Source: a virus. From it: a stretch of 51,624 nucleotides of DNA. Below are positions 1 to 51,624 of the stretch, piece by piece. A program made the translations under genes and the position numbers. The stretch's first letter is position 1. Each line of letters starts with the position of its first letter. The stretch covers positions 1 to 51,624 of IMG/VR virus record IMGVR_UViG_3300017963_000074, one strand, 5' to 3'. Under the pieces are notes generated by a model. The model saw nothing but the letters and a program-made list of their open reading frames with translations. It did not search any database and was not told the DNA's origin.

Positions 1-123
1 CTCAAACTCCTTCACCATCTGTTTCCTGATCCTCATATCAGCCCTCCATCCTGGAGCCGCCTGTTACCGACTGCTGGATAATATCGTCAGTGACTCCCTT
101 CATCATGTCGTTGATTACTTCTA
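1..123. repeat. Terminal overlap, left copy (contig closes into a circle)
   Basis: The first 123 bases are identical to the last 123 bases of the window (51502-51624). They lie inside coding sequence: the start of the 88-aa gene whose full copy is at 51271-51537, and the end of the 244-aa adaptor-like gene. This is what an assembler leaves when a circular or circularly permuted genome closes. Removing one copy gives a circle of 51,501 bp. A true short terminal repeat of the packaged DNA is possible but less likely, because the ends fall within genes. Confidence 0.93.
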
Positions 124-772
124 CCTGTACTCTATATCCTTCAAAGTTCCTATAGAACCTCTCCAGACAGAGCACAGCTGCCTGCACGAGTACCTCAGGA
201 TAATGAACAGTCCAATAGTTCAGATCATCGTCCTCTGTAAGAGACTCTGAATAGAACTCTCCCAATACCTCCATTGTAAAGGTAGCATCAGCCGGAGGCA
301 TGAAGTAGATACCCCGCTTTGCGTAGGTAGTATCAAACAGAACGTCGTAGGGATGGTAGGAGAACTCATCCGTATAGTCACTGCTAGTCAAGGCCTTCTG
401 CTGAGGACTCAACCTAAGAAGACTCTCTGTGAAGTACTTGGGATCTCCTGTATCAATATCAGAAATGTTCTGATCGGGATAGTTCTCCTTCAGCCACCCT
501 AGATCCTTCCTCACAAGCTGGTATCCATCCTCACTCAGCCCAACTACCCAGACTTCTAGGACATTCCTCAGATTGGAAATCTCAAGCTGGTATGCATTTA
601 TTGCTATATCATACTTATACCATCTCTTGCTTTCCTTCTGAGGCCACTTCACATCAAGGTATCTGGCTCCGGCGTTCAAGAAGAATAGGTCATTGACTGT
701 TCCTGTCCCGTCCAGGAGATCTAACCTCCCGCTCGATTCGGCGAACAGATCTCTTACCTGATTGGCTGTCAT
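38..772 (-). CDS. Adaptor / head-tail connector-like protein (244 aa)
   Basis: Its length, its position two genes after the major capsid protein and just before the nozzle-like gene (across the circle closure), and a mixed sequence rich in aromatic residues all suggest the adaptor ring (T7 gp11 or P22 gp4 role) that joins the portal to the tail nozzle. No signal peptide or membrane segment is seen. The ATG at 772 overlaps the stop of the 109-aa gene in an ATGA arrangement, so translation is probably coupled. Assignment rests mainly on synteny; I do not recognise a specific motif. An alternative is another head-completion protein. Confidence 0.5.
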   Translation of the reverse strand: MTANQVRDLFAESSGRLDLLDGTGTVNDLFFLNAGARYLDVKWPQKESKRWYKYDIAINAYQLEISNLRNVLEVWVVGLSEDGYQLVRKDLGWLKENYPDQNISDIDTGDPKYFTESLLRLSPQQKALTSSDYTDEFSYHPYDVLFDTTYAKRGIYFMPPADATFTMEVLGEFYSESLTEDDDLNYWTVHYPEVLVQAAVLCLERFYRNFEGYRVQVEVINDMMKGVTDDIIQQSVTGGSRMEG

Positions 773-1098
773 TTCTTAGTCTCCACAGGGGTACTCTTCT
801 TGGTGGTAGCTTTCTTGGTAGTCGTTGCAGCCTTGGGAGGGGCAGGCTTGCTGATTCCCTCCACATAGATCCTCTCATCCCTATCAGCATGTGTCCTCTT
901 GGGATAAGGCTTGCTTTCATTCACATCTACCATGAAGCCGTGTCTCTCGAATCTTGCCTGAATAGCATAGATCCTCTCCGTCTTCCACAGCACGATCTGC
1001 TTAGGCCCCAGTTCCTTCTTCTCCTTACTCTTTATCTCTCCCTTTGTATCCACAATTCCCAGGACCTCAGCAAGTTCTTGAATCGTCCAAGTATCCAT
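769..1098 (-). CDS. Small post-capsid protein with Lys/Thr-rich tail (109 aa)
   Basis: Family not recognised. The first 60 residues look like a small mixed fold beginning with a helix that carries an AEVLG sequence. The last 25 residues are a low-complexity tail of Lys, Thr, Ala and Pro, probably disordered. The gene lies between the capsid gene and the adaptor-like gene. It is separated from the capsid gene by a hairpin terminator (1133-1158) and a copy of the TTTTCAAA/TTTGAAAA dyad, so it may be expressed at a lower level than capsid. It starts at ATG 1098 after an AAGGAG ribosome binding site. A head-completion or neck role is an inference from position. Confidence 0.55.
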   Translation of the reverse strand: MDTWTIQELAEVLGIVDTKGEIKSKEKKELGPKQIVLWKTERIYAIQARFERHGFMVDVNESKPYPKRTHADRDERIYVEGISKPAPPKAATTTKKATTKKSTPVETKK

Positions 1099-1113
1099 TT
1101 CTTTCTCCTTATG

Positions 1114-1130
1114 ATTTCAAAATTTGAAAA
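1114..1130. promoter_or_regulatory. Palindromic 17-mer, copy 1 (between capsid and next gene)
   Basis: The sequence is ATTTCAAAATTTGAAAA: arms TTTCAAA and TTTGAAA around one base. It lies between the capsid terminator hairpin and the ribosome binding site of the 109-aa gene. Flanking GAAAATATAAGG is shared with copy 6 at 41178-41194. The function is unknown; an operator or transcript-level signal is inferred from recurrence in six gaps. Confidence 0.8.
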
Positions 1131-1132
1131 TA

Positions 1133-1158
1133 TAAGGGGGAGGAAACCCTCCCCCTTA
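1133..1158 (-). terminator. Hairpin terminator after the major capsid gene
   Basis: A perfect 11-bp stem (TAAGGGGGAGG with its complement) closes a 4-nt loop two bases after the capsid stop codon. Read on the minus strand it is followed by the T-rich stretch TATATTTTC. It probably acts as a partial terminator or 3' stabiliser that raises capsid output relative to downstream genes. Confidence 0.75.
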
Positions 1159-1160
1159 CA

Positions 1161-2495
1161 TCACACAGCGTTATCCTCGCCAACGCCATTCAGATACCCC
1201 CAAGGGCCATCGAGCTGGAACTCATACGTACCCTCAGTCAGCCACTCTTCCTCGAGACCGTCCTTGCCAGTTCCTCCACCCTCTTTCCAAGAGGTATCCT
1301 TCTTGTAGTGGGTGTCGGACTTTTGCAGGGGCAGCCACTTGATGTGGGCCGGAGGGATAACCAGCATCGAATAGTCATTGGTGGTTTCCCAGCTGAACAA
1401 GGGGTGAATCTTGAGACTGAAAGTCCCAAAGACATTATGGAACCTCTGGACAGAGATCCCATAGCCAGCTTCACCTTCCTTGATCTGGTACATAGCGCTG
1501 GATTCGACCAGCCGCTGGATTCCGAGCATCGCTCCAGCTCCACAGAAGACAATAGCATCTCCACCGAGAGATCCCCTTCCCTGAGAGAAGATCGCTTTCA
1601 TCATGGAATCCAACCAGGTCTTTCCACCTTCCAGCCAGGTCTGACCGGAATAGGTAGTGTTGGTCTTGAAGGAATCGCAGTTGGCACTGGCATAGGTATT
1701 GATGAACTGCACAATACCCATGATAGTGTTCTCAGGCTTCCCGTTTGCTCCGGTGCCAGCACTTCTCACGCCCCAGATCAGAGACTTCTCCATCTCAATA
1801 CCATGATACAGGAGAGACTGCTGCTTGGTATCGAGGTAGGCGTCCCTCGATCTCAGCTCAGTATACATCGCAGTTCTGGTCAGGTCGTTCGGGGTACGCC
1901 AGATCTGAGTGAGATTGTACACCTGAGCCGGATCATACGTGATGGCTTCTGGACGGGTAGCTCCCTGAGAGTTCACATTGCCAACCACCAGGATCCTGTC
2001 AACAGTCGCCAGGTTGTATGTGGCTCCTCCATTGTCGTCAGCCTCGATCAGCTTCACGGCAATATAAGAACTCGCCCCGTTCAGGACGACATCCACACAC
2101 TTCCCGACAACATCGACAGTGTATTGGTCGCTATCTCTCAGCAGGACCTGATGACCTTCACGGAACATATCAGCTGTTGCCTCTGCAACTTTCGCATAGA
2201 CAACTCCGCCGGCTGCTCCAAAGGTCGCGGCATGAGAGGCATAAACATACTCAGTTCCCAGTGCCGAGTCAATATACACGCTTGTGACCGCTCCGGCCTG
2301 CGTGGACATTGTCCTCGTCCACCAGTTGTGCTGAGTACTCTTGATTGACTCTCCTCTGCCGGTCATGCTGGTGATGGCCACCAAAGGGGCATGACCATTG
2401 GGATACAACTCGAGGATCTTCTGTCTCCAGTTCTGCGGATCCTCGTTTGTGACCCAATCGCCAGTGCCACGCATTCCGAAAAAAGGCGTCGCCAT
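1161..2495 (-). CDS. Major capsid protein, HK97 fold, SU10/DUF5309-like (444 aa)
   Basis: This protein builds the icosahedral head. The N-terminal 60 residues with Trp and Gly are followed by a domain typical of the DUF5309/SU10 major capsid group. The C-terminal half has a recognisable stretch: a helix near KTWLDSMM, then GGDAIVFCGAG, then GISVQRF and a strand ending in HPLFSW, as in HK97-fold A and P domains. There is no separate delta domain; assembly is likely helped by the acidic scaffold at 3872-4690. The gene follows the 328-aa beta-helix gene by 15 bases, has a good GGAGGT site before ATG 2495, and ends at the strong hairpin 1133-1158. The family call is from remembered sequence patterns, not a search. 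Confidence 0.82.
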   Translation of the reverse strand: MATPFFGMRGTGDWVTNEDPQNWRQKILELYPNGHAPLVAITSMTGRGESIKSTQHNWWTRTMSTQAGAVTSVYIDSALGTEYVYASHAATFGAAGGVVYAKVAEATADMFREGHQVLLRDSDQYTVDVVGKCVDVVLNGASSYIAVKLIEADDNGGATYNLATVDRILVVGNVNSQGATRPEAITYDPAQVYNLTQIWRTPNDLTRTAMYTELRSRDAYLDTKQQSLLYHGIEMEKSLIWGVRSAGTGANGKPENTIMGIVQFINTYASANCDSFKTNTTYSGQTWLEGGKTWLDSMMKAIFSQGRGSLGGDAIVFCGAGAMLGIQRLVESSAMYQIKEGEAGYGISVQRFHNVFGTFSLKIHPLFSWETTNDYSMLVIPPAHIKWLPLQKSDTHYKKDTSWKEGGGTGKDGLEEEWLTEGTYEFQLDGPWGYLNGVGEDNAV

Positions 2496-2510
2496 AATTA
2501 CCTCCGCTTA

Positions 2511-3497
2511 TTATGTTGCAGGTTTCACGGCTATTCCACTGGTAGCAGCTGCAGGTGCAGGCGAGCTGATCCAGGTGCCAGCAATGTCCCCTGCCTCCCA
2601 TTCCAAGATCCCTACCAATGCGGAGTTACCGGTTATCAGAACATCATGAGTTGTGGTAATAGTGGCATCGAAAGCTTCCAAGAGATTATCACCATGATTT
2701 GTCCAGAAGTTGTAGAACAGACAGTCATGGAAGCGCGTCCATCTGTCGTTTCCACCCGAGATCTTTACCAGTGTATAGGTATTGGTCTCGGCCCAGGATA
2801 GGAACATACAGCCATCGAAAGTGTTCCTCTTGGAATCAGTGTCAACGACCAGATGATTGTTCGCAGCCGTTCTCTTGATAGTATCAATACCGATTGTGCA
2901 GTTCTTGAACACATTCTCCGCTGCTCCGGTCAGCTTCAGCGAATACGCATTAGCATTTCCGGCCGGAGTGGCATGTCCAATCCCTGCAAAGTGAACGTTG
3001 TTGAAGAAGTTCCTGTCGCCAGTAACAACTACATTCCCTGACGCAGCTGTCGCGCCACCCTGGAAGATGTAGAAGTTCTGGAAGGAACAGCCGCTTGCTG
3101 AAATTGTAATCAAGCTAGCTAGGTTTCCGCTGTTGAAAATCCTGGCCCTCTGGCCTACGTTTGTTGGAGCACATAGTCCGACGAAGTGTGTATAGTCCTT
3201 GTCCCAAGTAAGCGCGGAGGAAATACTGAGAGAAGAACTACCAGGGATGTAGAACAGGATGTCATTCTGGTTGGCTGTCAGAGCATCCTCGGCAGCTGCC
3301 AGGGTCTGAAATGCCTTTGCAGGAGTTCGTCCTGATCTACTATCACTTCCGTTAGTAGGATCCAGGTAGTATACATCGCCGACGCCGATAGGTCCGCCAA
3401 CTCCACCCTGAGCTTGGAGGAAACCTTTCAGCTTCATATTCCCTACACCATCGAGAATAATCCCATGATGGAGGAAATGATTGCTGAGAAAACTCAT
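2511..3497 (-). CDS. Right-handed beta-helix protein beside the capsid gene (328 aa)
   Basis: After a 40-residue N-terminal segment the sequence shows DVYYLDPTNGSDS and AFQTLAAAEDAL. This is the standard opening of pectate-lyase-like beta-helix proteins in phages, in which a first strand precedes a parallel coil. Repeated strands with Asn, Phe and Gly ladders follow (for example NVVVTGDRNFFNNVHF and RNTFDGCMFLSW). No signal peptide is seen, in contrast with the other two beta-helix proteins of this genome. Its location between the small 114-aa gene and the major capsid gene suggests a head decoration or head-fibre protein that may bind host glycans. A tail spike is the alternative. The start ATG 3497 follows AGGAGGTAGGCC. 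Confidence 0.68.
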   Translation of the reverse strand: MSFLSNHFLHHGIILDGVGNMKLKGFLQAQGGVGGPIGVGDVYYLDPTNGSDSRSGRTPAKAFQTLAAAEDALTANQNDILFYIPGSSSLSISSALTWDKDYTHFVGLCAPTNVGQRARIFNSGNLASLITISASGCSFQNFYIFQGGATAASGNVVVTGDRNFFNNVHFAGIGHATPAGNANAYSLKLTGAAENVFKNCTIGIDTIKRTAANNHLVVDTDSKRNTFDGCMFLSWAETNTYTLVKISGGNDRWTRFHDCLFYNFWTNHGDNLLEAFDATITTTHDVLITGNSALVGILEWEAGDIAGTWISSPAPAAATSGIAVKPAT

Positions 3498-3513
3498 GGC
3501 CTACCTCCTTTGA

Positions 3514-3858
3514 TTAGTCAGCCTCATAGGACTCTACGAGAATCCACTGAGTCCCATCAGACTCAACAGTCAGGGTATCGCCGGCATCCTCAATGGTCAC
3601 GTCAGTCCAACCCTCGCTATCATCTCTGTCAGCGATGGTCAGGATGTTCGATCCAGTTCGAACAAGGAACGTGAACCTGAGGCCCTTCGCCAAGGCGACG
3701 TACGGGAGGTAGAGTGTGCTCGTCCCGCTGGCCATGTTGCAGATCCAGGTGCGCTCCCACAACTCGACGTTGTCGGTACTTCCTGCACCTGTATGAAACA
3801 CAGTCCGCAGTCTTTCAGCAACACCCACCTCAATGTCGTTCTTCGCTTGCGTTGACAT
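3514..3858 (-). CDS. Probable head decoration or minor head protein (114 aa)
   Basis: A small, mostly beta protein (strands around STLYLPYVALA, LRFTFLVRTGS and QWILVESYE). It sits between the scaffold gene and the beta-helix/capsid pair, the usual slot for decoration proteins. The alternation of short strands and Gly/Asp turns fits a jelly-roll or beta-sandwich. No family was recognised. ATG 3858 has a weak upstream site. A head-decoration role is inferred from position only. Confidence 0.5.
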   Translation of the reverse strand: MSTQAKNDIEVGVAERLRTVFHTGAGSTDNVELWERTWICNMASGTSTLYLPYVALAKGLRFTFLVRTGSNILTIADRDDSEGWTDVTIEDAGDTLTVESDGTQWILVESYEAD

Positions 3859-3871
3859 AGCGGGTCTCCTG

Positions 3872-4673
<802 letters not shown>

Positions 4674-4690
<17 letters not shown>

Positions 4691-4955
4691 TTTCTTCTTC
4701 CTCCTCAGTAGCTTCAATTTCCAACCTATCTATGATTAACTTAACATTCTCAAGGGTATCTATCTCAGCCTGCAGGGGTTCCACCCCAAGGTGAACTATC
4801 ACATCCCCGCTATCATCCAGTTTCCTCATAGTCTGTGGAGGGGCCTTCTTAAGCTGATTCACAACCATAGCAATTCTCTCGTCGATAACTGCTATAAACT
4901 CCACCCATACTCTGTGTTGTTTAAACTGTTTGATTTCAGCTGAGCTTATGTTCAT
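4674..4955 (-). CDS. Small acidic protein between portal and scaffold (93 aa)
   Basis: Two helical stretches (from about residue 4 to 40 and 60 to 80) with a beta segment around GDVIVHLGVEP, ending in a run of Glu. The ATG at 4955 overlaps the portal stop by 4 bp, and the 3' end overlaps the scaffold start, so it is translated as part of the portal-scaffold-capsid block. The family is not recognised. Many tailed phages have a small gene of this sort here, with unknown function. Confidence 0.6.
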
Positions 4956-6901
4956 TGTAGACCTCCTATTGGTACAAGATTACCTTTCCTCTCCTCCTCC
5001 TGCACTGTCTCCTCCGGCAATACCCGTGTATTCACGTCCCTCCTCACAAAGTCGTTTACATTCCTGGCACCTAGCTGCCTTGTGAGATGTTTGAACACCC
5101 TTACAATATCGAAGTTCTGGCTTATAACTGGATGGGAGGCCAGGATCTCAAATACCTTCGCCCACGCTTGACCATCGGAGCTGCCAGGGATACTCCCATC
5201 GTGAGGCATGACATCTACATCGATATCTATATCCTTTGGGCTAACCTTCACCCTGGTCTGGTCAGTTCCGTATTCTGCAAATAGTTCCTCACTCAGTCTA
5301 CCTATCATATTCACATAAACCTCTTCACTCATCAACTGCTTTGTATGAGCTGCGAATAGATAGGCCAGATCAAAGTGACTCTGGATACTACTCAGTCTGG
5401 CATATTTCTCCAAGCGGGATAGGGCAGAAGAGTGTACCTGCTGTGCCTCAGTTGCACTCACCCTCTCAGATGTCCTTCTCCTTATCCCCTTCAGCTGATC
5501 CACTGCCCCAGTTACCTCCTCACTCAGTTGCTTTATGAAGGATATATCAGGGATATTCTGTGCAGTTATGTCAGTAATGGCCAGCTGTTGCACTGCCTCC
5601 TTCACACCTCTTCCCCAGGCTGCCCTTCTCATTCTCACAAGCTTCCCTGGTTCTGGAGTTTTCAGGTCGTTGTAGTTCACAAGGTAAGGATCAACAATAA
5701 GCATATCGTTGATGGCCTTCCTCACATTAGCCACATGTGTCCTATACAACCAGTCAGCTGTCCCCTGCAACCCATGCATCACCTCCAGGACACCGATTGG
5801 GACTATCGAGTGGCCATCATAGTTAGGACAGTCCACAGCAAGCGGGAACCTGTTGTGATCCAACCCAGTTGGCTGGGCAGCTATCAGAACAGCATCTCCA
5901 GCCAGTGCAAAGTACCACTTCTCAGGATAGTCCCCATCCCCTAATCCCCACTCGCTGGGAACCAGGTTGACATACATGTGAAGAACATCGACAATGTTCC
6001 CTGTCTCTCTCGGAGTATCATCTGTCCATCCGGTCTTATCCCACCTACCTGTCTCGGTAGCTGTCCGGAAGTTCTTCGATCTGTTATCTCCACTATGTAC
6101 CAGATATCTTACATTGAACAGGATACTATCAACATCATTCTCATCCGAGAGAAGGGTTATCCTATTCGTCCTATCCATCCAACCCTGATACTCACTCCTC
6201 TGTATATTCTCCAGAGAGGTATTAGGATCTGGAAGATAATTATAGGGATCAATATTATAAAGGATATTCCCTTCGTACAAAGTTTTCATCTCCCTATTCT
6301 GGACTGTCCTACCAGGGATGAATCTATTAAACACCTCAGACACAAACCCTGTATTCTTCTCAACCGTCTTGAATCCCTTCACCTTCTCCCAGTCCGCTGC
6401 TACAACTCCAAAGCCATAGGCAAGTGCATCTCTCCACATTGTATGGAGATTCAAGGCAGTTTTCATTCTCCTCACCTGGAGCTCGATATTCCTCTCCAGA
6501 AGAATGGCCCCTATTGTATCCTCTGGCCCAGTGCCTTCATATCTGAAGATAGGATCCTCGAGAAAGGCAGCTACCTGGTAGGTTAGGAGAGTTTCCATTG
6601 TAGCATAAGTGATAGGGACAACTATAGTAACAGGTCTCCTCGGATCCTGGCTCTTGATCTCCTTCTCCTCATCGTCCAGATCTATGTAGGCTGTAAGGGT
6701 TCTGTCCATCTCCTGCCATGCACCTACCCTACACTCCATAGCACTATAGCTGTCCTGTGCCATTTTGAGGAGCCTGTCCCTGATATTGTTGTGAATCTCT
6801 GAGCCAGGTTTGAGATTCATACCGGCCGGATAGTTATAATCATAGTCAGCTTCTTTACCTATCTGATCAGAGTTTTTCTTGCCTTCTGATTGGAAGTTCA
6901 T
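4952..6901 (-). CDS. Portal protein (649 aa)
   Basis: The dodecameric ring at the packaging vertex, through which DNA is pumped by the terminase and ejected. The length and the pattern fit P22-like podovirus portals: an early helix with AMECRVGAW; the segment RRPVTIVVPITYATMETLLTY; LEDPIFRYEGTGPED; the crown/stem region TDITAQNIPDISFIK; and a helical C-terminal half with RRRTSERVSATEAQ. The last two patterns are frequent in portals of this type (cohesive long helix after the stem). It lies upstream of the small acidic protein, scaffold and capsid genes in transcription order, the usual head-gene order. Start ATG 6901 overlaps the stop of the 1439-aa fibre gene. Confidence 0.85.
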   Translation of the reverse strand: MNFQSEGKKNSDQIGKEADYDYNYPAGMNLKPGSEIHNNIRDRLLKMAQDSYSAMECRVGAWQEMDRTLTAYIDLDDEEKEIKSQDPRRPVTIVVPITYATMETLLTYQVAAFLEDPIFRYEGTGPEDTIGAILLERNIELQVRRMKTALNLHTMWRDALAYGFGVVAADWEKVKGFKTVEKNTGFVSEVFNRFIPGRTVQNREMKTLYEGNILYNIDPYNYLPDPNTSLENIQRSEYQGWMDRTNRITLLSDENDVDSILFNVRYLVHSGDNRSKNFRTATETGRWDKTGWTDDTPRETGNIVDVLHMYVNLVPSEWGLGDGDYPEKWYFALAGDAVLIAAQPTGLDHNRFPLAVDCPNYDGHSIVPIGVLEVMHGLQGTADWLYRTHVANVRKAINDMLIVDPYLVNYNDLKTPEPGKLVRMRRAAWGRGVKEAVQQLAITDITAQNIPDISFIKQLSEEVTGAVDQLKGIRRRTSERVSATEAQQVHSSALSRLEKYARLSSIQSHFDLAYLFAAHTKQLMSEEVYVNMIGRLSEELFAEYGTDQTRVKVSPKDIDIDVDVMPHDGSIPGSSDGQAWAKVFEILASHPVISQNFDIVRVFKHLTRQLGARNVNDFVRRDVNTRVLPEETVQEEERKGNLVPIGGLQ

Positions 6902-9900
6902 CGTTCCTCCAATAGCTTACCTATCATACTGTAGAAAGCTCTCTTCTTCAAGTGGTAGTATTCGAATTGCTGTGTATCCGTATTCCAGAACATCATTACT
7001 TCCTGACTGGCTTCTACCTCTGGAACCCATCTGTGTATTACATCCCTCCTGGTTTCAGGACTATATGAAACAAAGGAAGGATCGACACTGCTAGCTGTAA
7101 GCTTCCCAGTACATCTGATAGTCCCATTTACATCGAGAGTGTACGATGGAGTAGCGTCGTTAATACCTACCCTCGTATTCACCTTATCAACATACAGCAG
7201 ACCGGCAGACAGACTCATATTATTATTAGATCCATCTATCAAAATAGAGTTCGTCATAGCCCCACCATCATTTATCCTAATATAAATATCCTTATCCTGA
7301 TCCTTCTGATCCACATAAAAGTCTGCAGCAGGGCTCTTATCATGAAAATAACTTCCGCCATGAGTAATAGTATTTCCACTGAGATCGAGTAATCCAAGAT
7401 TATTGTAACCTATATTAACAGAATCCGCCTCCTGATTTATCCCATATCTTGTTAGTGAACAGCTACTCTCTGTAATCCTATCAGAAGTCCCGTTGCCATC
7501 CAGATAATTGTTAGCAGAAAACACTCTATCACAATTGGTAAGATATAGTCCATACCTCCCATTGCTCACCAAATAGTTTCCTACAACAAAAGCATCATCA
7601 CAATAATCAAGAACTATTCCATCAGTTGTACCTGTATTATTGTATATCTTGTTTCCTATAAAACTAGAATAAGCTATTTCATTCCCGCTTGACCCATTGA
7701 AGTAAATAGCGTGTCCTGTGTTGTCGTAGATGACATTCCCCTCTATATGGTGATTGTCCTCACCTGTAGCACAATATATCCCTCCCTCCTCATTACTATA
7801 AATAACATTATCTACAATTGTAACAGCTTTTGCACTATCGTCTATGACAATACCATAGTTGAGACTTGCAGAAGTAAGATTTTTACAGTTATATATCTCA
7901 CAGTTGCTAATAGTAACATTTCTAGAACTACCTATTCTGATTCCTCTGTTGCAGTTGTATATCATACAGTTGTCAATAACAATGTTTTCTATTCTACAAG
8001 TAGAGCCATTTTCATAGATGTGAATCCCATTATTGAAATCCCTGAATGTACAGTTGCTAACAAGCACCCTTCTTACCTTGGTAGTATCAGCCCCCGTTAT
8101 TAACAACCCTACATAGAGTGAGTCAGTTCCCTCAAATATACAATTACTAATCTCCACATCATAAACCTCACCAGAGGGATTCCCACCTGTAGCACCTGGA
8201 GGTTCTATAACAACCATCCCAGGACTACATGAACCGGAGAAGGTACTATTCGTTATCTTGAGCCTCCTCACATACTGATCCGCTCCGTAGTCTCCACCAG
8301 ACACAACACTTATACATGCTCTTCCTCTCAGGGGAGAAGAGTTGAATTGAATAGTTCTAAGAGTAACTCCATCTATAAGAACATCCCTTGATCCAACTAT
8401 ATTAATCTGATCTCCAGCCGCACTATCAACTCTAACATCTCTTACTGTGACAGTATCAGAATTGAGTATCTTTATTCCATGATCGGACTGGTCGTAGTTA
8501 GCATTATCAGCTCCACCTCCATCAATAGTACCGCCTCCATATATAAGGACATTCTCCACACTACTCAAAGAAATGACTGACTTATTTGTAGCCGCGCTCT
8601 TTGTATTTCTTAATTCAGTCCCTCTTGGAATGAATAGAGCTGTATTGGAAGCCGGGATGTGTTCTGTCTGTGTTGTAGCATATTCTGTATCAGGCTCCAA
8701 CCTAATCTCGCCTGCTACAGCTGCTCCTCCTCCATCTTTTATAGCTGCATCAACTGTTGTATATCCTTCCACATACCTCACTCCGTTTAAGTCAGCTAAG
8801 TCAACTATATTATTGCTATTAAAATCCATATCTGCATTAGTTACATCTATCTGCCCACCGGAATCAAATAGTAACATCTCCCCATCAACTATACCAACCC
8901 CCTGTCCATCATCTATATGAAGCTTGTCAGCTGATATACCTCCATTGGAAATAGAAAGAGTATCCATATTAACTATACCGTTACTCTGCATATCCAGGTC
9001 AGCATACATATATATCTTATCAATCATCCCCTCTGTCCAGTCCATTATTTCCAAGCCACCAACAAATAACTCAACATGGTCACCTTGCAATCGAAAATAA
9101 GTATCCAAATCTCCATCATGATAGATATATTCTGCAAAGTTTGCAGTTCCTGATACTATAAGATGATTATCGCTCTGGAGGGTATCAGCTTGAATCATAT
9201 GACCACCAGCATCCCACGTATTTGTAAGTGGGACAGTGCCATCGGCCATTACAGCTCCAGCCCCTGCAACAATATCAGCAGCGTGCTGGCCATCCAGGAG
9301 ATCAGCGTTGAGGTTAGTTACAAGGGTTGCACTGGCAATGGTAAAGGGAGCTGTACCTCCTGCTAATGTAGAGGTTATAACTCCAGTAGCTCTAACAGTT
9401 CCATCTACATCAAGGGTGTATGAAGGAGTAGCATCGTTCACACCAACTCTTGTATTTACTTTATCAAGATACAGTAATCCCGCAGACAGGCTCATATTAT
9501 TTGTAGCTCCGTCTACCAAGATGGAATTTGTCATAACTCCACCATCGTTTATCCTTATATAAAGATCATTATCTTGGTCATTCTGATCTATATACATATC
9601 CCCAGCATCACTCTTGCTATCAAGATCATTTATATCTGCAATAGAGTTCCCTCCCATGTTCAGATTACCACCCATTGTATCAGTACCATCCAGCTCGAGA
9701 TACTGAGTATGGTCGTCATCTGCAAGGCCATCCAGCTCCCCATGATCCGTAACACCGGCACCCAATCCTTCTATACTATCACTCACAGCATCGGGCGTAG
9801 CAATCTCACTGGTATCTACCTTTATTGTAAAGGTACTATTTGCTCCTCCATCTACAAAGTCCAGCCCATAACCGGCTGTTATCTTTCTCTCTCCTGATAA

Positions 9901-11217
9901 ACTGGCATCATAATCTACAACAATATACTGAGCATCAGCAGGAGCACCAGTTAGTCCTTCTATACTATCATTAAGAGCATTGACTGTTACAAGAATGTCA
10001 GTTGTATCACTCCATACAAAACCGGATAGATCTAGGCTGTCTATAAAGTCAGCCTTTAACATAAAATCTGTCGCATGAACTCCATCAACCATATCAGCAT
10101 TAAGGTTGGTTACCAGTGTCGTAGAGGCTATTGTAAATGGGGCGGTTCCAGTAGCTAGTGTAGAGGTAAGCGCACCTGACATACCAATAGTTGTAACACC
10201 CGTAATTCCAGCTGTATTCATGTCAAGATCTGCACCCAGTACATCTAGCTGCCCACCTGCATCGAAGGAGATCCTTTCATCAGTTTCACTTATTCCTATC
10301 CAGTCTCCACTATCTATAATAAGATCATCAGAGAGATCTATATCACCTGTTACAGATATACCTGTACTTGAGGTAGAGAGCTTTGCGAAACCTGCGTAGT
10401 TTAAGGTAGTAGCCGCAGCTGTATAGGCAGCTGCAAGTGTCTCGACCCCTACATTATTATCAACATAGAGACCAATACCCCCATTAGTGACATTATAATC
10501 AATCTTGAACATAGTTCCTGCATCGGTAAGCTCAATGTAGTCACCCAACAGTATATGTGTATCCCCTCTGACTGTGTCGGCCCTTACCATATGAGCTCCA
10601 GCATCCCAGGTATCTGTCAATGTAATAGAGCCATCCCTTAGCAGAAACTCATCATCGTTAGCAGCCAAAGAGTCGCCAAAATCATCAGCTAGCAGCCACA
10701 CAAATACACTATCCCCTATCTCATTCCTCACCCACTTTGCCGTTACCAGTACGTTATTAGTATCTGCATTATTCCAGAAGCTATCAGCAAAAGCTGCATT
10801 CAGCAACCAGTCCAGGGTAGAGTCCCCTATCTCATCCCTTATCCAGTTGATTGTAGCAAGAATATTGTTAGTATCAGCAACTGCCCAAAAGGAGTCTGCA
10901 AAGGTACTTGATATAAGAACCCCCTCTATTGTTCCAGTTACCCTCAGACCTCCCTCTATCACAACCCCATCAAACTCAAGCACCCTGAGGGTATCTATCC
11001 CCTTATCCCCTTTTATCGTAAGGGAATCCCCTGATATACATACACTCACAGTATCTGTATCTGTTCTAGTTTTCATCAGAAACAAGCAGCCGGAGTCAAC
11101 ATAGGCAACAGATACTGTAAGAGTATCTCCCTTATCCCCAAACCTCATCTTCACATTATCTGCAAAGAGGAAATAAAAGGACACAAAGATTAAGATTGCT
11201 AGTGGTACTCTTCTCAT
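6898..11217 (-). CDS. Giant fibre-like protein with signal peptide and beta-helix domain (1439 aa)
   Basis: The N-terminus (residues 1-19: two Arg, then a 16-residue hydrophobic core ending FLFA) is a convincing Sec signal peptide. Next come repetitive beta segments with NLNADxxDG and LDVxGTxRxTG motifs common in phage fibre shafts, and a pectate-lyase-like parallel beta-helix at about residues 825-1245 with Asn-rich rungs. A tail of about 70 residues closes the protein. An 80-residue block at about 530-610 is repeated at about 1295-1370. It is most likely a receptor-binding or glycan-degrading fibre/spike; the signal peptide instead argues for export to the envelope or surface. ATG 11217 overlaps the stop of the 230-aa gene. 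No catalytic residues can be assigned. Confidence 0.72.
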   Translation of the reverse strand: MRRVPLAILIFVSFYFLFADNVKMRFGDKGDTLTVSVAYVDSGCLFLMKTRTDTDTVSVCISGDSLTIKGDKGIDTLRVLEFDGVVIEGGLRVTGTIEGVLISSTFADSFWAVADTNNILATINWIRDEIGDSTLDWLLNAAFADSFWNNADTNNVLVTAKWVRNEIGDSVFVWLLADDFGDSLAANDDEFLLRDGSITLTDTWDAGAHMVRADTVRGDTHILLGDYIELTDAGTMFKIDYNVTNGGIGLYVDNNVGVETLAAAYTAAATTLNYAGFAKLSTSSTGISVTGDIDLSDDLIIDSGDWIGISETDERISFDAGGQLDVLGADLDMNTAGITGVTTIGMSGALTSTLATGTAPFTIASTTLVTNLNADMVDGVHATDFMLKADFIDSLDLSGFVWSDTTDILVTVNALNDSIEGLTGAPADAQYIVVDYDASLSGERKITAGYGLDFVDGGANSTFTIKVDTSEIATPDAVSDSIEGLGAGVTDHGELDGLADDDHTQYLELDGTDTMGGNLNMGGNSIADINDLDSKSDAGDMYIDQNDQDNDLYIRINDGGVMTNSILVDGATNNMSLSAGLLYLDKVNTRVGVNDATPSYTLDVDGTVRATGVITSTLAGGTAPFTIASATLVTNLNADLLDGQHAADIVAGAGAVMADGTVPLTNTWDAGGHMIQADTLQSDNHLIVSGTANFAEYIYHDGDLDTYFRLQGDHVELFVGGLEIMDWTEGMIDKIYMYADLDMQSNGIVNMDTLSISNGGISADKLHIDDGQGVGIVDGEMLLFDSGGQIDVTNADMDFNSNNIVDLADLNGVRYVEGYTTVDAAIKDGGGAAVAGEIRLEPDTEYATTQTEHIPASNTALFIPRGTELRNTKSAATNKSVISLSSVENVLIYGGGTIDGGGADNANYDQSDHGIKILNSDTVTVRDVRVDSAAGDQINIVGSRDVLIDGVTLRTIQFNSSPLRGRACISVVSGGDYGADQYVRRLKITNSTFSGSCSPGMVVIEPPGATGGNPSGEVYDVEISNCIFEGTDSLYVGLLITGADTTKVRRVLVSNCTFRDFNNGIHIYENGSTCRIENIVIDNCMIYNCNRGIRIGSSRNVTISNCEIYNCKNLTSASLNYGIVIDDSAKAVTIVDNVIYSNEEGGIYCATGEDNHHIEGNVIYDNTGHAIYFNGSSGNEIAYSSFIGNKIYNNTGTTDGIVLDYCDDAFVVGNYLVSNGRYGLYLTNCDRVFSANNYLDGNGTSDRITESSCSLTRYGINQEADSVNIGYNNLGLLDLSGNTITHGGSYFHDKSPAADFYVDQKDQDKDIYIRINDGGAMTNSILIDGSNNNMSLSAGLLYVDKVNTRVGINDATPSYTLDVNGTIRCTGKLTASSVDPSFVSYSPETRRDVIHRWVPEVEASQEVMMFWNTDTQQFEYYHLKKRAFYSMIGKLLEER

Positions 11218-11906
11218 GGTATGCTCGCTATTACCCTCAGGAAGTTCAGCTCTTCATTGATTGTAATGTACCTCATAGAACTTGACCTCTTCAACCCTAT
11301 ATAATATATCGTATCGTCAGTTGTTCCTCTACCTATCGACACTGTCTCAACCTCATTTATCCTAACCTTAAATATCTCCCCATCATTCAGGTTCATCCTC
11401 ACATCATTTCCATCCTGGTCGAAGTCTGGCAAGAAGTCAGTCTCCCACTTCTCACTCGTTCCATTAAACCTTATAATATCTCCATCTGACCCAGCTGGGA
11501 GGCCCTGCATAATCTTAGTACCCGCAACTGCCACCCAATACCCACTATCTCCTGCAACAACATAAGGTACATTAGCAGCGCTCGCTGAAGCATCCCAGCA
11601 ATATATAGTATATTCATTAGGATCAGCAACTTCGTAAGCGACCAGCATACCTCCCTCAACAGCTGTCGATAGACTAGCAAGCTCTGTCGAGGGGTCGTCG
11701 ATGTCAGTAACCTGGACAACAGAGATATACGCTCCGAGATCCTGTAACCTGACAACATGATCGTCAACAGTTGGAGCCGTCCCGACAAGGATCTGTCCTT
11801 CAAACCTTGCTCCATGAAGGCTGAGAGCTGCATCGTCTTGGTAGACATCAGTGTCATAATATAGATAAGGCCCTTCCGAACCTAGCCAGTATTGCTTCAA
11901 AGCCAT
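11214..11906 (-). CDS. Tail fibre / structural protein (230 aa)
   Basis: A beta-rich protein with an N-terminal part typical of short-tail fibre adaptors (RFEGQILVGTAPTVDDHVV, then RLQDLGAYI), which looks like the trimeric shaft entry seen in many podoviral fibres. The C-terminus has SDGDIIRFNGTSEKWE, a pattern typical of fibre repeats. It lacks a signal peptide, unlike its downstream neighbour. It lies between terL and the 1439-aa fibre-like gene and overlaps both by 1-4 bp, so it may be the virion-proximal part of a two-piece fibre. That pairing is inference. Confidence 0.6.
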   Translation of the reverse strand: MALKQYWLGSEGPYLYYDTDVYQDDAALSLHGARFEGQILVGTAPTVDDHVVRLQDLGAYISVVQVTDIDDPSTELASLSTAVEGGMLVAYEVADPNEYTIYCWDASASAANVPYVVAGDSGYWVAVAGTKIMQGLPAGSDGDIIRFNGTSEKWETDFLPDFDQDGNDVRMNLNDGEIFKVRINEVETVSIGRGTTDDTIYYIGLKRSSSMRYITINEELNFLRVIASIP

Positions 11907-13492
11907 TAGATTACTCTCCAGTCAGAATCTGCCGGTTCGTCCTGGAGCTCGGCATACTCAGCCTCTACAGAGGCAAACGTCTCTTCCTTATCTTCTGGAG
12001 GTTGGAAGTATCTCATACCCTCCTCCAGGGCTTGTATGATATAAGCAGCTGCGTCTATAATGTCCCATCTTCTAGGTTTGGGATAGGAGAGGAGTTGCTG
12101 CTCATAGGCACCACATCCTACCTTATTATGGAAGATTAGGCCCCTTCTATAATAGGATCCAAGAGCTCCAACTCTCCCTGTCTTTCCGCCCTCCTCACCG
12201 GCCAGCTCGCCTTTTCCTTTCCTCGCACTCAGCCAGATAGGTTCAAAGAACAATCCATTACTGACCATCTCATCCTTGAGAGGATGCTTTATAAACTCAT
12301 CCAGGCCGGTAGTCTCGACTCCCAATACCCTACTATTATACCTCTTACAAGTCTTGATGGCATCAGCATACAACTCATCCGGATGGTAGAATTCCCCTCT
12401 GGCTTCCCTCAGGTACATAGCCCCACTCTCAACATCAACTCCCCACACTACAATCCCGCTTTGAGCATTCTGCATTTTAGCCGTCTTGGCCGGATCGATC
12501 AGGACAACATTCTCTATAAACCCTCCTCTTAACCTCTCCACAAATCCAAGGTCTGCCTCGCTATAATACTGAAACAACTCCGGAGAGAAGGTTAGATCCT
12601 CAGCTGACACAGATTGGCACAGTCGCTCCATTGCAAAGAAGTCCATTGTCTTATGCAATCTGTGATGCTCCAGCTCAGCATCCAGCTCATTCTGAGGCAT
12701 GAAGTCGGGGGCAAGAGTCTTATAATCCTCATCACAAACTGGGAGTCTTATATGAGCAAAAGATGGATCCTCCATTAAGTGTTCTATTAAGGAATCTTGA
12801 TGCTTCACAGTATCTATATAGATAACCTTGTAGTCCTGCCTGGCATACTTGGAACTGGTGATTTGAGGAATAGCCTTCAGCACATCAGTATAGAACCATT
12901 CATATCTCTCGGCCCTGATAGTTTCATTCTTGATGTTCATCTTATCTTCAAGATCATCAACGATGAACAAGTCCGGTCGGTAGTTTCCCCACAAGAGACC
13001 ACGAACCTGCTGGCCGGAACCTCGAGGTATGATAACAGTCCATCCATTTGCAACCCAGCCCTTCTTCGAGAACTCCTCATCCATTCCAGCTATCTTCTCA
13101 TTCGTCTTTATATTCCCGAAGAATTCCCTTATCCTCTTATCCCCAATGAGAGTTCTCTTTATACTCTCAGTCTGCATCATTGCATGACCTTCAGACTTCC
13201 CTATATAGCAGACAAACCTCTTCTGCCTGAATAAAATAGACTTCATAGCCAGTGCTCTCATGATGGTAGTCTTGCCTATACCACGGGGAGCAGCTATGAC
13301 AATCTTCTTGATCTTCGGGTCGTCTATAGCCTTGAAGATAGTATCATGGATAGAGCAAAAGGGAGCATAGAAAGAATCTTCAAGGAAGAGTCTGGAGAAG
13401 GTCTTTGTAGACACACTACACTTCGCCAGAACCTCCATGACCTCCGGATCGCGCTTGAAGTCGTAATCAGGATTTTCCGCTGGAAGTCCCAC
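11906..13492 (-). CDS. terL: Terminase large subunit (528 aa)
   Basis: The packaging motor: ATPase plus nuclease that docks on the portal. Walker A is APRGIGKTT at residues 68-76, and Walker B is LFIVDDLED at about 175-183. The RNase H-like nuclease begins near VVLIDPAKT with the first catalytic Asp, with a second acidic site near VLGVETTG and more in the last 100 residues (DIIDAAAYIIQAL). The GTG start at 13492 follows AAGGAG and overlaps the 54-aa ORF by 26 bp. The length is normal for the family. It is about 9 kb away from the candidate small subunit at 22308, an unusual separation. Confidence 0.93.
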   Translation of the reverse strand: MGLPAENPDYDFKRDPEVMEVLAKCSVSTKTFSRLFLEDSFYAPFCSIHDTIFKAIDDPKIKKIVIAAPRGIGKTTIMRALAMKSILFRQKRFVCYIGKSEGHAMMQTESIKRTLIGDKRIREFFGNIKTNEKIAGMDEEFSKKGWVANGWTVIIPRGSGQQVRGLLWGNYRPDLFIVDDLEDKMNIKNETIRAERYEWFYTDVLKAIPQITSSKYARQDYKVIYIDTVKHQDSLIEHLMEDPSFAHIRLPVCDEDYKTLAPDFMPQNELDAELEHHRLHKTMDFFAMERLCQSVSAEDLTFSPELFQYYSEADLGFVERLRGGFIENVVLIDPAKTAKMQNAQSGIVVWGVDVESGAMYLREARGEFYHPDELYADAIKTCKRYNSRVLGVETTGLDEFIKHPLKDEMVSNGLFFEPIWLSARKGKGELAGEEGGKTGRVGALGSYYRRGLIFHNKVGCGAYEQQLLSYPKPRRWDIIDAAAYIIQALEEGMRYFQPPEDKEETFASVEAEYAELQDEPADSDWRVI

Positions 13493-13631
13493 TCTTTTGG
13501 CTCCTTACTACTATCGCCTCAAGCTTTCTTATCCTATCCTCCAGATTACCTATAACCTTCTGGAGGGTCTTGATCTCTTCCCTTCTTTCATCCAGAATCA
13601 TCTTTAGGAATATTGCAGAGTTCTCATCCAT
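13467..13631 (-). CDS. Small coiled-coil protein (54 aa)
   Basis: A short ORF not longer than 54 residues. It starts at ATG 13631, which overlaps the stop of the 898-aa gene, and ends inside terL at 13467. The sequence from residue 12 to 42 shows a clear heptad pattern of Glu, Arg, Lys, Leu and Ile (EEIKTLQKVIGNLEDRIRKL), and the tail is Ser/Gly/Lys-rich. Its overlap with both neighbours in translation-coupled fashion supports a real gene. Function unknown; a small virion or assembly factor is possible. Confidence 0.65.
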   Translation of the reverse strand: MDENSAIFLKMILDERREEIKTLQKVIGNLEDRIRKLEAIVVRSQKSGTSSGKS

Positions 13632-16327
13632 TACCACACTCCTGCTGTATCAGACGCTGAATAAAACGGGACGTAACAAGTATCCTCTCCAGTTGTGAAG
13701 TATATCCTCAGCCACTTTCTACTACCACTCATAAGGGTATCAACAAGTGCAACCCTATGCCAGGCCCCTCCATTCATCTTCCCTTCCAGCATCCCGCTGT
13801 TCATCCTGATTCCATATCCACCTGATCCCATAGAGGTATGGCAGACATCAGTTGTATCATTGGAGAAGTTTATATACCCATCCTCCCTGAGCATCAGTCC
13901 TGTTTTATAAAGGGCCATTCTTTGATCTGTTGTATTGTAATTCTTAGCATGCTGGCCTAGAACTCTGAATAAAAAGATACTTGCCTGTGATCTATTCCTA
14001 GGATCAGCTCCCCATGTACTGAAGTTCCTCAATATAATCTGCCCACCTAACGTCGTAGGCCGCGTATCCCTATAACTAGGAAAATTAATAGAATAAAAAG
14101 AAGTAGGATAACTACCGGCATAAGTCGTATCACCTGATACACTCTCTCCGATAGTAAGGGTCTCCCCGTAAAGGTACCTCCGTATCGAAACTGAATCCTC
14201 CGATACGGTGTTGCTCCCAAATAGGATCATCATAGAGTCATTCTTAGCCCTCACCATCGTATCAACAGCTGAAGAGAAAACTGTATCAGCAGCTCCATAT
14301 AGAACAGAACAAGCATCGGAGCAGAAGAACCGGATTCGATACACTCCCAAGCTGTCCACGATTATAGAGTCAGGATATAGGCCACTTACAAGCTCGACAC
14401 TAAAACTCTTCAAATAGCTATAATCATCTCCAAATATATTATCCTCTTCATTTATGAAAGAACTGTTTGCATCGTAATAAGGCTCATCATTGACTAGATT
14501 AAAAAATCTATTACCTGATACAAATACTGTATCACAGTTCTCCATATATAGAGGATATCTAGTCGTCGAGCCAGTTTCCGAAGCATATATTGTACATCCA
14601 GTTATATGTACATTATCTGCATTGGTTATCCAGATAGCATCATAACCAGGATCTTCCCTCATAGAACAGGGATCCTTTATAATACAGTCCTCTATCCAGA
14701 TATGAGAACCAGCAGCTATATATATCGCCCTTTGTGGAGGGCTATCGAATATACAGTCTCTAAATACTACATTATTTGTCGTGCCAGATAGACCTATATA
14801 AGGTTTAGTAGAATCAGCAAGACCGCTGAAAGTACATCCTTCAAATACTACATTATTAACATTAGCTCCATATAATTGGTTGTTACAGCTATCAAATACA
14901 ACATCCTTTATTCTTATATTCTTTGCTAGATCCGCACCAAACACAAGTGACATAGGATACGAAGCTATATTTTTTATAACAACATTCTCAATAAGAATGT
15001 TCTCAAAAGTAGCCTGAGAGTTTTCTATTGCTATCCCTCTATAACCTCCCCATATAACTCCATTTGATATAGTCACATCTTTGATGAGAGTAGGCCCAGC
15101 TCCAGTCGGCTCTATATCTATTCCACCTGGAAGGCCACCGACAATAGAGAAGTTACTGATATTCACTCTCTTAAGACATCCAGAGGGATTGACAGTAGTA
15201 TCAAACAGATCACAGTCAGGATATGAAGAACCCTCTCTCTGGATCACAAGAGATATACCCTGCCTACCAACAAGATTGGATACAGTTGAGTCCGTACTTG
15301 TGGTATACCAATGAAAGGGGTTATACAGAAAAACATTAGATATAGTATAGTCGCTTCCACCTACCATACAGATACAATCACCAGCAAAGTCATGCATATA
15401 CACATCTGTTATATTCACCTTATGGCACTCGTGCATATGTATACCTGTATGGGCTTGAGTAGAGGGAGTTATCCTATAATCGCTTGTAGCATCCGGATTG
15501 GCATACCAGTTACTACTAAGGGTCAATTGAGTATTTCCAGCAGCTGTAGCTGCATTGTCAGAAACTGTCCTACTATGTCCTGTACTTGTTCCAGCTGTTA
15601 TATGGATAACATAACCTATAAGAGAATCAGCTACAACAGAAAGGCCATCAACTGTAACTGTGTTATTGGTCGCTGAGACAACATTACCAGTTACATAGTT
15701 GGAATCTGCCCAGCCATAGTACTCACCACCCTGTAAGGTAATATTGGTATCTGCATAGGACTTATACAATCCATAGGTACAACCCCCTCTTACATTCTGT
15801 CTTTTGTATGTAACCTTATGGCTAGAAGGAAGGACAATATGACTGCCAGATGTAAGATAGATAGTGGTATCCTGCAAAGTCTCATGCAAACCGGATTCCC
15901 CTACAACAGTCCCAGTAACGGGGGCACTTCCACTATCATAAACAGCATCCATGAGACTAGCGTAGTATCTCGAGAACCTTACCCCTAACCTCTTCTTAAT
16001 CTCACTTCCCTCGACATACTTTCCAGTTGCAGCTGACCAATCTGTTCTCCTGGCAATCGAACTCCCACCAAGGGGATCTTCCCATAGAGTATAAAAGCCA
16101 GAGTTGGTCACATCAAACTCGTGCATTGTGAGGGTGCTATTATAACTCCCCACAAGGCTGTCCCCTTCTGTAACTGTCCCATCTATTCCCTTTAATACAG
16201 CTGTACTCCCCGAATCAGTCATTCTGATTCTATATGGAGTAGAGGCTTCTGTCTTGAATACATTGCAGATGAGTAGGATACTCAAGACCAAGAGAACTGG
16301 AACTGAAATTAATAGAAACCTTTTCAT
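13631..16327 (-). CDS. Fibre/spike-like beta-helix protein with signal peptide (898 aa)
   Basis: Residues 1-28 (MKR, then about 20 hydrophobic residues, then KTEA) look like a Sec signal peptide. The body is a parallel beta-helix of the pectate-lyase-like superfamily from about residue 100 to 640: strands such as NVVFEGCTFSGL, NVVFRDCIFDSP and VHITGCTIYAS repeat with Asn, Cys and Gly ladders. The last 250 residues are beta-rich with a fibre-like terminus. This is a probable receptor-binding or depolymerase spike, but the signal peptide suggests secretion or envelope display. The gene is followed at once by the 54-aa ORF and terL. ATG 16327 has AGGAGGAAGAG upstream. Confidence 0.7.
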   Translation of the reverse strand: MKRFLLISVPVLLVLSILLICNVFKTEASTPYRIRMTDSGSTAVLKGIDGTVTEGDSLVGSYNSTLTMHEFDVTNSGFYTLWEDPLGGSSIARRTDWSAATGKYVEGSEIKKRLGVRFSRYYASLMDAVYDSGSAPVTGTVVGESGLHETLQDTTIYLTSGSHIVLPSSHKVTYKRQNVRGGCTYGLYKSYADTNITLQGGEYYGWADSNYVTGNVVSATNNTVTVDGLSVVADSLIGYVIHITAGTSTGHSRTVSDNAATAAGNTQLTLSSNWYANPDATSDYRITPSTQAHTGIHMHECHKVNITDVYMHDFAGDCICMVGGSDYTISNVFLYNPFHWYTTSTDSTVSNLVGRQGISLVIQREGSSYPDCDLFDTTVNPSGCLKRVNISNFSIVGGLPGGIDIEPTGAGPTLIKDVTISNGVIWGGYRGIAIENSQATFENILIENVVIKNIASYPMSLVFGADLAKNIRIKDVVFDSCNNQLYGANVNNVVFEGCTFSGLADSTKPYIGLSGTTNNVVFRDCIFDSPPQRAIYIAAGSHIWIEDCIIKDPCSMREDPGYDAIWITNADNVHITGCTIYASETGSTTRYPLYMENCDTVFVSGNRFFNLVNDEPYYDANSSFINEEDNIFGDDYSYLKSFSVELVSGLYPDSIIVDSLGVYRIRFFCSDACSVLYGAADTVFSSAVDTMVRAKNDSMMILFGSNTVSEDSVSIRRYLYGETLTIGESVSGDTTYAGSYPTSFYSINFPSYRDTRPTTLGGQIILRNFSTWGADPRNRSQASIFLFRVLGQHAKNYNTTDQRMALYKTGLMLREDGYINFSNDTTDVCHTSMGSGGYGIRMNSGMLEGKMNGGAWHRVALVDTLMSGSRKWLRIYFTTGEDTCYVPFYSASDTAGVW

Positions 16328-16336
16328 CTCTTCCTC

Positions 16337-16555
16337 CTACCTATCAATATCATCGTCATATTCGTAAGCTGCATCAGAAGGAACAGGACGGGGTGTACCT
16401 TCCACCCTGATCAATCCTCCTCCATTCCTACACAGAGCGGGATCGTCGTCATCCCCTGCGTAATCCTCAGAGAGATCTACTATTTTATAGGAATAGTTTT
16501 CTGCAATCTCTGTGATACTTTTCCTATTATCACTTGTTCTTGGCCTCTCAGCCAT
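16337..16555 (-). CDS. Small acidic protein (72 aa)
   Basis: A short, polar, Asp-rich sequence with no membrane segment or recognised domain. It lies between a BppU-like gene and the 898-aa spike gene and overlaps the former at its start. Probably disordered; an adaptor or chaperone for the neighbouring spike is a guess. The ORF is likely real because it is tightly packed with correct spacing. Confidence 0.5.
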   Translation of the reverse strand: MAERPRTSDNRKSITEIAENYSYKIVDLSEDYAGDDDDPALCRNGGGLIRVEGTPRPVPSDAAYEYDDDIDR

Positions 16556-16908
16556 TAGATTGTTACCTCCTTATTCAAAGTGACATTCCCTTCCATGATG
16601 CAATAGACATCATCCCCATCAACCAGCTCCAGATCATACACAGCCCTGTTGAAGGATAAAGCAGCTGTTGCAGCCGCTGTTACAGCTATCCTTATCAATC
16701 CCAGCGATCCGTTGACAATTGTAATCTCAGTATCAGTATCCCATTCTGCCAACGCTGACCCACCATCACCCTTGAAGTTCCTGATCTTCATTCGGGCTGT
16801 ATAACCAGTTATGTTGACCGGGGTAGTCCCATCATCCTGCATCCATTGTATCAAGCGGGAGAAGTTACTCCCTTCCTTTATCACGAAATCATGTTTAGCT
16901 GGCAGCAT
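16555..16908 (-). CDS. BppU-like structural protein (117 aa)
   Basis: The sequence opens with a hydrophobic strand, then GSNFSRLIQW, GTTPVNITGYTARMKIR and YDLELVDGDDVYCIMEGNVTL. This matches the N-terminal domain pattern of phage baseplate upper protein/receptor-binding adaptor (BppU-like) domains that sit beside fibre genes. It likely bridges a spike to the tail. The ATG at 16908 follows a GAGGTG site; GTG 16914 is a possible alternative. A copy of the repeated dyad lies immediately upstream. Confidence 0.6.
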   Translation of the reverse strand: MLPAKHDFVIKEGSNFSRLIQWMQDDGTTPVNITGYTARMKIRNFKGDGGSALAEWDTDTEITIVNGSLGLIRIAVTAAATAALSFNRAVYDLELVDGDDVYCIMEGNVTLNKEVTI

Positions 16909-16922
16909 CGCCACACCTCACA

Positions 16923-16939
16923 TTTTCAAAATTTGAAAT
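16923..16939. promoter_or_regulatory. Palindromic 17-mer, copy 2
   Basis: TTTTCAAAATTTGAAAT lies in the short gap between the membrane/coiled-coil gene (ends 16942) and the BppU-like gene (starts 16908). Its left flank differs from the other copies, but the core is nearly perfect. Confidence 0.75.
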
Positions 16940-16941
16940 CG

Positions 16942-17196
16942 TCACTTCTTTCCGTTCATAGCCCTGAGCTCTATATGTATCTGATCCAATTTATCCCAGA
17001 GCTTATTCTGACTCTTCTCCACTCTGACAAGCTGATTCCCAAGCTGGGCAGTCAAAACATTACACATCTCCTTATCCTGCTTCTTTTCCATATCAGCCTT
17101 TGTCACTCCATTCTTCTTAGGAAGAATCTTAGCCAACAATGCACTAGCCATGACAAGAAACCCTCCTATAGCAGCCCCGTCTCCAATAGAAAGCAT
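16942..17196 (-). CDS. Small membrane/coiled-coil protein, lysis-cassette candidate (84 aa)
   Basis: An N-terminal hydrophobic stretch with small residues (AAIGGFLVMASALLAKIL) is followed by a Lys-rich junction and a 45-residue coiled coil (QLVRVEKSQNKLWDKLDQI). This is the topology of XhlA/holin-associated and spanin-like proteins. I chose ATG 17196 because AGAGGGGAG lies upstream; a TTG at 17232 would add 12 residues and overlap the preceding gene. It sits next to two other small membrane proteins and is plausible as a holin partner. The function is not proven. Confidence 0.5.
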   Translation of the reverse strand: MLSIGDGAAIGGFLVMASALLAKILPKKNGVTKADMEKKQDKEMCNVLTAQLGNQLVRVEKSQNKLWDKLDQIHIELRAMNGKK

Positions 17197-17209
17197 CACA
17201 TCTCCCCTC

Positions 17210-17479
17210 TCAGAAGAATAGTTTCCTTCCAACTACATATCCTACTCCTCCACAAACAAAGACAGATAGATGGGTTCCCAACTCTCCCCATAAACTCCAG
17301 GATTCCAAGAACCTACCTGCACTCCACATACAGACCGCTCCCAACACCAGAGGCCACCACTGAAGGAAATGGGCTTTCCAGCTACTATGCACCATCATCA
17401 TATACTGACTGAGGTAATATGCAAAACCTATACCTCCCACGAACATCCCTCCTAGAAGGATCAAAAATAGACTTGTCAT
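17210..17479 (-). CDS. Small membrane protein, holin candidate (89 aa)
   Basis: Three hydrophobic segments (about residues 3-24, 37-50 and 68-83) separated by short polar loops with a basic end, which is the class I holin profile. ATG 17479 is preceded by AAGGAGA at good spacing. The longer frame from TTG 17515 lacks that support. Its 5' region contains a 9-bp hairpin (17496-17529). Holins time lysis by permeabilising the inner membrane so that the endolysin (perhaps the M15 peptidase at 47720-48052) can reach the wall. The M15 gene is unlinked, however, so the pairing is inference. Confidence 0.5.
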   Translation of the reverse strand: MTSLFLILLGGMFVGGIGFAYYLSQYMMMVHSSWKAHFLQWWPLVLGAVCMWSAGRFLESWSLWGELGTHLSVFVCGGVGYVVGRKLFF

Positions 17480-17495
17480 GATATGTCTCCTTAGC

Positions 17496-17529
17496 GCCCG
17501 CCAGTTAACCTCCAATAATCCTGGCGGGC
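17496..17529. other. Hairpin in the holin-candidate leader
   Basis: GCCCGCCAG and CTGGCGGGC form a perfect 9-bp stem around a 16-nt loop. On the minus strand the structure sits about 16 bases ahead of ATG 17479, just before its ribosome binding site. There is no U-run, so it is not a standard terminator. It could modulate translation of the membrane protein. Confidence 0.6.
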
Positions 17530-17533
17530 TGTT

Positions 17534-17554
17534 GGAAGGAGGGAGGATCCTTCC
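17534..17554 (-). other. Hairpin after the 97-aa gene
   Basis: GGAAGGA and TCCTTCC form a 7-bp stem with a 7-nt loop directly after the 97-aa gene (ends 17561, minus strand) and five bases from the next hairpin. There is no U-tract. It may be an attenuator or 3' end stabiliser. Confidence 0.5.
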
Positions 17555-17560
17555 TTTTGT

Positions 17561-17854
17561 TCAGTCGTTGTCCAGATTCGGGAGGATCAGGCCGTGGTTT
17601 GTAGCCTCTTCCTCCATTGCTTCCATCAAGGCCTCGACAACAGCATCGTCCAGCTCAGTCTTTGTCTTCTCAACCACATCTTCCAGATATACGTCGATAC
17701 CTGGATAGGCAGCCATGAGAACAACCTTTGTCTCATTCGGAGCTTTCTCGAAGAATCTCGCGATCAAGGTCTTGAGAACATCCTTTGCAACCTTCTTGAT
17801 AATGGGTGCAAGCATGTTCAGGATCATGTCCTTCAAACCGGTTAAAGCAGACAT
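17561..17854 (-). CDS. Amphipathic helical protein (97 aa)
   Basis: The N-terminal 40 residues are an amphipathic, Lys- and Leu-rich helix (LKDMILNMLAPIIKKV), and the rest is acidic and helical. No transmembrane segment is clearly predicted. The gene belongs to the cluster of small membrane or secreted genes between 16.9 and 19.4 kb. A membrane-active lysis role or a structural role are both possible; the family is not recognised. ATG 17854 follows AAGGAGGAATAAG. Confidence 0.45.
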   Translation of the reverse strand: MSALTGLKDMILNMLAPIIKKVAKDVLKTLIARFFEKAPNETKVVLMAAYPGIDVYLEDVVEKTKTELDDAVVEALMEAMEEEATNHGLILPNLDND

Positions 17855-17869
17855 CTTATTCCTCCTTCC

Positions 17870-18196
17870 TTACGGTTCAACTTCCCCAATCTGCCCCTCT
17901 TTTGGAGAGTAGTTATATTTCTCCAAGTACATGAGCAGCTTGGCAGCTTTCTCTGTGTCCCGATCTCCTATATTATAAGACACAACTTTGTTGGTGGGAG
18001 ATACAAACTCGACCTTCTCTCCAGGCCTCACCTCATACTTCTTCATCATCTCTCCAGCTTTGTTTTGATGCCAAACCTCTATCCGCTTGATAACCTTCAT
18101 AGTCCGGAAGATCTTGATATAACGGCCTTCCAGCTTGAGATGTTGGCCAAACAAAGCGGCGGGGATGAGAAGAGTTGCTATAAGAAGAGCTCTCAT
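17870..18196 (-). CDS. Secreted small protein (108 aa)
   Basis: Residues 1-17 (MRALLIATLLIPAALFG) are a clear signal peptide. The mature part is basic and beta-rich (LKLEGRYIKIF, KYEVRPGEKVEFV, VVSYNIGDRDTEKAA). ATG 18196 overlaps the methyltransferase stop in an ATGA arrangement and is supported by AGGAAAG upstream; a longer frame to 18229 is unsupported. Function unknown. It is one of six phage proteins here with predicted Sec export. Confidence 0.6.
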   Translation of the reverse strand: MRALLIATLLIPAALFGQHLKLEGRYIKIFRTMKVIKRIEVWHQNKAGEMMKKYEVRPGEKVEFVSPTNKVVSYNIGDRDTEKAAKLLMYLEKYNYSPKEGQIGEVEP

Positions 18197-18870
18197 CTTA
18201 CTTTCCTCGCGATAAGAACATCGTTGCATAACTCCCGGCCTGCATATTCATCGGGAGTTACTTTGTACTCTACAACCCTGAACTTGTATCTTTTCAAGAC
18301 CTTTATCCAGACATCTAAAGGCCGGTACTTTTTATAGGCAAATGGTCTACTATGAGACATACTCAAGAGAGTGTCAAACTTACTTGTGATAAAAAGATAA
18401 CCTCCATCATCAATCAAGGCAGAGCAGTTCTCAATAGCATTGCGGAACCTTTCATCATCTACGATGTGGTGTAGGACATTCATGGCGGAGATTATAGAAA
18501 ACGGGCCTCTAGGCAAGAGAGCCTGGATACTGCTATCATCTGCAACATCACATAAAACAGCATCAATACCCTTCTCTCTAACGTACATCACCGAGGAGGC
18601 GGCTATATCAACTGCAAGAGGAAAACAACCCATCCTTTCAAAGAACACAGCCCAGAAGCCCGCTCCAGTCCCTACATCGAGAACTTTATCTCCCTCCTTC
18701 ACATAAGGATGAATGACACTAGCTATCCTCTCGTAATGAATCTTTGCAAGCTCTGGATTTAAGGAAACTGAAAGCTCAGTCTCCCTAGTCTCATCAATCT
18801 CACTCCAATACTCTTCCCAAAAGATGGGAGGATTGTAGAGTTGAAGAATTGTCAGAGCTAGAAAGATCAT
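18193..18870 (-). CDS. Class I SAM-dependent methyltransferase (225 aa)
   Basis: Motif I is VLDVGTGAG at residues 63-71, with the acidic end of strand 2 at D88 (LAVDIA). Motif II/post-II is around ISAMNVLHHIVDD and is typical of small-molecule/lipid/glycan methyltransferases (Methyltransf_11/12), not of DNA methylases, which would show a DPPY/NPPY motif. A hydrophobic N-terminus of about 12 residues could be a membrane contact. It overlaps neighbours on both sides by 4 bp within the late unit. A likely role is methylation of a cell-surface or virion glycan; the substrate is unknown. Confidence 0.75.
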   Translation of the reverse strand: MIFLALTILQLYNPPIFWEEYWSEIDETRETELSVSLNPELAKIHYERIASVIHPYVKEGDKVLDVGTGAGFWAVFFERMGCFPLAVDIAASSVMYVREKGIDAVLCDVADDSSIQALLPRGPFSIISAMNVLHHIVDDERFRNAIENCSALIDDGGYLFITSKFDTLLSMSHSRPFAYKKYRPLDVWIKVLKRYKFRVVEYKVTPDEYAGRELCNDVLIARKVR

Positions 18871-19121
18871 CGTGTTGAATCCTCCGGAGCTTGTTGTGGA
18901 GGTTTAGGGGGATCGAATCTGAGACCTATACTATTCAGATCATTGTAGTTGATCTGTCTGGCCCTGCTGAAGTATCGCTCCAACTGCACTTTCATCACCA
19001 TCAGCTGTTCCCTCTCCACAAACATCTGCTCGATCCTTTTGGCCTTCAAGCTCCCCCCAATGAGGAAACTCAGGGCCATTGCGAGTACCAGGATAACAAC
19101 ATCTTTCCAATTCTCTTTCAT
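18867..19121 (-). CDS. Membrane-anchored coiled-coil protein, i-spanin-like (84 aa)
   Basis: A single N-terminal membrane segment (VVILVLAMALSFLIGGSL) is followed by a periplasm-facing helix (RIEQMFVEREQLMVMKVQLERYF) and a Pro-rich tail. This is the topology of inner-membrane spanins (Rz type), which join the outer-membrane lipoprotein to finish lysis in Gram-negative hosts. No lipobox o-spanin partner is obvious next to it, so the call is tentative. ATG 19121 overlaps the upstream stop. Confidence 0.5.
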   Translation of the reverse strand: MKENWKDVVILVLAMALSFLIGGSLKAKRIEQMFVEREQLMVMKVQLERYFSRARQINYNDLNSIGLRFDPPKPPQQAPEDSTR

Positions 19122-19405
19122 GACTCCCTCCTTCCAAAGAGTTTATCGAAGAGTTTGTTTAGGATTTGTACCCACTTGTATCTGTACAGGAGTTTCCCAT
19201 ACAACTTATGAAGCAGGCTTTTGTACTCAGAGTTGTAGTAGACTCCTATCATATGCTGCACAGTATCGTCCAGAAACAGGATGGCTCCAATGGCTAGCAG
19301 GCCTATCGCAAGGTGCTGATCCAACCAAATGGCGAGGAAACCGGTCAGCAGGATGAACAGCCCAAGGTAGCCGTGATGGAAGCCTCTTTGAGAGTGGTTA
19401 CTCAT
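19118..19405 (-). CDS. Two-TM membrane protein, holin candidate (95 aa)
   Basis: Two adjacent hydrophobic segments (about residues 13-28 and 30-46) are followed by a basic amphipathic C-terminus rich in Lys, Arg, Tyr and Leu. This suits a class II holin or another inner-membrane lysis factor. It follows the 840-aa fibre gene by a 4-bp overlap. Together with the proteins at 17210, 16942 and 18867 it makes a cluster of four small membrane proteins; which one is the holin cannot be decided from sequence. Confidence 0.5.
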   Translation of the reverse strand: MSNHSQRGFHHGYLGLFILLTGFLAIWLDQHLAIGLLAIGAILFLDDTVQHMIGVYYNSEYKSLLHKLYGKLLYRYKWVQILNKLFDKLFGRRES

Positions 19406-21924
19406 GGATTCGCGTCCGGTGATAGGATCTGGAAATTGGTTCCGTCATAAATCAAGTGGACATATGAACCCGCTTCGATGTAATTGTCCTGCGGGTCCTG
19501 GTCGTGCAGAGACTTCAATGACTTAGCGCCCAACGCGTTAATTTGTAGGGTACACGCACCCGTGTTCGCTACACCAGCATTGAGATAGATCACCATCCCA
19601 GTTGTGTAGGCGGTGATGTGATCGGAGACGAAGCCATAATCATCGTCCACCGAAGACGTATCCGCAAAAAAGTTCGGGCCGCTTGCATTGACGATGAGAG
19701 AGTCGCCATCACCAGGGACGCCGACAATAGCCACCCCCGGCCCGTCATCGTTGGGGTCGAGGATGATGTCATGGTCGGCGGCGGAAGTATAGATGGTAAG
19801 GTTAGATGCACCGGAACCCTCAATGATATTGTCAACGTGGAATACACCTGCGCTGTCCACCGACACATATTCCCCTGCTGTACCGGTGTCGCCGATGCGG
19901 ACTTCGCCGTCTGCGCCTGAAGAATTATCTCGAATGTCTAAATTCCAACTTTTTGTACCATTTGAACCTGTATATAAAGATGAGCTTGACGTTCCAAATA
20001 CAATGTAAGGGTTACTTTTCGAGGTATAATAAAGTTCTCCTGCGGTTGTTATATACATAGAGTTGGTATTAATAGCCGCATCAAAACTATACCCACCACT
20101 GGCATTTTGGAACACCGCTACATCGCCCGTGGTCATGGTCTGCTCCCAAGCATCCCCGTCACTGCCCTTGAACGCAATCACCGGCAACGAGTCAGCTCCT
20201 ATGTATTGGAGTATCGCGGCGCTGTCTATTGAGGCCCAGGTGCCGTAGTCTGAGTCCCAAGTGATAGCCTGTCTTGCACTTGAAGATGCAGCAGGGCCGC
20301 CGAGCCAGAGTTCGTCTGAGGCGAAGATTTTTTTGGGGCGCTGCGTTTTTGCGCCAAGATCATCAGCGTCATCATTTGTTGGTCCGAAAAGTGCGCTGCT
20401 CATATACCATTGTAAACTGCCGTTGACATCAAGCGACACACCGCTTACACCATCCAGATTGAGATAACCCGCCGACGCTGTAATTACCCCATTCCCTGAC
20501 TGCTCCAACGTCAGCGTGTTCCCTTCGGCACTTCCAAGCACAATAGTGCCATCAGAGTCTGCTGCTGCGACATACATCTTGACAAATCCACTATCAATAT
20601 TGGCCTCGGCACCACCTAAATCAGAGTCAATGGTTGTCACCAAATATGGCGTCTTGCTCTTCCCCCCTATCTGGAGGGAGTCGGCAAGGAAAAGGTTGGT
20701 CCACCTTCGGTCAAAATTTCCCAAAGTTTGACCACCATCATCTGAAATCGGTTGCGCTGTGTCATAAAACTCAATCTGACCATTTGTCCCCGCATTAAAG
20801 ACAATATCCCCTGTACTGGTCTGGATTGATCCACTGCTACCGTTATGCTGCCAAAATATACTTTTACCGTTCGCTGCATAAAGCGTAATTCGAGGATGTT
20901 CATCAATAAAATCGCCTGTTATTGCTGAAGAGTCAATATCCCCGAATGCGGCGTGTGTGGTCTCGTTGTCTGTGTCGTAGATGGCGAAATGAGTTGTATC
21001 ACTTGCGATGGATAACGAGGCGTAGGGCGTCGCTGTCCCTATACCGACCAAATCATTAGCCAAATCCCCGTAAATCGTATTGCCGATATTCAGTTGCGAG
21101 TTCCCTGTGGCGCTCTCAGCGTCTATGTCATATCCGATCATTATATTGAGGTCACCTGTGGTTATGTTATCTCCGGCATTGGAGCCGAGGAAGATGTTGC
21201 CATAACCCTCTGTATTCGCATAACCTGCTGAATCGCCCGCGGCTATCCCTTCGTAACCCGTGGTGTTGGAGTAGAGCGCCCCATAGCCCTGTGCGATGTT
21301 GTGGTAGCCTGTGGTGTTGGAAAATAGTGTCTTATACCCAATTCCTACATTATAGCTGGCGTGCAGTGTATTTGTTGCCGTGGAACCCATTGTGAAATTA
21401 CCGGCGGAATCACCGATGAAAATATTAAATCCATCTGGTACCGCCGTATTGCCGGTCGGGTGATGGTAGTCATGAATCCACCGACTCGCACCTTTGTAGA
21501 TCACGCCTTTGTCGTTTGAAGTGGTAGATTCCAATTCTATGTCACCGATCAAGTCCAATTCTTGGCTCGGACTCGCCGTACCGATGCCCACCTTATCGTC
21601 ACTCGTAACAACAAAGGCATGGTTCGCTCCTCCTACATGAAGCGAATCCAGAACATATAGAGAGTCAACTGTTATAGACGCCATAAAGGTGTCAACAACA
21701 CCTATCTGATATGTAAGGTACGAACTATCCGTCTTAAACCACATACCAGGATAGACCCTAACAGTATCTCCGTCTACATATAGAGCACTATCCCCAGTTG
21801 CTGAAAAGACAACAGTCGCGCTTCCCCCTGATACTAACTCAACCTGCCCCTGTGTCCTATTGCTAAGGAAAGCTATAGTCAATAGAAGAAGAACAGGAAC
21901 TAGAATCCTAGCAAAACCCTTCAT
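19402..21924 (-). CDS. Fibre-like protein with signal peptide and YadA-like repeats (840 aa)
   Basis: Residues 1-25 (MKGFARILVPVLLLLTIAF and onwards) look like a Sec signal peptide. After a beta segment comes LDVGIGT-type fibre shaft sequence (VGIGTASPSQELDL), then a run of NTTGYxN and GYGN repeats at about 185-260. These resemble the head repeats of trimeric autotransporters and of phage fibres. The C-terminus is a long beta-rich region ending near a GSYVHLIYDGTNFQI strand. Codon use appears to change near 21,590: the first 110 codons match the phage, the remainder is richer in GCG and CGN, as if a receptor-binding module was swapped in. ATG 21924 with AGGAGG upstream was chosen over TTG 21930. 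Confidence 0.72.
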   Translation of the reverse strand: MKGFARILVPVLLLLTIAFLSNRTQGQVELVSGGSATVVFSATGDSALYVDGDTVRVYPGMWFKTDSSYLTYQIGVVDTFMASITVDSLYVLDSLHVGGANHAFVVTSDDKVGIGTASPSQELDLIGDIELESTTSNDKGVIYKGASRWIHDYHHPTGNTAVPDGFNIFIGDSAGNFTMGSTATNTLHASYNVGIGYKTLFSNTTGYHNIAQGYGALYSNTTGYEGIAAGDSAGYANTEGYGNIFLGSNAGDNITTGDLNIMIGYDIDAESATGNSQLNIGNTIYGDLANDLVGIGTATPYASLSIASDTTHFAIYDTDNETTHAAFGDIDSSAITGDFIDEHPRITLYAANGKSIFWQHNGSSGSIQTSTGDIVFNAGTNGQIEFYDTAQPISDDGGQTLGNFDRRWTNLFLADSLQIGGKSKTPYLVTTIDSDLGGAEANIDSGFVKMYVAAADSDGTIVLGSAEGNTLTLEQSGNGVITASAGYLNLDGVSGVSLDVNGSLQWYMSSALFGPTNDDADDLGAKTQRPKKIFASDELWLGGPAASSSARQAITWDSDYGTWASIDSAAILQYIGADSLPVIAFKGSDGDAWEQTMTTGDVAVFQNASGGYSFDAAINTNSMYITTAGELYYTSKSNPYIVFGTSSSSLYTGSNGTKSWNLDIRDNSSGADGEVRIGDTGTAGEYVSVDSAGVFHVDNIIEGSGASNLTIYTSAADHDIILDPNDDGPGVAIVGVPGDGDSLIVNASGPNFFADTSSVDDDYGFVSDHITAYTTGMVIYLNAGVANTGACTLQINALGAKSLKSLHDQDPQDNYIEAGSYVHLIYDGTNFQILSPDANP

Positions 21925-21942
21925 TTTCAACCTCCTCTTCCC

Positions 21943-22311
21943 TTAATTCTGAGCTGCCCGCTTTATTCCAGCAAGATACAGCGTTCCAGTCCCAGAGACA
22001 GCCTCTACAATCAACCTTCTGAGCTTAACCTCTGGCCCTATCTTCAAACCCATCCCGCTTTCCAGCCGGATTTGAAATCTTGTTGCAGTACTATCAGTAT
22101 CCCCAGGAGAACCAAACTGTAGAAAAATCGAACATCCTTGCGACCAGAGAGTAACCTGATCCCAGTCCCTCGGGAAGGTTGTATCCACAGCCGTAGTGGA
22201 CACAGCCAGGGAGTCTGTCCAGAGGTAGTACATCTGCTGCTGAGCCTCTGTCTCTCCCTGGAAAGCAATAAAAAAGGCGATTGCTAGAATCGCCACTATT
22301 AGGAATCTCAT
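21943..22311 (-). CDS. Secreted small beta protein (122 aa)
   Basis: A strong signal peptide (MRFLIVAILAIAFFIAF, cleavage near GETEA/QQ) precedes a beta-rich domain of about 100 residues (VTLWSQGCSIFLQFG, RFQIRLESGMGL, LRRLIVEAVSGTGTLYL). ATG 22311 overlaps the terminase small subunit stop, so it is the second gene of the late unit. The mature part resembles short fibre-head or adhesin modules. It probably works with the downstream 840-aa fibre-like protein, also exported. Function not known. Confidence 0.6.
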   Translation of the reverse strand: MRFLIVAILAIAFFIAFQGETEAQQQMYYLWTDSLAVSTTAVDTTFPRDWDQVTLWSQGCSIFLQFGSPGDTDSTATRFQIRLESGMGLKIGPEVKLRRLIVEAVSGTGTLYLAGIKRAAQN

Positions 22312-22793
22312 TTTGTTTCCTCCTCTTCTACAACCTCAGCTTCCTCAGCGGAAAGGTTCATATCTCTCGCCATTTTCTTTATACCATCTATATCATCCCT
22401 CGTCAAGTGTGAGACAGAGACCTTCTTCTCGATCGCCTTGAAGCCACCCATCTCTAGGAGGTCCTTCGCCGCGGCCTTTCTGACCGGCCAGTCTGCCTCT
22501 TCCATCGCTTCCTCCATTGTATCAACTGCTTTTGGAAGAAGCTCGTGTATGCGTTGCTGTATGCCTATTACCGAAGTATCCCGACGGGCATGGAGGAGAC
22601 TCAACAACCTCCTCCCTTCCGGACTGTTCCTCACATTCGATACCGTTTGAGGAGAGACATTCAATCTATCTGCAATTGCCTTCCCCTTCATACCCAACGC
22701 CAGAAGCCTCAAAATCTCATGGTGAGTATCCCAAAGCTTCGTAATGGCATACGCCTTATCACCGTCAGCATTTCTCCTTTTATCTACCTTCAA
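22308..22793 (-). CDS. Helix-turn-helix protein, candidate terminase small subunit (161 aa)
   Basis: Residues 25-56 form a clear helix-turn-helix (ILRLLALGMKGKAIADRLN followed by VSPQTVSNV). The rest is helical (TMEEAMEEADWPVRKAA), ending in a Glu-rich tail. This N-terminal HTH plus helical oligomerisation region matches many small terminases, which recognise pac/cos DNA and feed TerL. The gap of about 9 kb to terL is unusual, so a DNA-binding regulator is an alternative. The TTG start at 22793 follows GGGAGGAG. It is preceded by the 44-aa ORF and the late promoter. Confidence 0.6.
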   Translation of the reverse strand: MKVDKRRNADGDKAYAITKLWDTHHEILRLLALGMKGKAIADRLNVSPQTVSNVRNSPEGRRLLSLLHARRDTSVIGIQQRIHELLPKAVDTMEEAMEEADWPVRKAAAKDLLEMGGFKAIEKKVSVSHLTRDDIDGIKKMARDMNLSAEEAEVVEEEETK

Positions 22794-22802
22794 AGCTCCT
22801 CC

Positions 22803-22937
22803 CTAATTCATGCAATAGATAAACCGGCATCTGTGCCATACAATCGGGAGGGTGAAGTCCCTCATCATAAAATCTACAAAGAACTCCACCCAGTCCTTCG
22901 TGCCCTTCCTCAAAGTGTCATCTCTAATCTCCTTCAC
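22803..22937 (-). CDS. Short leader ORF of the late unit (44 aa)
   Basis: A small ORF with GTG start at 22937 and an AGAGGTG site upstream, ending at TAG 22803-22805 just ahead of the TTG-started HTH gene. It is basic, with Asp and Trp/Phe-rich stretches and two Cys. It sits in the first 40-170 nt of the late transcript. It may be a real small gene or a leader peptide that couples translation of the next gene. No family recognised. Confidence 0.5.
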   Translation of the reverse strand: MKEIRDDTLRKGTKDWVEFFVDFMMRDFTLPIVWHRCRFIYCMN

Positions 22938-22974
22938 TTTCACCTCTCGCTATACAAAACACCCTTATGCCTGG

Positions 22975-23003
22975 AAGATACGAAAAATCAACATAAATGT
23001 CAA
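22975..23003 (-). promoter_or_regulatory. Late promoter, minus strand
   Basis: On the minus strand: TTGACA (complement of 22998-23003), exactly 17 bp, TATCTT (complement of 22975-22980). The spacer ends TTTTTCG as in rightward promoter P4. It lies just upstream of the 44-aa ORF and the whole structural gene unit. This suggests that both units use the same host sigma factor. Confidence 0.75.
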
Positions 23004-23353
23004 CACATATTTTGATGCTTCTATCCCACTCTTTCTCCCCCAACTTACCCTCCAGAAAGGGAAATTGGCCCGGCCTTTGCAGAACAGCATAAATCCACGC
23101 TAGGGGCCCCTGTACCATTCTCATTCTCCCCCCTTTTTTCCTCTCCCTTTGTCTTCCCTTTCCCTTTCGGTTAGCATAGAAATGCGCTTATAGGTGAAGG
23201 TTGGGTAAGATGTGGGGTCGACAGTACTTGGCATATCTTTCGCTCGTTCCCCCTAGGCACCCCCTAAAAATAGTCTATACTCCCTAGGTGGAGAACACAG
23301 CTATTGTTCATAATAGGTTTATATTGGATAGATGTTTTTTTATAAAAAAGTTC

Positions 23354-23382
23354 TTGCATTTTATGTTTTATTGTTGTATATT
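23354..23382 (+). promoter_or_regulatory. Promoter P1 (TTGCAT-N17-TATATT)
   Basis: -35 TTGCAT at 23354-23359, 17-bp spacer, -10 TATATT at 23377-23382. It is the first member of a set of four near-identical rightward promoters and drives the cassette gene at 23459. An inverted repeat half-site begins 22 bp after the -10. Confidence 0.8.
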
Positions 23383-23403
23383 GAGAATAGTGTTCATTGA
23401 CAA

Positions 23404-23420
23404 CATCATGGGTGATGATT
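23404..23420. repeat. Inverted repeat, left arm, flanking the cassette gene
   Basis: CATCATGGGTGATGATT here and AATCATTGCCCATGATG at 23864-23880 are inverted repeats with 15 of 17 bases matching. They flank the 130-aa gene on both sides. The arm lies between promoter and start codon, so it could be an operator, or the boundary of a mobile cassette. Confidence 0.65.
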
Positions 23421-23458
23421 TGGTTGCGTGATATACAATCAAAACAAGGGGTCATGAA

Positions 23459-23851
23459 ATGGAAACTCTAAAACCAGAACACCTCAACCAAATCATTGAA
23501 AACGTTAAAGTTGCTATCACTCAAAGCGTGAAAGAGACCGAAGATCATGATTCTATTGAACTTGAGATAGAATATGACTTTTCGGGCGTAACTCTTCAAC
23601 AATTAATAGCTTATGCGGTGCAGCAACTCCGGATCAAAAGAGCAGCCAAATGTCGTAAAATGGGCAGCGAGTGGATGCAGGCCCATAAGAAACAGACAGT
23701 TACGGTTGCGGAAGATTTTGGCCGGAAAGCTGCTGTTCCTAAAGAAGTTACGTTGAAGAACTTCATCACGGGTTTGAGTGATGCAGAAAAAGCTGCATTT
23801 CTGAAGGATCCTGAAGGATTCTTGAACAAGCGGATTGCAACTTCTAAATAA
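23459..23851 (+). CDS. Cassette gene of unknown function (130 aa)
   Basis: A mixed alpha/beta protein: a charged helix of about 30 residues (IIENVKVAITQSVKE), a strand with IELEIEYDFSG, a helix (LQQLIAYAVQQL), a basic middle, and a C-terminal SDAEKAAFLKDPEGF. The pattern resembles the 117-aa protein at 27593 (YEFGxNL and SPEEKKALL), so the two may be distant relatives. The gene has its own promoter, its own strong terminator and flanking inverted repeats, which suggests a moron-like unit. Codon use includes CGT and CGG Arg codons, rarer elsewhere. No homolog is recognised. Confidence 0.6.
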   Translation: METLKPEHLNQIIENVKVAITQSVKETEDHDSIELEIEYDFSGVTLQQLIAYAVQQLRIKRAAKCRKMGSEWMQAHKKQTVTVAEDFGRKAAVPKEVTLKNFITGLSDAEKAAFLKDPEGFLNKRIATSK

Positions 23852-23863
23852 TCAATAGTTCAT

Positions 23864-23880
23864 AATCATTGCCCATGATG
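23864..23880. repeat. Inverted repeat, right arm, flanking the cassette gene
   Basis: Matches the reverse complement of 23404-23420 at 15 of 17 bases. It lies between the stop codon and the terminator 23886-23912. Confidence 0.65.
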
Positions 23881-23885
23881 AACAC

Positions 23886-23912
23886 AAACCCGCCCAAGAG
23901 GCGGGTTTTTTT
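23886..23912 (+). terminator. Rho-independent terminator of the cassette
   Basis: A perfect 9-bp stem (AAACCCGCC with GGCGGGTTT) closes a 5-nt loop and runs into seven Ts. This is the strongest terminator in the window and isolates the cassette from downstream genes. Confidence 0.95.
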
Positions 23913-23966
23913 ATGCCTGCTTACCATCGGGAGTGGATACATAGTGGCATACATTCGCTCCTTATG

Positions 23967-23983
23967 TTTTCATATTTTGAAAA
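23967..23983. promoter_or_regulatory. Palindromic 17-mer, copy 3
   Basis: TTTTCATATTTTGAAAA, one mismatch from a perfect dyad. The flanks CTTATG on the left and TGTACCTAT on the right are shared with copies 4 and 5. It lies 55 bp after the cassette terminator. Confidence 0.8.
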
Positions 23984-24044
23984 TGTACCTATTGGTAAAT
24001 ATAGGGAACTGTAGACATGTATGATTGTATGTTGTAGTGGTATG

Positions 24045-24292
24045 CATGTATACATATATGGATGTAGAAGGGGGGTCGCCTCCATTGTTGGGTTTGAAAA
24101 CGTAAGTTTTTTAAAATTTCCCTCACTTTCTTCCAATTTCCCTTATTTTTAATCTATTAAAAAAAAATAAAAAAAAATAAAGGAAGGACTAGACCACTTG
24201 CAAGGAGAATAAGGGGTTCTGTGCGAGGAAGTTACGTTTTCATGTTGGACAAATGGGGCGACCCCCAGACTACTTACATATATGCATATTTG
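24045..24292. repeat. Large inverted repeat with phased A-tract; candidate origin/control element
   Basis: Left arm 24045-24105 and right arm 24232-24292, 61 nt each, match in inverted orientation at about 44 of 61 positions with no gap. Three blocks are perfect: CATATATG, GGGGGTCGCC and TGAAAACGTAA, with identical 14-bp spacing between the last two on both sides. The 126-nt centre contains TTTTTAAT/ATTAAAAA and two A9 runs ten bases apart (24159-24177), a pattern of intrinsically bent DNA. It resembles binding sites for a dimeric initiator or regulator around an unwinding region. No coding frame is supported. The function is inferred. Confidence 0.8.
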
Positions 24293-24305
24293 TGTACACG
24301 CTACG

Positions 24306-24321
24306 GGTATACAGGTATACA
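24306..24321. repeat. Tandem 8-bp direct repeat GGTATACA
   Basis: Two adjacent copies of GGTATACA just outside the right arm of the large inverted repeat. GTATAC is itself palindromic, and similar GTATACAT occurs in the left arm. Confidence 0.6.
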
Positions 24322-24327
24322 AGAGAG

Positions 24328-24358
24328 TGTTTGGGGGAATAGATGTTTGGGGGAGTAG
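24328..24358. repeat. Tandem 15-bp direct repeat upstream of P2
   Basis: TGTTTGGGGGAATAG at 24328-24342 and TGTTTGGGGGAGTAG at 24344-24358 differ at one base and have a 16-bp period. They lie 24 bp upstream of the P2 -35 box and could bind an activator or act as iterons. Confidence 0.7.
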
Positions 24359-24381
24359 TGGGTGTTTTTTTGTGTGAGGTA

Positions 24382-24410
24382 TTGCAATTGTGGATTTTAT
24401 TTTGTATATT
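24382..24410 (+). promoter_or_regulatory. Promoter P2 (TTGCAA-N17-TATATT)
   Basis: -35 TTGCAA at 24382-24387, 17-bp spacer ending TTTTG, -10 TATATT at 24405-24410. It drives the small operon 24455-25400. Confidence 0.8.
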
Positions 24411-24454
24411 GTGTATGTTGGATTGTAGATATGAGAGAAAGGAGGTGAGAGAGG

Positions 24455-24658
24455 ATGACTATAAGTGAGGAGGGAGGAGGTAAGAACTTCGCTGAGCTGG
24501 CTATGGATGTGAAGAGGTTGGAGAGAGATCTTATGGTGAGTTTAAAGGAGAGACTCGATCCGGGTAGTATGGTGCTGATAGCTGGGAGTATAGCGGAGAT
24601 TGTAGAGCTGCTGGAGAAGGTGTATGTGAAGTTGAGTGAGTTGAGGAGGAGAGAGTAA
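24455..24658 (+). CDS. Small helical protein, first gene of the P2 operon (67 aa)
   Basis: An almost wholly helical, charged sequence with two heptad-like stretches (ELAMDVKRLERDL and AEIVELLEKVYVKLSELRRRE). ATG 24455 has AAGGAGGTGAG upstream. The family is unknown. Small helical proteins expressed first are often host-takeover factors, but nothing specific supports this here. Confidence 0.6.
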   Translation: MTISEEGGGKNFAELAMDVKRLERDLMVSLKERLDPGSMVLIAGSIAEIVELLEKVYVKLSELRRRE

Positions 24659-24721
24659 CCCGCTTTGCTTATTCTGGCAAGCCAGTCAGTTGAGCTAACA
24701 TTAGAGAGGAGGTGAGTGAGA

Positions 24722-25012
24722 GTGACAAAACCAAGAGTGGTGAAACTGCACAAGCGTCCGGTTTGTTCCTTTTGTTCTGATCCTGCTATAGTGGACGGGA
24801 AGGTGAAGGATGGAAAGTGGGGCTATATGTGCCTTTCTCATTATCTTGACAAAGGGACAGGTTTGGGAATGGGAAAGGGGAGTCTGATCTTAGTGGGAGA
24901 AGGGACAGTTGAAGAAGCACAGGCATGCATAAAGTACTTTCTGGAGGTAGTTGAGATATGCAGAACTACACGCCAAAGAGGAGATACATTGTCTTCAATT
25001 CTGGGCGAGTGA
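24722..25012 (+). CDS. Zinc-ribbon-type small protein (96 aa)
   Basis: The sequence has CSFC near residue 14, followed about 20 residues later by CLSHY, a CxxC and CxxH pattern suited to a zinc-binding site. The C-terminus has EEAQACIKYF. GTG 24722 is chosen for its 9-bp distance from AGGAGG; GTG 24716 is too close. It overlaps the next gene by 55 bp. Possible nucleic-acid or protein binding; the family is not recognised. Confidence 0.6.
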   Translation: MTKPRVVKLHKRPVCSFCSDPAIVDGKVKDGKWGYMCLSHYLDKGTGLGMGKGSLILVGEGTVEEAQACIKYFLEVVEICRTTRQRGDTLSSILGE

Positions 25013-25167
25013 TTGCCTGGCCTGAAGGTGTCCCCTTTGAAATGATTGAGGAGAGGGTGAAAAGGAGAGATTTTGAGGTGGTGTGGGCGAGGAATAGGAA
25101 GATAGCTTTCCTGATAAAGATTGTATCAGATCAGCTGGTTGAGGGAAAGGGGGTGATGTTAAGGTGA
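24958..25167 (+). CDS. Small protein with KRRY...WPEG motif (69 aa)
   Basis: The core is KRRYIVFNSGRVIAWPEGV followed by a helix (EMIEERVKRRDF) and a VVWARN strand. The same order of features occurs in the 119-aa protein at 26938 (GKRFAISDRGDVVYWPVG and then a helix and a strand with W), so they appear to be paralogs. ATG 24958 follows GGAGGT. Function unknown. Confidence 0.6.
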   Translation: MQNYTPKRRYIVFNSGRVIAWPEGVPFEMIEERVKRRDFEVVWARNRKIAFLIKIVSDQLVEGKGVMLR

Positions 25168-25400
25168 CAGAAGAGGAGCTAGATCAGACTATGAGGGAAG
25201 TCCAGGAGGTCTTGGACTCTCACAACATCACGACAGCTGTTATTGGGATAGCAGGTGAGGAAATCTCCTCAATCCGGCTCAGAGGAGATGTTAGACAGCA
25301 GCTAGTGATGGGATTGGAGTTGGTGAGAAGTGCAGCTGTTGAGTTGCTAGGGATGACAGGGATGGGCTTTGTATCAGTGGGCTCCGGTCGGAGTAATTGA
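25164..25400 (+). CDS. Small protein of the P2 operon (78 aa)
   Basis: GTG 25164 overlaps the stop of the preceding gene. The sequence is a helix (TMREVQEVLDSHN), a strand (TAVIGIAGEE), another strand (SSIRLRGD) and a hydrophobic helix (LELVRSAAVELLGM). A compact alpha/beta fold is likely. No family recognised. It ends just before a strong terminator. Confidence 0.55.
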   Translation: MTEEELDQTMREVQEVLDSHNITTAVIGIAGEEISSIRLRGDVRQQLVMGLELVRSAAVELLGMTGMGFVSVGSGRSN

Positions 25401-25422
25401 CAATCCTCCTCTCCTCACACAG

Positions 25423-25465
25423 ATCCCCCCTTTTGCCAGTCCAAGGTAGAAGGGGGATTTTTTTT
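25423..25465 (+). terminator. Terminator of the P2 operon
   Basis: ATCCCCC pairs with GGGGGAT across a 20-nt loop and is followed by eight Ts (25458-25465). It ends the operon 24455-25400. Confidence 0.85.
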
Positions 25466-25474
25466 GTCCTTATA

Positions 25475-25491
25475 TTTTCAAAATTTGAAAA
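25475..25491. promoter_or_regulatory. Palindromic 17-mer, copy 4
   Basis: The perfect TTTTCAAAATTTGAAAA lies 10 bp after the terminator and 50 bp before promoter P3. The flanks TCCTTATA and TGTGCCTAT match copy 3. Confidence 0.85.
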
Positions 25492-25540
25492 TGTGCCTAT
25501 ATAAACATATCAAGGTAATTCACAAGCATATAAATATGTA

Positions 25541-25569
25541 TTGACAAATTGCAAATAATTTTGTATATT
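25541..25569 (+). promoter_or_regulatory. Promoter P3 (TTGACA-N17-TATATT)
   Basis: -35 TTGACA at 25541-25546, 17-bp spacer, -10 TATATT at 25564-25569. It precedes the 124-aa gene at 25607, which has a strong ribosome binding site. Confidence 0.85.
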
Positions 25570-25606
25570 GTATTGTTAACTTTGACTTTAGGAAGGAGGG
25601 AAAAAG

Positions 25607-25981
25607 ATGAACAGACCTACCACCACCTACCAAGCCCGCTTAGACGTCCGGTCGATAGCCACAGTAATAAAAGCCTTTCAATCTATGAACACTCCTATCA
25701 GGAATAGAAGCAATCTTATCTGGATGGTGTTAGAGCATTTTGTGGATATTCTTGTTAATAACGGAGTGGTAGAGAGGGTGGAGGATATTGAGGAAGCTAT
25801 GAACATTATTAACAACAGCGGGTTGCCTCTCATAGATAAGCGCACTACAAATAAGGAACTTCTTGCAGCTATCAAGGAGCATAGATTTGGGAAGCTGGAT
25901 AAAGATAGGATAAGAGCACTGGCTGAGAGAGGAGCAAAGATGATAGAGGAGGAGCTAGATGGAGGGAATACAGAGTTATGA
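25607..25981 (+). CDS. Possible ribbon-helix-helix DNA-binding protein (124 aa)
   Basis: The opening TYQARLDVRSIATVIKAFQ followed by SNLIWMVLEHFVDIL has the strand-helix-helix order of RHH regulators (MetJ/Arc). The rest is helical and charged with an acidic tail. The gene has its own promoter and sits just after the dyad copy 4, so it could be a regulator that binds such dyads; that link is speculative. ATG 25607 has AAGGAGG upstream. Confidence 0.5.
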   Translation: MNRPTTTYQARLDVRSIATVIKAFQSMNTPIRNRSNLIWMVLEHFVDILVNNGVVERVEDIEEAMNIINNSGLPLIDKRTTNKELLAAIKEHRFGKLDKDRIRALAERGAKMIEEELDGGNTEL

Positions 25982-25997
25982 TATTTTTTTCAACTTC

Positions 25998-26026
25998 TTG
26001 CATAATTCATTATTTTTTCGTATATT
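25998..26026 (+). promoter_or_regulatory. Promoter P4 (TTGCAT-N17-TATATT)
   Basis: -35 TTGCAT at 25998-26003 preceded by TTC as in P1, 17-bp spacer, -10 TATATT at 26021-26026. It starts the long operon that carries the remaining rightward genes. Confidence 0.85.
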
Positions 26027-26063
26027 ACAGCGCAATTTAAATAATCCCATAAGGTGAGAGAAG

Positions 26064-26348
26064 ATGCCTATCCCCTCGAAGCAACACAAAGAACAGCCAA
26101 AAGGTATAAGGGTCAGAGTTGAGTTTGTTTGTCCAGCTACTGACCTCAACACAGGTGAAAAGGTTGCAAAGGTGTTGGACAGTAAGACCTTCTTCGCCGG
26201 CTTCGACCATCCAATAGCTCTCCTCGATCCAAAGCTTCAATCCTACCTCTTCAAACAATTCCAGCTTGCAATAGGCACAATGCTTTCCTCTTATGGGAGA
26301 AATAAACCTATTATCTTCACAGCACAAGGAGGAATAGCAAATGGCTGA
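26064..26348 (+). CDS. Hypothetical early protein (94 aa)
   Basis: Beta-rich at the start (GIRVRVEFVCPATD), then a helix around LQSYLFKQFQLAI, with Pro/Gly turns. No known motif. ATG 26064 has AAGGTGAGAGAAG upstream. It overlaps the next gene by 8 bp. Unknown. Confidence 0.55.
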   Translation: MPIPSKQHKEQPKGIRVRVEFVCPATDLNTGEKVAKVLDSKTFFAGFDHPIALLDPKLQSYLFKQFQLAIGTMLSSYGRNKPIIFTAQGGIANG

Positions 26349-26526
26349 GAGCAAAATTTCTGCAGTGTTTTCCTTGGAAAAGGAGACAAAGAACACAGTT
26401 CGTTACAGCGAAGAGTCCTCATCCGATCACCCTCCCATCTGCAACACTATCTACATCCAGAAGTGGGCCATTGGACAGTTGGATGGCCCTGAGAAGATCA
26501 AGGTCACTATCGAACCTGCTGCCTGA
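26341..26526 (+). CDS. Small conserved-type phage protein (61 aa)
   Basis: The sequence has FSLEKETKNTVRYSE, then TIYIQKWAI and a closing strand KIKVTIE. This compact beta pattern resembles small hypothetical proteins I have seen annotated in unrelated phages and bacteria, of unknown function. AAGGAGGAATAGCAA precedes ATG 26341. Confidence 0.6.
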   Translation: MAESKISAVFSLEKETKNTVRYSEESSSDHPPICNTIYIQKWAIGQLDGPEKIKVTIEPAA

Positions 26527-26542
26527 CCCAGGCCGCACCCGA

Positions 26543-26576
26543 CCAGAGAGGGAGTACGCCCACGCTCCCTCTCTGG
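26543..26576 (+). other. 12-bp hairpin without U-tract
   Basis: CCAGAGAGGGAG and its perfect complement enclose a 10-nt loop between the 61-aa and 115-aa genes. The following GCTATT is not a U-run, so it may be a processing or stabilising element within the P4 operon, or a weak attenuator. Confidence 0.7.
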
Positions 26577-26597
26577 GCTATTTATGAGGAGGTAAAA

Positions 26598-26945
26598 ATG
26601 GACGAAAAGATGAATCTCAGGGAGGCTACCTATAGCTGTCTCAGAGATGCTATTCCAGGAGAGGAAGAGCATTATGATGACTTAGCGAAGGCCTTTGCTG
26701 AGATAATACTGGAGGAAGATGTCAGTCCTGAGGCTTCACTTGCCCGCTGGCATGAGGTAAGGGAAGATCCTCATATGAATGAACTGACTATCAAGGTAGT
26801 AGTTGCACTTGCCCTGGCAGGTGTTCAAGGAATGGGAGCAAAAGCACAGATTGTCACTTATGGCATGATGCTTCTCCTCAAAGAAGCCAGAGAGGAGGTA
26901 TCCCTCGGTTCATCCCTAACAGTCAAAGATCAGAAAAATGTTTGA
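26598..26945 (+). CDS. Hypothetical helical protein (115 aa)
   Basis: Mostly helical with an acidic N-terminal half (EEEHYDDLAKAFAEIILEED) and a more hydrophobic middle helix (LTIKVVVALALAGVQGM). No membrane segment is clear. GAGGAGGTAAAA precedes ATG 26598. The 3' end overlaps the next gene by 8 bp. Confidence 0.55.
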   Translation: MDEKMNLREATYSCLRDAIPGEEEHYDDLAKAFAEIILEEDVSPEASLARWHEVREDPHMNELTIKVVVALALAGVQGMGAKAQIVTYGMMLLLKEAREEVSLGSSLTVKDQKNV

Positions 26946-27297
26946 AACTGAAGTATCTCTCCTTTTTGAGAATAAGGGCAAGAGGTTTGCTATCTCTGAT
27001 AGAGGGGATGTTGTATACTGGCCGGTCGGCATCTCGTATTTTGCAGTCAAAGACTACATGCAGAAGAAGGGAGCACAGGCCTTCATCATATACTGGACAT
27101 TCCATGAAAAGAAGCAAATCGAGGAGCTTTGGAGAGAGATCTTTATTGCCGTTGCAGAGGCCAAGAGAAGTTGGATCCATGCAACTGAAAGACCTAACCC
27201 TCGACTGAAACAGAAGGAGATGGATGAGTTCTATCAGAGGAAGGATGAGGAAGCTAAGAACATTATAAGGAGGCTCACCAGTGAGCATCGCCACTAG
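26938..27297 (+). CDS. WPxG-motif protein, paralog of the 69-aa protein (119 aa)
   Basis: The first 60 residues carry GKRFAISDRGDVVYWPVG and IIYWTFH, parallel to the 69-aa protein at 24958. The second half is helical and basic, ending in a Glu/Arg-rich segment. ATG 26938 overlaps the previous stop; the ribosome binding site is weak, so translation is probably coupled. Function unknown. Confidence 0.55.
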   Translation: MFETEVSLLFENKGKRFAISDRGDVVYWPVGISYFAVKDYMQKKGAQAFIIYWTFHEKKQIEELWREIFIAVAEAKRSWIHATERPNPRLKQKEMDEFYQRKDEEAKNIIRRLTSEHRH

Positions 27298-27478
27298 GAA
27301 GAGAAACATTCGGAAGTTCAAGGAGAAAAGATCCTCCGCCCGTCGAGTAGATCCTGACTGGGGGAAAGAGGGGAGGAGAGGAACCTACTCCAGAATCCCT
27401 CTCAAACCGGTCGAAACCGCTGAACAGTTTCTAAAAAGGGTACCTGTACATGACCCTAGGAAGGAGGAAAAGGGATGA
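27281..27478 (+). CDS. Small basic protein (65 aa)
   Basis: Very basic (Arg and Lys about one third), with WGKEGRRGTYSR in the middle. GTG 27281 is preceded by AAGGAGG at 7 bp and overlaps the previous gene's end. It could bind nucleic acid, but there is no motif to show that. Confidence 0.5.
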   Translation: MSIATRKRNIRKFKEKRSSARRVDPDWGKEGRRGTYSRIPLKPVETAEQFLKRVPVHDPRKEEKG

Positions 27479-27567
27479 GAATAGGCAGGGCTTTCCTAAT
27501 GATTCTGCCCTATATTCTTATTGCAATAGGGCTGCTCTGCATCGCTTCGCACACATTCACCTTATAA
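27475..27567 (+). CDS. 30-aa single-membrane-span peptide
   Basis: ATG 27475 overlaps the stop of the previous gene and is preceded by AAGGAGGAAAAGG. The peptide is almost entirely a hydrophobic helix (AFLMILPYILIAIGLL) with a short polar end. The good site and the overlap favour a real gene, perhaps a regulatory or toxin-like membrane peptide. Confidence 0.5.
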   Translation: MRIGRAFLMILPYILIAIGLLCIASHTFTL

Positions 27568-27592
27568 CCCTAACTCAAGAAGGAGGTCTGAA

Positions 27593-27946
27593 ATGCCTCA
27601 AGAAGTGAACGTCACGAAGGAGGTGGACGGAGAGAAGAAGTCTGCATCCGTCCAGTACGAATTCGGCAGCAACCTCGAGGAAGCTGTTGAGCTCTTTGGC
27701 GGAGATGTTATTTTCAACAACTTCCGCCAGTCTGCAGTTATCTCCCTGCAGGGTATTCTCCGCAGGCATCTGGCCAATGGTAAGACTCAGGGCGAGCTCC
27801 AAACCATTGCAGATGGCTGGAAGCCTGGAGTTGTGTCCAGGACAGGCAAGAGCAAAGTGGAGAAGGCGCGCGACGCCTTCGCTGCTATGTCTCCGGAGGA
27901 GAAGAAGGCCCTTCTAGCCGAACTGCGGGAGATGGCTCGAGGGTAG
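27593..27946 (+). CDS. Hypothetical protein (117 aa)
   Basis: The sequence starts with a strand region (SASVQYEFGSNLEEAVELFG), then a helix (SAVISLQGILRRHL), a Gly/Lys-rich turn, and a C-terminal FAAMSPEEKKALLAEL helix. The order resembles the 130-aa cassette protein at 23459, suggesting an ancient pair. Its codon use is rather GC-rich (GAGAAGAAG, CGCGCGAC). AAGGAGGTCTGAA precedes ATG. It ends 16 bp before a strong terminator. Confidence 0.55.
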   Translation: MPQEVNVTKEVDGEKKSASVQYEFGSNLEEAVELFGGDVIFNNFRQSAVISLQGILRRHLANGKTQGELQTIADGWKPGVVSRTGKSKVEKARDAFAAMSPEEKKALLAELREMARG

Positions 27947-27962
27947 GGATAGGCCCTCGATC

Positions 27963-28000
27963 GAGAGTGGGAGAGGGAAACCTCTCCCCTCTCTTTTTTT
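27963..28000 (+). terminator. Terminator within the early unit
   Basis: GGGAGAGG pairs with CCTCTCCC around GAAA, extended by GAGAG/CTCTC with a one-base bulge, and runs into seven Ts. It is expected to cut transcription sharply after the 117-aa gene, so downstream genes must depend on readthrough or antitermination; no promoter of the P1-P4 kind was found after it. Confidence 0.9.
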
Positions 28001-28032
28001 GCTTTTTTTAAAAATAGTACAAGGAGAATAAG

Positions 28033-28623
28033 ATGAAAAAGAAAATGGACAGTACAACGTGGGCCTGGGGACTGTGTGTACTCATGGCCGTTTGTGTTTT
28101 GGTGGTAGGGCTGTATATCTTTGACAAGTGGGAGCCAAAACCTGAGCCTTCACAGCCGGAACCTGTTACCCTCGCTCACTACAAGATGGTAGTGGAGATG
28201 ACCTTTAATGCTGTGGATTTGAGGGAAGCAGCCCGCTTGGAAGAAACCCTCCAAAGGATGAAGCCGTGTGAGTTCTCCTATTCGATGGAGAAGACTGCTG
28301 TTATGATTCTCAATCCCAATATGACTGGGGAAAGTATTATAACTTTCGATATTAGGATAGATAGCACCTACGGAAGCGATACTACCTCTCGTGTTCTAAC
28401 TGGCAAGCCTTCCTGGGAGATAGCTCCAAAGTGGGCCAACTGGTTGGCACAGGATTCCAACGGGAGTTGGTTTTGGTATGAGCATAAGCCTCATACAGGG
28501 ATAGGCTGGATAGACAATGCTGGTGTATATGGCCCAGATACCGGTAAGTGGAAAAGAGCCTCTGATGATAAGCCCAATGAGAATTGGAAAGAAACTCTCG
28601 AAAAGAGACCCAAAGATGTCTAA
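28033..28623 (+). CDS. Membrane-anchored protein (196 aa)
   Basis: Residues 10-30 (WAWGLCVLMAVCVLVVGLYIF) form a single membrane anchor, followed by a Pro/Glu-rich linker and a domain with a strand-helix pattern. The C-terminal stretch KWANWLAQDSNGSWFWYE is rich in Trp and is of a kind seen in phage proteins of unknown role. The outward domain may face the periplasm. ACAAGGAGAATAAG precedes ATG 28033. The end overlaps the next gene by 8 bp. Confidence 0.55.
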   Translation: MKKKMDSTTWAWGLCVLMAVCVLVVGLYIFDKWEPKPEPSQPEPVTLAHYKMVVEMTFNAVDLREAARLEETLQRMKPCEFSYSMEKTAVMILNPNMTGESIITFDIRIDSTYGSDTTSRVLTGKPSWEIAPKWANWLAQDSNGSWFWYEHKPHTGIGWIDNAGVYGPDTGKWKRASDDKPNENWKETLEKRPKDV

Positions 28624-29005
28624 GGTATACGTCATAAACCGAGGAGGTCATGACTTCACTAATGCAGCCCGCTTCGGAGAACTTGTCTATCTATCAGAAG
28701 GGAGAATCCCTCCTTTCTCTGTAGCTAACATGTACAGGACATTCTCTGAACATCTCTCTACATCCTCCCCTACCGACTACATCCTCTTAGCTGGCCTGCC
28801 TGTTATGCAATCTGTTGCTTGTAGTATCTTCTCCTACCTTCACGGCAGGCTCAATCTTCTTCTCTTCAAGGATGGGAGGTATATAGAGAGAACTATTATC
28901 CTAAGTGAACTTCTTAAGGGGAATAGAGATGAAAGAGAAGAATCCAAATCAACTAAAGCTCCAGTTCGGAGAGTACAAAGACACTCCGGCCAGAAAGTGG
29001 GCTAG
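28616..29005 (+). CDS. Conserved phage protein of unknown function (129 aa)
   Basis: The N-terminus KVYVINRGGHDFTNAARFGELVYLSEG and the later DYILLAGLPVMQSVACSIF and HGRLNLLLF match a family of hypothetical proteins common in tailed phages (remembered pattern, no search). It looks like an alpha/beta fold. I used ATG 28616, which overlaps the upstream stop; a start further left at 28517 lies inside the upstream gene. Function is not known. Confidence 0.7.
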   Translation: MSKVYVINRGGHDFTNAARFGELVYLSEGRIPPFSVANMYRTFSEHLSTSSPTDYILLAGLPVMQSVACSIFSYLHGRLNLLLFKDGRYIERTIILSELLKGNRDEREESKSTKAPVRRVQRHSGQKVG

Positions 29006-29219
29006 ACATAGAAACTTCAGCCGGTTTATGATAAGGGGATGTATCTCCAGACTCCAGCATCCCTTTGTCAGATCAGCCCTTACCTCCAATGAAAAGATAA
29101 GGTGCAAACTCGCAATAGAATATCTCCAGGCTCTCGATGCTGACTGGGAGCAGTACTATGCACTCAGTAAGCTTTCCTTTCTGGAGAGACTTGAAAGAGA
29201 GGAGGACATACAGCTATGA
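28929..29219 (+). CDS. Hypothetical basic protein (96 aa)
   Basis: A basic, helical sequence with RNFSRFMIRGCISRLQHPFVR and a later helix. ATG 28929 is preceded by AAGGGG; the frame also has ATG 28905. It overlaps the previous gene by 77 bp and the next by 4 bp. No family is recognised. It lies next to the nuclease gene and could be a partner. Confidence 0.5.
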   Translation: MKEKNPNQLKLQFGEYKDTPARKWARHRNFSRFMIRGCISRLQHPFVRSALTSNEKIRCKLAIEYLQALDADWEQYYALSKLSFLERLEREEDIQL

Positions 29220-30184
29220 AACTCTCCAACCTAACATTCCCTATTCCTTTCCACAAAACCTGGGAGATACATGATGCCAGCAAAATCCAAACTTTTCTAC
29301 AATGCCCCCGCTTCTATTTCTATCGCTATGTCCTCGGATGGGAAACCGAAGGGAGCAACATTAACCTTGTATTTGGGGAAGCCTGGCATAGAGCCATGGA
29401 ATATCTCCTGCTCAACGGATACTCTAAAGAAGGTATTGCGGGAGCTTATAAACAATTCCTCGAGTATTACAGGGAGTTCTTTGATGAGGAGACAGACCTT
29501 GAGAGGCAGCCAAAGGCTCCTGGAAATGCACTTGAGGGACTGGCTGGATATGTAGAGGAGTATCAGGCAACAGATGGGGACTTTGATGTGCTTCATACAG
29601 AGTGTGCAGGGGCAGTGATGATAAGTGACAGGGATGATCTGCACTTCCGGTTGGACGCAGTTGTAAAGGATAGAAGGGGAATCTTCTGTCTGGAGCACAA
29701 GACGACCAGCTGGAGCTCATCCATCTGGGCAGCTCAGTGGAGCACGAAGTTCCAGATAGACCTCTATACCCATGTCCTCTATATGATGTATCCACCTGAG
29801 CAGGTCTTTGGGATTCTTGTAAATGGGACGATCTTCAGGAAGAATGCAGTTGCCTTTGACAGGATACCTGTAAAGAAATCCCCGGCTATGATGAACGAGT
29901 GGATGGGGAACTGCCTTTATATCCTCTCCTTGATAGAGGACAACTATCACAGACTCTCAAAGGCCAGTCCCGCTGACTACTACCTCGACGCCTTTCACAA
30001 GAACCCTGAGAATTGTACAAAGTATAACAGAACCTGCCCTTATATGGATCTCTGCATCAGCTGGCCTAATCCCCTCACCAGATGTGAGGAGACTCCTGAC
30101 TACCTCACAACAGTTTGGTGGGATCCTGTTGAGCGGGAGAAGATGGCTACAACTCAGATGAATCTTGTAAAAGGAGGGAGGTGA
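29216..30184 (+). CDS. PD-(D/E)XK nuclease, Cas4/AddB-like (322 aa)
   Basis: Nuclease core: H58 (AWHRAM), D147 (LDAVVKD) and E160-x-K162 (LEHKT), with a QxxxY-like motif at QIDLY. The Fe-S cluster-type cysteines are C30 (FLQCPRFYFY) and C266, C273 and C279 near the C-terminus, the same layout as Cas4 and AddB nucleases. It probably resects DNA ends for recombination together with the RecD-like helicase and Sak4-like ATPase downstream. The start ATG 29216 overlaps the previous TGA. A non-CRISPR role is indicated, since no CRISPR array or Cas genes are seen. Confidence 0.88.
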   Translation: MKLSNLTFPIPFHKTWEIHDASKIQTFLQCPRFYFYRYVLGWETEGSNINLVFGEAWHRAMEYLLLNGYSKEGIAGAYKQFLEYYREFFDEETDLERQPKAPGNALEGLAGYVEEYQATDGDFDVLHTECAGAVMISDRDDLHFRLDAVVKDRRGIFCLEHKTTSWSSSIWAAQWSTKFQIDLYTHVLYMMYPPEQVFGILVNGTIFRKNAVAFDRIPVKKSPAMMNEWMGNCLYILSLIEDNYHRLSKASPADYYLDAFHKNPENCTKYNRTCPYMDLCISWPNPLTRCEETPDYLTTVWWDPVEREKMATTQMNLVKGGR

Positions 30185-30187
30185 GAA

Positions 30188-30403
30188 GTGAAGATAAAAG
30201 AGATAATCTCCCAAAGCAGACGGGACTTCCAAGCTATATACGAGTGCGAACACTGTGGACATACCTTCGAAGGCTATGGATATGACGACAGGAACTTTCA
30301 TGAGGTTGTAATACCAGCTATGAAGTGTCCAGAATGTAAAAAGCAGGCAAAGTCTACCTACAGACCTCTCCAACCTAAGTATCCTGATAGTTTAACAGTG
30401 TAA
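30188..30403 (+). CDS. Zinc-ribbon protein (71 aa)
   Basis: CEHCGHTFEGYGYDDRNFHE and then MKCPECKK give two CxxC pairs about 30 residues apart, a typical zinc ribbon. Starts at GTG 30188 with AAAGGAGGGAGGTGA upstream. It lies between nuclease and helicase genes, so a role with DNA or with one of these proteins is plausible. Confidence 0.7.
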   Translation: MKIKEIISQSRRDFQAIYECEHCGHTFEGYGYDDRNFHEVVIPAMKCPECKKQAKSTYRPLQPKYPDSLTV

Positions 30404-30418
30404 AGGAGGTGAGAAAAC

Positions 30419-31552
30419 TTGATAGAGCTCACAGAAGAACAGGAAAAGGCGATTGGGAAGATTGAGGATTGGAGGGTAAGAGGGGATAAACAAACCCTCA
30501 CAATGGGAGGGTATGCAGGGACTGGTAAGACAACTATCCTTGCTCATCTTAATGAAGAGGCTATGGGACGTATAAGATATGTAGCATATACAGGCAAGGC
30601 AACCTCTGTCATGAGAGAGAAGCTCAAGGCTGCTGATGTAGATGGAGAAATCTCCACTATCCATTCAGCTATCTATCGGGTAGTAACAGATGAAAATGGG
30701 GCAATAGTCGAATGGGTAAAGAGGGATAGGTATGAGCTACTGGGGATAGATACCTTTGTGGTAGATGAAGCAAGCATGGTTCCTGAGGATATAGCCACCG
30801 ACCTTGAATCCTTCGACATTCCCGTCCTCTATGTTGGAGATCATGCTCAGCTTCCTCCCATCGCATCTTACTTCAATCTCATGCAAGATCCAGAGATCAA
30901 ACTGGAGACTATCCACCGAAATGCAGGAGGAATTGCAGAGATAGCACAGTTAATCAGAACACAAAGGGCTGTCTCCTATGGAGAACCAGCTCCAGGTGTG
31001 AAGAAGATGTCTTTCAAATCCTTCAAAGGGAGCGAGGCCGAGGACATCTGCGCACATGCCTCTAAGGATCATCTTGTGATAGTTCCTACTAACAACCAAA
31101 GGACTCAGTTCAACAGAAGATATCTCAAACGCAAGGAACATCCATCTGGAAATCTTCTGGAAGGAGATAGGATCATCTGCCTGAAAAACAACTGGAGCAT
31201 CCCTATCTACAATGGCATGACTGGGTCAGTTGAGAGTGAACCTGAACCTGTCTCCAATGATAGCTTTAGAATAGACTTCCTCCCCGATGAGTTCCAAGAT
31301 GGAGAGTTTCCTTTCTCTGTCAAGGTTACAAAGCATCTATTTCTCAACTCTACTGGCCGGCTGCCAGTTGGTGTAGATCCTCGCTTTGTAGCCAACTGGT
31401 TCGACTTCGCCTACGCTCTCACCTGCCACAAAGCACAGGGAAGTGAGGCTGAGAAGGTAGTTATCTTTGGCCAGGGATTTGGGGAGGAAAGATGGAGATG
31501 GCTATACACTGCAATAACTCGTGCAAAGAAGGAGGTGTACCTTGTCGGGTAA
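30419..31552 (+). CDS. RecD-like SF1B helicase (377 aa)
   Basis: Motif I GYAGTGKTT at 31-39, the II motif around VVDEASMV, motif III GDHAQLPP, HRN, TCHKAQGSE (motif V), and YTAITRAK near the C-terminus (motif VI). This order is that of SF1B helicases such as RecD2 and phage Dda. It unwinds DNA 5'-3' in the family. The TTG start 30419 has AAAGGAGGTGAG at correct spacing. A close neighbour of nuclease and recombinase; the combination resembles an AddAB/RecBCD-like resection set for replication or recombination. Confidence 0.9.
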   Translation: MIELTEEQEKAIGKIEDWRVRGDKQTLTMGGYAGTGKTTILAHLNEEAMGRIRYVAYTGKATSVMREKLKAADVDGEISTIHSAIYRVVTDENGAIVEWVKRDRYELLGIDTFVVDEASMVPEDIATDLESFDIPVLYVGDHAQLPPIASYFNLMQDPEIKLETIHRNAGGIAEIAQLIRTQRAVSYGEPAPGVKKMSFKSFKGSEAEDICAHASKDHLVIVPTNNQRTQFNRRYLKRKEHPSGNLLEGDRIICLKNNWSIPIYNGMTGSVESEPEPVSNDSFRIDFLPDEFQDGEFPFSVKVTKHLFLNSTGRLPVGVDPRFVANWFDFAYALTCHKAQGSEAEKVVIFGQGFGEERWRWLYTAITRAKKEVYLVG

Positions 31553-32342
31553 ACTCACCATGTCTCAAGCTGAGGCAAAGAAAAAACTGGACGCTATCAG
31601 AAAGGTCTATGAAGAGGCAATGAAGGAACCCCACTTCTCTGCTCTTATCATGGGAGAGTCCGGAGTGGGAAAGACATCCTGCATAGCAACTGGCCGGGCT
31701 CCTATCCTCATCGACTCCTTCGACCCGCTCGGTACCCTCGTCCTCAGGGACGAGATACAAAAGGGGAGAGTAATCGTCAGATCTTTCTGGAACGAGAAGT
31801 ATGACGAACCCACTGAGTTTGAAAAATGGAAGGAGACTTGGGACGCCGACCTGAAGAGCGGCTTTATAGGGAGCGTGGGCACCTATGCTATCGACTCCGT
31901 TACTACCCTAACCGAGTCCCTTGTTAACTGGTACACTAAAAAGAAAAGGAGGGAGAATCAGATTCCTCAGATCCAGGACTACCAGGTTATCTACAATGTC
32001 CTTAAGGATCTGGTGAAAATCTCTTCAGCACAGGGATGTGACTTCATCCTGACCGGCCACCTTGTCGCGGAGAAGGACGAAGTGAGCGGCCGAATATACG
32101 CTGAACTAGACACCTACAAGCGTCTGAAGTCTCGCATCCCGCTTCTCTTCACAGAGAAGTTCGTTCTCACTACTAGGGACACATCCAGTGGGAATAAGTA
32201 CGTCCTTCTGACGCAACCTGATGGGAAGTACAGAGCCAGCACTCAGCTAGGAAAAGGAGGTATATTCCAGAGAGAGGAAGAGCCTAATCTCAAAAAGCTG
32301 TTAGCTAAGGCGAAGCTCCCAAGCGGAGATAAGCAGTTGTAA
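31542..32342 (+). CDS. Sak4-like RecA-fold ATPase (266 aa)
   Basis: Walker A is GESGVGKTS at residues 38-46, Walker B is in YAIDSVTTLTES, and the C-terminus is QLGKGGIFQREEEPNL. This matches the Sak4 single-strand annealing proteins of phages, which have a RecA-like core and no full RecA filament tail. The adjacent SSB-like gene at 32410 is the expected partner. I used TTG 31542 because AAGGAGG lies six bases upstream; ATG 31560 is possible. It overlaps the helicase gene's end. Function: recombination-dependent repair or replication. Confidence 0.82.
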   Translation: MSGKLTMSQAEAKKKLDAIRKVYEEAMKEPHFSALIMGESGVGKTSCIATGRAPILIDSFDPLGTLVLRDEIQKGRVIVRSFWNEKYDEPTEFEKWKETWDADLKSGFIGSVGTYAIDSVTTLTESLVNWYTKKKRRENQIPQIQDYQVIYNVLKDLVKISSAQGCDFILTGHLVAEKDEVSGRIYAELDTYKRLKSRIPLLFTEKFVLTTRDTSSGNKYVLLTQPDGKYRASTQLGKGGIFQREEEPNLKKLLAKAKLPSGDKQL

Positions 32343-32359
32343 AGAACCCACAAGGTACA

Positions 32360-32376
32360 TTTTCACATTTTGAAAT
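32360..32376. promoter_or_regulatory. Palindromic 17-mer, copy 5
   Basis: TTTTCACATTTTGAAAT. In this copy the dyad extends outwards to AGGTACA and TGTACCT, giving arms of 13 bp. It sits between the Sak4-like gene and the SSB-like gene. Confidence 0.75.
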
Positions 32377-32409
32377 TGTACCTATCACTCATAACTGGAG
32401 GTATATCAA

Positions 32410-32814
32410 ATGCCTGACGTAGTAGATCTCAACCTCGATGCTGCTCCTGATCTTGGTCCTGTGAATGATGGAGAGTATGAACTGTCCATTGCCAGGATTG
32501 CAAAGCACGACACGGAGAAGTGGGCCGGCCTGCTGGTCACTCTGGAGATCCCTTCGGAACCAACCGGAGATGACATCATGCACCCACTGGGTCTGCCCAC
32601 TGCTAACCAAACGGAAAAGCAGCAGATCCGTACTCTCAACCAGATCAAGCAGTTCTGTGCCGCCTTCTCCATCACTCACAACGCCTTTCAGAAAGCCTAC
32701 GCTGCAGACGACTTCGATGCCCTGCTCGGCAAAACTGGATGGGCTGTTCTCAAGGGTGACGAGTATGACGGAAGGCCGGTCAACCGAGTCAGTCGCTTTG
32801 TCGCCAACCGATAA
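32410..32814 (+). CDS. DUF669-like putative single-strand DNA-binding protein (134 aa)
   Basis: The sequence GEYELSIARIAKHDTEKWAGLLVTLEIP and the later TGWAVLKGDEYDGRPVNRVSRF resemble DUF669-type proteins that accompany Sak4. It is compact and beta-rich, compatible with an OB fold. No acidic tail typical of bacterial SSB is present. GGAGG precedes ATG 32410, and the 17-mer dyad is 33 bp upstream. High expression is plausible. Confidence 0.7.
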   Translation: MPDVVDLNLDAAPDLGPVNDGEYELSIARIAKHDTEKWAGLLVTLEIPSEPTGDDIMHPLGLPTANQTEKQQIRTLNQIKQFCAAFSITHNAFQKAYAADDFDALLGKTGWAVLKGDEYDGRPVNRVSRFVANR

Positions 32815-32821
32815 GAGGGAG

Positions 32822-32859
32822 AAAGGGGAGGAGCCTTTTGGTTCCTCCCTTTTATTTTT
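32822..32859 (+). terminator. Terminator after the SSB-like gene
   Basis: A 14-bp stem (two GU pairs) with a TTTT loop, followed by a U-rich stretch ATTTTT. It separates the recombination block from the following genes. Readthrough is needed to reach them, as no new promoter is evident. Confidence 0.8.
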
Positions 32860-32874
32860 CCTCGGGAGATCAGG

Positions 32875-33108
32875 ATGAGCATAAAGTACCCATACAGGAT
32901 AACTACAGAAATCTCGGTAGAGATGAGGAAGAAGCTGGACTCCCTCCCCTATGGTGTAAAGAGGCTGTTGATTGTAACCCTCCTAGAAGAGTTCTTTGAT
33001 CTGTATGAGAAGGATGAGAGGGTTCTGTATGCTATTATAACGAAGGAGATCAAGGGGAGGGAACTGTTGGAGAGTTTGAAAGGAAGAAAAAGTGGAAATA
33101 AAAAATAG
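32875..33108 (+). CDS. RHH-like small regulator candidate (77 aa)
   Basis: PYRITTEISVEMRKKLDSL and then KRLLIVTLLEEFFDLYEK give a strand-helix-helix arrangement like the RHH fold. It is basic at the end (KGRKSGNKK). ATG 32875 follows CTCGGGAG. Possible DNA-binding regulator. Confidence 0.45.
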   Translation: MSIKYPYRITTEISVEMRKKLDSLPYGVKRLLIVTLLEEFFDLYEKDERVLYAIITKEIKGRELLESLKGRKSGNKK

Positions 33109-33469
33109 CGGCATCATAAAGGCAAAAGAATTGCGAGTGTATATCATGGGGCCTTATACAAAGGGAGACGTAGCGCAGAATGTAAGTATGGCTATCACCG
33201 TTGCAGAGCGTCTGTCTACAGAAGGTTTCATCCCTTATATCCCTCACCTTACACACTTCTGGCATATGATGTACTATCATAACATAGAGTTCTGGTATGA
33301 GTATGATATTCACTGGCTCAATGTCTGCCAAGCTGGGTACAGGATGCTTGGTGAATCAAGGGGAGCAGACGAGGAGGAGGAAGTTTGCAAGGCTATGCAG
33401 ATCCCAGTATTCAAGCATATCCCTGATATAGTAGAATGGGGCCTGGTCTACAAGGAGACTATCCAATGA
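33092..33469 (+). CDS. Nucleoside 2-deoxyribosyltransferase-like / DUF4406 protein (125 aa)
   Basis: The N-terminus VYIMGPYTKGDVAQN and the later GYRMLGESRGADEEEEVCKAM are hallmark sequences of the nucleoside 2-deoxyribosyltransferase-like superfamily (DUF4406), where the G-x-S-x-G-A-D-x-E region holds catalytic residues. A GTG at 33092 is used. The next gene is a TSCPD protein of the RNR type, so the pair may act in nucleotide metabolism. Exact substrate unknown. Confidence 0.8.
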   Translation: MEIKNSGIIKAKELRVYIMGPYTKGDVAQNVSMAITVAERLSTEGFIPYIPHLTHFWHMMYYHNIEFWYEYDIHWLNVCQAGYRMLGESRGADEEEEVCKAMQIPVFKHIPDIVEWGLVYKETIQ

Positions 33470-33816
33470 AAGCTGGGGAGACACTCAGAGGGATAACAAA
33501 GAAGGTGGAGATAGCTGCTCCCGAGAGAGACACGCCTCTTGACTTCTATGTCCATCTCACAGACAATCCGGACGGTTCCCTCAATCGCATCTATATAACC
33601 GGCCCAAGGACAGACGCTGACTTCAGAGCCTTTACAGTCGGGATAGCTGAACTCATAAACCTCTGTCTGGAAGAAGGGATAGGACTTAAGAAAGTAACTG
33701 ACCGGATTAAGTACATTCAAGGAGAAACATCCGGTCTGACAACTGACAGCAAGATCAAAACTGCATCAAGCATTCTAGACTATCTTGGGAAGATGCTTGA
33801 GGAGAGGTATCTATAA
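33466..33816 (+). CDS. TSCPD-domain protein, NrdJ C-terminal-like (116 aa)
   Basis: The sequence DFYVHLTDNPDGSLNRIYI, then FTVGIAELINLCLEEGI and SILDYLGKMLEERYL, resembles the TSCPD domain that ends class II ribonucleotide reductases (NrdJ) and that phages and bacteria also carry alone. No RNR catalytic gene is in the genome. The ATG 33466 overlaps the previous TGA. Likely a nucleotide-metabolism or nucleotide-sensing protein; the molecular role of stand-alone TSCPD proteins is poorly known. Confidence 0.75.
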   Translation: MKAGETLRGITKKVEIAAPERDTPLDFYVHLTDNPDGSLNRIYITGPRTDADFRAFTVGIAELINLCLEEGIGLKKVTDRIKYIQGETSGLTTDSKIKTASSILDYLGKMLEERYL

Positions 33817-34067
33817 TGCTACATACCTATATAGGTTCTTTCAAAAAACCTCAACTAAAGACAACAGACGAGGTGATAGGTTTAAAATTTGTACAGCGGG
33901 ACGATGCAAACGATACCTTTGTATTTGCTAACGTCTGCAGATCATCAATTCCATTGATAGCAGCCGATCTCCTCGGATGGGTAGTAGAGGAATTAAAGGA
34001 GAAGATAGCTCCGATAGAGACCAAGATAGATAGAATAGAAAGGCTTATTGATATACTAAAAGAGTAG
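33816..34067 (+). CDS. Hypothetical protein with C-terminal coiled coil (83 aa)
   Basis: The N-terminus is beta-like (IGLKFVQRDDANDTFVFANV), and the last 35 residues are a helix (VVEELKEKIAPIETKIDRIERLIDIL). ATG 33816 overlaps the TSCPD stop by one base. No family recognised. Confidence 0.5.
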   Translation: MLHTYIGSFKKPQLKTTDEVIGLKFVQRDDANDTFVFANVCRSSIPLIAADLLGWVVEELKEKIAPIETKIDRIERLIDILKE

Positions 34068-34075
34068 GAGGTAAA

Positions 34076-34285
34076 ATGACAATAGACGACCTAAAGCCAT
34101 CCATTATACAGCTCTCCCGCGATGAAGCCTTTGCTATCCACAGCAAGATCAGAGCAAACCGGCTTGTGTCCAAGAGGAAAGTGGAGAGAAAGAAGGCTGC
34201 AAAGAGAACTCCAGCTTCTCTACTAGCGGGGCTGGATAAGGATACTCTTAATGGTTTGATAAAGGAGTTGGAGGCATCACTATGA
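34076..34285 (+). CDS. Small basic protein (69 aa)
   Basis: A Lys/Arg-rich middle (SKRKVERKKAAKR) between helices. TAGGAGGTAAA precedes ATG 34076. Possibly nucleic-acid binding, but no motif. Overlaps the next gene by 4 bp. Confidence 0.5.
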   Translation: MTIDDLKPSIIQLSRDEAFAIHSKIRANRLVSKRKVERKKAAKRTPASLLAGLDKDTLNGLIKELEASL

Positions 34286-34605
34286 ATATGGAAGAGGCTA
34301 TGCAGATTGCCGACAAGCTCTTGAAAGAGGATGCTGTACAGAGCTTTCACAGTCATGGTAATATAACAAGAATATGTCTCCTCATATCCAAGATGAAGCC
34401 TGAGGATATGACTGAAGAACGTGGAATGGGTCTATGCTTTAGTGCCGCCTGTCTGGGAGTGAAAAAGGGCTATGCAGCATTTACCTATGTTGATATTCCT
34501 GACAAAGACTTAAGAAATGTAACAGGTACTGTCTATATGGTAAAGCCTGATCTCATTTCAGAACTACAATCTCTTCTTCACTTCATCTCAGGGAGGGTAA
34601 AGTGA
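34282..34605 (+). CDS. Hypothetical protein (107 aa)
   Basis: Alpha/beta with a helix at the start, Cys/Ala-rich middle (GMGLCFSAACLGVKKG) and a strand (TVYMVKPD). The ATG 34282 overlaps the previous gene, and the end overlaps the ParB-methyltransferase start by 4 bp. Unknown. Confidence 0.5.
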   Translation: MNMEEAMQIADKLLKEDAVQSFHSHGNITRICLLISKMKPEDMTEERGMGLCFSAACLGVKKGYAAFTYVDIPDKDLRNVTGTVYMVKPDLISELQSLLHFISGRVK

Positions 34606-35957
34606 AACTAAAGATAGTCTCCCTCGACAGCATAAAGGTAGGCGATCGTTTCAGGAAGGAATACAAGGACATCCCTAACCTCGTTGTCTCCATCTCCATA
34701 AATGGCCTCATCCAACCTCTCGCTGTCTCAGAAGGCAAGGATGGAACATACAACCTTCTTGCCGGCGGGAGAAGGTACATGGCCTGCCAGAAGGTAAAGA
34801 GTATCAGGGAGAAGGGAGTCCCTGTCCGGATCTATCCAGATAGTATAACAGAGAAAGATGCCCGTGCGATAGAACTGGCCGAGAATATAGATAGGGAGGA
34901 CCTCACCTGGCAGGAAGAGGTCGCTCTCAAGGCTGAAGTCCATCGCCTCCAGTGTGAGATACACGGACTTAAAAATACAAAGGAAGGAGAGGGATGGACA
35001 CAAGGGAAGACGGCCGAACTCTTCGGTGTCTCTCAAGCTAAAATATCCACCGACCTGGATCTGGCTGAGTTTGTGGAAGCTATCCCTGAACTCAAGGAAG
35101 CAAAGACAAAGGATGATGCTATAAAGGTGATGAAGAAAACTGTAAGGGATCATAAGAGAAGGAAGGTTGTAGAGGCTCTGAAGGAAGAGAGGGCAAAAAA
35201 ACCGGAGATGGCTCAGCAGGAGGAGTTGGTGAGAGGGTACAATATTGGAGACTTTCTCATTAAAGCTAAAGATATAGAGAAAGAATCTGTCAACCTGGTT
35301 GAGTTAGATCCTCCCTTCTCTATAAATCTGACGGATATAAAAAGGTACAAATCCCGCTTTGCTCAGTTGGTCAGTAGCTATGAAGAGAAGTCAACCGACA
35401 TCTATCCGGAATGGATAAAAGCTATTCTGCAAGAATCATATAGGATTCTCAAACCCAACAGCTGGCTTCTTTTGTGGTTTGCTCCTGATCCTTGGTTTGA
35501 ACTGATGCACAACATTGCCCAGTCAGTTGGCTTTGAAGGGAACAAAATCCCAGCTATCTGGGACAAGCTCCGCCCCGGCCAGTGCAACACCCCCAAGCGA
35601 TACCTCGCATCCTCCTACGAAATGTTCTTCTATTTCAGGAAGGGAGATGCTAGGATAGTAAAGGAGGGTAGAAGCAATGTCTATTCCTACCGACCCGTCC
35701 CGTCCCAACATAAGGAACATGCTACAGAAAAGCCGGTCGAGCTCTATGAAGATCTTCTGGCCACGTTCGTCACAGAGGGTGCGCATATCGCTTCGCCGTG
35801 TTTGGGAAGTGGGAATGTCCTCCTGGCGGCGAACAACTACAACTGTACAGGCTTCGGCTACGACACTTCGCAGACACATAAAGATGCATTTATTCTAAAG
35901 GTTCATGCGAGGAAGCCTGGGACCTATGCAAGCTATGATGAAAGGAGTAACACATGA
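34602..35957 (+). CDS. ParB-domain / N6-adenine DNA methyltransferase fusion (451 aa)
   Basis: Residues 1-115 are a ParB/Srx domain: NGLIQPLAVS, LLAGGRRYMA and AENIDREDLTWQEE. Residues 128-160 are a helix-turn-helix (TQGKTAELFGVSQAKIS). From about 215 there is a DNA methylase of the beta class, with DPPF (motif IV) at 236-239, then HKEHATEKPVELYEDL, and PCLGSGN (motif I) at 399-405. Motif IV before motif I and TEKP indicate D12-type/beta MTase. It may methylate adenines to protect phage DNA or mark replication or packaging sites. The ParB part may bring sequence specificity or an NTPase/nuclease function. The GTG start 34602 overlaps the previous stop. Confidence 0.9.
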   Translation: MKLKIVSLDSIKVGDRFRKEYKDIPNLVVSISINGLIQPLAVSEGKDGTYNLLAGGRRYMACQKVKSIREKGVPVRIYPDSITEKDARAIELAENIDREDLTWQEEVALKAEVHRLQCEIHGLKNTKEGEGWTQGKTAELFGVSQAKISTDLDLAEFVEAIPELKEAKTKDDAIKVMKKTVRDHKRRKVVEALKEERAKKPEMAQQEELVRGYNIGDFLIKAKDIEKESVNLVELDPPFSINLTDIKRYKSRFAQLVSSYEEKSTDIYPEWIKAILQESYRILKPNSWLLLWFAPDPWFELMHNIAQSVGFEGNKIPAIWDKLRPGQCNTPKRYLASSYEMFFYFRKGDARIVKEGRSNVYSYRPVPSQHKEHATEKPVELYEDLLATFVTEGAHIASPCLGSGNVLLAANNYNCTGFGYDTSQTHKDAFILKVHARKPGTYASYDERSNT

Positions 35958-38419
35958 GTGTAATAGTCCCTCCCATTGGCCCTCTCGATGCAGATATCTG
36001 TCTGGTCGGAGAGGCTCCTGGGGAGGTGGAGGAAAGAAAGGGAGAACCATTTGTAGGGCCGGCCGGTCAGCTCCTCGATAAACTCCTCAAGGCAGCTGGT
36101 ATCCTCCGTCGGCAGTGTTACATCACCAACGTTATAAAGGTCAGGCCTCCCAACAATAAGATCTCGGAATATCTGAATCTCAAAGGAAAATACCCTGTCG
36201 AGACTGATCTTTATAAGGAACATAGGGATAACCTCAAAAAGGAGCTAGAGAAAGTAAAGAGCAATATCATCGTTACCTTAGGTCAGCCCGCCTTGTATGC
36301 TTTGACAGGCCACTACAATAAGATAACTGTCCGGCGGGGAAGTATGTATGACAGTACTCTCCTTCCTGGCCGGAAAGTTCTGGCGACTGCCCACCCGTCC
36401 TATGTCCTTCGTGGCAACTACTTCTTCCGCCACTTTATTGTCTTCGATCTTCTCAAGGCAAAGGAACAGGCTGCCTTTCCAGAACTCAAACTCCCCCAGC
36501 GGGATCTGATTGTATCCCCCTCCTTTGAACAGTGCACAAGTTTTCTGGATATGATCCTGGAGGATAAGCCTCTAACTGCCTTCGACATCGAGGTTTACAA
36601 CGAAGAGGTATCCTGTATCTCCTTCGCTCCCTCCTCCAAGGTTTCTATCTGCATCCCCTTCATCTACCGTGGAAAGGAATACTTCACTATCGACAAAGAG
36701 GCGTATATCTGGAGCCTCATTGCCAAGATTCTGGAGAGTAATTCTATCAAAAAGCTAGCACAGAATGGTATCTTTGATTCCTCCTTCCTATACCGCAGAT
36801 ATGGCATCCGGACGAGGAACTTCGACGACACTATGATCGGGCAGAACATAGTCACACCTGATTTCCCAAAGGGGTTGGACTTCATCTGTTCTGTCTATAC
36901 TGATGAACCATACTACAAAGACGAAGGAAAGAAATGGTTCTCCTTTGGTGAATCTGAGCTGGCCTTTTGGGAGTACAACGCTAAGGATAGTGCCGTCCTC
37001 CATGATGCCTGGCCGAAGATAGAGAAGAATATAAAGAGGTTTGGGAATGACCAGACCTATGAGAGACAGAACAAGCTGAATGAGATCCTCCTATTCATGC
37101 AGGAGAAGGGCATCCGGATGGATGTGGAGGGGATAAAGGAACAGTTCAAGAGGAATGAGACTGAGCTGGGAGAACTGGAGGAGAGGCTGAATAAGCTCTG
37201 TGGCTACGAGATCAACCACAACAGTCCAAAGCAACTCGCCCAATACTTCTACATTCAGAAGGGTATAAAGCCTTATATGAAGAAGGGTAGTATCACCACT
37301 GACGAGACGGCTATGATCCGGCTTGCTCGACGGGATTATGAGGAAGCTCAAATCATCCTCCGTCTTCGTCGCCTTACCAAGATGAACAGCAACTACTACA
37401 ACATCTCCAAGATCTCCTCCGACAACCGTCTCAGATGTTCATTCAACCCTGCTCGTACAAAGACCGGCAGGCTATCCTCCTCCGAAGATATCTTTGGGGA
37501 AGGCACTAACCTCCAGAACCAGCCTCACGAAGTCAAGCAATTCATGCTTGCTGATCCTGACCATCTGGCCTTTTCCATCGACCTTTCTCAAGCAGAGAAC
37601 AGAATCGTTGCTCACATCGCACCTGAACCCACAATGATCCAGGCCTTTGAAGAGGGAGATGTACACTCTCTAACTGCAGCTATGATAATGAAACGATACT
37701 ATCATGGCAAGATACCGGCCGGTATAACAGTCAGAAGCATCTCCCCGCTTGGTACAGGTGATCAGCCCTGGAGATTTTGGGGAAAGAAAGCTAACCACGG
37801 TCTTAACTACGGACAGGGTTATAAGAAGTTCGCTATCCAGAATCAACTAACCGAACCGGACTCCAAGCAGATTGTCAGCGGTTACTTCGAACTGTATCCA
37901 GGGATAAGAGCCTATCACAGATGGGTAGAAGATGATCTGAACAGGAACGACCGGATCCTTATGAACATGATGGGAAGAGTGAGAAAGTTCTTCGGAGCCT
38001 GGGGGCCGGATCTTTTCAATGAGGCATATAACTTCATCCCCCAAAGTACAGTTGGAGACATTATCAACGAGAGAGGGTTGATCTTTATCTACTATGACCA
38101 ACACCACTTCAAGGACGTAATCCTCCTCAACCAAATCCACGACAGTATTGAGTTCGAGATACCTGTATTGGCCGGCTTCGAGTACATGGCCCGCTCGATA
38201 AAAGCAATTGTCAAGAGTCTGGAGACTCCCATATCCTGGAGAGGACGGGAACTTATTATCCCTGCTGAAACCTGCTGTGGTCATAACCTCCTGGAACACA
38301 GCAAAGAGAATCCTCTTGGGATGAGAGAGCTAGACACAAAGCAACCATTAAAACAACTTGCATCCAACATAGAGAAAATCTATAGAGGTATAGAAGATGC
38401 AAAGCAGAAGGCTACCTGA
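35954..38419 (+). CDS. polA: UDG-like domain fused to family A DNA polymerase (821 aa)
   Basis: Residues 1-170 form a uracil-DNA glycosylase superfamily domain (family 4/5 motif GEAPGEVEERKGEPFVG, then TNVIKVRPPNN, then HPS at 147-149) without the N-terminal CxxC seen in Fe-S UDGs. The exonuclease domain has D211-x-E213, N271/D275 and Y341/D345. The polymerase domain has motif A (SIDLSQAE, D543), motif B R607, K611, Y619-G620, and motif C HDS at 729-731. The position equal to E. coli Phe762 is His615, and the usual Glu after HD is Ser. The UDG-like fusion is known from SPO1-type phages. Replicative polymerase for the phage. Confidence 0.93.
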   Translation: MSVIVPPIGPLDADICLVGEAPGEVEERKGEPFVGPAGQLLDKLLKAAGILRRQCYITNVIKVRPPNNKISEYLNLKGKYPVETDLYKEHRDNLKKELEKVKSNIIVTLGQPALYALTGHYNKITVRRGSMYDSTLLPGRKVLATAHPSYVLRGNYFFRHFIVFDLLKAKEQAAFPELKLPQRDLIVSPSFEQCTSFLDMILEDKPLTAFDIEVYNEEVSCISFAPSSKVSICIPFIYRGKEYFTIDKEAYIWSLIAKILESNSIKKLAQNGIFDSSFLYRRYGIRTRNFDDTMIGQNIVTPDFPKGLDFICSVYTDEPYYKDEGKKWFSFGESELAFWEYNAKDSAVLHDAWPKIEKNIKRFGNDQTYERQNKLNEILLFMQEKGIRMDVEGIKEQFKRNETELGELEERLNKLCGYEINHNSPKQLAQYFYIQKGIKPYMKKGSITTDETAMIRLARRDYEEAQIILRLRRLTKMNSNYYNISKISSDNRLRCSFNPARTKTGRLSSSEDIFGEGTNLQNQPHEVKQFMLADPDHLAFSIDLSQAENRIVAHIAPEPTMIQAFEEGDVHSLTAAMIMKRYYHGKIPAGITVRSISPLGTGDQPWRFWGKKANHGLNYGQGYKKFAIQNQLTEPDSKQIVSGYFELYPGIRAYHRWVEDDLNRNDRILMNMMGRVRKFFGAWGPDLFNEAYNFIPQSTVGDIINERGLIFIYYDQHHFKDVILLNQIHDSIEFEIPVLAGFEYMARSIKAIVKSLETPISWRGRELIIPAETCCGHNLLEHSKENPLGMRELDTKQPLKQLASNIEKIYRGIEDAKQKAT

Positions 38420-39581
38420 TTGGTATGACTCTTATATAGAGTACACAAAAGAGAGCGAGCCTCCTCCTCTCTACCATAAGTGGGTAGCCGTTTCTGTCAT
38501 TGCATCAGCGTTGCAAAGAAAGTGCTATCTCTTATGGGATGAGCCTACCTACCCCAATCTCTATGTTGTACTGGTAGGCCCGAGCGGTTGTAGGAAAGGA
38601 ACAGCTATGAGAGTTGGTAGGGGAATGTTGGACGAGATAGGTGCTACCCTCGCATCGGAGAGTGTGATAAGAGAGCAGCTAATTAATGAGCTAGAACAGG
38701 CAGGAGGTTCTTCACCTCTTGCAGATGGGACTCAGATCTCCCACTCCTCCATGACTATCTATTCCCCCGAACTCACAGTCTTCCTCGGCTATGATAAGAA
38801 GCAGTTGGTGATGGACCTCACTGACTGGTATGACTGCCATGATAGATGGAGATATTCAACTAAACATTCTGGTAAGAATGATATAAAGAATGTCTTTGTG
38901 AATTTGATAGGAGCTACAACCCCGGCCCTTTTACAGAGCACTATGACTAACGATGCTATTGGGGGAGGACTTACCAGCCGGATGATCTTTGCATATGCTG
39001 CGAAGAAGGGGAAAAGCATACCCTTTCCGTTTGCTATAAAGAAGAATGAAGTCCTCCACAAATCCCTCCTCGATGACCTCACAACTATCAGCCTTCTTGG
39101 TGGTAAGTTTAAAATAACAGATGCTTTTATAGAGCGCTGGGCACCTTTCTATCAAGAGGAGAATATCCAACAAATCTTTGATGACGATAGATTTGAAGGG
39201 TACATGCAAAGAAGAGCTAAACACATCCTCAAACTCTGTATGATATTCTCAGCATCCCGCTCGGAAGATATGTTGATAGACGTCCAGGACTTCGAACGTG
39301 CCCTTACCCTTCTCAAGGAAACAGAAAAAGTTATGTCCAAGGCCTTTGCAGGAATAGGTAAGAATGAGATGGCAGATGTTATGGAACGGGTGATGTCGCT
39401 TGTAGGGTTGGAAGGAAGGATAAAGTTTTCAGATATTGTAAAGCGCTTCTACTCCGACGCTAATGCAGATGAGATAGCTACCATTATCCGGACTATGCGG
39501 GCTATGGAGTTTGTAGAGACAAAGGTGGTTGGAGAGAAGAGTCAGGACTATTGGATTATTTATAAGGAGGAAAGGTCATGA
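38397..39581 (+). CDS. DUF3987-like P-loop protein, replicative helicase/primase candidate (394 aa)
   Basis: Walker A-like GPSGCRKGTAMR at 61-72, then YSPELTVFLG, LTDWYDCHDRWRYSTKH and NVFVNLIGATTP. This matches the DUF3987 family, often next to phage polymerases and thought to supply the helicase or helicase-primase function. No zinc-finger primase region is visible. It follows the polymerase gene with a 23-bp overlap. The C-terminus has a helix-turn-helix-like module (FSDIVKRFYSDANADEIATI). Helicase loading or unwinding activity is inferred. Confidence 0.78.
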   Translation: MQSRRLPDWYDSYIEYTKESEPPPLYHKWVAVSVIASALQRKCYLLWDEPTYPNLYVVLVGPSGCRKGTAMRVGRGMLDEIGATLASESVIREQLINELEQAGGSSPLADGTQISHSSMTIYSPELTVFLGYDKKQLVMDLTDWYDCHDRWRYSTKHSGKNDIKNVFVNLIGATTPALLQSTMTNDAIGGGLTSRMIFAYAAKKGKSIPFPFAIKKNEVLHKSLLDDLTTISLLGGKFKITDAFIERWAPFYQEENIQQIFDDDRFEGYMQRRAKHILKLCMIFSASRSEDMLIDVQDFERALTLLKETEKVMSKAFAGIGKNEMADVMERVMSLVGLEGRIKFSDIVKRFYSDANADEIATIIRTMRAMEFVETKVVGEKSQDYWIIYKEERS

Positions 39582-40786
39582 GAATCCTCTACATCCTAAT
39601 CGCTATTCTCCTCGTCCTCACTTTCATAAACTCTTCCACCTGGTACTACGACTACGACGAGTTCTCCCACTACCGCTCTCTGCAAAACATGCAGGACGAT
39701 TGGTGGTTTAACGCTTGGCAGAGGGGAGGCTTCAAGGCCCTCTACTACCCGTTCAAATCTCTCCCGTTGGACGGATTGAGATTCATCAATGCAGTGGCTC
39801 TCCTAATGGGCCTCTATCTCCTGTTTATTAAAAGACTCAGGAATCCGGACGGCATCTTCGTGGTCTTGTCCTCCCCTCTTGTTGTATCTATGGGCTATAG
39901 ATTCTATCCAGAGATAACTGCCTTTATCCTTATAGTGTACATCCTATACTTTCAATACCGAGACTGGCCTATACCTAGATTCCTCCTCATAGGCTATCTC
40001 CCTCTTATCCGCCCTGAACTTATAGTCCTCTGGCCTGTCATGGTTATGTATGACTGGCAGTTGTGGAGACGCAAATGGTGTTCAGCTATCATTCTCATTC
40101 CTGGCTTTCTGTACTGGGTAGCTTCTTGGATAGTCCTTGGCAGTCCGACAGCTATCCTCTCTACCTACACAGATGTAGCTTCCTCCTCTGCCCACTCCGG
40201 CTCCATTACCACCTATCTTGGCAACCTAGGTATGGCCTTTGGTATCTGGGGATTCATGGCATGGAGAGGATTTATTGTTCACAAGCTCCCACTCATTTCT
40301 GTCTCAGTCATAATTGCAGTCTATTCCCTCATGTACTGGGCGGGAGTAGGTAGCATTTGGGGATATGATAGGCACCTTATAATCCTCGCTCCGTTTATAG
40401 CAATGGGAGTTACCTTTATATCTCCTATGATATACAGAAAGATAGCTATAACCTGCGCCTTTATTGTAGCTCTCCTCGTAGGCAGGGCTGAACCTTCTGG
40501 TGAGATGCTTGTCATAGACAAGTTCGCTGACCAGCTTCCTCCATACAGCAAGATAGTCTGCCAACATCCTTATCTCAATCACACTCTCAACGTCCCGCTT
40601 ATAGACTCCAGACATGAGAGGATCAGTAGATGGAATGGCAAGCTTGGAAGTGGGGAGTATCTCATTTGGGATAGCCACAAGGCTGCTAGATACATCCCGC
40701 TGGATAGCCTTCGCTCAACCTACACAATAAAGGGAGGCCTTCAAGAAGGCAATTTCGCTATTGCTATAGCTGGTTTGAAAGAGTAA
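39578..40786 (+). CDS. GT-C type membrane glycosyltransferase (402 aa)
   Basis: A polytopic membrane protein with about eight hydrophobic segments. The first loop has YYDYDEFSHYRSLQ: the acidic pair right after TM1 is the metal/sugar-binding hallmark of GT-C enzymes (mannosyl- or arabinosyl-type). Segments at about 4-18, 70-86, 93-105, 115-127, 139-157 and later are clear. The C-terminal 80 residues are soluble. It likely adds a sugar to a host cell-surface glycan from a polyprenyl-phosphate sugar, maybe altering the receptor or excluding other phages. ATG 39578 overlaps the preceding stop. Confidence 0.72.
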   Translation: MRILYILIAILLVLTFINSSTWYYDYDEFSHYRSLQNMQDDWWFNAWQRGGFKALYYPFKSLPLDGLRFINAVALLMGLYLLFIKRLRNPDGIFVVLSSPLVVSMGYRFYPEITAFILIVYILYFQYRDWPIPRFLLIGYLPLIRPELIVLWPVMVMYDWQLWRRKWCSAIILIPGFLYWVASWIVLGSPTAILSTYTDVASSSAHSGSITTYLGNLGMAFGIWGFMAWRGFIVHKLPLISVSVIIAVYSLMYWAGVGSIWGYDRHLIILAPFIAMGVTFISPMIYRKIAITCAFIVALLVGRAEPSGEMLVIDKFADQLPPYSKIVCQHPYLNHTLNVPLIDSRHERISRWNGKLGSGEYLIWDSHKAARYIPLDSLRSTYTIKGGLQEGNFAIAIAGLKE

Positions 40787-40932
40787 CGGGGGTAAATTTT
40801 TGTTAATATTGAACATAAATGTGATTTTTCAAAAAACCATGCCCACAAACCCAATAAAATCAACACGTTACAAGCCCATTGCAGACTTTGCTTGTGGCGC
40901 GAAAAAATTTTACAAACCGGAGGAGGTCTGTC
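40787..40932. other. AT-rich gap after the glycosyltransferase gene
   Basis: 146 bp with an AT-rich left half. No promoter of the P1-P4 type and no terminator with a U-run was found. The right part leads into an AGGAGGT site for the 80-aa gene. Confidence 0.5.
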
Positions 40933-41175
40933 ATGAATGAGAAGGAGGATACAAAGGAACTAGCCAAATTCGCAGAGCTGGGAATGAAGTTTGCTGATAT
41001 GATAGATATTTTGTGGAGGTGGAAGGAACCTAATGCATACGCAAGGTATTCTTTCGTATCCAGCTTCTTCGGGGCGATATACGTTATGGTCGGGACAGTG
41101 AGGACCTGGAAACCTTTCTTTATAATGAGGGAGAAAAGGGAGATCACAATAAAAGTTATTCGCCGGTATCCCTAA
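40933..41175 (+). CDS. Small membrane-associated protein (80 aa)
   Basis: Starts at ATG 40933 after AGGAGGTCTGTC; the frame is open further left but lacks a site. An acidic/helical N-terminus is followed by a hydrophobic stretch (YSFVSSFFGAIYVMVGTV) and a basic end. One membrane segment is likely. Function unknown. Confidence 0.5.
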   Translation: MNEKEDTKELAKFAELGMKFADMIDILWRWKEPNAYARYSFVSSFFGAIYVMVGTVRTWKPFFIMREKREITIKVIRRYP

Positions 41176-41177
41176 CG

Positions 41178-41194
41178 TTTTCAAAATTTGAAAA
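41178..41194. promoter_or_regulatory. Palindromic 17-mer, copy 6
   Basis: The perfect TTTTCAAAATTTGAAAA lies in the 34-bp gap between the 80-aa and the 152-aa genes. It is followed directly by TATAAGGAG, the ribosome binding site of the next gene, as in copy 1 read from the other side. Confidence 0.85.
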
Positions 41195-41209
41195 TATAAG
41201 GAGATAAAA

Positions 41210-41668
41210 ATGTCATCTGACGCAATGAAAGAAGCTCTCAAGAAAATTGCAGAGCTGGCGGAGGAAGGGAGTGAAATTAGAAAGATAGCTATGATGTCCA
41301 TAGACGAGGAGTACATGGATGCCTGCGATGCCTTGCATACTCTGTTCTGTGCCAAGGATCACGAGGACACTTGTAAGTACCTAAAAGAAGAGCAGATATC
41401 CTCTACCTGGTTCAGAGAGACTCACAGACAGTGGCTAGGAATAACAGAGGCACTGTTCTCATCTCTTGGCCTAACTACCTTTCAGGATATAAAGACAGCA
41501 ATGGAAGCCCTTGCAGAAGTGGCCTCTATTGTTGATCCACTTCCATATCCTAAGTTCAAGCTCATAGAAGCTCTTATTATACATATAGGGAGGTCATACA
41601 ATGAAGAAAGCACTTCTAATGTGTCTGCTTCTATCCACAACCTGCTTAGCGCAGCTCGGTACTATTGA
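41210..41668 (+). CDS. Hypothetical helical protein (152 aa)
   Basis: Almost all helix (MKEALKKIAELAEEGSEIRK, KFKLIEALIIHIG) with three Cys. ATAAGGAGATAAAA precedes ATG 41210. The 3' end overlaps the secreted protein gene by 68 bp. Unknown. Confidence 0.5.
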   Translation: MSSDAMKEALKKIAELAEEGSEIRKIAMMSIDEEYMDACDALHTLFCAKDHEDTCKYLKEEQISSTWFRETHRQWLGITEALFSSLGLTTFQDIKTAMEALAEVASIVDPLPYPKFKLIEALIIHIGRSYNEESTSNVSASIHNLLSAARYY

Positions 41669-41987
41669 TGATCCTTACCAGGTCGCCTTCGGAGATACCA
41701 TTATTGTCCAGTGGGACAAACCCGCAGCTGGCCCGACAGTGAGATGGTACAAACTCTACTACAACGACGGGACTATGAATATCACCACCTGGTATACCCA
41801 AGGAGATACCATCCAGTACGCTCCTGCTATTGCCTATCTTTCTGTTGACATTCATAGGATGTGGTTGACAGCTGGAAATAATGCAGGTGAATCTGACCCC
41901 TCGAACTCAGTCTATGTAAATGTAACAGAGGCAGCACCAGGGCCACCTCTATTACGTAAGCTCATTATCAAAAAGAGAGAGTACTAA
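41601..41987 (+). CDS. Secreted FnIII-like protein (128 aa)
   Basis: Residues 1-17 (MKKALLMCLLLSTTCLA) are a signal peptide. The mature part is one beta-sandwich domain with WYKLYYNDG, DTIQYAP and WLTAGNNAGESDPSN, which resembles a fibronectin type III domain. The short C-terminus is basic. GGGAGGTCATACA precedes ATG 41601. It is the last rightward gene; its stop overlaps the stop of the leftward 1554-aa gene. It may bind host or be exposed at the envelope. Confidence 0.65.
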   Translation: MKKALLMCLLLSTTCLAQLGTIDDPYQVAFGDTIIVQWDKPAAGPTVRWYKLYYNDGTMNITTWYTQGDTIQYAPAIAYLSVDIHRMWLTAGNNAGESDPSNSVYVNVTEAAPGPPLLRKLIIKKREY

Positions 41988-44900
41988 TCGTCCAGAAAGA
42001 TCCCCCAGGCCCGGGCTCTATCCACAATCCTGGCCCTCAGTGTAGCTCGGGTCTGAGGATCCATTTCACTTATCTTCATCCTCTCCTCTATAGATCTAGG
42101 ATCCAACCCAAGCTCAGCTAGTTCCTCCCAATACTTCTCATCAACATCCTTCCCGGCCTCCAGGGCTCTCAGGATTCTCCTCCCCAACTTTCTCCCATTA
42201 TTAATAGAGACCTTTCTCTCCTCAGCCAGGAGTCTCTCAGCCAGCTGCACTTGGGTCTTGCTCACATCCTGAGCTCCCATCATGGAGAGTATCTGCAGTC
42301 TCCTCCTCTCCCACTCGCCTCCAATAAAGTATCGCTTGTCACCGAGGGGAGCTAAGACCTTTCCATCCTTAGTCTGCTGCACTCCAATCCTCTCCCTGAT
42401 CCATCCATCGTCAGTGACTTGTGCTTGTAGGAAGGTCTCCCAGTACTTCAAGACAACCGGAAGAGCTTTCGCCCAGTCTATAACATCTTCCTTTATATAC
42501 CCCTCTCCCTGAAGCATAGGAGTAACCGTGACCTTGTATAACTTTAGGAGATCCCCAAGGAACGGACCGGCTAGATCCTCCGGACTGGAACCCATGAACT
42601 GGAAGGTAGCAGGCGCTGTTATGTCCGCCCCTATCAGGCCTGGTATCCCCCTTGTCACCATCCCTAGTCCTTTTTCAACCTTCTCAGCTGTCTCCCCTTC
42701 TCCTATCTCTGGATGCAAAAGCCACTCGTCCAGCTTATCTAACGCACCGGATAGGCCAAGAATGGGAATACTCTTCACCATATACAACAGCCCTCTTGGC
42801 CCTGACAGGGCAAGCTGCATTCCAGCATATCTTGCTATCTCTTTCCCTCTCAGAGATGCTATGAACTCCAGCTCCTTCACAAAGTACGTCTTGAACTGAA
42901 ACACAAGCCTTCCGCCTGGCCCTCTTAGAGCTCTCGGAAGGGCAGCTGTATTGTAGGTAAAGTTCTGAAACCTCAGAGCCTTCCTTGCCTCTATCCTCGC
43001 CGCTTCCTCTGTCAACCCTCTATTCTTCCCCCATAGATAGTTAGCAGCTAGGGATAGCTTCCTGATACCTGGCTCAGGTTTCCCGAACATATATAGAGGC
43101 TTCCACCATGCCTGCTTGGTTGTCAACTTCCCAGCTTCTCCCATTGCAAAGTCCATGCCAAGATAGGCCTCTTCCTCAGCAATGAACCTCCTTCCCTCTG
43201 GAGTCTTGAGGAAGTCCACACCTGCCCTCATATACTCATTCCCTACCTTCACCCAGGTATGGCCATGCCCCGCTCCCAAGTTTACAAATGCCGCGACAGG
43301 CCTGTATCCAAGCTTCAAATCCCCCGTAACAGACCGGGCCGCTGCGACTGATCTGGTAAACATAAAAGGCTTCCCGCCTGTCCCTGGAACCCTCAACTTC
43401 CCGACCTTGAACCCTTTGGCCAGGGCATCAAACATCCTATCTCCCCAACTATACCTTCCCTTCGCATCCTTCATCTGATTTCTCAGAAGATTCCTCACCC
43501 CAGGCGGGAAGTTTATCTGTCCTACATCCTCCTCAAAGGCCTTCTCCATAGCTGCCTCGACAGGTTCCAAGGCCAGCTTCTTTCTGACAAGATAGGAGTA
43601 GGTCTTAAGGGCCTTAACAATATTCTCCTCACCCCAAAGAATATCCTCTCGGGGCTTGGTAGGATCTATACTCTTTTGGAACTCTGGAGTTACTGTGAGC
43701 TTCCCTATCCCTGGCTCTGCCTTCTTCAGCTCCTCCGCCTTCCTTGTTGCTTCTCTCCTTGTCATTCCTACCCTTCTCACCTTTCCCTCACTATCCATAA
43801 CCCTCCACATACCCCTCTCAATGTTGGTAATATAGTCCTTGATCCCCCACCTCTGTATCTCCCTGAACTCCTTTACATTCTCCCATAGCTCCTCGGCATC
43901 AACGTTCCTCTTCTTAGCAACCTCAGCTGATACTCCCTTCGGACTGAAGCTCTTTACCTCCTCGGTAGGAACAAACTTCTTCTCCAGTTCAAATACTTCA
44001 GTAAAAGCATCAAACATCCTCTTGCTCATCTGTCTGGCAAACATCTCCTGTTTGTGCTGTACTATCAAGCTCTTCATATTCTCGAAGTAGTTGACAGCCA
44101 GGTTAGCTGCATGATAGAGAGGATCCGATGCAATAAGCTTATTCGCCTCCTCAGGATTCTTACTCCTCAACTCATACAGCTTCTCCATTGCAGATCTGAT
44201 CTTTCTCTCCCTTGCCTCCCTCATTCCCTTCCCAAAGATAGTCTTCTTCTGGAGAATGTTCCCTTCATGAACAGTCCGGACTATCTCGTCAAAGATGGGT
44301 TCGTCAATAGCGTGAGTGTTGTGAGAAGCCTTGAGCTGGCCCTCAATAATCTGACCGGATACCCTCTGCGCCTCAGGAAAATTCCTCACCACATATTCAG
44401 GACTGCTTACAAACTGTCTGAGAAAGTGAATGTCATTCTTCTCAGGAACCTCGTATATATCCTTCCCAAGCTCTCTCAGAGTTGGAGCAGCAGGATGCTC
44501 TGGAACCTTGTCAACTGGTGTGATCTCCAACCCTTCACTCTCCTTCATCTTGTTCAGAAAGGGAATAGCCTTGTCCCCAAACTGCTCTATAATATCAGCA
44601 GAGAACTTTGTAAAGTCCATCCCTGCTTTTCGGTACATGACGAAGGCCCTCTTGAGATAAGGCCTGGCCTCTTTCCATGACTGCTCGGTGAATTCTTGTG
44701 GGAGGAAGCCGGCCCGCTTTCCTCCACCCAGTTCATACAAACCTCTTATCGCCTCCCTCGTTCCCTGCAGAACAGCTCCAAATCCATCCAGTTCCTGCTG
44801 CACCTCCATCACCATTCTATCAAAGGCCTTGGTCTGGAGGAACTTGTACCTAGCCTCTGCAGTCACTCCAGCTGCCTTGGATGCTATCTCAGATGGCTGC

Positions 44901-46648
44901 TTTGCGTAGCTAAGGCCTGGTATGTCAAGTGATCTATCGCCATACCTTATCTGCCATAAGGCATGAGTAAGTTCGTGCACAAGAGAGTTAATATAGGCAG
45001 GAACCTTCCTCTCCCAACTTCTTCCTTCCCCTCCTCTCTCAAAGGCCTTGACTGCTATACCTCTATAGGCTGTGATGGTTTTACTAGGGTTACTGGGATC
45101 TGACATAGGCTCTCTCACAAAGGCAGCAGCTATACCTTTATCATACTTAGGCCCATACCAATCCTCAAACTCCATAGGAGACATGAACTGTATCCGGATA
45201 GTATCAGCCTCTTTGGGAAACATAGGACGGGTGAGGTTAGCAAGTCGAGGGTATTGGGTATCTACAAACTCGATCGCTGCCCTTATCATATTAATATGCC
45301 TTCTGGATACCTTTCCCTCTACAACATACTTATTCCTCACAGTCCTCTTCTTCCCTCTCGTCCCAGCCTCTATCACCTTACTCTCTGTAACAAAGGCCCT
45401 CTCAGAAGCATCGTCTGGGAGAATAATAGTGGCATCCTCTGTCCCCTTCTCTAACGCCTCATACTGCCTCTTCAGCTTCTGGTATCCTTCCTTAGACAAC
45501 AGATCCCTCTCCAATCTCTCCAGTTCCTGCTTCCTCAATCTCAGCTCTACATCCCGCTCGGCATCTCTTATACCCGCTGCTCTCCTGAACCTCTCCTCAT
45601 ACTCTATCCTCTCCCGATAGCTCCTATAACCTGGCTCTGTCCTCTCCGGCAAGAGTGCCTTAGGCTTCCCAGTTACAATGTCCGGAACATCTATAGTCGG
45701 TTCCCCTTGTTGTTCAGCTCTCGCTCGATACTCTCTTTCGACAAGCCTTTCCCTGAGAGCACGTCGTTGCTTAGCCGCTTCCTCTTCTCCTGCAAGTCTT
45801 TTAATCGAGTTTCTAATTCTTTCTTGGAACTCCTTTTTCTGAGCCAGTCTCGCAATAATTTCACTACTTCCAGGCCCAGATTTAATGCCAAGATCGCGCC
45901 GGATGTGTTCAGTGACCTCAGCAGGCCCAAGATTGCGCTCAACATAAATCCTCCTCAGGAGCCCAGCACCTCTGTTGGCACCCTTAGCCCCAAACAATAT
46001 AACTGCATTATGTGCAAAATCTTCAGCGGTAGGGAACCTCCCTTCCATTGCACTTCCTGCAGCTGTAAGAGCAGTTATCTCTCCACTAGTCCCTACAACC
46101 TCTCCAGCTACTCTCTCCATAGTTGGAGATATAGCCTTCCCAGCCTTCCCTCCAACTGCCTTTCCCACAGCTCCCGCCTTACCTGTGACAGCTCCAAGGA
46201 GATAACCTTTAGCTGCTTCCTTACTTACATCTACCAACCTACTCCAGAAGTCCTCAAAGCTCTCTATCTCTCCCTTCTCATATTTCTGCATTAAGAGTTC
46301 TCTCATAGCAGCCGGCATGGCAAAAGCACCAGCCATACCTCCCACTCCACCAGTAGGACCTCCGGCTATAACAGCTCCAGCAAACATTGCAGGGAGATCT
46401 CCTATCATTGTCCCTACACTCTGAACGATACTCTCCCCGAAGTTCTGAGGTTCATAGTGAGTAGGCAACTTCTCCCTCACAGCCAGCCCTGCAACCGAAG
46501 CTTCCCAACCGGTCTTGGCAGCCTCTAACAAACCGGGCTTTCCATATCCCCCGCCTACTCCATAACTCTTCTCTTTATCCAACCCAAGAAGGCTTCTGCC
46601 TGTCTTAGGTTTATCGAGCCCTAGTAACTGTCGTCCTGTCTGAGGCAT
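41984..46648 (-). CDS. Giant internal virion/ejection-type protein with HELTH motif (1554 aa)
   Basis: The N-terminus carries a near-perfect repeat TGRQLLGLDK/TGRSLLGLDK, then an Ala/Gly-rich membrane-prone region (about 80-200). A zinc metallopeptidase motif HELTH is at about 558-562. Central and C-terminal parts are highly charged helices, and the last 350 residues have hydrophobic segments (KSIPILGLSGAL). The organisation resembles the large multidomain ejection proteins of podoviruses (T7 gp15/gp16 and polyvalent-type proteins). It probably enters the host with the DNA and forms a trans-envelope conduit. Last leftward gene. Confidence 0.75.
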   Translation of the reverse strand: MPQTGRQLLGLDKPKTGRSLLGLDKEKSYGVGGGYGKPGLLEAAKTGWEASVAGLAVREKLPTHYEPQNFGESIVQSVGTMIGDLPAMFAGAVIAGGPTGGVGGMAGAFAMPAAMRELLMQKYEKGEIESFEDFWSRLVDVSKEAAKGYLLGAVTGKAGAVGKAVGGKAGKAISPTMERVAGEVVGTSGEITALTAAGSAMEGRFPTAEDFAHNAVILFGAKGANRGAGLLRRIYVERNLGPAEVTEHIRRDLGIKSGPGSSEIIARLAQKKEFQERIRNSIKRLAGEEEAAKQRRALRERLVEREYRARAEQQGEPTIDVPDIVTGKPKALLPERTEPGYRSYRERIEYEERFRRAAGIRDAERDVELRLRKQELERLERDLLSKEGYQKLKRQYEALEKGTEDATIILPDDASERAFVTESKVIEAGTRGKKRTVRNKYVVEGKVSRRHINMIRAAIEFVDTQYPRLANLTRPMFPKEADTIRIQFMSPMEFEDWYGPKYDKGIAAAFVREPMSDPSNPSKTITAYRGIAVKAFERGGEGRSWERKVPAYINSLVHELTHALWQIRYGDRSLDIPGLSYAKQPSEIASKAAGVTAEARYKFLQTKAFDRMVMEVQQELDGFGAVLQGTREAIRGLYELGGGKRAGFLPQEFTEQSWKEARPYLKRAFVMYRKAGMDFTKFSADIIEQFGDKAIPFLNKMKESEGLEITPVDKVPEHPAAPTLRELGKDIYEVPEKNDIHFLRQFVSSPEYVVRNFPEAQRVSGQIIEGQLKASHNTHAIDEPIFDEIVRTVHEGNILQKKTIFGKGMREARERKIRSAMEKLYELRSKNPEEANKLIASDPLYHAANLAVNYFENMKSLIVQHKQEMFARQMSKRMFDAFTEVFELEKKFVPTEEVKSFSPKGVSAEVAKKRNVDAEELWENVKEFREIQRWGIKDYITNIERGMWRVMDSEGKVRRVGMTRREATRKAEELKKAEPGIGKLTVTPEFQKSIDPTKPREDILWGEENIVKALKTYSYLVRKKLALEPVEAAMEKAFEEDVGQINFPPGVRNLLRNQMKDAKGRYSWGDRMFDALAKGFKVGKLRVPGTGGKPFMFTRSVAAARSVTGDLKLGYRPVAAFVNLGAGHGHTWVKVGNEYMRAGVDFLKTPEGRRFIAEEEAYLGMDFAMGEAGKLTTKQAWWKPLYMFGKPEPGIRKLSLAANYLWGKNRGLTEEAARIEARKALRFQNFTYNTAALPRALRGPGGRLVFQFKTYFVKELEFIASLRGKEIARYAGMQLALSGPRGLLYMVKSIPILGLSGALDKLDEWLLHPEIGEGETAEKVEKGLGMVTRGIPGLIGADITAPATFQFMGSSPEDLAGPFLGDLLKLYKVTVTPMLQGEGYIKEDVIDWAKALPVVLKYWETFLQAQVTDDGWIRERIGVQQTKDGKVLAPLGDKRYFIGGEWERRRLQILSMMGAQDVSKTQVQLAERLLAEERKVSINNGRKLGRRILRALEAGKDVDEKYWEELAELGLDPRSIEERMKISEMDPQTRATLRARIVDRARAWGIFLDD

Positions 46649-46651
46649 ATC

Positions 46652-47710
46652 TCACTCCCATGGGATACCTAGTTTCTCAAATTCTTTCCTGGCCTTATCC
46701 TCATCAATCTGGCCCGACTGAAACCTGTCAACAATATCCTGTAGCTCAGGAGAAAGTTCATCACCAAGGAGCTGTTCTGGTAAGGTGGTGAGGTAGCTTT
46801 CTGGAATAAGACCAGTCTCTACACCTCTCTGGATATATTCCCTCGTCACATCCATAAGCACCTTCGCATCCTCCTCAGGGTTCTTAAACTTGGCAGTCTT
46901 AGAACCATCAGGATTCTCTATAACCTCCATCCTCTTGACAATCCTAGGATCCCTATAGGCCATATCAACGAACTGGTTATACCACCATCTGTGATTGGTA
47001 AGCTGCTGTCCCTCAGTCATCTGGCTGGCTCTGTCCTCGGGAGTGAATCTCTTCACCACCTCTCCGGTCGCCTTGTTCATCACATAGCCAGTACTCCCTA
47101 TCGGCTGCCATCCAGGATCCTGTCTCATCATTGTCCTAAGGGATGCAACATCCATCTCCCTGGTATACCGCTGAGCTGGACTCTCCTGCTTCTCCACCAT
47201 CCCTTTATAATACTCCCCAAGATCCTCTGCTCTCTTCTCTGATATATCCAGCTCCCTCTTCTTCAATACATTCTGCTCGATGGCCTGGAGATCCTCAGCA
47301 CTCATCCCCCTTACATCCTCCTCAGTAATCTGCTGCCCACTCAGCATTTTCTGCATGATACTACTATACTGCCTCCCTCTCCCAATCTCAGCCCCTACCA
47401 TTCCCGCTCCTTGCTGCCAACTTCCAGGAGCAGCTGTAGCTGCAGCTATCCTTCCCAGTATCTGCTGGAAGCCAGGAGTATCCAGGGCCTTGCCAAGACT
47501 GGAAAAGGCCTTCCCAATCATACTGGCCTTGTTGTCTTTCTCCTCAGCCGAGTCTCTCTGAGACAGCTGGCCGATGAGATCTTGCTGGCCGGCTGGTCTA
47601 ACAGCGGGATTCATAAGATTTGCGCTGGTTGAGAGGGTTGTACCTGCAACTCCTCTTCCTGGCCGGTCAGCCATGAATCTCAAAAGTTTCGGGTCGTCAA
47701 AGATATTCAT
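46652..47710 (-). CDS. Internal virion protein (352 aa)
   Basis: Low-complexity N-terminal 30 residues, then a Gly/Ala/Pro-rich and helical body with SSLGKALDTPGFQQILGR and many Gln/Glu/Asp. No enzyme motif. It lies between the M15 peptidase gene and the 1554-aa ejection-type gene, the usual site of internal core proteins. AGGAGGAAGCA precedes ATG 47710. Confidence 0.55.
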   Translation of the reverse strand: MNIFDDPKLLRFMADRPGRGVAGTTLSTSANLMNPAVRPAGQQDLIGQLSQRDSAEEKDNKASMIGKAFSSLGKALDTPGFQQILGRIAAATAAPGSWQQGAGMVGAEIGRGRQYSSIMQKMLSGQQITEEDVRGMSAEDLQAIEQNVLKKRELDISEKRAEDLGEYYKGMVEKQESPAQRYTREMDVASLRTMMRQDPGWQPIGSTGYVMNKATGEVVKRFTPEDRASQMTEGQQLTNHRWWYNQFVDMAYRDPRIVKRMEVIENPDGSKTAKFKNPEEDAKVLMDVTREYIQRGVETGLIPESYLTTLPEQLLGDELSPELQDIVDRFQSGQIDEDKARKEFEKLGIPWE

Positions 47711-47719
47711 TGCTTCCTC

Positions 47720-48052
47720 CTACATCTCAAAGTGATAGGGATCATATGGACTCGTCCATCTCCCTCCCCACTTACCTCCTCTTCTCTCCCAAAAGCTCCC
47801 TAATTTCTCATACCACCAGTGCCTACCCCAGTGTGCCACTCCATCTACCATAACAACAAGATCAGCTGCTCTTCCCTTCTGATGTTTGCTAATAGTCACA
47901 TATCCGTCACAATTACTCAAGCCATTCTTATACAAGTTATTCTGCCTCTCAGCAGTCCTATACCCCTCATACACAAGAATATCTATCCCTTCATCCTTAG
48001 CATACTCTATTAGCTTCTGAAGGTTCCTAATGAATTTAGATTGAAGTGTCAT
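47720..48052 (-). CDS. M15 family peptidoglycan peptidase (110 aa)
   Basis: A compact VanY/L-Ala-D-Glu-type peptidase. The residues SKHQKGRAAD hold His57 and Asp64, and DPYHFEM at the end holds His107, giving a His-Asp-His zinc site. Tyr31/Arg32 (GYRTAERQ) match the conserved early region. There is no signal peptide or wall-binding domain. It could be the lytic enzyme of the virion, as it is surrounded by internal virion genes, or the endolysin. ATG 48052 overlaps the previous stop. Confidence 0.85.
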   Translation of the reverse strand: MTLQSKFIRNLQKLIEYAKDEGIDILVYEGYRTAERQNNLYKNGLSNCDGYVTISKHQKGRAADLVVMVDGVAHWGRHWWYEKLGSFWERRGGKWGGRWTSPYDPYHFEM

Positions 48053-49242
48053 AGCAGTCCTAATATAAAGCCTGCACCAGCTCCTATCGCTGCTCCATAA
48101 CCTCCAAAGCTGGCCCCAATAGAAGCTCCAGCTGCAGCTCCTGACAGAGCACTCTGAGTAGCTCCCATTGGGTGAGTGATTGTATGTGCAGCACCTGATA
48201 CACTAGCCAGGACGTTGCCTCCCTGCAGGAGGACATCAAAAGGCCACTTGGCATCGTTGACATCTATCTCGAGGTCCCTGTCAATCTGCTCCTTCTTTGC
48301 CATGATCCTTGTAGAGTCTATCTCACGAAGGAGGGAAGCTGCCTGCCTTTCGAACTCAACATTGCTAGTCAACAGGCGGGACATCTCATTAGCGCTCTGG
48401 ACAGTGAAGATGCTCCTGTTCTTCTGGTTCTGGACAAAGGAAGCAAGGTAGTCCTTATAGGCGCTAGAGAAGGCAGCTATCTCAGCTCCACTCTGTGCAA
48501 CTCCAGTCTGTACATACAGACCCATCATTGCTCTGTATGTGTTGAGGTATTCACTCATAACCCTATCAGAGAGCTGCAATTTCACCTTCGCTCTATAACC
48601 ATCTACATCCCTCCTGAAGTCCCTCTCGATGATAGCTGTCCCAATCACAAAGGCTGAAGAGTGAACAGCGTTGATGTCAACCATCCCACCTGCAAACCGG
48701 TTGAGGCTTTTATAAAGAGTCCCCTTAGAGGCCTCCTCATAATCCTCCACAATATCATCAATGAGGTTGTCAACTGTATCTGATAGGATCTTCCCAATAG
48801 CATCATCTATCACATCACTCACATCCGCCTGGATAGCTGCATCAGCCGCACTCTGGAGAGAGGTGGCTCCAGTTATAGCCCCAGTCAGAGCATCGTCTGC
48901 AGCCCCACTTGCGTCTACCTTTGCCTTCCCACCCATCGTTTGGACTGAATCGGACGGGTCAGGGAATAGAGAACTCAGCTTAGCCTGAGCTGCTGTAATG
49001 GCAGCCTGCCAGTCCGTCACATTGTTTCTGGCATCCAGAAAGGTATCAAACTCGTCGAACTGAGTTTTCATCTCCGCTACAAGAGTGCTGGGATCATATG
49101 CACTCTCCCCTTCATAAGGAGAGTCCCCAGTTATATAAGGATCAATTAATGCCTCTGCATCATCCAACCAGTCCTCATGCTGGGTTTGCATATAGGTCGG
49201 ATAGGATATAGCACCAGCGTTACCTCCACCTGACTTACCCAT
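48049..49242 (-). CDS. Structural/internal virion protein (397 aa)
   Basis: An Ala/Gln/Asp-rich helical protein with many small residues (AAITAAQAKLSSLF) and a Gly/Ala-rich, membrane-prone C-terminal region (AAAGASIGASFGGYGAAIG). The location between the GNAT-like gene and the peptidase suggests an ejection-type internal protein; no catalytic motif. ATG 49242 overlaps the upstream stop. Confidence 0.6.
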   Translation of the reverse strand: MGKSGGGNAGAISYPTYMQTQHEDWLDDAEALIDPYITGDSPYEGESAYDPSTLVAEMKTQFDEFDTFLDARNNVTDWQAAITAAQAKLSSLFPDPSDSVQTMGGKAKVDASGAADDALTGAITGATSLQSAADAAIQADVSDVIDDAIGKILSDTVDNLIDDIVEDYEEASKGTLYKSLNRFAGGMVDINAVHSSAFVIGTAIIERDFRRDVDGYRAKVKLQLSDRVMSEYLNTYRAMMGLYVQTGVAQSGAEIAAFSSAYKDYLASFVQNQKNRSIFTVQSANEMSRLLTSNVEFERQAASLLREIDSTRIMAKKEQIDRDLEIDVNDAKWPFDVLLQGGNVLASVSGAAHTITHPMGATQSALSGAAAGASIGASFGGYGAAIGAGAGFILGLL

Positions 49243-49670
49243 TATACCTCCAATCTGAGGACTCTAGTAGAAGAATCCCCTCCGAGCTGCTCAACCAGTT
49301 TCACAACCCTACTTACATTACTGTAAGCTATAATCGCCTTACATCCCTTCCCTTCTGCAAACTCCCTCAACCTCACAAATGCCTGCTTCCACTGACCCAT
49401 GTTTACCTTTCCGTTGCTAAAGATAGTATATATCAACAAGTTCCTCTCCCCATCAATAGTATCCGCTGCAAAGGTCGTAGTACCAAACATTATCAACCCC
49501 TCATCCTCATCATTATAAGCCCAGCATGTCAACACACCTGACATCACTGCACTCAACAACCTAGCATCTCTCTGACTATCCTCTGTCGCAGGAAGAGAAG
49601 CGTTTATCATTGGGAGGAACTCATCCCAATACTTGGATACAAAATCCGGTTCAAGCCTTAATAGTGGCAT
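49242..49670 (-). CDS. GNAT-like acyltransferase-fold protein (142 aa)
   Basis: The order of strands and helices (LTCWAYNDEDEGLIMFGTT, NLLIYTIFSNG, KQAFVRLREFAEGKGCKAIIAYS) matches the GNAT fold seen in small proteins of podoviral structural clusters. The acetyl-CoA loop (Q/R-x-x-G-x-G/A) is not evident, so it may be inactive or structural. The ATG 49670 overlaps the nozzle-like gene by 20 bp. Confidence 0.6.
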   Translation of the reverse strand: MPLLRLEPDFVSKYWDEFLPMINASLPATEDSQRDARLLSAVMSGVLTCWAYNDEDEGLIMFGTTTFAADTIDGERNLLIYTIFSNGKVNMGQWKQAFVRLREFAEGKGCKAIIAYSNVSRVVKLVEQLGGDSSTRVLRLEV

Positions 49671-51240
49671 ACTGTGACCTCACATTTCTTTTGTCTGCCA
49701 TTGTCCAGTTGATCCTGATAGCCTTAGGAGGATCCTGTGCAGTGTAGGTAGTGCAAACTATCTTGATCTTGAATTCAATTCCAGCAACCGGTAGAACAAC
49801 AAAGCCGTGTTTGTTGAAGTTCCTAGTACTGGAATCTGCATAGTTAGACAAAGCATCCGCTTTGTATGACACAGTTGCATTTATATCAGACAGCCCCTTT
49901 GTATCTATCTCAATAGACTCTATCCTCTTTATCGCCTTTGTCCCGAAGTCCAGAATATCCGTTGTCAGCTCCATATCATTATCCGTACTTCCCGCTGTGT
50001 TGCAGTATCCTATAACCCCTCCATCTGCAAAGTCTGTGGAAGTAACCTTCTGATCTACCTGAGACATTCCCCATCTATTGAATAGAAAGGTCTCAGAATC
50101 TGTCCCTATGAAAAACTTCCAACCCTCAGGGTCAGGAGCGTAATTTACAAGGATAGTATTCCCCAGCAGATCATACAGATACTCTGCATATCCCAACCTC
50201 TCCACCTTCATATCCTTCGTTATCATCCACAATGTACCTGATGTATCCACAAACAGACACATATCCCCATTACCTGCTACTGCCCCGCTGTTTGCTATTC
50301 CCACATTCCTCAGCTCTGCAAAGTCCTTCCTCCCGAAAGTAGGAGTAGGTCCAGAGGAAGGTATAAGGGCATTTACTCCATTGTCCCCTATGACGATGAC
50401 ACCAGTTTCCAATGGAATGAGATGCCTTACGTTTCCCTGCCAGGGCATCGCCATGAAGCCGCATTCGTTCCTCCTAATATAATCGAAGATAATAGGATCC
50501 CTTATCGTATGTGCCTCCCCTCCATCCATAATCCCTTCCATCATCAAGTATGGATAGAACATCCACAGTGCATCACCACCTCCAATTGTACTCCACCACA
50601 CAAAGTTCTCATCGAAGGGCATGTCTAGATCTAGCCCTATATTCGCCTCTCTCCTTCCCCAGTCCTTCCAGAAGTGCTTCCACTGATTATTCCAGAAAGC
50701 ATTCTCATCAAACCCTCCGAACAGCACTCTCCCTCTGAACTCACATCCAGTTTCAATATGAACATCCTCCTGGAGGAACACTCCTGATGCTCTGCCGAGC
50801 ATGCTCTCCCAGTTCGTCCTGAACACAACACTCTCCCCGTTCAACAGAAACCATGTATCCCACATATCTATAAATTGCCAGGGCTTTGGGGAACTGTTGG
50901 CTAGAGTTACCTCTGTAGACTTATCCTCATAGTCAATGAGGTCTATCTCTGTCAAGGTCCAGAAGGCTTCGGTCACTCTGAATATCGTATCAGCATCTGC
51001 AAGGAGTGTATACTTCCTCCCCCTGAAAAGCCTGGGAGTTGGCCAAGAAAGGGATACACCTGCAGCAGTCAAGGTAGCAGATGAGAATGGGAGGGTGACA
51101 GGATTGTATGTGTTGAGACAGTGCTCTCCCGCCTCCGCATTGAGGAGATGGGTCAGTGCCTGTGTATTAAAGGCAGCCCTATCATCCCTCCTCAGTCCCC
51201 TATTCAACTCCTCTCTGAGCTCATATTGAAAGGTTCTCAT
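49651..51240 (-). CDS. Tail nozzle-like beta-propeller protein (529 aa)
   Basis: A beta-rich protein with Trp/Gly/Asp motifs and repeats of the type GVIVIGDNGVNAL and LVNYAPDPEGWKFFIGTDS. This suits a six- or seven-blade propeller, as in nozzle proteins of podoviruses (T7 gp12, P22 gp10). It sits directly after the adaptor-like block on the circle. ATG 51240 is preceded by AGAGGAAGTG. It would form the hexameric tip of the short tail. Confidence 0.6.
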   Translation of the reverse strand: MRTFQYELREELNRGLRRDDRAAFNTQALTHLLNAEAGEHCLNTYNPVTLPFSSATLTAAGVSLSWPTPRLFRGRKYTLLADADTIFRVTEAFWTLTEIDLIDYEDKSTEVTLANSSPKPWQFIDMWDTWFLLNGESVVFRTNWESMLGRASGVFLQEDVHIETGCEFRGRVLFGGFDENAFWNNQWKHFWKDWGRREANIGLDLDMPFDENFVWWSTIGGGDALWMFYPYLMMEGIMDGGEAHTIRDPIIFDYIRRNECGFMAMPWQGNVRHLIPLETGVIVIGDNGVNALIPSSGPTPTFGRKDFAELRNVGIANSGAVAGNGDMCLFVDTSGTLWMITKDMKVERLGYAEYLYDLLGNTILVNYAPDPEGWKFFIGTDSETFLFNRWGMSQVDQKVTSTDFADGGVIGYCNTAGSTDNDMELTTDILDFGTKAIKRIESIEIDTKGLSDINATVSYKADALSNYADSSTRNFNKHGFVVLPVAGIEFKIKIVCTTYTAQDPPKAIRINWTMADKRNVRSQYATIKA

Positions 51241-51270
51241 CACTTCCTCTTAGTTGGTTTCCATCCGTGT

Positions 51271-51537
51271 CTAGCTGCGTTTCTTGCGTTTGCTGACTTC
51301 TGTGCCGCTGCTCTTGACTTCGAGGAGCCTACCACCTTTCCCGTCTTTTTTTCCACTATCTTCCACGGCCTGGCTCCCGATCCCTTTCTCACTGTCACTG
51401 GCATTTATGACCTCCTCCCTGATCTTCTTAGCTTCATCAAGGGCTGCCTGTGCTTTTGCCAGGAGCTCAGAAGCTTTCTCCTGTCTCTCCTTCTTCCGCT
51501 TCTCAAACTCCTTCACCATCTGTTTCCTGATCCTCAT
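51271..51537 (-). CDS. Small coiled-coil structural protein (88 aa)
   Basis: A highly charged protein: residues 1-48 form a long amphipathic helix rich in Lys and Glu, and the rest is polar and Gly/Lys-rich. It spans the closure of the circle: its ATG at 51537 equals position 36, immediately after the stop of the 244-aa gene. Short coiled-coil proteins between adaptor and nozzle genes may be connectors, but no family is recognised. Confidence 0.55.
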   Translation of the reverse strand: MRIRKQMVKEFEKRKKERQEKASELLAKAQAALDEAKKIREEVINASDSEKGIGSQAVEDSGKKDGKGGRLLEVKSSGTEVSKRKKRS

Positions 51538-51624
51538 ATCAGCCCTCCATCCTGGAGCCGCCTGTTACCGACTGCTGGATAATATCGTCAGTGACTCCCT
51601 TCATCATGTCGTTGATTACTTCTA
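51502..51624. repeat. Terminal overlap, right copy
   Basis: Exact duplicate of bases 1-123. Position 51502 corresponds to position 1, so the gene starting at 51537 (minus strand) lies directly after the stop of the 244-aa gene at 38-772 on the circle. Confidence 0.93.

Follow-up and report, generated by a model that had tools for sequence, protein, structure and literature searches.

The gap of 603 bp without genes from which the early genes of this phage run rightwards (23851 to 24455) raises the question of what kind of element it holds. The window, i.e., the whole stretch of DNA analysed here, corresponds to a viral record 51,624 bases long that carries an exact direct repeat of 123 bases at its ends (1-123 and 51502-51624). 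Because of this terminal repeat, the record is a complete genome of about 51.5 kb that was assembled as a circle, with the break lying within a late gene. The leftward structural module encodes terminase, portal and major head protein. The rightward early module, which starts at the gap, encodes a PD-(D/E)XK exonuclease, a Dda-like helicase, a Sak4-like protein, a fusion of a ParB N-terminal domain with an N6/N4 DNA methylase (34602-35957), a polymerase of the PolA type with a uracil-DNA glycosylase domain at its N-terminus (35954-38419), and a DUF3987-type helicase-primase (38397-39581). The original prediction, made from the letters of this genome, had described a large imperfect inverted repeat in the gap, the length of which it gave correctly, and proposed sites for a dimeric protein around bent, easily melted DNA, with two main ideas for its function, an origin of replication and a master operator.

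The inverted repeat withstands recounting. The predicted arms (24045-24105 and 24232-24292) match at 44 of 61 positions without gaps, as had been reported, and the best ungapped repeat is somewhat longer, with a left arm at 24040-24108 (+ strand) and a right arm at 24229-24297 (- strand) matching at 49 of 69 positions around a loop of 120 bp. Its score (matches minus mismatches) is 29. Among 300 dinucleotide shuffles of the surrounding 600 bp, the highest score was 15, and in a second null set, consisting of 186 shuffles of the 4-kb loci of related phages, it was 19. As the score lies above all shuffles of both kinds, a chance origin is excluded, and with it the random similarity that had been named as one possible refutation of the prediction. 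No other inverted repeat in the whole window (loop of at least 30) reaches a score of 16 or more. Within the arms, the exact blocks GGGGGTCGCC (24071-24080, complement at 24257) and TGAAAACGTAA (24095-24105, complement at 24232) lie where they had been placed, 14 bp apart on both sides. The third block, CATATATG, is found twice, at 24053 and 24277; since it is self-complementary, its orientation is uninformative. The AT-rich core between the arms (24109-24228; 120 bp, 69% A+T), the proposed DNA unwinding region, contains the two expected A9 runs (24159-24167 and 24169-24177) in a 10-bp register, i.e., one helical turn apart.

The inverted repeat is, however, the inner portion of a larger mirrored element, the outer parts of which had been missed. 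From outside to inside, each half consists of inward-pointing TGTA repeats, a block with G/C runs and the shared AT-rich core. The left array (24010-24066, + strand, inward TGTA/GTA) has GTA at 24011, 24019, 24027, 24034, 24040, 24048 and 24064, with spacings of 8, 8, 7, 6, 8 and 16, and the right array (24271-24321, - strand, likewise inward) has TAC on the + strand at 24271, 24275, 24295, 24302, 24310 and 24318. The outermost repeats are mirror images with 8-8-7 bp spacing (GTA at 24011/24019/24027/24034 versus TAC at 24295/24302/24310/24318), and such a pair of mirrored four-unit GTA/TAC chains with 7-9 bp spacing occurs nowhere else in the window. Since the mirrored TGTA arrays run beyond the arms, the true extent of the element is about 24010-24321.

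Relatives were collected via the PolA-type DNA polymerase and anchored by HMM on the gene of the terminase small subunit (terS; in the window at 22308-22793, - strand), and 51 oriented loci were scanned for inverted repeats without any sequence model. At least 25 of them carry, upstream of terS, an ungapped inverted repeat with a score of 21 or more, a range never entered by the 186 shuffles mentioned above, and further loci carry weaker or gapped versions. In these phages, the repeat occupies the equivalent intergenic region at a distance of 1-4 kb upstream of terS; examples are the arms of L184 (78/107 matches), L058 (58/76), L186 (57/77), L169 (56/77), L080 (53/68) and L046 (46/57). Among named phages, the element is found in Desulfofustis phage MD01 (43054-43434), Microcystis phage Mel-JY34 (44116-44304), ctMlz233 (38405-38613) and podovirus ctLwi270 (35772-36018). 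It was not detected in some polymerase-bearing phages within the stretch examined, and of the more distant phages with related polymerases, Serbin and ctfzr933 lack it and Caulobacter phage Kuura shows no more than a weak repeat. The statistics exclude doubtful repeats in L166, L168, L175 and L199, and one inverted repeat of L069 was rejected, as it resembles a collagen-type coding repeat.

The syntenic position in the window is also marked by a small conserved gene to the left of the element (23459-23851, + strand; 130 aa, DF/DLSG motif). Its product has a confident predicted fold without a match in the PDB. Together with its paralogue at 27593-27946, it belongs to a family of small proteins that share a D(F/L)SG motif and a Q...R pattern; in relatives, one paralogue is often found to the left of the element and the other downstream of a gene for a ribbon-helix-helix (RHH)-like protein. 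Searches with single small flanking proteins (tblastn and locus searches) gave no matches, and an HMM built from syntenic copies was required.

In most pairs of phages, the arms cannot be aligned, each phage having its own, and a BLASTN search with the region of the window against named phages and plasmids gave no match, which means that the element is not conserved in sequence. What relatives do share is the symmetry of the arms, the inward polarity of the repeats, their 8-bp period, the AT-rich core and the frequent occurrence of C or G runs within the arms. TTGTA occurs 54 times in the inward and eight times in the reverse sense, and TGTAG 34 times and once, respectively. The distance from GTA to GTA peaks at 8 bp (44 intervals), and the self-identity of the arms at lag 8 is 0.346 versus about 0.28. 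The A+T fraction of the spacer is 0.69, compared with 0.56 for the locus and 0.58 for the flanks, and exceeds the locus mean in 30 of 31 loci; the best 40 bp of the spacer average 0.88 A+T versus 0.70 in flanks of equal length. The core ranges from 43 to 271 bp. Judged by this comparison of sequences, the element is a conserved DNA control element that has kept its geometry and not its sequence. Of the original proposal, protein-bound repeat arrays that face an AT-rich core are supported by the relatives, but neither the exact blocks nor the two A9 runs are kept; only the AT-richness of the core is, and bending by phased A-tracts is not a conserved property.

An inverted repeat at the start of early genes might act after transcription, the arms pairing as a regulatory hairpin in RNA. 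In agreement with this, the + strand of the window folds far more stably than its shuffles (z = -8.1), and the mismatches between its arms comprise eight G:T and only one A:C. The opposite strand, however, folds equally strongly (z = -9.0), as any inverted repeat does. Pooled over 31 loci, the mismatches (97 G:T, 70 A:C and 266 others) reveal no clear preference for G:U, and Rfam yielded no family above the gathering score and three sub-threshold matches, two of them over a terminator region at 23843-23914. Transcription of the element is not consistent either. In the window, a rightward sigma-70-like promoter, recognised by consensus match only (TTGCAA-17-TATATT, 24382-24410, + strand), lies immediately to the right of the element, and in relatives such rightward promoters are enriched beside it, on the left or on the right depending on the phage. 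In the clade of L172, L173, L174, L179 and L180, the left arm directly adjoins a near-consensus promoter (TTGACA-17-TATAAT or TATCAT), which places the element within the leader of the early transcript there; in many other phages, the promoter is on the right and does not transcribe the element, which is therefore not always transcribed. The strand-specific wobble and consistent transcription of a structured cis-regulatory RNA were thus not observed, and a leader RNA was rejected on the wobble test and the promoter positions. From the lack of a strong wobble preference and the early promoters on either side, it is concluded that the element acts as DNA and not as leader RNA; a regulatory hairpin is very improbable.

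The promoters also bear on the second of the original ideas. As an operator, the mirrored iterons would serve as sites for an early regulator, be it the RHH-like protein or a different one, and this regulator would control the early promoter nearby as well as its own gene, perhaps looping out the core. The enrichment of promoters adjoining the element is in line with this, as is the clade in which the promoter abuts the left arm, where in L172 and L173 a ribosome-binding site moreover abuts the right arm ahead of the gene for the RHH-like protein. RHH proteins are typically autoregulators. The window offers a further hint: the inner-arm block TGAAAACGTAA is similar to half of TTTTCATATTTTGAAAA, a palindrome located immediately to the left of the element (23967-23983) and present in about six intergenic copies in this phage. 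On the other hand, neither the side nor the distance of the promoter is fixed, the core has an unusually high A+T content and a length that differs among phages (43-271 bp) in a way that a phased loop would not easily tolerate, and four to seven iterons per side exceed the needs of a promoter. An operator remains a rival, although a rather unlikely one.

The palindrome has the core TTTTCAN5TGAAAA and the fuller form CCTTATATTTTCAAAATTTGAAAATATAAGG, with copies at 1114, 16923, 23967, 25475, 32360 and 41178 of the window. The copies are intergenic, several directly upstream of a ribosome-binding site. Allowing up to two mismatches, 11 matches are found versus 2.7 ± 1.6 in shuffles, and the palindrome is probably a phage-specific operator or promoter element. 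Rightward intrinsic terminators at 23886-23908 and 25426-25456 each precede one copy, as if a new transcription unit began at each pair.

With respect to the first idea, a replication origin, two typical components are found in the window and in relatives: tandem short repeats, in the form of inward TGTA-type iterons with an 8-bp period, and an adjacent AT-rich region, the spacer being richer in A+T than its flanks. In the origin of phage lambda, short repeats bound by a phage protein lie beside an AT-rich unwinding element. The origins oriL and oriR of SPP1 contain direct repeats and an AT-rich unwinding element, and the present element resembles them in its short repeats, at which a phage protein would bind as in SPP1, in the adjoining AT-rich DNA and in its location in the early region (PMC6316719). 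The SPP1 and lambda origins differ from it in that a direct array lies beside the AT-rich region, whereas two 8-bp arrays face each other across the core here. SPP1 oriL and lambda ori are furthermore situated within the initiator gene, whereas the present element is intergenic and no O- or gp38-like initiator was recognised. Its symmetry is closer to that of oriS of herpes simplex virus, where inverted UL9 boxes surround an AT-rich core; this likeness concerns the plan of mirror-symmetric sites only, without homologous proteins, and oriS has single boxes in place of the many short iterons per side. Members of known initiator families were not recognised among the early proteins searched (PHROGs and Pfam). 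The GC-skew check proposed with the original prediction is confounded: the minimum of the window coincides with the element, but across 32 relatives no change of skew is seen at this place, and skew follows the direction of transcription, which makes it uninformative on the origin. Taken together, the comparison favours the origin: in this phage lineage, the element is on balance probably a replication origin of the iteron type, the centre of which would unwind, and its mirror symmetry suits a bidirectional function.

A candidate for the iteron-binding protein is encoded nearby, at 25607-25981 (+ strand). This family of small RHH-like proteins (124 aa in the window) has members in 29 of the 51 oriented loci. 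Their genes are without exception on the + (early) strand and, in loci with a detected element, without exception on its early-gene side, typically 0.3-3.4 kb downstream. The protein of the window has no match among the RHH families of Pfam, but shows the pattern xRVDxxxLAT...SxSxLxR, and its AlphaFold model has confident helices following an extended N-terminus (mean pLDDT 93-98 for residues 11-70). A Foldseek search against the PDB returned NikR, MazE, CdbA, DinJ and VapB among few matches, none of them significant; the best RHH alignments were those with NikR (2.4 Å over 43 columns) and with MazE, CdbA and DinJ, all with E > 3. An RHH fold is predicted from the sequence pattern and the model. 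An Arg in the predicted β-strand is present in 18 loci, most of which have TGTA iterons (mean GTA excess of 3.5 per 100 bp). In five loci whose iterons are of other types, e.g., TTCATG, ATGATGTT or TATTCTA (mean GTA excess of 0.1), its place is taken by Thr, Ala or Trp. This suggests that the strand Arg tracks the TGTA iterons (permutation p = 0.007), but since the five loci fall at two positions on the tree, and thus represent only two independent changes, the link is suggestive and not proof. The RHH-like protein is possibly the binder of the iterons.

Tandem repeats of 7-11 bp bound by RHH proteins are known from ParR/parC, the omega heptads and the MetJ boxes, and the short tandem repeats beside an RHH-like gene resemble these arrays. 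Plasmid centromeres, too, contain arrays of 7-11 bp repeats to which RHH proteins bind, and paired 8-bp arrays next to such a gene match the form of a partition site bound by the RHH-like protein, as by ParR or omega on plasmids. The present arrays differ in that they mirror each other across an AT-rich core and in that the phage has no recognised partition motor: no ParA-, ParM- or TubZ-like protein was found among the window genes searched, and the ParB N-terminal domain is fused to a DNA methylase. Since the need for partition is not obvious in a phage of the lytic type either, a centromere is considered highly unlikely. RHH proteins act as repressors and as partition and relaxosome proteins, and to our knowledge none is known as an initiator.

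The position relative to terS suggests yet another function, that of a packaging site (pac), at which the terminase small subunit, an HTH protein, would bind both arrays and the large subunit would cut the core, comparable to pacL-pacC-pacR of SPP1 and the two hexamer clusters of P1 pac. There, two protein-binding regions flank a centre near the terminase genes; the element has the same layout, with binding being putative, and lies 1-4 kb upstream of terS in relatives. Circular assembly of the genomes, with breaks elsewhere, makes headful packaging possible. A pac site must, however, be polar, whereas the element is mirror-symmetric around an AT-rich core, and SPP1 pac overlaps the start of terS, whereas other genes intervene here, so that neither the polarity nor the location in or at terS is found. 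As an indirect indication, moreover, the recognition helix of TerS in the window, SPQTVSNVRNSP, closely matches that found in phages whose iterons differ, e.g., TPQTVSNVRNSP of L173, and TerS therefore does not track the iteron sequence. A pac site is thus improbable. A cos site or the end of a direct terminal repeat was rejected: the positions of terS in the contigs of relatives look random, and the 123-bp circular overlap lies in late genes.

For the replication origin, the following course of events may be envisaged. The two mirrored arrays of inward-pointing, 8-bp TGTA-type iterons would hold a phage-encoded protein symmetrically around the core, and this protein may be the small RHH-like product of 25607-25981. 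The AT-rich core would then melt, and the DUF3987-type helicase-primase and the PolA-type polymerase would load there and copy outwards in both directions. The sequences themselves show the mirrored plan, the period and polarity of the repeats, the AT-rich core, the fixed genomic position and conservation without a shared sequence, whereas the identity as an origin, the melting of the core and the binding of the RHH-like protein are what we infer. That an RHH protein assembles on two mirrored 8-bp iteron arrays and opens the AT-rich DNA between them is a tentative proposal, less likely than the origin itself. Were it correct, the co-evolution of site and protein would be rapid enough for the origin to retain its geometry and lose its sequence.

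A phage origin consisting of mirrored 8-bp iteron arrays was not found described in the open literature, most subscription literature lying outside the search, nor does the paper on phage MD01 mention such an element. The element would represent a variant of the iteron origin, and a search of this scope is not proof of novelty. It is a cis element invisible to alignment that was revealed by comparing architecture across relatives. If the origin reading is true, mirrored 8-bp iterons, an AT-rich core and a position by terS and an RHH-like gene would constitute a sequence-independent origin signature, applicable to a large environmental group of phages for which no replication start is otherwise assigned, and the RHH-like protein would be a candidate for a new class of origin-binding proteins.
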